Assembly: GCA_025060325.1 (NCBI GenBank)
Contig: JANXBW010000037.1
Span: forward strand, 1 to 37,179
DNA length: 37,179 nucleotides
Direction of reading: 5' to 3'
Source of the DNA: Thermoguttaceae bacterium
GTDB lineage: Bacteria > Planctomycetota > Planctomycetia > Pirellulales > Thermoguttaceae
Below, piece after piece: positions 1 through 37,179 of the stretch. The notes beneath the pieces are model-generated. The model did not search any database, was not told the DNA's origin, and saw only the letters and a program-made list of their open reading frames with translations. Both the position numbers and the translations under genes were made by a program. Numbering within the stretch: position 1 is the first letter of the stretch; each line of letters begins with the position of its first letter.

Positions 1-29
1 CCGGCAGATGCTGCGGCTAGGAGGCAGGC

Positions 30-520
30 AAAGACCCCCGGCCCACGGCGGCGATCGTGGACAGCCAATCGCTGAAAACGACGGCCGTGGGCGGTAGGGA
101 ACAGAGCTTTGGTGCCGCCAAGAAGGTCAAAGGCCGGAAGCGTCATCTGGTGGTGGACACGCTGGGGTTGGCATGGGCGGTGGTGGTCGATGCGGCCAGC
201 ATGCAGGATCAGCTGGGAGCCTGGCAAGTGTTCGGTCGGCTGGTGGGGATCTGTCCGGGGCTGGAGATAGTGTTTGGGGAGGCAAGCCTGCCGGCGGGAG
301 CGACTGGTTGAGCCCGTGCGGCAGCCGTTTTGGGTGGCTGGGGCAGGCCATCCTTCGCCCAGTGCGTTTGGGCCGGTTTGAGGTCCTGCCCAAACGGTGG
401 ATTGTAAAGCGGACCTTCGCCTGGCTGAGTCCCTCTCTCCCTCCTCGATCTGACTACCCGCCCAATCCCCTGCCGCAGCGAAGCCGCGATGACGGTCATC
501 CCGCCCGAACCCGTGAGGAA
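30..520 (+). pseudogene. Decayed IS5-family transposase (remnant)
   Basis: This is a remnant of an IS5-like DDE transposase broken by several frameshifts. One frame (about 30-310) reads PTAAIVDSQSLKTT followed by KKVKGRKRHLVVDTLG, the hallmark block around the first catalytic Asp in this family. The match then jumps to another frame at about 374-424, reading FEVLPKRWIVKRTFAWL, the conserved block around the catalytic Glu. It shifts again near 490 to SEAAMTVI, resembling the family's C-terminal SEAMI segment. An in-frame stop at 18-20 shows that the upstream part is also damaged. No terminal inverted repeats or target duplication could be recognised, and the 5' part lies outside the window. 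It cannot encode an active enzyme. The family call is firm; the exact IS subgroup is not. Confidence 0.8.
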
Positions 521-832
521 CCCTTGACCCCCTGCACCAGCAAGGGAGTTCGCAGCAGCGAGGCGATGATCCTGATTGCCGAGAGTGACCTCATGCCCCG
601 CCGCCTTGCCCACTCAAAATCCCCCGCAAAACCAGTTTGAAGACAGTCTCTAAGAAGGCCAAGTCATTTGGCGCACCAAGTCCCGGCGCGGGGACATTTG
701 CGGGAAGCCCAAGCGGCGATGGTTCAGACATGGTTCCACCGGCTCGGGCAGCGGGCCGGGCCGTCTGATAATGCAATCACCGTCGACTGCGCCGAGGGAA
801 GTCAGTTTTGGAAAGGCAACTTGTCCCCGGCC
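521..832. other. Gene-poor stretch between transposase remnant and moxR
   Basis: No convincing gene is seen. Short open frames on both strands lack a ribosome binding site and have no recognisable motif. The stretch could hold the far end of the decayed element and the 3' flank of the MoxR gene, whose usual partner genes would be expected here. Confidence 0.4.
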
Positions 833-1804
833 CTATCTTGTTCCTTGCGGCGGGGAGAGAACAGGCACTGGGATTTCCGCCAAGATTTCCTCGAGAATGG
901 CGGCGGCTGTGCGCTTTCGCAGCCGGCTTTCTGGCCGGAGAATCAACCGGTGGTTAAGCACCGGGATGGCCACCCGCTTGACATCATCGGGTAGGACAAA
1001 GTTTCGACCGGCGATGGCGGCCACGGCTTGAGCCGCCCGAAAAAGCGCGATCGTGCCTCGCGGACTTGCCCCCAGGGCTAGCTCCTCCCATTGGCGTGTC
1101 TTGTGGACGATATCGGTGATGTAGCGCCGCACTTTTTCGTCGACATAGACGGCCCGGGTGGCTTGCTGAGCGGCAAGGAGTTCTGCTGGGCTCACCACCG
1201 GGCGAATGTCTTCGATAGGATGCGATCGTTCCAGAAGCTCAAGCATCCGCAACTCTTCTTCCGGCGTTGGGTAGCCGAGGCTAAAGCGCATAAAAAACCG
1301 GTCAAGCTGCGCTTCCGGAAGGGGGAAAGTTCCCTCGTGATCAATCGGGTTTTGGGTAGCGATGACCAGAAAGGGCCGAGATAAGTTGTAGCTTACTCCG
1401 TCAACAGTTACCCGGCCTTCAGCCATGGCCTCAAGCAGCGCCGCCTGTGTCCGCGGCGTTGCCCGATTAATTTCGTCAACAAGGAGAACCTGAGTAAACA
1501 CCGGACCGGGGCGGAATTCAAATTCGGTGGTCTTTTGATTAAACACGGAGACGCCGGTGATGTCCGTCGGCAAAAGATCCGGTGTGCATTGGATTCGCTT
1601 GAAGTCGCAGCCAACACTCTGGGCAAGCGCCCGGGCAAGCATCGTCTTCGCGACGCCCGGGACATCCTCCAAAAGCACGTGCCCTTCGCAAAACCATGAG
1701 ACAATCGACAAGATAATCTGCCGGCGCTTTCCCACGATGACGCGTTCCACATTGGCAATGATTCGTTTTGCCACGCCGGCAATGTCGACGGAAGTAGCCT
1801 CCAT
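833..1804 (-). CDS. MoxR-family AAA+ ATPase
   Basis: This is a cytoplasmic AAA+ ATPase of the MoxR group, about 323 aa, near the usual family length. MoxR proteins act as chaperone-like ATPases, commonly with VWA/DUF58 proteins. The Walker A region at residues 45-54 reads EDVPGVAKT; the Ala replaces the canonical Gly of GxGKT, a variant I associate with planctomycete MoxR proteins. Walker B is LLVDEINRA (Asp110, Glu111). The sensor segment ATQNPIDHEGTFPLPEAQLDRF and the ASPRG sensor-2 motif are intact. The start at 1804 is preferred because GGGAG lies 5 bases upstream; a GTG at 1867 would add 21 unconserved-looking residues. It is an orphan: the usual DUF58/VWA/transglutaminase partners are absent, and a transposase remnant lies downstream. 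Confidence 0.93.
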   Translation of the reverse strand: MEATSVDIAGVAKRIIANVERVIVGKRRQIILSIVSWFCEGHVLLEDVPGVAKTMLARALAQSVGCDFKRIQCTPDLLPTDITGVSVFNQKTTEFEFRPGPVFTQVLLVDEINRATPRTQAALLEAMAEGRVTVDGVSYNLSRPFLVIATQNPIDHEGTFPLPEAQLDRFFMRFSLGYPTPEEELRMLELLERSHPIEDIRPVVSPAELLAAQQATRAVYVDEKVRRYITDIVHKTRQWEELALGASPRGTIALFRAAQAVAAIAGRNFVLPDDVKRVAIPVLNHRLILRPESRLRKRTAAAILEEILAEIPVPVLSPPQGTR

Positions 1805-1990
1805 AGATGCTCCCGTTACTGGATGAATTGGCCCCCGTTCGGGGAGCTTAAGTTGCGTCGGCAGCACTTTTCCTTACGCCCGCCCTGCCTGTTTTTAAAC
1901 CGGTTGCCTAACCACGGGGCCAGCTCGTAAGCAAAATCTAAGCTCAGATCGCCCGTGTCCGGCGGCCTGCCGACGCAGTTTGCTTAAAGT

Positions 1991-3517
1991 TTACTCACCG
2001 GAACCACGGACCGGCGGCTCCTGCGCTTTGTCGACTCCGTACACTTTTCGCAGCCGCTCAAGCTCGGCGAGCAATTCCCTTTTTACGTCGGCATAGGCTG
2101 GGTCATCGTAAACACTGCGCAGCTCGTCTGGATCCTTTTCCAGGTCGAAAAGTTCCCACTCGTTGATCAAATAGTAGTGGATGAGCTTATAGCGGGCAGT
2201 CCGGACACCTTCGTGGCGCTGGACATCGTGTACTGCCGGATATTCATAGTAGCGATAGTAAATCGACTGACGCCAGTCGGCCGGCCGCTGGCCCCGCAAA
2301 AGTGGGACCAAGCTTCGGCCCTGCATCTCGGCTGGCAGGGGGACGCCGGCAATTTCCAGAAACGTGGGCGCAAAATCAAGATTTTGTACCAAGTCCCAGT
2401 TGACACTCCCCGGCGAGACTACCCCCGGCCAGCGGACGATAAGAGGCATCCGCAGGGATTCTTCGTACATCCATCGCTTGTCGTACCATCCGTGATCGCC
2501 GAGGAAAAACCCCTGATCGGAGCTGTAAATGACCACCGTGTTCTGCGCCAGGCCGGTGCGGTCAAGGTACTCCAGGACCCGACCAAGATTGTCGTCGATG
2601 GCCGCCACACACCGCAGATAATCTTTGATATAGCGTTGATACTTCCAGCGGACCAGTTCTTCGCCTTGTAAACCGGCTGCACGGAAAGCCTGGTTTTCTT
2701 TGCGGTAGGCCTCCTCAATCATCTGTCGTTGCTTTTCCGTGAGGTTCTTGGGCAAGGTGAACTTAAGGTCAAGATCGGTCATGTGATTGGCAATTGTCAT
2801 TGTGGTTTTGGCAGCTGCTGAAGTCCGGCCGCGGTAGTCGTCGAAAAGGGTGGTGGGCTCGGGGATGAAGGTATCTTTGTACAGGTTAAGCTGTTTTGGC
2901 CCGGGAAGCCACTCCCGGTGCGGAGCCTTGTGATGGTAAGCAAGGAAGAAAGGCCGAGACCTGTCGCGGTGTTTTTCCAACCATTCCAGCACAAGGTCAG
3001 TGATGACATCCGTGGTATAACCCTCGATCGTGATCACGCCCTGGGGCGTGCGAAATCGCGGGTTGTAATACGGTCCCTGCCCGATCAGGACTCGCCAATA
3101 GTCAAACATCACCGGGTCGGATTGCAAATGCCACTTGCCCACAATGGCTGTTTGGTAACCTGCTTGCTTAAGCAAGTGGACGAAAGTCTGCTGGTTGATA
3201 TCGAAAGGCTCGGAATTGGTCAACACCCCGTTAAGATGCGAATGCTTGCCGGTGAGGATCACCGCCCGGCTGGGGGCACAAATAGAGTTGGTGACAAAGC
3301 AATTGCGAAAGAGCATACCCTCCCGCGCTAGCCGGTCGATATTCGGCGTGCTGTTAATCCGTGAGCCATAGGCACTAATGGCATGGGTGGCATGATCGTC
3401 CGCAAAAACAAAGATTATGTTCGGTCGGGTCGGGGGTGCCTCGGCGGCAAACATTTGTCCGGCGGCCACTATCGCTAACAAGACTTGCCCAGTGCGGATC
3501 ATTGCCGAAACCGTCAT
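1991..3517 (-). CDS. Secreted formylglycine-dependent sulfatase
   Basis: This encodes a type I sulfatase of about 508 aa that hydrolyses sulfate esters, probably on a sulfated carbohydrate. An N-terminal signal peptide (hydrophobic residues about 11-24, MFAA before EAPP) predicts export. NIIFVFADD holds the metal-binding Asp40 and Asp41. [12 protein letters not shown] holds Cys80, the residue converted to formylglycine, within the C-x-P-S-R signature. [17 protein letters not shown] carries the second metal-binding Asp and resembles mucin-desulfating and N-acetylglucosamine-6-sulfatase-like members. The C-terminus ([15 protein letters not shown]) matches the usual sulfatase tail. The start was set at 3517 because AAAGGAA lies upstream and a signal peptide follows; the longer frame to 3739 adds 74 unlikely residues. 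It follows the symporter on the same strand after 255 bases. A maturase is not in the window. The substrate is unknown. Confidence 0.93.
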
Positions 3518-3772
3518 GGCCTTGGTTCCTTTCACTAATGAGCGAGAACGAACGCCACCAACCCAGGCGGCGGGCTCCTTAGCTGATCGCTTTGGCCTTT
3601 TTCCTCTCGCGTGCCAGACCCGCCACGGAAACCGCGATTCTTGCTGGGTAGAAAGTGGCAAGGTTATGTCTTTTTCCGAACAAATCCCCGTGCTGCCGGC
3701 CCGTAGCGGGCAGCAAGTCGGCGTAATTGGGGAGGCCAACCGACTTCAGTATGCGGTGGGTATCGGCCGGCT

Positions 3773-5545
3773 TCAACCAGTAAAGTACAGGTAAGCACCG
3801 ACGATCACCGCAATCACCACAAGCGACGCCAAGACGTCCCAGGCATTCCAGCTTGCCCGGCTTTGCCGCCGCTGCTCCTCTGTGACCGTGGCGAAGGTAA
3901 GGCCTTCGATCTGGGAGGGCGAAGGGGGTGGGGTCAGATAGCTAACCACAATCATCACGCCCAGGGAAATCAGGAATACCAGGAGACTATAGTACTGGAA
4001 ATAAATGTTGTTGATAATCCACAGGATCGAGCCAGGCGTGTATCCGTTTTCAAAGCCGGGCAGCTTTAGGCTCACTGGCGTGTCCACAGCAAGCCGAAGG
4101 ACGCCCAGGGCAAACCCGACGATAAGGGCCGCCAGGCATCCGGCCCCATTGAGCCGCTTCATAAACACCCCGAAGAAAAACACCACAAAGATCGGAGGTG
4201 CCAAGTACGCCTGTACAGACTGCAGATAGTCGTAAAGCCCCCGGGCATTCTGGATGACCGGTATCCACGCGAGGCCGATAAGCACCATGACAGTCGTGGC
4301 GATTCGTCCCATCCACACGAGCTGCCGCTCGCTAGCCTCCGGCCGGAACTTGCGATAGACGTCAATAGTAAACAGTGTGGAACTGGCATTAAAAACACCT
4401 GCCAGAGAGCTCATCAAAGCAGCCAACAAGCCGGCCACGACGACGCCTCGCAGCCCGATCGGCAGCACATGGGCTACCATTAGGGGAAAGGCCGCTTGAC
4501 AGCGATCCGGAATGGCCTTGCCCGCGGGATCCACGAGGTGGCCCAGTGCCGGCACCTTCCCCGAAACTGCAAGGCCATAGCAAATCATCCCAGGGATGAT
4601 GAAGATGAAAACGGGCAGCAACTTCAGGTAGGCAGCAAAGATTGATCCACGGCGGGCTTCCCGCTCGTTAGGTGCTCCGAGTGCTCGCTGCACAATGTAT
4701 TGATCGGTACACCAATACCACAGGCCAATAATGGGAGCACAAAAGAGCATTCCCAACCACGGGTAGTTGGTGTTGAAGTACCAGGCAATTCGCCCTGGTT
4801 CTTTCACAGGGGCCCACGTGCCTTCCATGCCAGGTGGGACCAAGGGCTTCCAAAGGTTGAACATCTCCGAGGGGACAATCCGGCGAAATTCTCCCCAACC
4901 GCCAATTTCAATAAGACCAAAGATCGTTACAAGGGTAGAACCGACGATGAGGATGATCGTCTGGACGGCCTCGGTGTAAGCGACAGCCCGCAGCCCTCCG
5001 AGTACCGTGTACAAGCCCGTAAGCAGAATAACGACAACCGACCCTACCCAAAAGCTATCTAGGACAAAGCCTCCTAAGTCCACCTGGACCTCGGGGAGTA
5101 ACGTACTAAAGACAATTCCTCCAGCGAAAATCCCCACTGCAATCTTGGTTAAAATGTATGCAAACAATGAGATAATCGACAGTACCCATCGTGCCGTCGC
5201 GTTGTACCGTTTTTCCAAAAACTCCGGCATCGTAAACACCCGGGATCGGGCATAAAAGGGAATCATCACCCAGGCCAGCACTAGTAAACACCAGGCGTGG
5301 AGCTCGTAGTGAGCCATGGCCACACCGTCCGTGCATCCAGAGCCAGCCAGGCCTACAAGATGTTCCGAGCCGATGTTGGAAGAAAAGATCGACGCACCGA
5401 CAATAAGCCAGCCCAGATTTCGGCCGGCCAAAAAATAATCGTCGGCCGTCTCTTTTCCTTTAAGAATCACCCACCAGGCAATGGCCAACAGAAGCGCGAA
5501 ATAACCTGCGATCACAAGCCAGTCGATGGTTCCCAGTGTGCTCAT
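3773..5545 (-). CDS. Sodium/solute symporter (SSS family, SGLT-like)
   Basis: This is an inner-membrane transporter of the solute:sodium symporter family, 590 aa, with many hydrophobic segments consistent with about 14 helices. The N-terminal helix (IDWLVIAGYFALLLAIAWW) is followed by KGKETADDYFLAGRNLGW and by SSNIGSEHLVGLAGSG, the conserved SGLT-like block where substrate and sodium bind. TMPEFLEKRYN and the RALGAPNEREARRG loop are also typical of sugar-transporting members. The start has a strong GGGGAGG site 5 bases upstream. It lies directly upstream of the sulfatase on the same strand, so it may import the desulfated sugar released outside the cell. Galactose/glucose-type substrates are likely by family, but the actual solute cannot be read from sequence. 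Confidence 0.93.
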   Translation of the reverse strand: MSTLGTIDWLVIAGYFALLLAIAWWVILKGKETADDYFLAGRNLGWLIVGASIFSSNIGSEHLVGLAGSGCTDGVAMAHYELHAWCLLVLAWVMIPFYARSRVFTMPEFLEKRYNATARWVLSIISLFAYILTKIAVGIFAGGIVFSTLLPEVQVDLGGFVLDSFWVGSVVVILLTGLYTVLGGLRAVAYTEAVQTIILIVGSTLVTIFGLIEIGGWGEFRRIVPSEMFNLWKPLVPPGMEGTWAPVKEPGRIAWYFNTNYPWLGMLFCAPIIGLWYWCTDQYIVQRALGAPNEREARRGSIFAAYLKLLPVFIFIIPGMICYGLAVSGKVPALGHLVDPAGKAIPDRCQAAFPLMVAHVLPIGLRGVVVAGLLAALMSSLAGVFNASSTLFTIDVYRKFRPEASERQLVWMGRIATTVMVLIGLAWIPVIQNARGLYDYLQSVQAYLAPPIFVVFFFGVFMKRLNGAGCLAALIVGFALGVLRLAVDTPVSLKLPGFENGYTPGSILWIINNIYFQYYSLLVFLISLGVMIVVSYLTPPPSPSQIEGLTFATVTEEQRRQSRASWNAWDVLASLVVIAVIVGAYLYFTG

Positions 5546-6512
5546 CAGTACCTCCCCAGATGTGACACTTGACGATTGATGAAATCAGCCTTTATTGACA
5601 GCGGGGCAACCGTAGTTGGGATTCGAACAAGATGGGTTCTGGAAAGCTTGGCTTGAGTGTTAGCTGCACTTGTTGGCGTGTTGCAGCTTCCCCACTTTGG
5701 CCAAGAAGTTTTTCCGAGTCCTGCCGGCCTTCCCCACCGCCAATTCCTGTGGGAAGATTTCCCGACAAATCGCTTAAGGTCGGGCCGAGACTTTCGATCC
5801 CGCGGGAAGTCGGGGCAGGAGCTTGCCGGCCGGGACGCGCCAGGAAAGTAGCCTAAGATATTAATCAGGAACCTTAAACGCATAAAGCCGGTCCCGCATT
5901 CCAAGGGCCGGGAGCTTAAAGGTTTCTCGTTGGCTGCCACCCCGGCTGGCTTCTCATGAAGTGGTCAACAAGAAGGAAGCTTCGTGGGAGGAGCTCTTTC
6001 ACCGGAAGGTTGGGGGCGGTTTGGGGGAGGGGGTGGGTTTTCGTTCGGGAGTTCCTCTATCGGACTTTTTGTCCGTAACGCGGGGACCGGAGGGGAGCAC
6101 TCCCCGGCAATCGGGCCACTGCGGCTGGAAGCGTCTCGGCTCGTGCAGTAGCCTTCATAGCGGGGTTGTGGCCGGCGAAAGGCGACAAGAGGGAAGCTGC
6201 CCTGTATCAGTCGCCCGGCTTCGTTTCGGCCAGCTGGGGGCCGGCGTGTCAGTAGGTTTACAGGCCCAATGGGTGTCATAAGGATTCCGGAGAGGCGGCG
6301 GGGAAGTTTGGCCGGCCAGTGAAGGGGCCCTCGCAGCATGTTTGTTTGCATAGCAGAAAAGCCTCAGTTAACGGTCTGGACGATTCGATCCCATTTCGTC
6401 GTTGGAGGCCCGCAAGGCGGTAGTCGCCGAATGTACCGGCCGGGGCGAAAGCACCGTGAGGAGCGGGATTGCGGTTGCCGACAAGTGGCCGATGGCTGAC
6501 CGGACCCATTAG
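5546..6512. other. Intergenic region between divergent symporter and ABC genes
   Basis: No gene is supported in this 967-base divergent region. It should contain the symporter promoter (minus strand) and the ABC ATPase promoter (plus strand), but no clear -35/-10 pair was recognised. Open frames here have a skewed composition with no motif. A GATTCGAAC string near 5620 resembles a tRNA T-loop, but the flanking stems do not pair. Confidence 0.4.
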
Positions 6513-7193
6513 ATGACCAGTGGAGATCGGTCCCTTCTATCTGTGCGAGAAGTGAGTGTCATCTTTTGGCGGAAGCACGGCCCGGTTCGTGCTTTGGCCG
6601 AGGTGTCGTTAGAGATTAAGCCTGGCGAGTTTGTCGCTCTGGTCGGTTCAAGCGGATCCGGCAAATCCCTTCTTGCCCGAGTGGCCGCCGGGGAGCTCGC
6701 TCCAAGCGCCGGGAACGTGCTCTTCGATGGTCTGGACATTTATGAGCGGCGGCGAGACTTCCGGGCGCAGATCCGGACCTGTCGGCTGGCATTCATGCCG
6801 CAGCTACCCGACTTTTGCCATCGGGGCGATCTTCTAGCGCATGTGCTCAAGGGTTTGCCCTCGCGAATGCACGTGGTCGCCCGCGAACGCGCCGAGCGGT
6901 TGCTAGAGGAGCTCGGGCTGGGGCCGAAAGTCCATTTGGAGCCGAGGGAACTCAGCGCGGGGGAATTGCAACGGCTGGCCCTTGTACGGGCACTTGCTCC
7001 AAAACCGGAACTAGCAATCTTGGACAATCCGACGGCCCAGCTTGATGATCACTATGCCAGTAAAGTCGCTGAAATTCTAAAAGATTTTCATTTGCGGGGT
7101 GGTGCGGTACTGCTTGTGTCGAATGACCAAAGGCTTCGAAAGATGGCCGGCCGAATTTATCGCCTCGAAAATGGTGTCATGTCACCGATCTAA
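6513..7193 (+). CDS. Orphan ABC-type ATP-binding protein lacking catalytic Glu and H-loop His
   Basis: This is a 226-aa nucleotide-binding domain of the LolD/MacB/FtsE-like size class. Walker A is intact (GSSGSGKS, residues 45-52), the Q-loop Gln97 is present (FMPQ), and the signature LSAGELQR is intact (148-155). Two catalytic positions are changed. The residue after the Walker B Asp171 is Asn172 (LAILDNPTAQLD), where active ATPases have Glu. The H-loop reads LLVSND, with Asn204 where His is expected. Both Asn codons (aat) were checked in the nucleotide sequence. ATP binding looks possible; efficient hydrolysis does not. No permease gene is nearby. An in-frame TAG immediately precedes the ATG, so the start cannot move upstream, and no clear ribosome binding site is present. 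Confidence 0.88.
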   Translation: MTSGDRSLLSVREVSVIFWRKHGPVRALAEVSLEIKPGEFVALVGSSGSGKSLLARVAAGELAPSAGNVLFDGLDIYERRRDFRAQIRTCRLAFMPQLPDFCHRGDLLAHVLKGLPSRMHVVARERAERLLEELGLGPKVHLEPRELSAGELQRLALVRALAPKPELAILDNPTAQLDDHYASKVAEILKDFHLRGGAVLLVSNDQRLRKMAGRIYRLENGVMSPI

Positions 7194-7253
7194 AAGGGGA
7201 TCCGGGCAAATCGCGAATAAATGTTTCTTCTCCGCAGATTAAGCCCCTTTTTT
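7192..7253 (+). terminator. Possible intrinsic terminator after the ABC gene
   Basis: AAAAGGGG at 7192-7199 pairs with CCCCTTTT at 7244-7251, and the T-run continues to 7253. The stem is perfect, but the loop is long (44 bases), so efficiency is uncertain. It begins at the stop codon of the ABC gene. Confidence 0.5.
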
Positions 7254-8302
7254 GACGCCGAGTTGGCAGCGAGCCTGGTCGGGTCGTGAAAAGTGCTCAA
7301 CAGGTGGTCTATTCCCGGCCGAGGCTCATTAGGGCAGCAGGTTTAAGTGGGGCAGTTTCGTCCTTCCGACTGCGGAAATCGGTTCGCAGGGGGCCCGCAA
7401 AAACTGCGGGATTTGGGCCAGACTTTCCCGTGAACATGACAAATTAGATTGTCTTTGTGCACTTTCGGCGAACCCAACGGCGGTTGCTGGGCCTTTGGCT
7501 GATGTTGCACCTCAGCTTTCGCCCAGAGCTTTAGGGTACCGCAGCCGGGTCTTTGCTCCAAAGCCGGGGGGCTATTCCCAGAGGGGGGCTGCTAGCTTGA
7601 AATCGTTGGTACTCTGGGAGAAACTGAAAAGATGAGGGCAGTCTCAGACGGTTGCCCAATATAGTGATCCCGCCTACCCCTGGTGATAATTCGCTAACGT
7701 CCCCGCGGGTGCACTTTTTAGAAAAGCTTGACCCCAGCCACCCTAATTGGGACATTGCCGCTCCGGTCCGTTTGAGGCTTTGAGCTCCGTATAAAGTTGA
7801 GGTCCCGGGGCCCCCTTAGGCGTGCTTTTTTGGCAGGATTGGCAGCCTAGATCAGAGCCTGCTGTGCAGGACCGCGTGCAGTTTCGAGCTTTCTGCGGTA
7901 CCTCTTCGCTAGCTTAGGCAAGGCCGAGGCGGCATCGGGTACCGACCAACCGAATAAACCCTCCAAAGGGCGAGCTTGGTTCATAACGTTGTTCTCGCGG
8001 TTGAGCTTTCGCCGAAGACACTTTGGTCCGAAGTACAAAGTGGTCGATTGGCTATTGGAACATTAACTGAAGGACTCAGCCGACGCTTTTCGTGTTAAAG
8101 ACATTAAGGCAGCCAAGTTAGCGGAGATCGGCAAAAAGGAGAGGCAGGGCTAGCTCGGGGCCGGGATCGGTTTCGGTCACCGTTGAGACTGGTGATTTGT
8201 CCCAGGGAGAGCGCCACGAATTTCCAGAAAGCAAGAGAGATTGTCCGGGCCAGTGGTGTTCGCCGCAGGCACAGAGTGCTTGCGCGACCGGCTCCAGAGC
8301 TG
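7254..8302. other. Gene-poor region upstream of the response regulator
   Basis: No gene is supported in about 1 kb. A 63-codon minus-strand frame at 7847-8038 has a somewhat protein-like basic C-terminus (LPKLAKRYRRKLE) but no ribosome binding site or family match I recognise; it is more likely chance or a relic. Confidence 0.35.
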
Positions 8303-8311
8303 TGTTAGAAT
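8303..8311 (+). promoter_or_regulatory. Predicted extended -10 promoter for the response regulator
   Basis: TGTTAGAAT is a TG-n-TAGAAT extended -10 element about 125 bases before the response regulator start. A TTGCGC at 8280-8285 is a weak -35 at a long 20-base spacing. The same TAGAAT box occurs before the Gfo/Idh gene at 21572. Confidence 0.4.
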
Positions 8312-8434
8312 TCGCAAAACAGCCGTAGATATCGCGGGGAGAAGTGCCGTTCCTGGGATTTCCCGGCCAAGGGTGTGCGATCTCATCCGCGGTATCCACA
8401 ACCCAACAGCTCAAAGTTGGAATGCGGAGGCGTG

Positions 8435-8881
8435 ATGATGGCAGAGAAAAAACCTGAACCCACTGCTGTGGCTCTTCAGGAGGCTGAAGCTCAGCGGAAA
8501 AAACGGATTTTGCTCGTCGACGACGATCCGGATATTGTCGAGGCGATTCGCGCGGCGCTTGAGGCCAACGGTTACGAGATCCTCATCGCCCGGGATGGCA
8601 ATCAGGGCTTGGTGCTTGCGGAGACCGAAAATCCCGACTTGGTCATCCTGGACATGATGATGCCCAAGCGAAGCGGCTTCTTAGTGTTGGAGCGCCTGCG
8701 GCGGACCCGCCGTGTCCCGTTGCGAATTATCATGATCACCGCCAACGAGGGGAGCCGGCACAAGGCTTATGCGGAGATGCTCGGTGTTGACGACTATATC
8801 CGGAAACCCTTCGCAATGGACCGGCTCATTGAAAGCGTGAACCGGCTTCTGGGCAGGAAAGTCGAGCAAGACCAGGAGTAG
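8435..8881 (+). CDS. Single-domain response regulator (receiver domain)
   Basis: This is a stand-alone CheY-like receiver protein of 148 aa, with a 23-residue charged N-terminal lead and no output domain. All phosphotransfer residues are present: the acidic pair in LLVDDDPD (Asp30, Asp31), phosphoacceptor Asp73 in LVILDMMMPKRSG, Thr102 in MITAN, and Lys124 in IRKPF. It should be phosphorylated by a histidine kinase and signal through protein contacts. GGAGG at 8426-8430 lies 4 bases before the first ATG (8435) and 7 bases before the second (8438), so either may be used. The longer frame from 8375 lacks such a site. No kinase gene is adjacent. The next gene downstream is the DUF1080 lipoprotein, 204 bases away; a shared transcript is possible but not shown. 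Confidence 0.93.
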   Translation: MMAEKKPEPTAVALQEAEAQRKKRILLVDDDPDIVEAIRAALEANGYEILIARDGNQGLVLAETENPDLVILDMMMPKRSGFLVLERLRRTRRVPLRIIMITANEGSRHKAYAEMLGVDDYIRKPFAMDRLIESVNRLLGRKVEQDQE

Positions 8882-9085
8882 ATCCGGTCGCGGATTAGCG
8901 GCTCTCAGCTTGCTGTAAGCGGCTTGCGATTGCGGGAATAAGCCAAGCGACCTTTTGGCCGGCGCGGATCACGCATCAGCATGCGTTTGGTGGCCGGCTT
9001 AATTTATTTATGTAGGCACTGTAAGGTATTTGAGCAAAAGATCACTCCCGTGACTTTGTTGACAAAATCCCAAGGGAGCAAGCCC

Positions 9086-10309
9086 ATGGCTTGTGGCAGT
9101 GTGATCATCACCGGCTTGGTGTTGTGTTTGGCGGGTTGTGGTCAGGTGGTCTCGCAAGAACAGGGGCCGGGTGGACCCGTGCCTGGGGGACGCAGCACCT
9201 CGCCTTTGCCTGGGATCCTCAGCGAAGAAGAAATTGCCGACGGGTGGATTGCCCTTTTTGATGGCGAAACCCTGTTCGGTTGGCGGGCAGTCGGTCCGGT
9301 CCAGTGGAAAGTGGCCGACGGCGCAATCGTCGCCGATCCAAGCGCCGAGGGATTTTTGTTTACGACAAGTCAATTTGGCGATTTTCAGCTGCGACTAGAA
9401 TTCTTGGCAGAACGTGAGACAAATAGCGGGGTCTTTCTCCGCGCTCCGCTTGAAATTAAAGATGTCGCGGTAGACTGTTACGAAGTCAACATTGCCTCGG
9501 CGGCGGTCAGCGAGTATCCCACCGGCAGTTTGGTGCGACGCCAAAAGGGGCAGGCAATAACTGATCGCTCCGGATGGCGGGAGATGGAAATTGAAGCAAG
9601 CGGCCCAAGGATCACTGTGCGCGTTGATAGTCAGCCAGTGCTAAGTTACGAAGATCCACAACCGGTGCGCCGGGGACATATCGCTCTTCAAGCCAGGCAG
9701 GGAAGGATTGCCTTTCGAAAGATTAAGCTTCGGCCTGTTGGGATGCGGGCTCTTTTTAACAGCAAGGATCTCACCGGCTGGAAGACTCATCCACAATCGG
9801 CAAGTCGGGCTACGGTCACCCCGGAGGGGTACCTGCGGATTCAGGGAGGCCGGGGACAGCTGGAGACAACCGACCTTTTCGCCGATTTCACACTCCAGCT
9901 TGATGTTTATGTCAACGGGAAGGGGTTAAATTCCGGTGTGTTCTTCCGGTGCGTCCCCGGGGAAATGATGAATGGCTACGAGAGTCAGATCCACAATGGG
10001 TATCGCGACGGCGATCGCACTCGGCCGGTCGATGCCGGCACAGGGGCTATCTTCCGGAGACAGAATGCGCGCAAAGTCGTGAGTAATGACTTCGAGTGGT
10101 TCACGAAGACCATTCATGTGGATGGTCCACACATGGCAGTTTGGGTCAACGGATACCAGGTCACTGACTGGACGGACAATCGGCCGCCGCATGTGAATCC
10201 TCGGCAAGGTCTTCGGCTGGAGGCAGGCTCGATCATTTTGCAAGGCCACGATCCTGGCACGGACATTCTCTTTCGTAACATTCGCATTGCTGAACTCCCG
10301 GCTCGCTAG
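9086..10309 (+). CDS. Lipoprotein with two DUF1080 (3-keto-disaccharide hydrolase-like) domains
   Basis: This exported lipoprotein of 407 aa carries two DUF1080 (LamG-like beta-sandwich) domains. The signal peptide ends in lipobox LAGC (Cys18), followed by a Gly/Pro-rich linker. Domain 1 (about 50-217) begins DGWIALFDGETLFGW and has SGVFLR. Domain 2 (about 218-405) begins MRALFNSKDLTGWKTH, has NSGVFFRCVPGE and GYESQIHNGY, and ends DILFRNIRIAEL. DUF1080 is annotated as 3-keto-disaccharide hydrolase in Pfam and is greatly expanded in planctomycetes, where it is linked to carbohydrate breakdown. Domain 2 keeps the typical signature better than domain 1, which may be a binding module. The start at 9086 has AAGGGAG upstream and places the lipobox correctly; the longer frame to 8981 would bury it. 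Confidence 0.9.
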   Translation: MACGSVIITGLVLCLAGCGQVVSQEQGPGGPVPGGRSTSPLPGILSEEEIADGWIALFDGETLFGWRAVGPVQWKVADGAIVADPSAEGFLFTTSQFGDFQLRLEFLAERETNSGVFLRAPLEIKDVAVDCYEVNIASAAVSEYPTGSLVRRQKGQAITDRSGWREMEIEASGPRITVRVDSQPVLSYEDPQPVRRGHIALQARQGRIAFRKIKLRPVGMRALFNSKDLTGWKTHPQSASRATVTPEGYLRIQGGRGQLETTDLFADFTLQLDVYVNGKGLNSGVFFRCVPGEMMNGYESQIHNGYRDGDRTRPVDAGTGAIFRRQNARKVVSNDFEWFTKTIHVDGPHMAVWVNGYQVTDWTDNRPPHVNPRQGLRLEAGSIILQGHDPGTDILFRNIRIAELPAR

Positions 10310-12318
10310 GTGCCAGCGAAACCGTGTGTTCAAAACGTAAAAGCGCAGGCCGGCCCAATTACTGCCGGGCCTACCCTGGAAGCTCCGCTCAGGTACAGCC
10401 CGGAAAACCAGGTGTCACGTTGACAATTCTCTTCTCCCCGGGACGTCTCCGGTGTCGGCACCGCGTCACGGAGCGGCTTGTCAAGATCCCCTGGGCTTAG
10501 GGTGCTTTAGAACCCGAGGGCTGGGGAATATGATCGGAGGAGGGCACTTCGTCAACTGAAAATGGACGTTGGCGGAAACACCCGGCAGGACCTCGGCGTT
10601 AAAACGCGAGCCATCAAGTCGTTTACCGGTATGCCCTAGCGACTTAGCAGCGCGGCACGGCGATGGGGATAGCAAGTCTGGAGTCATCGCATGTCGTACA
10701 CAAAAGGGGGGGCCGGTGAGCTTTTGTTTGGTCGGAAGGCAAGCGGATAAGCCCCCGGGGCAGTTTGGTGCCGAATTCAGGACTTCGGCCGACTGGGAAG
10801 TCATGGTAGCTGCGAAAATAAGGTGCGGTCGATGGCCACCTGGGTAGCAGCGAGGGGATGTCCGATTTGATCCCGGCGAAGGAAATGTTGACTTTGATCC
10901 CAACCAAGAAAACTATGTCCAAGCAGATAGAACGTCTCCTCCTTTGGTGACGTTTGGGCAACCGCCGAGTTTACGAAGAAGCGATTTCGCCAACAAAACT
11001 TATTCCGCCAGGTGCAAGTGGCTTTCGTCGGCGCAACATCTCGTTAAAGGGCTAAGCCTAAGGTGCCAGTGAGCACCGATTTCGAAATGATTGACGCAAA
11101 GCGGAAAGGCTTGCGGGAATTTCGGGGCACAGCCCGCAAGATGGGTCAATCCTTTGATGTCCGCTCGCGGATCTTCGTGGTCCGTTTGAATAGCATCCGC
11201 CAGAACCGAAAGGCCAATTGAAGAATACGACCGGCGGGAGTTTCACCACCGGTTTCGCTCCGCGGCTATCTACCTAAATAGCTCGCCGCCGGAAGTGTAA
11301 CATTAGCACGTCAACTCGATCGTTCCAAATAAGGACGCTTGATCGTAGAAGTCGAAAACCGCCTCCTAGCCCCCGGAGCGCCGAATTATTCCGCGCAGGC
11401 AAGTTCTTTCGCATTGTCGCCCAAGTTTAGGTCAACTATTCCCTTGTTTTAGAATCGGCAAAAGGTCACCAAGTCACCGCCGCTTCCGTCCGGCCGAACC
11501 GCTAGCTGAGCTTTACGCGTGGTTTCGGTGACGGCTCCGGTCTTGCGACCGGCCGGACTTCTTCTAAATCCTCGTAGCAAACGCAGCTAAGCGCTAGACT
11601 TTTCCCAGATACTATATTCGTTCAAATTCGCCCATCGCAATCCGGAGGTGGTTCAATGCCCCGGCGAAAAACTCGGATCGCCGCCCACATGCGCCACGCT
11701 TGCCCGGCAGTAGCTTCCGCGCGGCCGGTCCCTTGGGGCAAATGGATGACAATTGTCCATCCCCTTGATGCCGTCAACGGTACGGTCACGGGTCGGCACG
11801 TAGTTCTCGCCTCTTGTTTTGCCAAATGACTAATTCGCGGCTGGCTGCGCCACTGGCCTAACACGGATTTTGGTCACCCCGGCAGGCGAAACACAGATCG
11901 TTTTCGTTTGTAACTTGTGCTCCACACAGTCCCCCTGAATCCCGGAGCACCGCCCAAGAATTGGTGTACAACAGTCGGAGTTGATGCACAAGGATCGTTT
12001 GGCGTTGCTAAAAGGAGGGTGACCTTTTTGCATCGTATGCCTTAACCACGCGGGTTGCGCTTTCGGCTATCCTTTCCTGCCTTAAAAGCAGGCTTTTCGC
12101 GAAGCGCCAAGCTCGAAGTGCGGACCGGTGACGTTCCTTACGAGAACTCGGGAATTTTGCCTCCCTCGAGGTCCCGGGTGAGCTCTGTAGGGTAATTACT
12201 CCCCGAAGAACCTACGGGAAACAGGCACTTGAGAGGAGCCAATTCGCGGCAATCGGCGCGCACAAGTCTTTTTACAGTCTCTGGAGGGGCCTCCGCAGCG
12301 ATGCTGAGAGCACGAAAT
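10310..12318. other. Long gene-poor region
   Basis: Over 2 kb holds no convincing gene. A 105-codon minus frame (10644-10961) owes its protein-like look to a 27-base repeat, annotated separately. A TAGAAT box occurs at 11450-11455 with no gene nearby. The remaining frames lack ribosome binding sites and known motifs. The size suggests decayed genes or slowly lost insertions rather than regulation alone. Confidence 0.4.
10848..10919 (-). repeat. 27-base tandem repeat, second locus (partial units)
   Basis: Read on the minus strand, units at 10901-10875 and 10874-10848 both begin GGGATCAAA and are 27 bases long; a third partial unit covers 10919-10902. Unit 10901-10875 (GIKVNISFA when translated) closely resembles the units at 16868-16975 on the plus strand (GMKVNILFA). 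No gene surrounds them. Confidence 0.6.
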
Positions 12319-12348
12319 TTGGCTGACCTTGCGCAAGTTTATTGTACT
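12319..12348 (+). promoter_or_regulatory. Weak promoter candidate for the DUF2569 operon
   Basis: TTGGCT (12319-12324) and TGTACT (12343-12348) are 18 bases apart. An alternative is the TAGAAT box at 12426-12431, but that overlaps the proposed start codon. Neither is strong. Confidence 0.2.
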
Positions 12349-12429
12349 GGGCCCGTCGTAATCTTATGGATAGCGCGAAGGGATCTGGTGACGTAGAGTA
12401 GAACTTCTTGGGACACGGGAGAGCTTAGA

Positions 12430-13158
12430 ATAGCCGGCAACATTCAGATTTGTGGACAGTGCGGGACGCGTGTCTGGCCCATGAGCGACGGGACATGCCC
12501 GGCCTGCAGGGTCAGGAGTTTTGCCGCATCCTATCCACCAACGGGGCAGGTCACTTTAGCGAGTTTGCCTACCGTCCCGGTGGCTGGGATAGAAGAAAAG
12601 CCGGGGGTGTCTATCCCTGAAACTGCGAGGCCCGCTATTGACGAGAAACTGAAAGGCATCGGTGGGTGGTTGCTTGTACCAGCAATTGGCATGACGGCAA
12701 GTGTGATTATAGGCTGGTGCGGCTTACCGGTAATCACTTGGAGTTTGCTGGACGTAGAGTCGGTAAATCCTGGCTCCCTGGTGTACATGACCATAAAATA
12801 TATCGTGGAACTGGGTCTTCTTTGGTGGTGCACTTTGTTACTCTTCGATTTTTTTGCTAAGAAAAAAGAATTTCCCCGTCTAATCATTACCTTTCTCGCC
12901 TGTCGGGTGGCAGTGTTTGCCGCATGTCTCTGCCTGGGTCTAATCGTGTTTGTTGGGGAGGGGAAGCTTGTTACTATGCTCCAGGTTTTCGCCGACCAAC
13001 AACATGTCGGTGGACTCGGAGCTTATGACCACGACGTTATGTTTTCGACCTTAGTTTTACTTAATGAGAACGACGTTGAGGCTGCTGCCTTTGCCGCGGC
13101 GATTTGGGTCCCTTACTTCAAGTTTTCAAAGCGGGTGAAAGCCACATTTGTAAACTAA
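12430..13158 (+). CDS. Zinc-ribbon plus DUF2569-like membrane protein, non-canonical start
   Basis: This membrane protein begins with a zinc ribbon and continues into a DUF2569-like region (KLKGIGGWLLVPAIGM) with about four hydrophobic helices at roughly 76-100, 115-135, 145-170 and near the C-terminus. The first ATG (12481) splits the ribbon: only CPAC follows it, while CGQC is encoded in frame upstream at 12451-12462, giving C-x2-C-x11-C-x2-C. Upstream there is no in-frame ATG, GTG or TTG before a stop at 12394. GGGAG at 12417-12421 sits exactly 8 bases before an in-frame ATA at 12430, matching the spacing seen at other genes here. I therefore place the start at ATA (242 aa); a mutated or misread ATG is possible, as is the 225-aa form from 12481. 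It is followed at 10 bases by the next gene. The function is unknown. Confidence 0.72.
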   Translation: MAGNIQICGQCGTRVWPMSDGTCPACRVRSFAASYPPTGQVTLASLPTVPVAGIEEKPGVSIPETARPAIDEKLKGIGGWLLVPAIGMTASVIIGWCGLPVITWSLLDVESVNPGSLVYMTIKYIVELGLLWWCTLLLFDFFAKKKEFPRLIITFLACRVAVFAACLCLGLIVFVGEGKLVTMLQVFADQQHVGGLGAYDHDVMFSTLVLLNENDVEAAAFAAAIWVPYFKFSKRVKATFVN

Positions 13159-13168
13159 GGAGTTTCCG

Positions 13169-14059
13169 ATGACGGCCAGCCGCTTCCGATTGCCCTTGGT
13201 CGTGTTAGCAGCTACCGTGCTGGGTGGTCAAGTTCTGAACGGAGTACCTGCCCAGGAGACATCGGGCTACGATGGGCCTAAAACAGAAATAATTAACGGT
13301 CAAAGTTCTCAACATGGCCAGCCTGTTGCCGAAATCTGCCAACTTGCGGAGAAGCTTTTGAGCTACGCTCCGCAGGAATCGGATCGTCGACTTGCGCGGG
13401 AATTGATCGAAAAGACCCAATGTGATGTACAGCCACTCGCCCGATTACTTAAAACGGATCAGACTGAGCAGCAAACGGTCGTGCGAGTCCTCGGAGGATT
13501 GCCCGCAGAGGTAAAGTTCCATGTGTTCCTCTTGTCCTTCGTAACCCGCCGACCTGTGCCACGGGGTTTGACAGACGCCGCCCTAGAATCGTTGGTCCGA
13601 GATGGTGCGATACAAAAGGATTGTGCACGCTTATTTCAAGCACCACCGGTGCAGCAGTGTCTAGCCAAGCTCGAAGAGATTTCGCCAGAAAAATTGCCTG
13701 AAGTGCTTGGCTTTTTGGCTCGCATCTACTGGGTGGAGGAGAATCCCTTTAGTATCAAACTCACCACTTGGGCGGCCGATTCGTGCGCTGCTGTGACACG
13801 GGACATTGTCTTTGTGGAAATTGTCAACCAAACTGTGACGGCGCGGTTGCTTGTTCAAGCCGGGATACTGAAAATCCCTGCCGAAACTGTTGCGGAGTTC
13901 CGTTGGAGTGGATGGCCGCCGATTAAGATTCCGCTTTCCGTCAAGCCGTTTACTAGGGCTGATCGTCCCCGGCTCGAAAAGTTACTCAACAGTCAGCACG
14001 CGGTTTACTCGCGGGAGGCGAAAAAGGCATTAGATAATTTGTTTAGATTAACTGGATAA
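13169..14059 (+). CDS. Secreted protein of unknown function
   Basis: I do not recognise a family for this 296-aa protein. A signal peptide is clear: basic TASRFR, a hydrophobic stretch LPLVVLAATVLGG, and a likely cut near VPAQE (about residue 29). The mature part is helix-rich and soluble-looking, with repeated Leu/Glu segments (AEKLLSYAPQESDRRLARELIEK, then ARLLKTDQTEQQTVVRVL) that could form a helical-repeat fold, and Cys residues at about positions 56, 89, 152 and 164. AAGGAG lies 6 bases before the ATG. It starts 10 bases after the DUF2569 membrane protein, so the two are almost certainly co-transcribed and may act together at the membrane. No catalytic motif is visible. Confidence 0.8.
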   Translation: MTASRFRLPLVVLAATVLGGQVLNGVPAQETSGYDGPKTEIINGQSSQHGQPVAEICQLAEKLLSYAPQESDRRLARELIEKTQCDVQPLARLLKTDQTEQQTVVRVLGGLPAEVKFHVFLLSFVTRRPVPRGLTDAALESLVRDGAIQKDCARLFQAPPVQQCLAKLEEISPEKLPEVLGFLARIYWVEENPFSIKLTTWAADSCAAVTRDIVFVEIVNQTVTARLLVQAGILKIPAETVAEFRWSGWPPIKIPLSVKPFTRADRPRLEKLLNSQHAVYSREAKKALDNLFRLTG

Positions 14060-14721
14060 GCTTTTTCAGTGGTACCAAGATTTCGTAGATGGCCAAACGC
14101 TGATTCTGTCCGGATCTTCGTGGATGAGAGCTGGTGGGTGAACCAACCGGAATATCAACATGACTATGGGGCCACGTGTGCCGGCGAGATATCTCTCCCC
14201 AAAAAAGAGCCCCAGAAGCGGGAAGCCGCCATGAGGATGATCGCCCGCAATGCCTGGCGAATCTTCGGGCAATCGGCGCACTGGTGGCTCTGAAGGAAAT
14301 AACGAAGCCGGACTTGGAGGCGATGGGGCAGGAGAGCGGTCGCATATGCGGTAGAGTTTGCCGGGAAAACCCCCGGAAGCTTGGTCATCCACAGACGCTT
14401 CTAGGTAGCAAGCTCGGTGCCCGCTGGGAATTTCATGTATCGGATAGTTCGGGCCTTATCGGCTGGCGAGGTTTTTGGCGATCGTTTGCGAACCCTTTTG
14501 GTTTTTCTCCGACTCGGGGCTCATCACGTGGGCTCCTCGGACGGCTTCAATTGTTGCGCGGTCGCCGGCATCTAAGTGGGATCGGTGAACATTCGGGCCA
14601 GCGCGGATGAAACTTCTTTCGCCTGGAAGCGAGGATTGCCGGAGCGTCTGGATCATTCCTCACCAAATGGCCACCATTACCACCAGTAGTGCCAAGGTGG
14701 CAAGGAGTGTCACGGACGGAC
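14060..14721. other. Gene-poor region before the repeat array
   Basis: No gene is supported. Overlapping frames on both strands (for example 14176-14610 plus) have no motif and no ribosome binding site. If the array beyond is a CRISPR relic, any leader could lie here or on the other side, but no AT-rich leader is apparent. Confidence 0.35.
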
Positions 14722-14997
14722 GAGCTTCCTCCCGTGGACGGGGGTGCCAGGGAACCGGCGGGGCCGTAACTGGCAGCCACCCCACCGCTCTCCCGTGGAC
14801 GGGGGTACCGGATTCCGCCGGCGTGGTGGCGATGATTCGTAGCCGGCTCCCTCGCGTAGACGGGGGTACCGCCGAGCGGGCCAACGGGAAAATGTGTCAG
14901 GAACCCAGCTCCCTCCCGTGGACGGGGCTACGATTACAAACCTGGTACGCCCCATCAGCCAAGAAAATAGTTCCTCCCGGAGGACGAGGGTACCACA
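14722..14997. CRISPR. Relic CRISPR-like array, type I-E-like repeats
   Basis: Five copies of CCCGTGGACGGGGGTACC or close variants have cores starting at 14731, 14792, 14853, 14915 and 14976, giving periods of 61, 61, 62 and 61 bases. Copy 2 matches this core exactly; copy 1 differs at 1 base, copies 3 and 4 at 2, and copy 5 has a substitution and an indel. Most copies are preceded by GCTCCCT or a similar sequence. The core holds the inverted repeat CCCGT-GG-ACGGG. Intervening segments are unrelated to each other. A 28-29 base hairpin repeat with 32-33 base spacers is the type I-E geometry, and the sequence resembles type I-E repeats. The variation between copies and the absence of cas genes suggest a dead array. 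The period is not a multiple of 3, which argues against a coding repeat. Confidence 0.6.
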
Positions 14998-15464
14998 CCA
15001 CCTCCCGAGCAATAATCAACGGGGCAAGTTGCCAGGCCACTCTCCTCGAAGGTGCGCGAGGGCAACCGCAAGCCCGGGATCCCTAACGCCCTGACCTCCT
15101 GGACCGTCCCCTCGATGCTCCCTAGCACCCTCACCAACAAATACTCGCACTCTGGAATCTCCAGCGGCTTGGGCGCAGAGGTTCGTCCGATCCTCCGAGT
15201 TCCCTTTGCCACTTCCAGGACCACGTAAACCTCAAACGGGAGGTGGGAATTGAACTGTCGGGCGGGGTAGGGCTTCCTCCCGGGTGCCGCAGGGGAGGCG
15301 GCCGGGGCAACTGCTGCCGGCTGGGAAGTAACCGTCACTATCGCTCCCGCTTGTCTTGAGGGTGGCTTGCCGGCCCAATCTTTCGTTTTCTTGCCGGATC
15401 CTGAGGGAGAGCATCCCACGGCCAACACCTCCCCCCAAATCACTCCGATCAGTGGGCTTTTCAT
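14955..15464 (-). CDS. Small putative lipoprotein, 3' end overlapping the repeat array
   Basis: This 169-aa predicted lipoprotein has no family I recognise. The start at 15464 has GGAGGGGAAGGA just upstream, the best site in the frame. The N-terminus (MKSPLIGVIWGEVLAVGC) ends in a lipobox-like AVGC (Cys18), although the hydrophobic stretch is short and contains a Glu. A low-complexity Ala/Pro/Ser linker (about 40-62) leads to a better-folded part, FEVYVVLEVAKGTRR and EYLLVRVLGSIEGTVQEV (about 77-125). The last 15 or so residues lie within the fifth array repeat, so the original C-terminus may have been lost. The longer frame to 15686 has no support. It could be a truncated gene. Confidence 0.55.
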   Translation of the reverse strand: MKSPLIGVIWGEVLAVGCSPSGSGKKTKDWAGKPPSRQAGAIVTVTSQPAAVAPAASPAAPGRKPYPARQFNSHLPFEVYVVLEVAKGTRRIGRTSAPKPLEIPECEYLLVRVLGSIEGTVQEVRALGIPGLRLPSRTFEESGLATCPVDYCSGGGVVPSSSGRNYFLG

Positions 15465-16029
15465 ACACTGTCCTTCCCCTCCGCTGATGGCACCTGCCCG
15501 GAATGTTATCCCGCGCTTCAAAACAGGTAGCAATCCCGCCGAGAATCGAAGAGGCATCGGCACATATGTGAATGCAGGTCGAAGAGCGCCGGCTTCCCGG
15601 ATCAACCCGCGGTCGAAGTCCCGACCAGCCGCTACTGATGGATTCCTTGCCAACACCCCCGCTTTTATGCCACCGTCAACCCCCATTGTGCTGGGGGACC
15701 TGTCCTACTCAATGGGCCCGGGGCGGCCCTCAGGCGGGAACCGTATGGCGGCAAATACCGCCACTCGGGAAGGATAGCCCAAGCAGCTGAACTTGATATC
15801 GCCGAAAAAAAGCTCGACCCTTCTCTATGACTTCTACGAGCAACCCGCTTGGCGCTACACTTCCGTTGTGGAGCTACTTAGCGGCGGGTGCTCCAGGCAC
15901 TGTGGCCAGCTGTGGGCTGGGTAGCACGATGGGCGATGTTGGCTCGTGACAGTTGGCTTGTTTCAGTGGGCTTACGGTCCGGGGCAGAACCCGTCCGGGC
16001 GGTCGATCTTATGGATCTTTATCATCCAC

Positions 16030-16067
16030 ACCGAGACAAGCGACAATACCGAGACACACGCGACAAT
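16030..16067 (+). repeat. Two-copy imperfect tandem repeat
   Basis: ACCGAGACAAGCGACAAT (16030-16047) is followed directly by ACCGAGACACACGCGACAAT (16048-16067). No function is apparent. Confidence 0.5.
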
Positions 16068-16867
16068 TTGGACATCCTGGCGGCCTCGGCGGTGCCAGAA
16101 CGGGCCCAGCGGGTACCTATCCTGGTGATACGAACCCGTTCGCGTAACCGCTGGCCCACGATCCTCCCGCAAGTTCGGGCGATGAGAATATCCGATTGGC
16201 AAAGGCGTTTATGATTAGGCTAACCGCCGGCACTGTTGACAATTGGTTGGGGAGAACCCAATCATGTATTGCGAGTTTGTTCCCCCCGCCAAATAGTTTT
16301 TGGCCGGGATGAGTTGGAAGAATGACCGAGGCGAATTCCGCCGCTTGCTGCGGGCGTTTTGATGATCCCTGGAGCTAGGTGCTTCGTTGAGCGTGGTCTC
16401 ATCGGCGGGCTCCGTCCGCGTTTACAGGAAGCACGGATCACCGTCTTTGAGTTGCCGGTTATCGAGCAAGAAGCGCTTGTTGACGACGTGGATCAGTGGG
16501 CAGAGCAGATGCTCTTAGGAGGCACGGATAGGACACATCAAGTGGCCTCCTGATCCTCGGCGCATTCGACCTCAACGCGTGGGTGTTCCACCCTTGCCGG
16601 CACTCCAAGGGGATGTGTTCGTCGTGGGCGAGCCTGCCCGCCCCCACACGGATAAGTGGTCTAACAATACCTGGCCAGGCAACCGCGGCATCCCGTGCGC
16701 CGACATGCGGGCTTTCATGCTGCCGGTGCAGGAGTGGACGCTCCCGAACCTTCGGCCGCCGCCGACGTAACTTTCGCCAGCAGAGAGGGTTCGTCTGTCA
16801 GTTCTTCAAGGAACCTGCCTACGCTAAAGTTTCGGTGGGGAACTATTCGGATGCGGCTCTGTTGGCT

Positions 16868-16975
16868 GGTATCAAGGTCAAGTTTGCCCACGCCGGTATG
16901 AAAGTGAACATTCTCTTTGCCGGCATCGAAGGGAGCATTCTCTTCGCCAGGAGCAAAGTGGCAATACGTCGCGGC
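16868..16975 (+). repeat. 27-base tandem repeat, four units
   Basis: Four head-to-tail 27-base units begin at 16868, 16895, 16922 and 16949. The working consensus is GG-ATC-AAA-GTG-AAC-ATT-CTC-TTC-GCC, written as codons; it would encode GIKVNILFA. Units 2 and 3 are closest and the outer units have diverged. The same unit, inverted, occurs at 10848-10919. The unit length keeps a reading frame, but no credible gene surrounds either copy. Confidence 0.7.
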
Positions 16976-17370
16976 TTGTGTTCGCAGCCCTCATGACTTC
17001 CTGCCCGCTCGAAGCCCTCTATTCGGCAAAAGAATTTCGCTCCGGCCTCATTCGGATTCGTTTTTGACTTAGAGCAAAATCCCCCTGTCCCCTGTACGGC
17101 TAGCTTAAATCCGCACGCCTTCAATCTTCTAAAGACGAGGAACTCACAGCATTACCCTCGACTGGCGTTGACGAGGTTTGGCCGGCCGAGCTGAGGTCGA
17201 GGGTCTTTCGCCCGCGGAGCGGACGCAAAGTCCCCTCTTTCGCCCAACAAGACCCAGGCAATTTGCAATGACACGCAGGTTCTACCTTGGCTTGCCTACA
17301 CCAGCGGCGGACTCTCTCCGGCCTTGCCGGCTACGCTAGCAAAAAAGTTGATCGGAAGCTTCTCCGAAAC

Positions 17371-18741
17371 CTACGGATTGGCGGCCAAGCGTTCTGACGA
17401 GTTCTCCGGTCGGCAGCGCACAAGTGTCATAATAGCGAACGCTGTACCGTACTGCTGATGGTAGTCATACAGCGGGAAATCCCACCACGAGCCATCCTTT
17501 TCTTGTAAACGAACAATCACTTCGGCAATGGGCCGGGCGTAGGCCAGTCGTTTGTCCAACGGCAATTGCTGGATACAGCAAGCGGCGTAGTAATGACCGT
17601 AATAAAAGAAGTAACCCGCGATGGCAAACCAGGATTCATGCGGGATTGGCCGCTTTCGGCCGATATCCAGCCAGCCGTTGCGTTCTATAAGACGCCGCAG
17701 CCAAGACTCGAGAACCAGGTCGGTGACTGCTTGATCGCCCCATAAACGGGTGGCGAGGTTGCAGGCCTGCGATCGGCCCAAACTGCCGGCCGGACGATTG
17801 ACCACCGCCATGGGATAAAAAACAAAGTCCTCGCTGTAGAGGTAACTAAAATCCGGCTTTCGTTGACGAACAATTGATTTCACCGCACGGTCGACCAAAT
17901 CGGAAGGGATCTCGAAACCCTCCTGGCGGGCCTCATGAAAAGCCACCAGTACCGTGGCGGTGACGAAACAATTGGATTCACCGGCGGGCCTTTGCGTTCC
18001 GACGTTAAAGTCATAGTACGCCCAGCCCCCACCTACCGCTTCGTAACGGCGAAGGAGGTCAATCTGGGAGGCGATTAGTTTGCGCAACTCGGACCGTTTT
18101 TCGTCCGTTTGCCCAGGTCGATGAATGAGCCGCACTAACGCCTGAATCGAGAACGCATGGCCCCAGACATTGTAAATGGCATCGGGTGTGGCACGACGCA
18201 GATGCGGTAGTTCGCGGAGGAGCCAATCTTCCGCCCGAATCACCGCCTGATCGACTGCCTCAGAGCGCCGGCCGCTCTCTAGTAGGGCCGACACGCACAA
18301 GGCGGTCACAGCTGCCCGGAAAGCCTGATGTGCTCCCGGCACGGGAGCGTAAATGTTTAGCCTCTTGGTATTTCGAGGCGAGCCCCAGGAACCATTTGGA
18401 TTCTGCCGGGCAAGCAAGAACTCAATCCCTCGATCAACTGCCCGCTCCAGCTCCCCGGTCCATTCACGGGAACCGTGGAAGACGTCAACACTAGGGGACT
18501 GCTCGGCGGGCGGTTGATCCACCGAGGCGGTATTGACACTGGTGGCCGGAGGCACGCTTGGTTGGGCGAGGCCTAACCTTACTAAAGCGGCGGCGGCCAA
18601 GAAGCACGCCGATGGCACCGCCAGAACCCCCCAGCCGTGGCTGGCCAAGTTCCCGGGCACAAGCGGAAGAATCAACGATCGGCCCACTAACAGTGCAGAC
18701 GTTCTGCGAGCATAAACAGAATCGGACGCGGCGGTTTTCAC
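17371..18741 (-). CDS. Alpha/alpha-toroid (prenyltransferase/squalene-cyclase-like) protein
   Basis: This 456-aa protein belongs to the terpenoid-cyclase/prenyltransferase alpha-alpha toroid superfamily. Planctomycete members are often of unknown activity. A hydrophobic segment at about 36-58 (GWGVLAVPSACFLAAAALV) may be a membrane anchor or late signal, followed by a Pro/Ser-rich linker. The core (about 95-440) has helical-pair repeats with QW-like ends: LLARQNPNGSWGS near residue 113 and LQEKDGSWWDFPLYD near the C-terminus, plus YEAVGGGWAYYDFN between them. I see no DxDD cyclase motif, so cyclase activity is unlikely. GTG at 18741 is preferred because GGGGAG lies 7 bases upstream; the frame itself opens at 18762. 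It follows the HlyD-like gene by 143 bases on the same strand and may share its transcript. A TAGAAT box on the minus strand (18886-18881) could serve as its own promoter. Confidence 0.82.
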   Translation of the reverse strand: MKTAASDSVYARRTSALLVGRSLILPLVPGNLASHGWGVLAVPSACFLAAAALVRLGLAQPSVPPATSVNTASVDQPPAEQSPSVDVFHGSREWTGELERAVDRGIEFLLARQNPNGSWGSPRNTKRLNIYAPVPGAHQAFRAAVTALCVSALLESGRRSEAVDQAVIRAEDWLLRELPHLRRATPDAIYNVWGHAFSIQALVRLIHRPGQTDEKRSELRKLIASQIDLLRRYEAVGGGWAYYDFNVGTQRPAGESNCFVTATVLVAFHEARQEGFEIPSDLVDRAVKSIVRQRKPDFSYLYSEDFVFYPMAVVNRPAGSLGRSQACNLATRLWGDQAVTDLVLESWLRRLIERNGWLDIGRKRPIPHESWFAIAGYFFYYGHYYAACCIQQLPLDKRLAYARPIAEVIVRLQEKDGSWWDFPLYDYHQQYGTAFAIMTLVRCRPENSSERLAANP

Positions 18742-18884
18742 CAACAAACTCCCCAGAAACAACGTTGCTTAGCACGCAAAATGGCCGACTGCAAGGCGAC
18801 CGGTTAGCTAGCCACACGTGGAACCGCACAGGTTTGAGGCCAGCCAAACCCGTCCACAAGCGCCGTAACGGAATCGCGCGCATT

Positions 18885-20633
18885 CTATCGCGCGACGAGG
18901 CGCTCTGCCGCGGAATAATTCCGCAGGATGCGATCGCCCGCCACGATGCCGTCGAGGATCTCCACCCGCTCGTTACTTCTCTCGCCCAAAGTCACTTGTT
19001 GACGGATAAGCCGCCCGCTGGGATCCAGCCGCCAAACGTACTTCTTCGAAGGATCTAGCTCATCGCTACCCACTGCACTGGCTGGGACCACCAAAGTACG
19101 CTGCTTGACATAGGGAATAAATCGCACTTGGCAAGAGCCGCCGGGGACGACGGCTTGAGCATCTTCGGGGATTTGTACCTCGATGCGAGCGGCAAAGGTT
19201 CCTTCCTTTACGGGGACAAGCAGTAGTTCGACTAATTTGGCTGGCAGGTAAGCGCCTGGTAGGACCGGCAGCTCGGCCGTGCCCGTTAGTCCCACGCGGA
19301 GACGCCCCACCCGACTTTCCGGAACCTCGGCCCACACCGATAGCGGCCGAGGTTGGACGACCGTCATGATGACCTTGTTGGGGTCAACCGTGCTTCCTGG
19401 CGCTGGTCGCTCCGAGCCAGTTAGCCCCGTCGACCATGTGCCCCGGATGATTCGGCCATAGTAAACAATGCCGTCTATAGGTGAACGGATGACCAGTAAT
19501 TCCCTATCGGCCTCCAGCTCCGAAAGTCGTTTCTTTTCCCGCTCGAGTGTGGTCCGGGCCTCCTCCAGGCTAAGCTTCGCCGAGGCCACGGCTAGCGGCA
19601 GGGTGGCCTCATTATAGCGCAAAGTATGCTCCGCCCGCTGATGACTTAGTTCGCGTGACTCCGTCATCCTCGGCAAGGAAAAATTCAGGGTCTCGTTGAG
19701 CCTTTTGTCGGCCTCTTCCACGTCCATCTCCGCAAGTTTTACCGAATTGCGCTGCCTGCGCAGGATTATTTCCTCGGTTTCGTCCGTTAACTCGTCAGCT
19801 TTGTACATTTTCTCCAGCTGCCGGAGTTCTTCCTGCTCGTACTCGAGGAACCAGCGGGCGACCTCGGCGGAGAACCGGGCTGTCTTTTCCATGAAGGGTT
19901 TGTCAACTTTGAGAAAGTACTGCCAATCTTCGTCGGACATCTTCTTGGCCCGGCGGGCTAGGGCAAGGTCGAGCGGCAACGTGGCTTCCAGGTACCGGGC
20001 TTCTTCTTCCGCACGTTTCAGGTTGTTGACGGCAAGTTCCACCCGGCGACGCTGGTCGATAATTGCCTCGGTCAATCGATCCGCTTCGAATTCCAGAAGC
20101 ACATCTCCTTTCTTTACCGCCGTACCGTGCTCAACGGCACGGGCGACACGGAACGTGCTCCACGACTTTGGCCGCAGGACGATCTCCGCTGCTTGCTCCG
20201 GGTGGAATTTGCCCGAGAGCGTCAACTCCACCTTGAAAAGCTCTGCGCGCACCTCGTAAATCTCTGCCTGGGGAATTTGAATGGCTGGTTGAGGAGTGGG
20301 CTTTTGCTGAGGTGGAGCTGCTTGCGCCGGTGGCGGGGGCTGCGCGGGGGCAGGGCCAGGGGCGGGTTGTTGACCCTCGGGCGGTTTCTGTTCCGCTGCC
20401 TGTTGTTGGGCAGGGGGATTCTCGGGAGGTGGAGCCGCGGGCTGTCCCTCGGCCGGCTGGGCCTGCTCTTGAGCTGCCAAGGCTAAACCAGATGTTACGA
20501 AGGAGTTTCGTCCTTCAGTTCCCCATAAGAGCACGACTGATACAAGGACGAAAACCCTCGCAAACCCGAGATCACTGAGAAAGCCTCTTGGCCACGATCT
20601 GATCGACCGAAACCCAGCGCGACTCGTCAACAT
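18885..20633 (-). CDS. HlyD-family periplasmic adaptor (membrane fusion) protein
   Basis: This 582-aa adaptor resembles the HlyD/RND membrane fusion family, which bridges an inner-membrane pump to the outer envelope. A single N-terminal membrane helix (about 24-38) is followed by a long Pro/Gln/Ala-rich segment (about 55-118). The first lipoyl half (VARAVEHGTAVKKGDVLLEFEADRL) leads to an unusually long coiled-coil hairpin (about 190-385). The second lipoyl half reads LVIRSPIDGIVYYGRIIRG, and then come beta-barrel and membrane-proximal regions ending with LVVPASAVGSDE and VWRLDPSGRLIRQQVTLG. GGGAG lies 9 bases before the ATG. No ABC, RND or outer-membrane partner is adjacent; the next gene is the toroid protein. 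The defective ABC ATPase at 6.5 kb is too distant to pair by position alone. Confidence 0.9.
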   Translation of the reverse strand: MLTSRAGFRSIRSWPRGFLSDLGFARVFVLVSVVLLWGTEGRNSFVTSGLALAAQEQAQPAEGQPAAPPPENPPAQQQAAEQKPPEGQQPAPGPAPAQPPPPAQAAPPQQKPTPQPAIQIPQAEIYEVRAELFKVELTLSGKFHPEQAAEIVLRPKSWSTFRVARAVEHGTAVKKGDVLLEFEADRLTEAIIDQRRRVELAVNNLKRAEEEARYLEATLPLDLALARRAKKMSDEDWQYFLKVDKPFMEKTARFSAEVARWFLEYEQEELRQLEKMYKADELTDETEEIILRRQRNSVKLAEMDVEEADKRLNETLNFSLPRMTESRELSHQRAEHTLRYNEATLPLAVASAKLSLEEARTTLEREKKRLSELEADRELLVIRSPIDGIVYYGRIIRGTWSTGLTGSERPAPGSTVDPNKVIMTVVQPRPLSVWAEVPESRVGRLRVGLTGTAELPVLPGAYLPAKLVELLLVPVKEGTFAARIEVQIPEDAQAVVPGGSCQVRFIPYVKQRTLVVPASAVGSDELDPSKKYVWRLDPSGRLIRQQVTLGERSNERVEILDGIVAGDRILRNYSAAERLVAR

Positions 20634-21549
20634 CGTGCTTTTCTCCCATTGAGCCTAACAGGCTTTTTCCGCCTATATGCCGATTGGGCTCACCCTAAGC
20701 GGCGAAAGCGAACATCTCCCAGGTGGACACCAAGACGCTTTATGGCAAACGGCAGCCGTGTCCTCCCCTCCACAAGTATGGCTTGCAAAGTGAGAGCCTT
20801 CGTCCAATCCGATGGGTGGGTGCGGCAAGTCTTTTTCCTCACTGCTTGGGCCTGCTTCCGGTCGCCTCGAGATCCTCGGTCCTAAAGGGACATCCGTCCC
20901 CGTTACGGGTTGGCTATTGTGCTCACTCGAAATGTCTTGCCAATTCTTTGCAGGGGCCGGCTTAGTTTCAACTTGCCGGATTTGCCGAATTTAACCTCTG
21001 CCGCTAATACTCTCGCAAGGCCGGCCGGCACAGCGTGGCTTGGCGGGGCCTCAACCCCGTAAGGCGATTCCTTCGGACCGGGTAGCGGCCCCATGCCAAA
21101 TCACCGTGCTTAACCGGAGAAGCCCTTGGCTGCCACAGCCACCGAGTGTTAGGCGATTCCCCCATCGCTTAACATGCATCTTCTTACTAGGGCATGGGGC
21201 AAAGCGCGTTTCTTTGGGAAGCTTAACGTGGGGAGTCGGGCCCCGGCAGTTATTCAGGGCTGACCAGAGTCTAATCCGGATGACAAGGGGCCGAAATTTT
21301 AACCCGATTGATGCCGGCGGGTTGATTTCGGGCAATTTTGGGCGATAGTGGGTGCCGGCGAAGGTGAGCCCTCGTGCAAGTTTCCGGAAAAGCTTTTGGC
21401 TTGGGCCTTGGCATAAAAGGGCCAAGTCGATTTTGATCGCGGAGCCTGCTCCGCAGTGACATCCCGGATTGGGCGACCGATGGGTAGGCTGCCAAGGGGC
21501 GGGTAACTTAAGATGCGGTGTGGGTCGTGTCGCAATCGGTTCCCGCTGT
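20634..21549. other. Divergent intergenic region
   Basis: About 0.9 kb between the HlyD gene (minus) and the Gfo/Idh gene (plus). No gene is supported; the overlapping frames lack motifs. It must contain the promoters of both units; the plus-strand one is listed next. Confidence 0.4.
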
Positions 21550-21577
21550 TTGTTAGAAGATTCGGGGCGGGTAGAAT
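21550..21577 (+). promoter_or_regulatory. Predicted promoter of the Gfo/Idh gene
   Basis: TTGTTA (21550-21555) and TAGAAT (21572-21577) are separated by 16 bases, giving a plausible housekeeping-sigma promoter about 70 bases before the start codon. The -10 box matches that proposed for the response regulator. Confidence 0.5.
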
Positions 21578-21644
21578 CGGCCCGGGTTAGCATCTCGTTA
21601 TCGAGGATCGTGACACCTGCCCGAATGCGCGAAAGGAAGTCACC

Positions 21645-23117
21645 ATGTCAGTGGGTACTGTTTCGCGAAGGAGCTTTGTTACTCAGATGGCGACAGGGCC
21701 CGTAGGAAGTGCCCTAGTGCTGCCTGGGATCATTTCAGCCCGAGGTGCTAACGAAAGGCTGCGAATTGGATTCATCGGTACAGGTGGCCGGGCGAACACT
21801 CATTTACGGATTATCATTGCCAAACAAAAAGCGGGACAGCCGGTCGAAGCAGCGGCTGTGTGCGATGTGTATCGGCTTCATCGGGAGTGGGCCGTCGACC
21901 GAGTTGCCAAGGCTGTTGGCCGGGCACCTTTGGCCTTCGAGGATCATCGTGAACTTCTCGAAAAAGCCAATGTAGACATCGTCTGCATTGCCACGCCTGA
22001 CCATTGGCATGCCCGTCAAACGCTCGATGCGCTGGCGGCTGGGAAGCATGTTTACTGCGAAAAACCAATGACCCATACAATCGCAGAAAGCTTAGCTGTG
22101 CTGGAAGCGTGGCAGAAAAGTGGTCTTGTTGTTCAGGTTGGTGTGCAGCGAGCGAGCGACCCGCGGTGGCAGGCGGCTTATCAATTCCTTTGTGAGGGCA
22201 AAATCGGAAAGGTGGTGCAAATTCAGACCGAATACTACCGTAACAGTCGCGTCGGCCAATGGCGATATTACCGACTAACTCGGGAAATGACTCCGCAGAA
22301 TATCAACTGGCGGCGATTCCTTGGCATTGACGAAGGGCTTGCTCCGCCGCTACCCTTCGACCGGGCACTTTACGCCCAGTGGCGATGCTACTGGCCACTA
22401 AGCCACGGGATCTTTAGCGATCTATTTGTACACCGGATCACGTGGATGCTCCTTGCCACCGGACTTCGTTGGCCACGCCGAGTTGTCGCCGGGGGCGGCA
22501 TCTTTATGGAGTACGACGGCCGGGATGTCCCCGATACAGCCACGCTTGTTGCTGATTACGAGGAGGGAGTTCAGCTCCTGGTAACCGCCACAATGGTCAA
22601 CGCCCATCCGTTGGAACATTGCATCCGGGGTTTCTTGGGGACGATTAAGTTCGATTTAGCAGCCGATGGTTTTGACTGCATCCCCGAACGGCCACAAATC
22701 ACCGGCACCTACCAGTTCGAAGAGGAGCACGTGACGGTTCCTCGGCCGGATGACGACACCGAGGCCCACTGGGACAATTTCCTTCAAGCCATCCGGGAAA
22801 ATAATCCACGACGGTGTACCAATCCGCCGGATGTTGGGGCGGCGGCTACGGTCACAGCACTGATGGGGGCCAAAAGCTATCGGGAAGGAAAAGTCCTGGA
22901 GTGGGACCCAACCACCAGGCAAGTCAAGGAAAGTGGACCCGATTATGCGGCGGGTTGGGAGGCCCTATCCAAAAAGCGAGCGTCCCCTCGACATATTCCC
23001 GGATGGAATCCGACCAACCCAGACCCCAACTTCAGCAGGCAGCAGCCACCCGAGTGGCAAAGCCTGGCAGGACCTTGGCCCGACGAACAAAGCGATCCGG
23101 CGGCCGCAAAGCCCTAA
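21645..23117 (+). CDS. Tat-exported Gfo/Idh/MocA-family oxidoreductase
   Basis: This 490-aa protein is an NAD(P)-binding Gfo/Idh/MocA oxidoreductase with a twin-arginine signal. VSRRSFVTQM (Tat motif, residues 6-15) is followed by a hydrophobic stretch to about residue 30, typical of the large planctomycete group of exported members. The Rossmann domain has IGFIGTGGRAN (41-51) and the nucleotide-side motif CIATPDHWH. The family catalytic motif reads CEKPMTHT (Glu139-Lys140-Pro141). The C-terminal substrate domain has ILMLLATG-like and FLGTIKFD segments. The substrate is presumably a sugar or sugar derivative in the periplasm. AAAGGAAG lies just upstream of the ATG. It is monocistronic by position, converging with deoC. 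Confidence 0.93.
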   Translation: MSVGTVSRRSFVTQMATGPVGSALVLPGIISARGANERLRIGFIGTGGRANTHLRIIIAKQKAGQPVEAAAVCDVYRLHREWAVDRVAKAVGRAPLAFEDHRELLEKANVDIVCIATPDHWHARQTLDALAAGKHVYCEKPMTHTIAESLAVLEAWQKSGLVVQVGVQRASDPRWQAAYQFLCEGKIGKVVQIQTEYYRNSRVGQWRYYRLTREMTPQNINWRRFLGIDEGLAPPLPFDRALYAQWRCYWPLSHGIFSDLFVHRITWMLLATGLRWPRRVVAGGGIFMEYDGRDVPDTATLVADYEEGVQLLVTATMVNAHPLEHCIRGFLGTIKFDLAADGFDCIPERPQITGTYQFEEEHVTVPRPDDDTEAHWDNFLQAIRENNPRRCTNPPDVGAAATVTALMGAKSYREGKVLEWDPTTRQVKESGPDYAAGWEALSKKRASPRHIPGWNPTNPDPNFSRQQPPEWQSLAGPWPDEQSDPAAAKP

Positions 23118-23192
23118 GGCGCATCTTCCAGTCTTTTCCACAAGATACGCAGCCGGCTGGGGTTAGCCTGGGTGTCTTTGGAAGATATCGCC
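23118..23192. other. Long-range inverted repeat between convergent genes
   Basis: GGCGCATCTTCCA (23118-23130) pairs with TGGAAGATATCGCC (23179-23192), allowing one bulged base, across a 48-base loop directly after the Gfo/Idh stop codon. It could stabilise or end the transcript, but has no T-run. Confidence 0.4.
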
Positions 23193-23287
23193 TGTGCGTT
23201 CTGAGGTTGCTGTTTGTTGCTGCGGAATACGGTGCCCCCGGATGCCGTCTCACTTCGTCAACGGGATAGGGTTGAACCGGCAGCTTG

Positions 23288-23995
23288 CTATTCCCGCTTG
23301 GCCTCGTTAATTCGCCGACGGCACTCGTCGAGGATCTCCGCGGTGCGTGTGGCTCCGACCCGGGTTACCCCAATGGCGCGGACTGCAAGGAGCTGATCCA
23401 ATGTGCGCACCCCCCCCGCCGCTTTGATTTGGACGTGCGGCGGACAATGCTCCCGCATGAGGCGAAGGTCCTCCAAAGTCGCGCCTCCCTCCGCGTAGCC
23501 TGTCGAGGTTTTAACGAAGTCAACCCCCAGCTCCCCGCAGAGTTCGCATAAACGGATTTTGTGCTGCTTTTGCAAGTAGCAATTTTCGAAAATCACCTTA
23601 AGGACCTTACCGTGCTGACGAACAACCTCCAAAACGCCGCGGATATCCGATCGCACATACGGCCAGTCTTCGCTCAAAACTTTTCCGATGTTGACCACCA
23701 TGTCCAATTCTTCGGCTCCATCCTCAATGGCTGCGGTAGCTTCGGCCACTTTGATCCTCGTGCTGTGGCTTCCGTGAGGGAATCCGACCGTTGTCGTCGC
23801 CTTGACGGGGCTAGGTGCCAGAAGGTCTACAGCCTGGCGAACAAAGTATGGCTTAACGCAAACGGTTGCTACATTGTAAAGAACCGCTAGTCGACACCCA
23901 GCCTCTAGCTCTTCGTCTGTCAGCGTAGGCGAAAGGAGCGAGTGGTCGATCATCTTGGAGATATCTTCGTAGGTATAATCCAGTGCGTTATCCAT
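23288..23995 (-). CDS. deoC: Deoxyribose-phosphate aldolase
   Basis: This 235-aa class I aldolase cleaves 2-deoxyribose 5-phosphate to glyceraldehyde 3-phosphate and acetaldehyde in deoxynucleoside breakdown; it is cytosolic. The TIM-barrel motifs are all present: IDHSLLSPTLTDEEL at the N-terminus, VCVKPYFV, TTVGFPHGSHSTRIK, ELDMVVNIG with Asp98, the Schiff-base Lys162 in FVKTSTGYAEGGAT, and the proton-relay Lys191 in IKAAGGVR. The length fits the family. LKVIFENCYL replaces the more usual LKVILETCLL, a mild variation. The start has no strong Shine-Dalgarno sequence (CCAGGG about 7 bases upstream). It lies downstream of the cupin gene on the same strand, 338 bases away, so joint transcription is uncertain. 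Confidence 0.95.
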   Translation of the reverse strand: MDNALDYTYEDISKMIDHSLLSPTLTDEELEAGCRLAVLYNVATVCVKPYFVRQAVDLLAPSPVKATTTVGFPHGSHSTRIKVAEATAAIEDGAEELDMVVNIGKVLSEDWPYVRSDIRGVLEVVRQHGKVLKVIFENCYLQKQHKIRLCELCGELGVDFVKTSTGYAEGGATLEDLRLMREHCPPHVQIKAAGGVRTLDQLLAVRAIGVTRVGATRTAEILDECRRRINEAKRE

Positions 23996-24333
23996 GGGTC
24001 AACCCTGGCTCACCATGAGAAGCCTTTTCCTCTAGCCGCCTCCGATCCCCTGATGACCACAAACAACTAGGGCAAACGTGTTGGAAGGCCTCCCATCAGG
24101 ACGCTATACCATAACGCTTACCGTCAACTAACCCCCGAGCGGATCCACGGCCTCAAAGATTTGACATCCTAACTTTGGCAATCAATCACCGAAAAGACCC
24201 GTCGGTAATCGGACCGAAAACTCCAAATCCGGTACCCAACCCAGGCTCAACCCTTCTCCGCCCGGGATCTTCCGCGCAAAGGTTAGCTTCTCCCTAAGCC
24301 AGCGGCGAACGGCCGAAGCCCCTGGCCAAAGCT
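23996..24333. other. Intergenic region between cupin and deoC
   Basis: No gene is supported. A minus-strand GGTATAGCG near 24100 is a possible -10 region for deoC, with TTAGTT 17 bases before TATAGC; this is weak. Confidence 0.3.
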
Positions 24334-24756
24334 CTAGGCCGACTGGCCCCGTTTTTCTAATAGGGTCCGCCACGGTTCCTTATCAGCCAGTTCCTCCACC
24401 ACATAGCCGGTTTCACTCTCGGCCGCCGGGCCGATTATCGCAAGCAGAACCGCCTCGTCCGGACCACGATTAAACGAGGCATGAACACCGCCCGCCGGAA
24501 TATTTACGGCATCCCCCGGCCCGAGAAGATGCATCTTCTCGCCCACCCATTGTTCGACCGTGCCTTTTAGGCAATAAATAACCTCATCCTGATAGGGATG
24601 GCGGTGAAAAGCATGCCCCTGGCCGGGCTTGAGCGTCACTTCAATGACCACCAAATGTTTGAGTCCTGCTTCCTTAGGCCGGCAATACCACGCCAAGCCT
24701 CCCCAAGGAAGCTCTTCTCGCGGCACCACGTCCTTTAACATGAAAGGATCAGGCAT
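24334..24756 (-). CDS. Cupin-domain protein
   Basis: This is a small single-domain cupin of 140 aa. Cupin motif 1 reads GHAFHRHPYQDEVIYCLKG, giving metal ligands His51, His53 and Glu58. Motif 2 reads GPGDAVNIPAGGVHASFN, supplying His92. A divalent metal site is therefore likely intact. Such proteins range from sugar isomerases and dioxygenases to small-molecule sensors, and nothing here fixes the activity. There is no signal peptide, so it is cytoplasmic. GGGAG is 8-10 bases before the ATG. It lies upstream of deoC on the same strand. Confidence 0.9.
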   Translation of the reverse strand: MPDPFMLKDVVPREELPWGGLAWYCRPKEAGLKHLVVIEVTLKPGQGHAFHRHPYQDEVIYCLKGTVEQWVGEKMHLLGPGDAVNIPAGGVHASFNRGPDEAVLLAIIGPAAESETGYVVEELADKEPWRTLLEKRGQSA

Positions 24757-25357
24757 CGGCTGCTCTCCCGCCGGTTGATTAGAGACCGAACTGGCCGAAC
24801 AAAAATTCCCGCTGTTCCAACCCGCGCAAACAGAACCTAGTTGAGTGAAAGGCTAAACAAGCAAGCCCCTTCCGGGCCAAGCTCAGGCGACCTCCTCTCG
24901 AACGATAGGCCAGCCCACCGACGCTCGAAAGGCCTTTTGTGGTCTCCCCGAGCAAACGCCCTCATTATCCCAAACCTTAACGTGTGGTCAACTACGCTCA
25001 GTCGCTGGCCTTCCGCAGCTAGGGCTTGCTGGCACGAGACACCACATTGACTCCATTGCGTGCAAGTAACCGAACCAACGCGGAGTACTCAGTCTGGGCA
25101 CGGGTTAGGGAGCGATCGGCTCCGCGGTTCGGACTCGTTGTCAGTCGTTGACGGAGGCGTGGGGATGTTTGCGTAAAACGTTTGCCCTTTGCGACTGCCA
25201 AAAAAAACGAGCCTGTAACCCCCGTCAAGCCCTTGGCATGTGGCGGCCGAAGCCTTAGTTCCCAGCTCCATAAGATCGACCATTTCGACGTAAAATAGGG
25301 TGTTGTGCCTCCGCGCTGGTGTGGCAAGCCAACAAGCAGACTAAGGGAGCTTTACCC
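24757..25357. other. Divergent intergenic region before mgtE
   Basis: No firm gene. On the minus strand, 25283-25130 (GGYRLVFFGSRKGQTFY) and, in another frame, 25130-25019 (TEYSALVRLLARNGVNVV) look protein-like and could be one decayed, frameshifted gene. A TAAAAT at 25291-25296 is a possible -10 element for mgtE. I recognise no magnesium riboswitch. Confidence 0.3.
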
Positions 25358-26731
25358 ATGGTCGTCAATACCTTGTTTTTGCCGGAACTGCGGGAGATGC
25401 TGGCCGAAAACGACGCGGACGGGCTTCGGGTTTTTTGCACGGCCATCCACCCCGCTCAAGCGGCCGAATTCATGGAGGGTCTGGAACCTGCCGAGGCCTG
25501 GCGCGTCCTTCAGCATGCCGAAAGCCCCGTTCGCGAGCAAATCTTCAGTTACTTCGACACGGAAAAGCAGCAGGCTATTCTGGCGGCAATTCCCCCCGAG
25601 GAAGCGGCTCAACTTGTCGCCAACTTGCCGCCCGACGAACGGGTGGACCTGTTGAAAAGCATTGACCAAGGGCTTGCTAACGCCTTATTGGAACGGTTGC
25701 CCACGGAAGATCGCAACGACGTTCTTCGTCTTAAAGCTTATCCGGAGAATACCGCCGGGGCGCTTATGACCTCGGCGTTCCCTAAGGTGACGGCCGACAT
25801 GACCGTTCGACAGGCGCTGGATGCCTTGGCGCAACAAGCCGCGGAGCTTGAGGCCATCTACTATGTGTACGTTGTGGACTCTTTCGGCCGACTGGAGGGA
25901 GTGATTTCTGGCCGACAGCTGCTCTCCGCAATGGGCCGACCGGACACCCCCGTGGGGGAGCTTGCGGAAAAGTCCATCATCACCGTACATGTTCTTGAGG
26001 ACAAAGAAGATGTCGCTCGGAAAGTCGCCCGATATGACCTCTTGGCCATTCCAGTGGTCGATGACAACCGCCGCATTTTAGGGATCATTACCCACGACGA
26101 TGTCATCGACGTCGTTGTGGACGAAGCCACCGAAGACGTTCATCGCTTAGGAGCTGTGACGCCGTTTATCGAAAATGTGCTGGAGGCGCCTTTCCTCGTA
26201 GTGTGGCGAAAGCGAGTGGGTTGGCTTTCCGCGCTTTTCATTGCCGAGCTTTTTACGTTTACAGCCCTGGCCTCATTCGAGCATGCCATCGCCGCCGTTA
26301 TTGCCCTTAGCCTTTTTGTGCCGCTTGTTATTTCCACGGGGGGAAACTCCGGTTCTCAGGCAGCAACGTTGATGACACGTGCGTTGGCCCTCCAGCAAAT
26401 CACACCCCGTGACTGGCCTAAGGTGCTGCGGCACGAATTCCTGATGGGACTTGCCCTCGGCGTCACCCTGGGGATGATTGGATTTGTTCGGGCGGTTCTG
26501 ACACCCACGTCGGTCTTGGGGAATGCTGACCGCTGGTTGCTCGCTATAACCGTGGGTCAAGCTGTAGCGGCTGTGTGCCTATGGGGCAGCTTGGTGGGAG
26601 CACTCCTTCCGCTTATCCTGCGAGCACTTCGCTTTGACCCCGGCTTTGCCTCAAGTCCCTTTGTAGCCACCTTTGTGGACTGCACGGGAATCATCATCTA
26701 TTTCACCATCGCCGAGTTCTGGCTCTTCTGA
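25358..26731 (+). CDS. mgtE: MgtE-type magnesium transporter
   Basis: This 457-aa protein matches MgtE, an inner-membrane magnesium channel/transporter. The N-terminal superhelical domain (about 1-130) has the LPPDERVDLLKSID and RLPTEDRNDVLRL repeats and the AGALMTS segment. Two CBS domains (about 137-260) follow, with YVVDSFGRLEGVISGRQLL and IPVVDDNRRILGIITHDDV; in the family these sense magnesium. The membrane domain (about 285-457) holds roughly five helices with the pore motif STGGNSGSQA and ends FVDCTGIIIYFTIAEFWL. AAGGGAG lies 7-8 bases before the ATG at 25358; the frame extends upstream to 25319 without a better site. It is monocistronic by position and should supply cytoplasmic magnesium. 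Confidence 0.95.
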   Translation: MVVNTLFLPELREMLAENDADGLRVFCTAIHPAQAAEFMEGLEPAEAWRVLQHAESPVREQIFSYFDTEKQQAILAAIPPEEAAQLVANLPPDERVDLLKSIDQGLANALLERLPTEDRNDVLRLKAYPENTAGALMTSAFPKVTADMTVRQALDALAQQAAELEAIYYVYVVDSFGRLEGVISGRQLLSAMGRPDTPVGELAEKSIITVHVLEDKEDVARKVARYDLLAIPVVDDNRRILGIITHDDVIDVVVDEATEDVHRLGAVTPFIENVLEAPFLVVWRKRVGWLSALFIAELFTFTALASFEHAIAAVIALSLFVPLVISTGGNSGSQAATLMTRALALQQITPRDWPKVLRHEFLMGLALGVTLGMIGFVRAVLTPTSVLGNADRWLLAITVGQAVAAVCLWGSLVGALLPLILRALRFDPGFASSPFVATFVDCTGIIIYFTIAEFWLF

Positions 26732-27467
26732 GATTGGCGCTGAACGATTCGACGTGGTGGCCACCAATCGCCGGTAGACGAACTATGCGTTAGCTACCTG
26801 CTGAGCCCGGCGAGAGGACGCAAGACAAAGTCAGCCCGTGGCGTGCCCTAGGTGTCACCTCCTTGCCACCCGCCACCCTGCTTTGGGTGCCTCGAACTTG
26901 AAAGCCAAGCAACTGGGTTGGCGGCCCCTCAGTGCCCAGCCTTTACCATGCTCTGCTTGCCTGTGCTGGGGAAGCTTCCCGAAAAGGCGCTGAGGCTACG
27001 GTTTTGGCCGTGCGTAATCCGGTTACCGAGGCCGGATTTGATGGTGCTTCCTAGCTCGGACGAGCCAACGTTCTAGCCGTTCTTGGTCGATCCGCGCTGC
27101 CAGGGCCTGGGGGTCTAGGCCAACTTTGACGTACACCGTTCAAATACAGAGCTCGAGAGCTCGAGAACTAGCTGCGGCACTACCTTTTTAGATTGCTCGG
27201 TGCCGGGATTTTGCCAAACGCGGCATTTCCCTGCCGGCTTGGAAATCCTTTCGGGGAACGAAACCACCCCCGGGGTCGACCAGCGAGCGCTTGTGAAATG
27301 GCTGGAGGAAAAGTTTAAAACACGCTATGTACACCATCACCAAGGCTAAGGCGACAAGAACCGCTACCCAGTCACAAGTGCAAACGGATCATGCCTGGGG
27401 GCGAAAAGCGATTAAACCACCAGGATCGCCCCGGGAACAGTGAGCCTGGCTTGGTGGGCTGTGCTGC
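26732..27467. other. Gene-poor region between convergent mgtE and TPR genes
   Basis: No intact gene. Two short protein-like relics are visible: a minus-strand 37-codon frame at about 27137-27027 (LAARIDQERLERWLVRARKHH), and a plus-strand run at about 27274-27348 (GVDQRALVKWLEEKFKTRYV). GAGCTCGAGAGCTCGAG near 27150 is a short palindromic tandem repeat. No T-run terminator was found for either gene. Confidence 0.35.
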
Positions 27468-30400
27468 TTACGACTGCTTGGCTAACTCGGCCAATTTCTT
27501 CCGGCAAAGTTCCCGGAATTCATTTTGTTCCGGCGTGCTATCCGGCAGGGCAGCCCCTGCTTCCCAAGCCTTTCGAGCTTCCTCCTGCCGGCCAAGTGCC
27601 TCAAGTGCTCGCCCTCGCCAATACTGGGCCTTCGCTTCCGGAGGCCGATTCGATCGGCCCACACCCAAGTTGGGCGGGTAAGTCAACGCGGCCTCGAAGT
27701 CGGCCAAAGCTGCCGCATAATCCCCCCGCTCAAACGCTTCCAAACCCCGCTGGAGTCGAGCTTGGTGGAATAACCGCCAAGTGATATCCTGGCCCTCCCA
27801 GTTGACAAAGTACGGCGTCGACTCCAGGAGCCTGATCGCATCGTCCCAGCGCTTTTCATCCACATAATAGCCGGCCAGCAGAATGATAACATCCGCCCGG
27901 CGCATTCCTTGGTAGGGCATTTTTTCCAAAAGCTCGATTGCTTCCGGGCGTCGGCCGGCTGCCACCAAAATCTCGGCCAAATCCCGATAAAGCGTCTGGT
28001 CGCTTGGTCGAGCGGCAATTGCCTTGCGGTAGAACTGCTCGGCTTGGTCGAGCTTCTGATCGCGGGCCGCCGCTAGTCCCAAATTGCGCCACGCGATGCT
28101 ATTACCGGGGTCAAGCGCCACCGCTTGCTCCCATGCTTTGACCGCTTTGTCAACCTGCCCCAAATTGGCAAGCACATTCCCCAGTTGATAATAGGCATAG
28201 CCATCCTGAGGACGGACGCTAACGACCCACTCGAGAATGGGTACTTCTTCCGGCCGGGAGGCAAGCACAAAATCACGACGATAGGTAGGCGCCGCATCCA
28301 GAAACTCGCTCGCATCCCCGCCGCTTCGCTCCACAAAATAGGCCAGAGTGTAAACAGACAACGGATCGCGGCGATTGGCCGGCAGCACCTCCCAGCAAGC
28401 CACCCGCAGCAAGGTAGCCGCCTCGGCAAAAAGCCCCAGTTCCCCTAAGGTGAAAGCCGCTTCCGTCATGTTGAAATGGTACTCGCCACACCAGGAGTTT
28501 ACCCGCTGCGCCCAAGAGGCTATGGTCCTCTCGTCGACAAGGGCCCACTGCGGCAAAAGGAGCGTCGGCGCCTGACGATTAAGTTGCTGAGCAAATTGAC
28601 GAGCTGTGTCCACCTGACCGGCGGCACGAAGCGCAAGGATCAGGTGAATCTGCGCCTGGGTATCTTCCGGATGGAGCCGCACTGCTCGGCGGAAAAGCTC
28701 GATGGCTCGAGAATAATCTTTAAGCCGCATGGCTGCCCGCCCGGCAAGGTCATACCCGATGGCATCATAGCCGAAAAAGCGAGCCGCCCGGTAACCCGTC
28801 CGCATTGCTTCCTGCAAAAGCCCCATCTTTAGTTGACAAACCCCCAAAGCATACCAAGCTAGGCCGTCGTCCGGGTCGCGCCGCAAAACCGCTTCCAAGC
28901 GCTTAGCAGCATCTGCGTAAAGCCCAGCCTCCAAGTCAAGAATGGCAAGTGCCCGCAACGGCGCCGTATAACCCGGATCCCGCTGGAGGGCAAGCTCGTA
29001 ATAGCGGCGGGCAGCTAGGCGGTTGGTGTCCCGATCAAACCGCCTGCCTTTCAGATAAAGCTCCTCGGCCGATTTTTCCTCGTCAGGCCGCTCCGCAAAG
29101 ATCGCCGGATCGGGTGGGTCGACTTGCGGGATCTCAAGAGGACTCCGGTAAGCCAAAAGGAGAATTCCTCCCGGAGCATAAACAGAAATGTTGACAGGCT
29201 TTGTGCCAAAACCGGCAAATCGCAGACGTGCCGGCTCCCGAGGGGAAAGAGGCACGTCGCGCTCCTCAGCGTCCGATCCGTCGGCAAATTCCACGCGAAC
29301 TCGCCCGCGGGCGTATTCGCTTGTCGATAAAATGCGGACCTCCAGATTTTCGCCGGAACGGAAAGTGTTCACCGCGGCAAACCGCGTTGCGTATTCAAAC
29401 CCATCTCCCAATCCGTGGACAGGATACCACCATTCCCGCCAAGCGATGCGTTGACGCGGCCAAAGCAGGCCATAGTCCGACTGTGTTGGCAACGGACCGC
29501 TCTGCACCTCGATATAAGGCCCATCGTCATCGGTGAGGTTCTGCTGGGCGACCTTGCCGAATTCCCATTCGCCCCATGTCCAGGCCTTCTTGCCCGGCAA
29601 TTCCCGATGGTCAGCAACGGCCACCACCCCCCGGTCAGCATCCACATCGTAGGCCCCAAAGAAATTCATCGTGCATTCATGCGCGAAAATGGAAGCCCAC
29701 GTCTCGTAGTTTTTAAGCCAGGAAAGATCCTTACCCTCGTGAATGGGCCAGCGGAAGAATTCCCGCCCATGATGATCGGTGCCCAAGCTCATGGGAAAAA
29801 TAAACCGTGTTCCCGGCCGATTTGGAAACGCTGTGCAATTCCAGAAGTAATATGGATGAATGCCATCAGTCGGATTAAAGAGCGAAATGTCCTCCTCAAG
29901 GTAATATCGCCCTGGGCGAAGAGTGACGCGGACTGTCCACCGAGTGCGGAAGATCTTTTCCTGGTTGGATATTTCGATGTACGCCGAGCCATCCGGATTG
30001 CGCCCGCCGATTACATCAACAGGCGAAAGGCAAGTAACAGTATGCCCTTGAGGACCGGCGTTCCATTCCACCCCACCACTTATCCACGCACCTCGCATGG
30101 CAATCATGCCCGGCTTGATCACCCGGTTTAGGTGAAACATTTCCCCTTGCCCGGCCTTGTCATACACGGAATGGAGTCGCCCGCCGAGCTCCGGCAAACA
30201 CATAACGCGGAGGTATTCGTTTTCCAAAAACACCGCCCGATACTGCCGATCCACCTTTGTTCGCGAAAGGTGATCCTGCATCGTGTACGGATAAGTAATC
30301 GATCCGTGCACTGTTGTGGACAGCCGGGGGCCACCTTCCAAAGCCCAAAACTTTGGGTTGATATCGTCTTCCCAGGGGTAAGTGGGGATGGTGACCACAT

Positions 30401-30599
30401 CCTCCCAGACACGCACCTCGCCTTTGCTGGTGGGGACGCAGAAAAGAATTGTCAGAAAGGTAACCGCGGCAGACACCAGGCGCACGCCCACGGCGGGATC
30501 GAATTTGCCTAAGGTATTAGACAAAAAGCTGCGCTGCGTCAAGGCGGGAAAAGTTTTTCCGGTAAGCTGTTGCATGCCTCTTTCCACAACCGCAATCAT
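27468..30599 (-). CDS. DUF5107 and TPR repeat protein
   Basis: This large exported or membrane-anchored protein (about 1043 aa) has an N-terminal hydrophobic segment (about 39-58, VSAAVTFLTILFCVPTS). An N-terminal DUF5107-type beta-sandwich region (about 70-370) contains VWEDVVTIPTYPWEDDINPKF, LPELGGRLHSVYDKAGQ and GAWISGGVEWNAGPQGH, resembling an aldose-epimerase-like carbohydrate domain. A linker follows, and the C-terminal half is TPR, with clear units such as YADAAKRLEAVLRRDPDD, YSRAIELFRRAVRLHPED and YQLGNVLANLGQVDKAVKAWE. The start at 30599 has GGAG 8 bases upstream; the frame opens at 30668 without a good site. DUF5107-TPR proteins occur with glycan-degradation loci in planctomycetes and Bacteroidetes; enzymatic activity is unproven. 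Confidence 0.85.
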   Translation of the reverse strand: MIAVVERGMQQLTGKTFPALTQRSFLSNTLGKFDPAVGVRLVSAAVTFLTILFCVPTSKGEVRVWEDVVTIPTYPWEDDINPKFWALEGGPRLSTTVHGSITYPYTMQDHLSRTKVDRQYRAVFLENEYLRVMCLPELGGRLHSVYDKAGQGEMFHLNRVIKPGMIAMRGAWISGGVEWNAGPQGHTVTCLSPVDVIGGRNPDGSAYIEISNQEKIFRTRWTVRVTLRPGRYYLEEDISLFNPTDGIHPYYFWNCTAFPNRPGTRFIFPMSLGTDHHGREFFRWPIHEGKDLSWLKNYETWASIFAHECTMNFFGAYDVDADRGVVAVADHRELPGKKAWTWGEWEFGKVAQQNLTDDDGPYIEVQSGPLPTQSDYGLLWPRQRIAWREWWYPVHGLGDGFEYATRFAAVNTFRSGENLEVRILSTSEYARGRVRVEFADGSDAEERDVPLSPREPARLRFAGFGTKPVNISVYAPGGILLLAYRSPLEIPQVDPPDPAIFAERPDEEKSAEELYLKGRRFDRDTNRLAARRYYELALQRDPGYTAPLRALAILDLEAGLYADAAKRLEAVLRRDPDDGLAWYALGVCQLKMGLLQEAMRTGYRAARFFGYDAIGYDLAGRAAMRLKDYSRAIELFRRAVRLHPEDTQAQIHLILALRAAGQVDTARQFAQQLNRQAPTLLLPQWALVDERTIASWAQRVNSWCGEYHFNMTEAAFTLGELGLFAEAATLLRVACWEVLPANRRDPLSVYTLAYFVERSGGDASEFLDAAPTYRRDFVLASRPEEVPILEWVVSVRPQDGYAYYQLGNVLANLGQVDKAVKAWEQAVALDPGNSIAWRNLGLAAARDQKLDQAEQFYRKAIAARPSDQTLYRDLAEILVAAGRRPEAIELLEKMPYQGMRRADVIILLAGYYVDEKRWDDAIRLLESTPYFVNWEGQDITWRLFHQARLQRGLEAFERGDYAAALADFEAALTYPPNLGVGRSNRPPEAKAQYWRGRALEALGRQEEARKAWEAGAALPDSTPEQNEFRELCRKKLAELAKQS

Positions 30600-31030
30600 T
30601 GACATCGCTCCTCGACTAAGGGCCCTCCGAACCATAGCCCGTGCCCATATCTTGGTGCCTAAGTCCATCTGAGCCGATCCGCCACTTTGTGGGCAAATCG
30701 CCGTAGTTTAAGCGGAGCTAATTAGCCGTCTGGCCGAAGTTCCTCATCATCGGAGTCGGCCAGCGTGGGGCAACCCGGCACTTTGTCTACACCGCCGAGA
30801 GACCTTAAACTCTCGAACAATTTTACTCACCGATCAATCACCGAGGCTGCAGCCCGCGCCCTGAAGCCAATTTGCTAAAGGCAGCGCAGCGGGAACGATT
30901 GTTGTCGCGATGGATCTGGCAAAGCCGAAGCCCATGAGCCCGAGCAGCTTGCCCCACGCGGTGAGCCACCGCTTGCCAACCACGCCGGGTTTGAAATAGC
31001 GTCATGCACAGCTGGTTCTTGCCGCCAAGG
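30600..31030. other. Intergenic region upstream of the TPR gene
   Basis: No gene is supported; a minus frame at 30838-31038 has no motif. The promoter of the TPR gene could lie here but is not apparent. Confidence 0.35.
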
Positions 31031-31729
31031 TTAGGCAAGGCGAAGGGCCATCTGGGCGATGTGGCGGCCCAAATTCTGGGCCGTTTTTATCCCAAACTCG
31101 TCGCCTGATATGTCATCCGTACCGGGATTCCACAACGTGGCCCCAAAGTGGCCGGTAGGTCGCCCATCGCCAACAACTAACATTTCGTGGCACATCAGAG
31201 TTCGGCAAATGCTTTCCAGAACAAATTCCTGGCCGCCGTTCCTTGCCGCCCCTACCGCCAAGGCGCCAGCTAGTCGGCCTGAAAGAACAAACTCTTTTCG
31301 GAGTTGTCCTAGTCTGTCCAAGAACGCTTTGCATAGTGTACTCATGTTCCCATAGTGAACAGGCGAACCAACAATGAGTGCACGCACCTGAGGATCAGCA
31401 ATTTGCTGGGCAATAGCGGGGAAATCGTCGCGATCGCCTGGCAAGAGCGGCAGGTTAAGTGCAGGTTCTACCGGGATGCGCTTCCCGCCCAGATCGATTA
31501 GAATTGTTTCAATTCGCTCCGGACTAACCTGCTTGGCTGCTTCCAGAACATAGCGGAGGCCTTGGGCTGTGGTCTTTCCCGCCCGTGGACTGCAAGCGAC
31601 GGCAACAATTTTCACTGGGGAGTCGGGCCGAGGTTTATCCGTTTGCTGCTGCAAAGCCGTGGCCACTCCTGCCGCTGACCCCACCGCAGCCGCCGTCAGA
31701 AAACTTCTACGCGGAAGATCGAAGTGCAT
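31031..31729 (-). CDS. Tat-exported flavodoxin-fold (NADPH-dependent FMN reductase-like) protein
   Basis: This 232-aa protein combines a twin-arginine signal with a flavodoxin-like FMN reductase domain. DLPRRSFLTAAAVGSAAGVATAL (residues 4-26, RR at 7-8) is the Tat signal. VKIVAVACSPRAGKTTAQGL (39-58) is the FMN phosphate loop, and ALIVGSPVHYGNMS plus CKAFLDRLGQL match the iron-sulfur flavoprotein/NADPH-dependent FMN reductase family. A flavin-dependent redox role in the periplasm is inferred. The start at 31729 has GGGAG 8 bases upstream; an ATG at 31744 precedes it. The neighbours are Der upstream and DUF5107-TPR downstream, all on the minus strand, with gaps too large to assume an operon. 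Confidence 0.88.
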   Translation of the reverse strand: MHFDLPRRSFLTAAAVGSAAGVATALQQQTDKPRPDSPVKIVAVACSPRAGKTTAQGLRYVLEAAKQVSPERIETILIDLGGKRIPVEPALNLPLLPGDRDDFPAIAQQIADPQVRALIVGSPVHYGNMSTLCKAFLDRLGQLRKEFVLSGRLAGALAVGAARNGGQEFVLESICRTLMCHEMLVVGDGRPTGHFGATLWNPGTDDISGDEFGIKTAQNLGRHIAQMALRLA

Positions 31730-32219
31730 TCTCGTCACTCCCATCAGTTGGTGCAGTACGGAGATAACACCGGCGACTCAACACGGTATCTTAGCGAGTC
31801 TTTCTGCGTTTCTCGGGCACTTTTTACCGGCAGGACGACCTCTCTGCAAGGAGCGAGATTCGTGGAGGCAAAGGTTGACCCCGATAGCTTGACCACCTCG
31901 CGGGAACTAGGTGGCACATTTAGCAAAGCAAGGAAGTTGCGCTTTCGGTTACGGGAGAGGGCCGTGGGCCATCAATCGGCAAGCCCAGAGGGCGGAAGCG
32001 ATCGACTCAAGTTTTCTCGTTAGCGCGTCCTGCGTGCCGGCCCGCGGTGCTTTTGCCCCCCGCCGAGCCTTTCCGCCAAAACGTAAGGCCAGCCCCACCG
32101 AAATGGACTAGAGTGCGCCTTATGCCGAACTTCGGCTGGGCTTCCCGACAAGACTTGTCGCCACAGGCGGTAGATGGCCTGCTACCGAGCTTTTCCTGCG
32201 AGCGATCAATCCTCGGCCA
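31730..32219. other. Intergenic region between der and the flavoprotein gene
   Basis: No gene is supported. A minus-strand TAAGAT near 31797 is a weak -10 candidate for the flavoprotein gene, without a recognisable -35. Confidence 0.3.
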
Positions 32220-33599
32220 TCAACGCGGGCGGGAAAGCCGCGACTCGATTTGGTCGGTCCGGTCGTGCCGCTCACGTTGACGAAGGTAAAGCTTGATTGG
32301 CACTTCGCGGAAGGGTAGTTGCTCCCGAAGAACCCCAAGAAGATAGCGCTGATAAGTCGCATCAATAAGCGTTGGGTCATTGCAAAACATGACGATTGTG
32401 GGCGGATGTTCCCCCACCTGCGTGGCATAGTAAATCTTCGGACGCTTTGTGCCCGCAAGGGGTGGGGGGTTCCGCTCAATGGCCGCGGCAATGAGCCGAT
32501 TCAGCTCGGACGTCTTGACCCGCCTTCCGGCTTGTTCATGAAGTTGCTGGGCATAATCCAAAAGGAGCTTCACGTTTTTTCCTGTCTTAGCGCTAATGAA
32601 CGCAATAGGGGCATAGGTCATCGTCCGGAAGCTATCCCGAATGTAAGCCACCCATTTCTCCGGAGCCATTTGTCCCTGAACAAGGTCCCATTTGTTTACT
32701 ACGATGATAAACGGCTTAAACTGCTGCGTGATATAATCGGCCAGCTGCTTATCGAGCCGGGTGATTCGCTCTTGAGCATCGAGGAAAAGGAGCACTACGT
32801 CAGCCCGGCGGATACTCCGCTGCGCCCGGTGCATTCCGTAAAAGTCAACATTCTCGGAAATGCTCTTGCGTCGCATGAAGCCCGCCGTATCGATTGCAAT
32901 AAACGGCTTACCGTCCAGCTCAAAACGAACGTCAACACTGTCCCGGGTAGTCCCCGGAACTTCGCTGACAATCATTCGCTCCGCCTGACAGAGTGTGTTA
33001 ACGAAGGTGCTTTTTCCAACGTTTCTTCGCCCTACGATGGCAAGTTTCATCACTGGTTCCGGAGGCGGAGCCTGAGCTTCCCCGGCTGCTGGTGGAAGGG
33101 CCTCGGCTATTGCGGCAAGGAGTTCCTCCCGGCCGCGACTGTGGGCGGCGCTTATGGGGATCACTTTTCGCCCAAACCGATAGAATTCTCCTGCTTGCAA
33201 GGCCAGACTTTCCGTATCGGCCTTGTTGGCCACGCAAATCACAGGAACCGACACATACCGCAATCGCCGCGACACTAACTCATCAAGCGGCGTGATTCCC
33301 TCGCGAACATCTACGACAAACAGAATAACATCTGCTGTGTCGATGGCCGCCTCAATTTGTTCCTCAATTTCGGGCGTTAGATTGTCCGGATCTTCGAAGC
33401 CCATCCCGCCGGTGTCAACAAGCTCGACAAATCGACCGTTGATTTCAAGCAAATGGCTGATTCGGTCCCGAGTGATACCCGCTTGGGGATCGACGATGGC
33501 CACGCGTCGCCGCAACAACCAGTTGAATATACTCGACTTGCCCACGTTGGGGCGACCAACGATGACAACTTGTGGCAGACGCATAGTTGATTCAGACAT
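32220..33599 (-). CDS. der: Ribosome assembly GTPase Der (EngA)
   Basis: This is Der/EngA, an essential GTPase with two consecutive GTP-binding domains that assists 50S subunit assembly. Domain 1 has G1 GRPNVGKSS (15-23), G3 DTGG and G4 NKAD. Domain 2 has G1 GRRNVGKST, G3 DTAG and G4 NKWD, followed by a C-terminal KH-like domain that ends in RLSRPR. The length (about 460 aa) fits the family. The start is uncertain: the frame opens at a GTG at 33650, while ATGs at 33599 and 33584 fit the family N-terminus better; none has a good Shine-Dalgarno sequence. The 33599 choice gives MSESTMRLPQVVIVGRPNVG. Confidence 0.95.
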   Translation of the reverse strand: MSESTMRLPQVVIVGRPNVGKSSIFNWLLRRRVAIVDPQAGITRDRISHLLEINGRFVELVDTGGMGFEDPDNLTPEIEEQIEAAIDTADVILFVVDVREGITPLDELVSRRLRYVSVPVICVANKADTESLALQAGEFYRFGRKVIPISAAHSRGREELLAAIAEALPPAAGEAQAPPPEPVMKLAIVGRRNVGKSTFVNTLCQAERMIVSEVPGTTRDSVDVRFELDGKPFIAIDTAGFMRRKSISENVDFYGMHRAQRSIRRADVVLLFLDAQERITRLDKQLADYITQQFKPFIIVVNKWDLVQGQMAPEKWVAYIRDSFRTMTYAPIAFISAKTGKNVKLLLDYAQQLHEQAGRRVKTSELNRLIAAAIERNPPPLAGTKRPKIYYATQVGEHPPTIVMFCNDPTLIDATYQRYLLGVLREQLPFREVPIKLYLRQRERHDRTDQIESRLSRPR

Positions 33600-35176
33600 T
33601 TTCTGGCTTGCAAACTGCAGATCGCGTATGGTTGTGTCAGCTGCCGCCACTAAGCCTCAAGCCTCGCGTGCTTAACCGCCGCGTGGCCTTTGCGCTCTGA
33701 ATCCTTAGCACGCTCCCAAATCTGTCGTAGGCCCTGTTGACACGCACTTGGGCCAGCGATTGCTTCAACAATGGCCGGGCTTCTCGAAGCTTTACTCCCT
33801 GAGGCAGCAACTTTGCGCCCGGCCGATCACCTCCCCGCTTTTTGGCAGGTGTTGTTCCGCTTGAGCTACCTCGCCTGCTGCCCTCCCGATACCGTCCGCA
33901 TCCCCGAACCTTTAGGATCCAAAGCCCCTTTCGGCAGCAAAGCTTCGATTCCTAAACACGAGTATACGCGGCGCCCTTCTTGTTTATAACCGGGTTCCAA
34001 GCTTCCGGCTCCGATGGGCGGCCTTCTTGATGCATACCGGCTCACCCTCAAAGCTTGATCCGAAGCCAAGGGGCGCCAAGTTGGGCGCAACCTCTCGGTC
34101 CTCCCAGCGGCGCAGATTACTATGTTGCCAACCGAACACGCCGACCGGCCTTCTTTGCCCTTCGGTAAAGGCTCGGAGCCGGGCCCCCTCGTCTCGGAGA
34201 TACCAGAAGCAATAGCCGGCACCCCATCGCCGAAAAATTGCCCCGGTTCACCAACGCCCGCTTGCTTTCGTAATTATTGTGCCTCAGCGATGCGATCCGG
34301 CACTCGCCCATGAAGTGCCAGCCGCTTGTGAGGCCACCATGTGTAATTGGTGGCACAGCACCTGGACTAAATTTTTTCGGATCGAGGGGGAAAAGGGCTT
34401 TGCCGGAGCTTTCGGCCGCTAAACCCTTCGGTGGGTGGAGCGAGCTGAATCGCAGCCATGGGCTGGCCGCAGTCCTTTAGAGTGTGCTAAGCGCTTCTTT
34501 TTTCGATCTTCTATAAAGTCCCGGGCGGATACGGCGTATCGCAGGAATGAACCGGGGGAAGCTAGCCAAGCTGCGTCCCGGTTTTGTGGGGGCTCATCCG
34601 ACCGCTATTTTCCCAAGGTTTTGCGGTTGGGTCAGACGATCACACCACCTCCGGGGGGAGCATGCTTACCAAGCACAGCTTTTCAGAGCACTTTTCGAAG
34701 GGTTTCCGGCCGCCTAACCCGGGGCAATGACGAAGGTCCCGGCGGGGGCCTTGGCCCGAAGAGCCCCAAGGGGCTGTCTTAAGTCAAAAGCTCCCGCAGA
34801 ATCGTTTTTCTGGGGGGCCAACTCTTCTCTGAGGGAAACCTCAGCAAATTTGGCAACTTTAGCCATGCCTCCGGAAATCCGCCTAGCGTGGCTACCCGCA
34901 GTTTGACTACGCTTGGGTCATCCTTGCTTTTGGGGCGTTTCTTAGGATGTTTTCGGGCCAGTTGGCTCGGGCTTCTCTTAGTTACCAAAACCTTTTCGGC
35001 TGCGGTTGGCAGGCGACAACATGGGGAATCTGCAGCAAGCCTTTTCTGCCGCTAGGCCACCGACCTGCCCGAATGAGGAGTAGGCAGAAGATTCGCGTTG
35101 ACCCTGTGTGGGGAGGTCTTGTCAGGGTCTATTCGGCAGGCCTGTGAGGGGGACACGCAAGGAGGACATCTGAGAG
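33600..35176. other. Long divergent gene-poor region
   Basis: About 1.6 kb between der (minus) and the SPOR-like gene (plus) with no supported gene. The frames present have no motif or ribosome binding site. GATACGGCGTATC at 34528-34540 is a perfect short palindrome that might bind a regulator, but lies 640 bases from the nearest start. Confidence 0.35.
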
Positions 35177-36295
35177 ATGAATCGCACCATTTTTCGACAT
35201 GCTAGTGTTCTGCTTGTGATTTGGGCATTGGCGGCGGGCACCCCGGTATACGCGATTCCAATTGATCGGTTATTAACTCTGCAGAAGGTCGACGCTGACC
35301 CGAACAAGACTTACGAGCTAACACCGGAAAACGGCCCGTGGATGATCATGGCCTGCAGTTTCTCCGGACCCCGGGCGATGGAAGATGCCCGAGCACTGGT
35401 CCTTGAACTGAGAAGCCGATATAAGCTGCCCGCTTACATCTACCGCAAAAACTTCGATCTAGAAGATGAGACTTTGCCCACGCGGGTCGATCGCTACGGC
35501 CGACCCGTGAAGCTTCGCTACCAGAAAGGTGACCATGTCGAGGAGGTGGCTGTGCTGGTGGGCGATTTTCCCTCGGTTGACTCGCCGGAAGCCCTGGCCA
35601 CCTTGCAAAAGATCAAATATTGCCGGCCCAAATGTCTGGAACTTGAGCCGGATAAGCCCACGTCCCGAAACCTGGCGTCATGGCGGCTTTTCTGGAGCTT
35701 CACTGATCCGGAACGGCAGCGCAAAGGCCCAATGCGTTACGCGTTCCTTACCACGAATCCGCTTTTGCCGAAGGAGGCCTTTGCCCCGCCCGGGCTTGAC
35801 GAGCTCTTGATCAAAGCAAATGAAGGCATCCCTTATAGCCTGCTTGACTGTCCCGGCAAGTACACAGTGCAGGTGGCCACTTTTACCGGGAAGATCGCCA
35901 TCAAGCCGCAAGAGATCGAAAAACTTCGCAATGAACCATTTGACCCGGAGAAAAGCCAATTAGTGGCTGCGGCTCAGACAGCGCACAAGCTAGCGGAAGC
36001 CTTGCGCCTAAAAGGGTATGAGGCCTATGTTTTTCACGATCGATATGCCAGCGTGGTGACCGTGGGGAGCTTCGATTGGATTACCCGAAAGTTGCCAGAC
36101 GGGACTGTGGAATTTAACCCGCAGGTGAAAGCAATTATCGAGACCTTTCAAGGCAAGCCGATTACAGAGGGACCGATGGCCGGGGCTTACGCACCTCAGA
36201 CCATCGTCGGTATCCCCCTCGATGTATCGCCTATTCCGGTGCTTGTGCCCAAACGGCCGATCCAAACCGTCCTAACCAGGCCACGATCCCACTAG
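35177..36295 (+). CDS. Secreted protein with two SPOR-like regions
   Basis: This 372-aa secreted protein has a clear signal peptide (hydrophobic ASVLLVIWALAAGTPVYA, cut near residue 26). Two regions resemble SPOR-type folds. The first (about 52-130) reads PWMIMACSFSGPRAMEDAR with the helix LVLELRSRYKLPAYIYRK. The second (about 230-312) reads KYTVQVATFTGK, then AAQTAHKLAEALRLKGYEAYVFHDRYASVVTVGSF. The pattern of beta-strand, helix with Leu/Ala, then YxAYVF-strand is typical of SPOR domains, which bind denuded peptidoglycan in other bacteria. The similarity is judged by eye. AAGGAGG lies 11 bases before the ATG, slightly far. A possible envelope role is inferred; the family is otherwise unrecognised. 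Confidence 0.85.
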   Translation: MNRTIFRHASVLLVIWALAAGTPVYAIPIDRLLTLQKVDADPNKTYELTPENGPWMIMACSFSGPRAMEDARALVLELRSRYKLPAYIYRKNFDLEDETLPTRVDRYGRPVKLRYQKGDHVEEVAVLVGDFPSVDSPEALATLQKIKYCRPKCLELEPDKPTSRNLASWRLFWSFTDPERQRKGPMRYAFLTTNPLLPKEAFAPPGLDELLIKANEGIPYSLLDCPGKYTVQVATFTGKIAIKPQEIEKLRNEPFDPEKSQLVAAAQTAHKLAEALRLKGYEAYVFHDRYASVVTVGSFDWITRKLPDGTVEFNPQVKAIIETFQGKPITEGPMAGAYAPQTIVGIPLDVSPIPVLVPKRPIQTVLTRPRSH

Positions 36296-36310
36296 GCTGG
36301 GGGTTCTGGA

Positions 36311-36329
36311 CTGAAGCGCCTTTCTTCAG
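36311..36329 (+). terminator. Small hairpin after the SPOR-like gene
   Basis: CTGAAG (36311-36316) pairs with CTTCAG (36324-36329) across a 7-base loop, 15 bases after the stop codon. It has no T-run on the plus strand, so a terminator role is only possible. Confidence 0.3.
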
Positions 36330-36342
36330 TCGCAGACCTGGT

Positions 36343-36385
36343 AAAAAGAAACGGGCCGTCCGGCGTAGTTCTAGGCCGAACGGCC
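36343..36385 (-). terminator. Intrinsic terminator for the surface-protein gene
   Basis: GGCCGTCCGGC (36354-36364) pairs with GCCGAACGGCC (36375-36385) with one mismatch around a short loop. Read on the minus strand the hairpin is followed by TTTCTTTTT (36351-36343), the classic form. It lies about 155 bases past the minus-strand stop codon, and could also halt plus-strand transcription. Confidence 0.65.
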
Positions 36386-36539
36386 AATATCGCTCAAGTT
36401 CCCGTTGGGAATCCCAGAGACTCCCCGCTAGGCAGGTGCGCCCGGATTTTCGCCAAGCCTCTCAGGGAGCCTGGCTCAGGCGCGCACCGTCACGGTCCTC
36501 GATAACTGCACCAGCCACAACTTCTTTTAACCCAAGGGC

Positions 36540-37179
36540 TTATCTCCAGCCTTCGGCCAAGAGCCAGTCCACAGCGTCGGCGATCGACTTGGTGTCCTCC
36601 GGATTGCTTGCCCGGGCACGCACCTGCTCGAACTCGGAGAGCTCAATCGCCAGGTCTAAGCCGCTGTTGCTCAAGCGGACCCAGTTGCCAGAGGCCTCAA
36701 GCCGATCCGGGTATTGACTCAGAGCACTGTCGACAAGCGTCGCCTGGTCGACACCACCGGCAGTGGAGAACCCTTGCACGCGGCGGAAGCCCACGGCCCG
36801 CACGGAGAAGTCGTTGTTATAAAGCTCGCTGTAATCGGGCCGACCAATGAAGATGTCATTACCGGCCGAATCGTACAGTCGAGCGATGTCGGTGCCGCCC
36901 TGACTGAAGGCCGTTAGCCACCGGAAGCCGCGGGCCTCCAACCGGTAGTTGCTGCCGGCCAAAATGCCAGCCGTCGGTCCGGCGGTGAAGGTCTCGGCAC
37001 CGGTGGCGGCACCGTACAGCCTGGCCGTATCACCACCGCCGGTCGCCTGAGCAACCACGTCACGGAAGCCCATGGCCCGCATGCTGAAGCCTGACCCGTA
37101 CAGGACGGCATAAGCAGGCGTAGCTTCGAAGCGGTCGCGGCTGGAAGCACTGTCTGTTAACTGAGCCTGGTCATTGCCG
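36540..37179 (-). CDS. C-terminal part of a repetitive surface protein (5' partial)
   Basis: The frame is open to the window edge, so only the last 213 or so residues are seen; the first in-window ATG at 37082 is internal. Four imperfect repeats of about 46-48 aa follow one another, with the recurring pattern D-x-A-x-L-x-D-S-A, then Y-x-x-L and G-F-x-x-V, as in TDIARLYDSAGNDIF and ARGFRWLTAFSQGG. This motif marks giant secreted or cell-surface proteins of planctomycetes, often with calcium-binding or beta-helix modules upstream. The tail (SIADAVDWLLAEGWR) is not a recognised sorting signal. It is followed by a terminator and converges with the SPOR-like gene. The function is unknown; adhesion or surface attachment is plausible. 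Confidence 0.75.
   Translation of the reverse strand, partial: GNDQAQLTDSASSRDRFEATPAYAVLYGSGFSMRAMGFRDVVAQATGGGDTARLYGAATGAETFTAGPTAGILAGSNYRLEARGFRWLTAFSQGGTDIARLYDSAGNDIFIGRPDYSELYNNDFSVRAVGFRRVQGFSTAGGVDQATLVDSALSQYPDRLEASGNWVRLSNSGLDLAIELSEFEQVRARASNPEDTKSIADAVDWLLAEGWR

Follow-up and report, generated by a model that had tools for sequence, protein, structure and literature searches.

Type I-E adaptation by Cas1-Cas2 leaves a characteristic product, a 28-bp target that is duplicated together with ~33 bp of new DNA, in the same orientation. Nivala, Shipman and Church reportedly found in 2018 that Cas1-Cas2 can insert spacers at chromosomal sites outside arrays, with the target duplicated as new repeats, and they are said to have pointed out putative natural cases of such neo-CRISPR in Yersinia pestis and Sulfolobus islandicus. 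In the accessible part of PMC11788318, which cites Nivala et al. 2018, overexpressed Cas1-Cas2 is described as integrating at non-array places of the genome, the off-target integration of the same study is also cited in the accessible part of PMC9456107, and in vitro integration at repeat-like sequences outside arrays is described in that of PMC8047081. The origin of new arrays and of new repeat sequences is an open question, arrays usually being observed only once they exist, and none of the papers among the literature matches listed describes a natural array of several spacers whose repeat goes back to the codons of a gene.

An array in the genome of a Thermoguttaceae bacterium is probably a fossil neo-CRISPR that was born when the type I-E system integrated spacers off-target, within a gene, and that later decayed. 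The window analyzed here, 37,179 nucleotides long, is one whole contig (C30) of this 4.78-Mb genome, which is assembled in 89 contigs. The array (14721-14994) consists of five repeat copies of 28 nt each on the plus strand, with the GGAC cores at positions 14736, 14797, 14858, 14920 and 14982, that is, with the spacing of 61, 61, 62 and 62; the edges of the 28-mers are accurate to about one base. Copy 1 (14721-14748) is continuous on its left side with a gene remnant and is followed by spacer 1 (14749-14781, 33 nt), the internal copies 2 (14782-14809), 3 (14843-14870) and 4 (14905-14932) are separated by spacer 2 (14810-14842, 33 nt) and spacer 3 (14871-14904, 34 nt), and spacer 4 (14933-14966, 34 nt) leads to copy 5 (14967-14994), the most diverged one, which is continuous with the gene remnant on its right side; all these features are given on the plus strand.

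The first-pass annotation had listed five recurring repeats with unrelated sequence between them, and both parts of this description hold. Compared as 28-mers, the copies have 17-23 of the 28 letters in common in all 10 pairs, a level that none of 200 shuffles equals for any pair, and the four inserts are mutually unrelated, with all six pairs falling within the range of 500 shuffles. The spacing given at the time, 61, 61, 62 and 61, is accurate for the first three intervals, the last one measuring 62 because copy 5 carries a one-base shift. The divergence of the repeats is likewise real: copies 1-4 share 22-23 letters with each other and only 17-18 with copy 5, in contrast to the near-identical repeats of a type I-E array, and with the copies being 61-82% identical, the history of the array is blurred. 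The type I-E-like geometry, that is, a period of ~61 made of a 28-nt repeat and an unrelated spacer, is borne out as well and equals that of the host's own array (28 + 33 = 61).

Two other features that had been attributed to the array do not stand up. Hairpin formation, taken for a distinctive trait of the repeats, is not apparent in comparison with shuffled sequences (z between -1.44 and +0.98 for the five copies, none of them below -1.5, against -3.21 for the host I-E repeat), and near position 15037, where a sixth, weaker copy had been suspected, the best score ranks only 578th among the 28-mers of the window. Copy 5 itself ranks sixth in a consensus scan of the window, with one unrelated place just above it; by sequence alone, this copy is indistinguishable from chance and is recognized only through its register and gene context. 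A search of the whole 4.78-Mb genome with a 19-nt core and up to 3 mismatches gives four matches, all in the array (copies 1-4), compared with one for the reversed-pattern control, and a shifted core gives three more, scattered matches with 3 mismatches, a number that its reversed control equals. No other array with this repeat is found in the genome, nor in a further 395 genomes of the order when up to 2 mismatches are allowed; nine of these genomes contain one match each, and the reversed control matches in 20. Within the window, there are neither Rfam matches at gathering thresholds nor tRNA genes.

The array lies inside a remnant of the 3' part of a gene (14618-15061, minus strand), which corresponds to residues 469-534 of a 566-aa intact homolog that the same genome encodes on contig 19 (L013 31-1731). 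A tblastn comparison of the contig-19 protein, for which there is no Pfam match, with the window yields two pieces: 14618-14758 on the minus strand, equivalent to residues 488-534 (57%, with one TGA), within which copy 1 lies, and 14972-15061 on the minus strand, equivalent to residues 469-498 (60%), which overlaps copy 5. Residues 488-498 are doubly covered, by copy 1 and by copy 5, and these doubly covered residues are the repeat. Independently, blastn matches 14640-14749 to contig 19 and 14982-15035 to G001, a sister genome of the same genus. In one frame of the minus strand, the remnant reads WQLAPLIIAREVVWYPRPPGG, followed by the array and then by WHPRPREEARPSVTLLATLALLVVMVAIW*GM; the intact gene on contig 19 reads WQLAPLIIGRDLVWHPRPPEGAGPWVTLLATLVFLVVLFAIWWGM and the 556-aa gene in G001 reads WQLAPLIIARDVVWLPRPRGGAGPWVTLLATLVMVIVLVAIWWGM. 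An in-frame TGA in the remnant occupies the place where the intact homologs have WW. Upstream of residue 469, the homology to the intact gene stops, and a 243-aa open frame with no Pfam match (14955-15686, minus strand) enters the remnant and copy 5 out of frame; this frame is probably a neighboring gene, with its 3' end abutting the remnant. Taken together, the loss of homology and the abutting frame indicate that only a broken piece from the 3' part of the gene remains.

The two intact relatives carry the 'repeat' once and free of spacers, as codons for W-x-P-R-P-x-x-G-A-G, and thus preserve an empty site. When the array is collapsed so that only one copy is kept, be it copy 1 or copy 5, the remnant can be aligned with each of the intact genes and no gap is needed at this site. 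The contig-19 protein is matched in 51 of 60 related genomes. In the comparison of 60 relatives with the 1101-bp query, no more than 7 candidates per genome were scored. Among 34 aligned family loci, four of which (L060-L063) duplicate contigs already counted, 32 have an alignment through the site with no more than 9 inserted residues nearby, including two (L052 and L054) that align only via a neighboring paralog; the remaining two, L035 and L039, have no alignment through the site.

In the gene frame, on the minus strand, copies 1-5 read HPRPREEA, YPRPRESG, YPRLREGA, *PRPREGA and YPRPPGGT, respectively. When each copy is compared with all 28-mers on both strands of both intact genes, all five copies score best at one and the same site of the contig-19 gene, with copy 5 tied with another place and copy 2 one point ahead; in the G001 gene, four of the five rank first at the site and copy 5 ranks second. 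The internal copies 2-4 provide the critical test of gene origin because they touch no gene flank. Their consensus scores 28 at the contig-19 site and 32 at the G001 site, as the best of four offsets, and these scores are equalled by one and none, respectively, of 307,812 sampled background windows. The collinearity with a single site and the match of the internal copies imply that four rounds of duplication copied a 28-nt segment of the gene and added ~33 nt of new DNA in each round.

These observations weigh against two explanations under which the resemblance to the gene would be fortuitous. The geometry, the unrelated spacers, the diverged copies and the orphan position would all fit the decayed remains of a conventional type I-E array, perhaps one with the repeat of a lost second I-E system, but such a coincidence is very unlikely given that the repeat and both flanks are collinear with one site of one gene, that the score of the internal copies is almost never reached in the background, and that a second array with this repeat is seen neither in the genome nor in the 395 others at up to 2 mismatches. 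Import of a foreign CRISPR array by homologous recombination, with a repeat resembling the gene by chance, would likewise leave repeat copies at both gene flanks; this scenario is harder still to credit because the donor repeat would have to equal the codons of the gene, with none detected in the same set of genomes at the same threshold, and the internal copies 3 and 4 retain the gene-like REGA. With the repeat being the coding sequence of the gene around the array rather than a decayed host repeat, the locus looks like a neo-array and not like the remains of a regular CRISPR locus, so that the initial label is right about the type I-E-like geometry and misses the origin of the repeat.

The extent of the duplicated segment bears on a third explanation. 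Between copy 1 and each of copies 2-5, 18-23 of 28 letters agree, whereas the left 28-nt flanks of copies 2-5 share 9, 5, 5 and 5 of 28 with the left flank of copy 1; for the right flanks of copies 1-4, the agreement with the right flank of copy 5 is 13, 3, 7 and 7 of 28, where 13 is above expectation. The homology is accordingly bounded at ~28 nt, which is the length of the host I-E repeat (28 nt). The inserts are no closer to the gene than shuffled sequences are (eight of eight tests, lowest fraction 0.11), and because they are unlike each other and unlike the gene, the locus is no plain tandem duplication. A related explanation dispenses with CRISPR enzymes: a 61-bp unit of the gene would have been multiplied by slippage or unequal crossing-over, and the parts between the repeats would have diverged afterwards. 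The head-to-tail arrangement of the repeats within a decaying gene, the total insert of 246 bp, a multiple of three, and the 13 letters common to the right flanks of copies 1 and 5 are all compatible with such a history. Nevertheless, it appears improbable: the inserts show no resemblance to each other or to the gene while the repeats are 61-82% identical, neutral decay would not obliterate the insert part of a unit and leave its repeat part recognizable, and the unit length is the period of the host I-E array. Furthermore, because 61 is not a multiple of three, such units would not form a repeat at the protein level.

In agreement with the first-pass annotation, no cas gene came to light in the window: the searches for Cas1 (PF01867) and Cas7e (PF09344) give no match on this contig, and a Pfam scan of 10 of its frames shows no cas gene among them. 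In the genome, Cas1 is matched only on contigs 7 and 36, and Cas7e only on contig 7. The search for cas3 and Cascade genes that the annotation had suggested was fruitful, revealing on contig 7 a complete type I-E operon that encodes, in a row, Cas3, Cse1, Cse2, a PF08798 protein that we take to belong to the Cas6e family, Cas7e, Cas5, Cas1 and Cas2, all eight recognized by Pfam. The five operon proteins scanned with PADLOC (Cas3, Cas8e, Cas7e, Cas1 and Cas2) all match I-E models; for Cas2, the general Cas2 model is the best match and Cas2e is the next one. The adaptation genes, Cas1 and Cas2, are present as open frames in the genome that harbors the array. Behind the operon lie two full 28-nt repeats and, at the contig end, the beginning of a third one, with a 33-nt spacer and a period of 61. 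Two copies of the same repeat are located at the end of contig 24, and a lone degenerate copy lies ~600 bp past them, with other DNA in between (G000 contig 24, L029 about 5920-5955), as if the old end of the array had been split by something. Near the end of contig 36 (L010, G000 contig 36:18000-26681), there is a Cas10-type (type III) locus that has a Cas1 of its own; in one frame of this locus (5096-5752), the start resembles a cold-shock domain.

The I-E system is not confined to this genome. Cas2 of the I-E family PF09707 was detected in G001 and G002, two of the five genomes searched; in G002, a repeat closely related to that of the host occurs three times with a spacing of 61 (contig 102), and in G001, it occurs once, at a contig end. 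In all three genomes of the genus, a gene of the RNase_H_2 family (PF13482) is located between cas2 and the array (L009 11822-12655, L114 4133-4981 and L115 234-1055) and overlaps the cas2 frame in at least two. For the G000 protein, PADLOC gives a weak DEDDh match (E 2e-4), which suggests that this protein might be an exonuclease that trims prespacers.

The repeat of the window array is distinct from that of the co-resident I-E system. The window consensus shares 12 of 28 letters with the host I-E repeat in an ungapped comparison (P 0.07 against shuffles and 0.04 against genome 28-mers; gapped P 0.053) and 11 of 28 with the G002 repeat (P 0.14 and 0.08, respectively), so that the host repeat is unsupported as the direct parent of the window repeat. 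The site in the contig-19 gene shares at most 9 of 28 letters with the host repeat, which is chance level. Scans with the host repeat put the site at rank 32 of the 3348 windows of the contig-19 gene and at rank 75 of the 3532 windows of the G001 gene, in the latter case in the opposite orientation; when the window is scanned, the highest-scoring place within the array region has rank 142 and falls inside a spacer. Because of this weak likeness, the choice of the target is unexplained by repeat similarity alone.

Under birth of the array by off-target integration, the reading that we favor, the cell's own type I-E Cas1-Cas2 integrase would have taken a stretch of 28 bp close to the 3' end of the gene for a CRISPR repeat. 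In the first integration, both ends of the stretch would be cut and a prespacer of ~33 nt inserted, and filling of the gaps would place the 28-bp stretch on both sides of the insert. The duplicated stretch could then serve as the repeat for three further integrations, giving five repeats and four spacers, after which the array would have decayed along with the gene remnant. We infer that Cas1-Cas2 was the agent of this process from the product itself, together with the presence of the operon. Because the intact homologs of the gene preserve the insert-free site, the starting sequence is known, and hence the target length, the register and the probable direction of growth can be read. If the polarity of the host array applies, the array grew from the side of copy 1, which would be the newest and leader-proximal copy, and copy 5 would be the oldest and leader-distal one, in accord with its status as an outlier among the repeats. 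At present, the array probably has no function.

The inserts may be foreign DNA, as expected of spacers. Comparison of the four spacers with 50,697 phage and 72,556 plasmid records gives no significant match (best E 3), with the decay of the sequences limiting the power of this search, so that the check on phages and plasmids proposed in the first-pass annotation came back empty. Eight half-spacer scans of IMG/VR, in which exact seeds are weak given the decay, return 48 places with a best whole-spacer identity of 25 of 33 or 34; outside the seed, these places match at 27% on average, which points to chance. When spacers 1 and 2 and spacers 3 and 4, each pair with the intervening repeat, were searched against 20 relatives, only short matches appeared at E up to 1, in 18 of the 20 genomes for the first pair and in 12 for the second. 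The best non-self E values are 0.011 for spacers 1 and 2, where the match is mostly on the repeat, and 0.028 for spacers 3 and 4, where it covers 18 nt of spacer 3. An 18-nt match of spacer 2 to contig 7 of G001 (E 0.7) is taken as chance because many genomes give similar matches.

A second locus of a related kind is found on the same contig of the sister genome (G001 contig 7:124375-124689; L131 1876-2190), after a 509-aa frame that, judging by its motif, we take to encode a GGDEF-like protein. Here, three different 28-nt repeats, A, B and C, occur within ~330 bp: C twice at a distance of 61, B three times at 61 and 61, and A twice at 183, that is, 61 plus two B units. Repeat B is made up of the final 20 nt of the A spacer and the initial 8 nt of A, and by straddling this spacer-repeat junction, it indicates that two spacers were taken up at a register other than that of the A repeat. 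In ungapped comparison with the three native repeats, C shares 15-16 of 28 letters (P 0.0005-0.003) and B 14-15 of 28 (P 0.002-0.006), and A is at chance level, with 7-8 of 28. When the 601-bp region is compared with G000, G001 and G002, no other copy appears, the remaining matches being 18-25 nt long. Spacer integration that was off-register or off-target appears to have shaped the locus, which could represent a decayed second array with integrations out of register, C and A being alike by eye, or else several neo-arrays.

A survey of duplications provides a rough control, given that its 137 sequences (0.8 Mb) overlap in many cases and were chosen for other reasons. Among duplications with at least 22 of 28 letters in common at distances of 40-100, the distribution peaks at 61 (45 entries), followed by 62 (12) and 84 (8). 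The places behind the peak at 61 are the native arrays, the window array, the G001 locus and one AT-rich tandem repeat; the pair in L063 with a period of 61 consists of AT-rich tandem repeats and is not an array. Whether the I-E adaptation machinery of this genus repeatedly founds arrays from sequences unlike its own repeat, as in the window gene and on contig 7 of G001, is an evenly balanced proposition. If it does, CRISPR arrays, along with new repeat sequences, could arise de novo in nature.

If the proposed origin of the window array is right, it represents the natural, multi-step birth of an array within coding DNA and suggests that integration at an off-target site can continue over successive events instead of remaining a single accident. 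The genus would then be suited for testing the target preference of the type I-E integrase, and some orphan loci annotated as 'relic arrays' may be neo-arrays with a repeat foreign to the host system.

The locus thus works like a CRISPR array made by Cas1-Cas2 and yet falls outside the canonical I-E arrays by the identity of its repeat, its lack of a stable hairpin and its context. With the canonical arrays of the genus (contigs 7 and 24 of the host and contig 102 of G002), it has in common the 28-nt repeat, the 33-nt spacer and the period of 61, but the repeat is a different one that forms no significant hairpin, the copies are diverged and no adjoining cas genes were found. The ectopic acquisition in CRISPR1 and CRISPR3 of Streptococcus thermophilus is similar in that integration occurs away from the leader end; as described in the accessible part of PMC7999890, those events stay within a canonical array, whereas the window site had no prior array. 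The ectopic repeats of CreTA are, likewise, degenerate CRISPR-like repeats outside arrays; by the description in the accessible part of PMC9458426, with which the comparison is made, they mostly comprise one or two repeats and are linked to a toxin, in contrast to the five gene-derived repeats of the window array. Compared with the off-target integration of Nivala et al., the window array contains four successive spacers, is old and decayed, and has a target that resembles the native repeat only slightly; furthermore, this target lies in a protein-coding sequence, found via its intact homologs, and the host is from a different group of bacteria. Off-target integration as such is already known, and what is new here is a natural array with four spacers that is traced to the codons of a gene.
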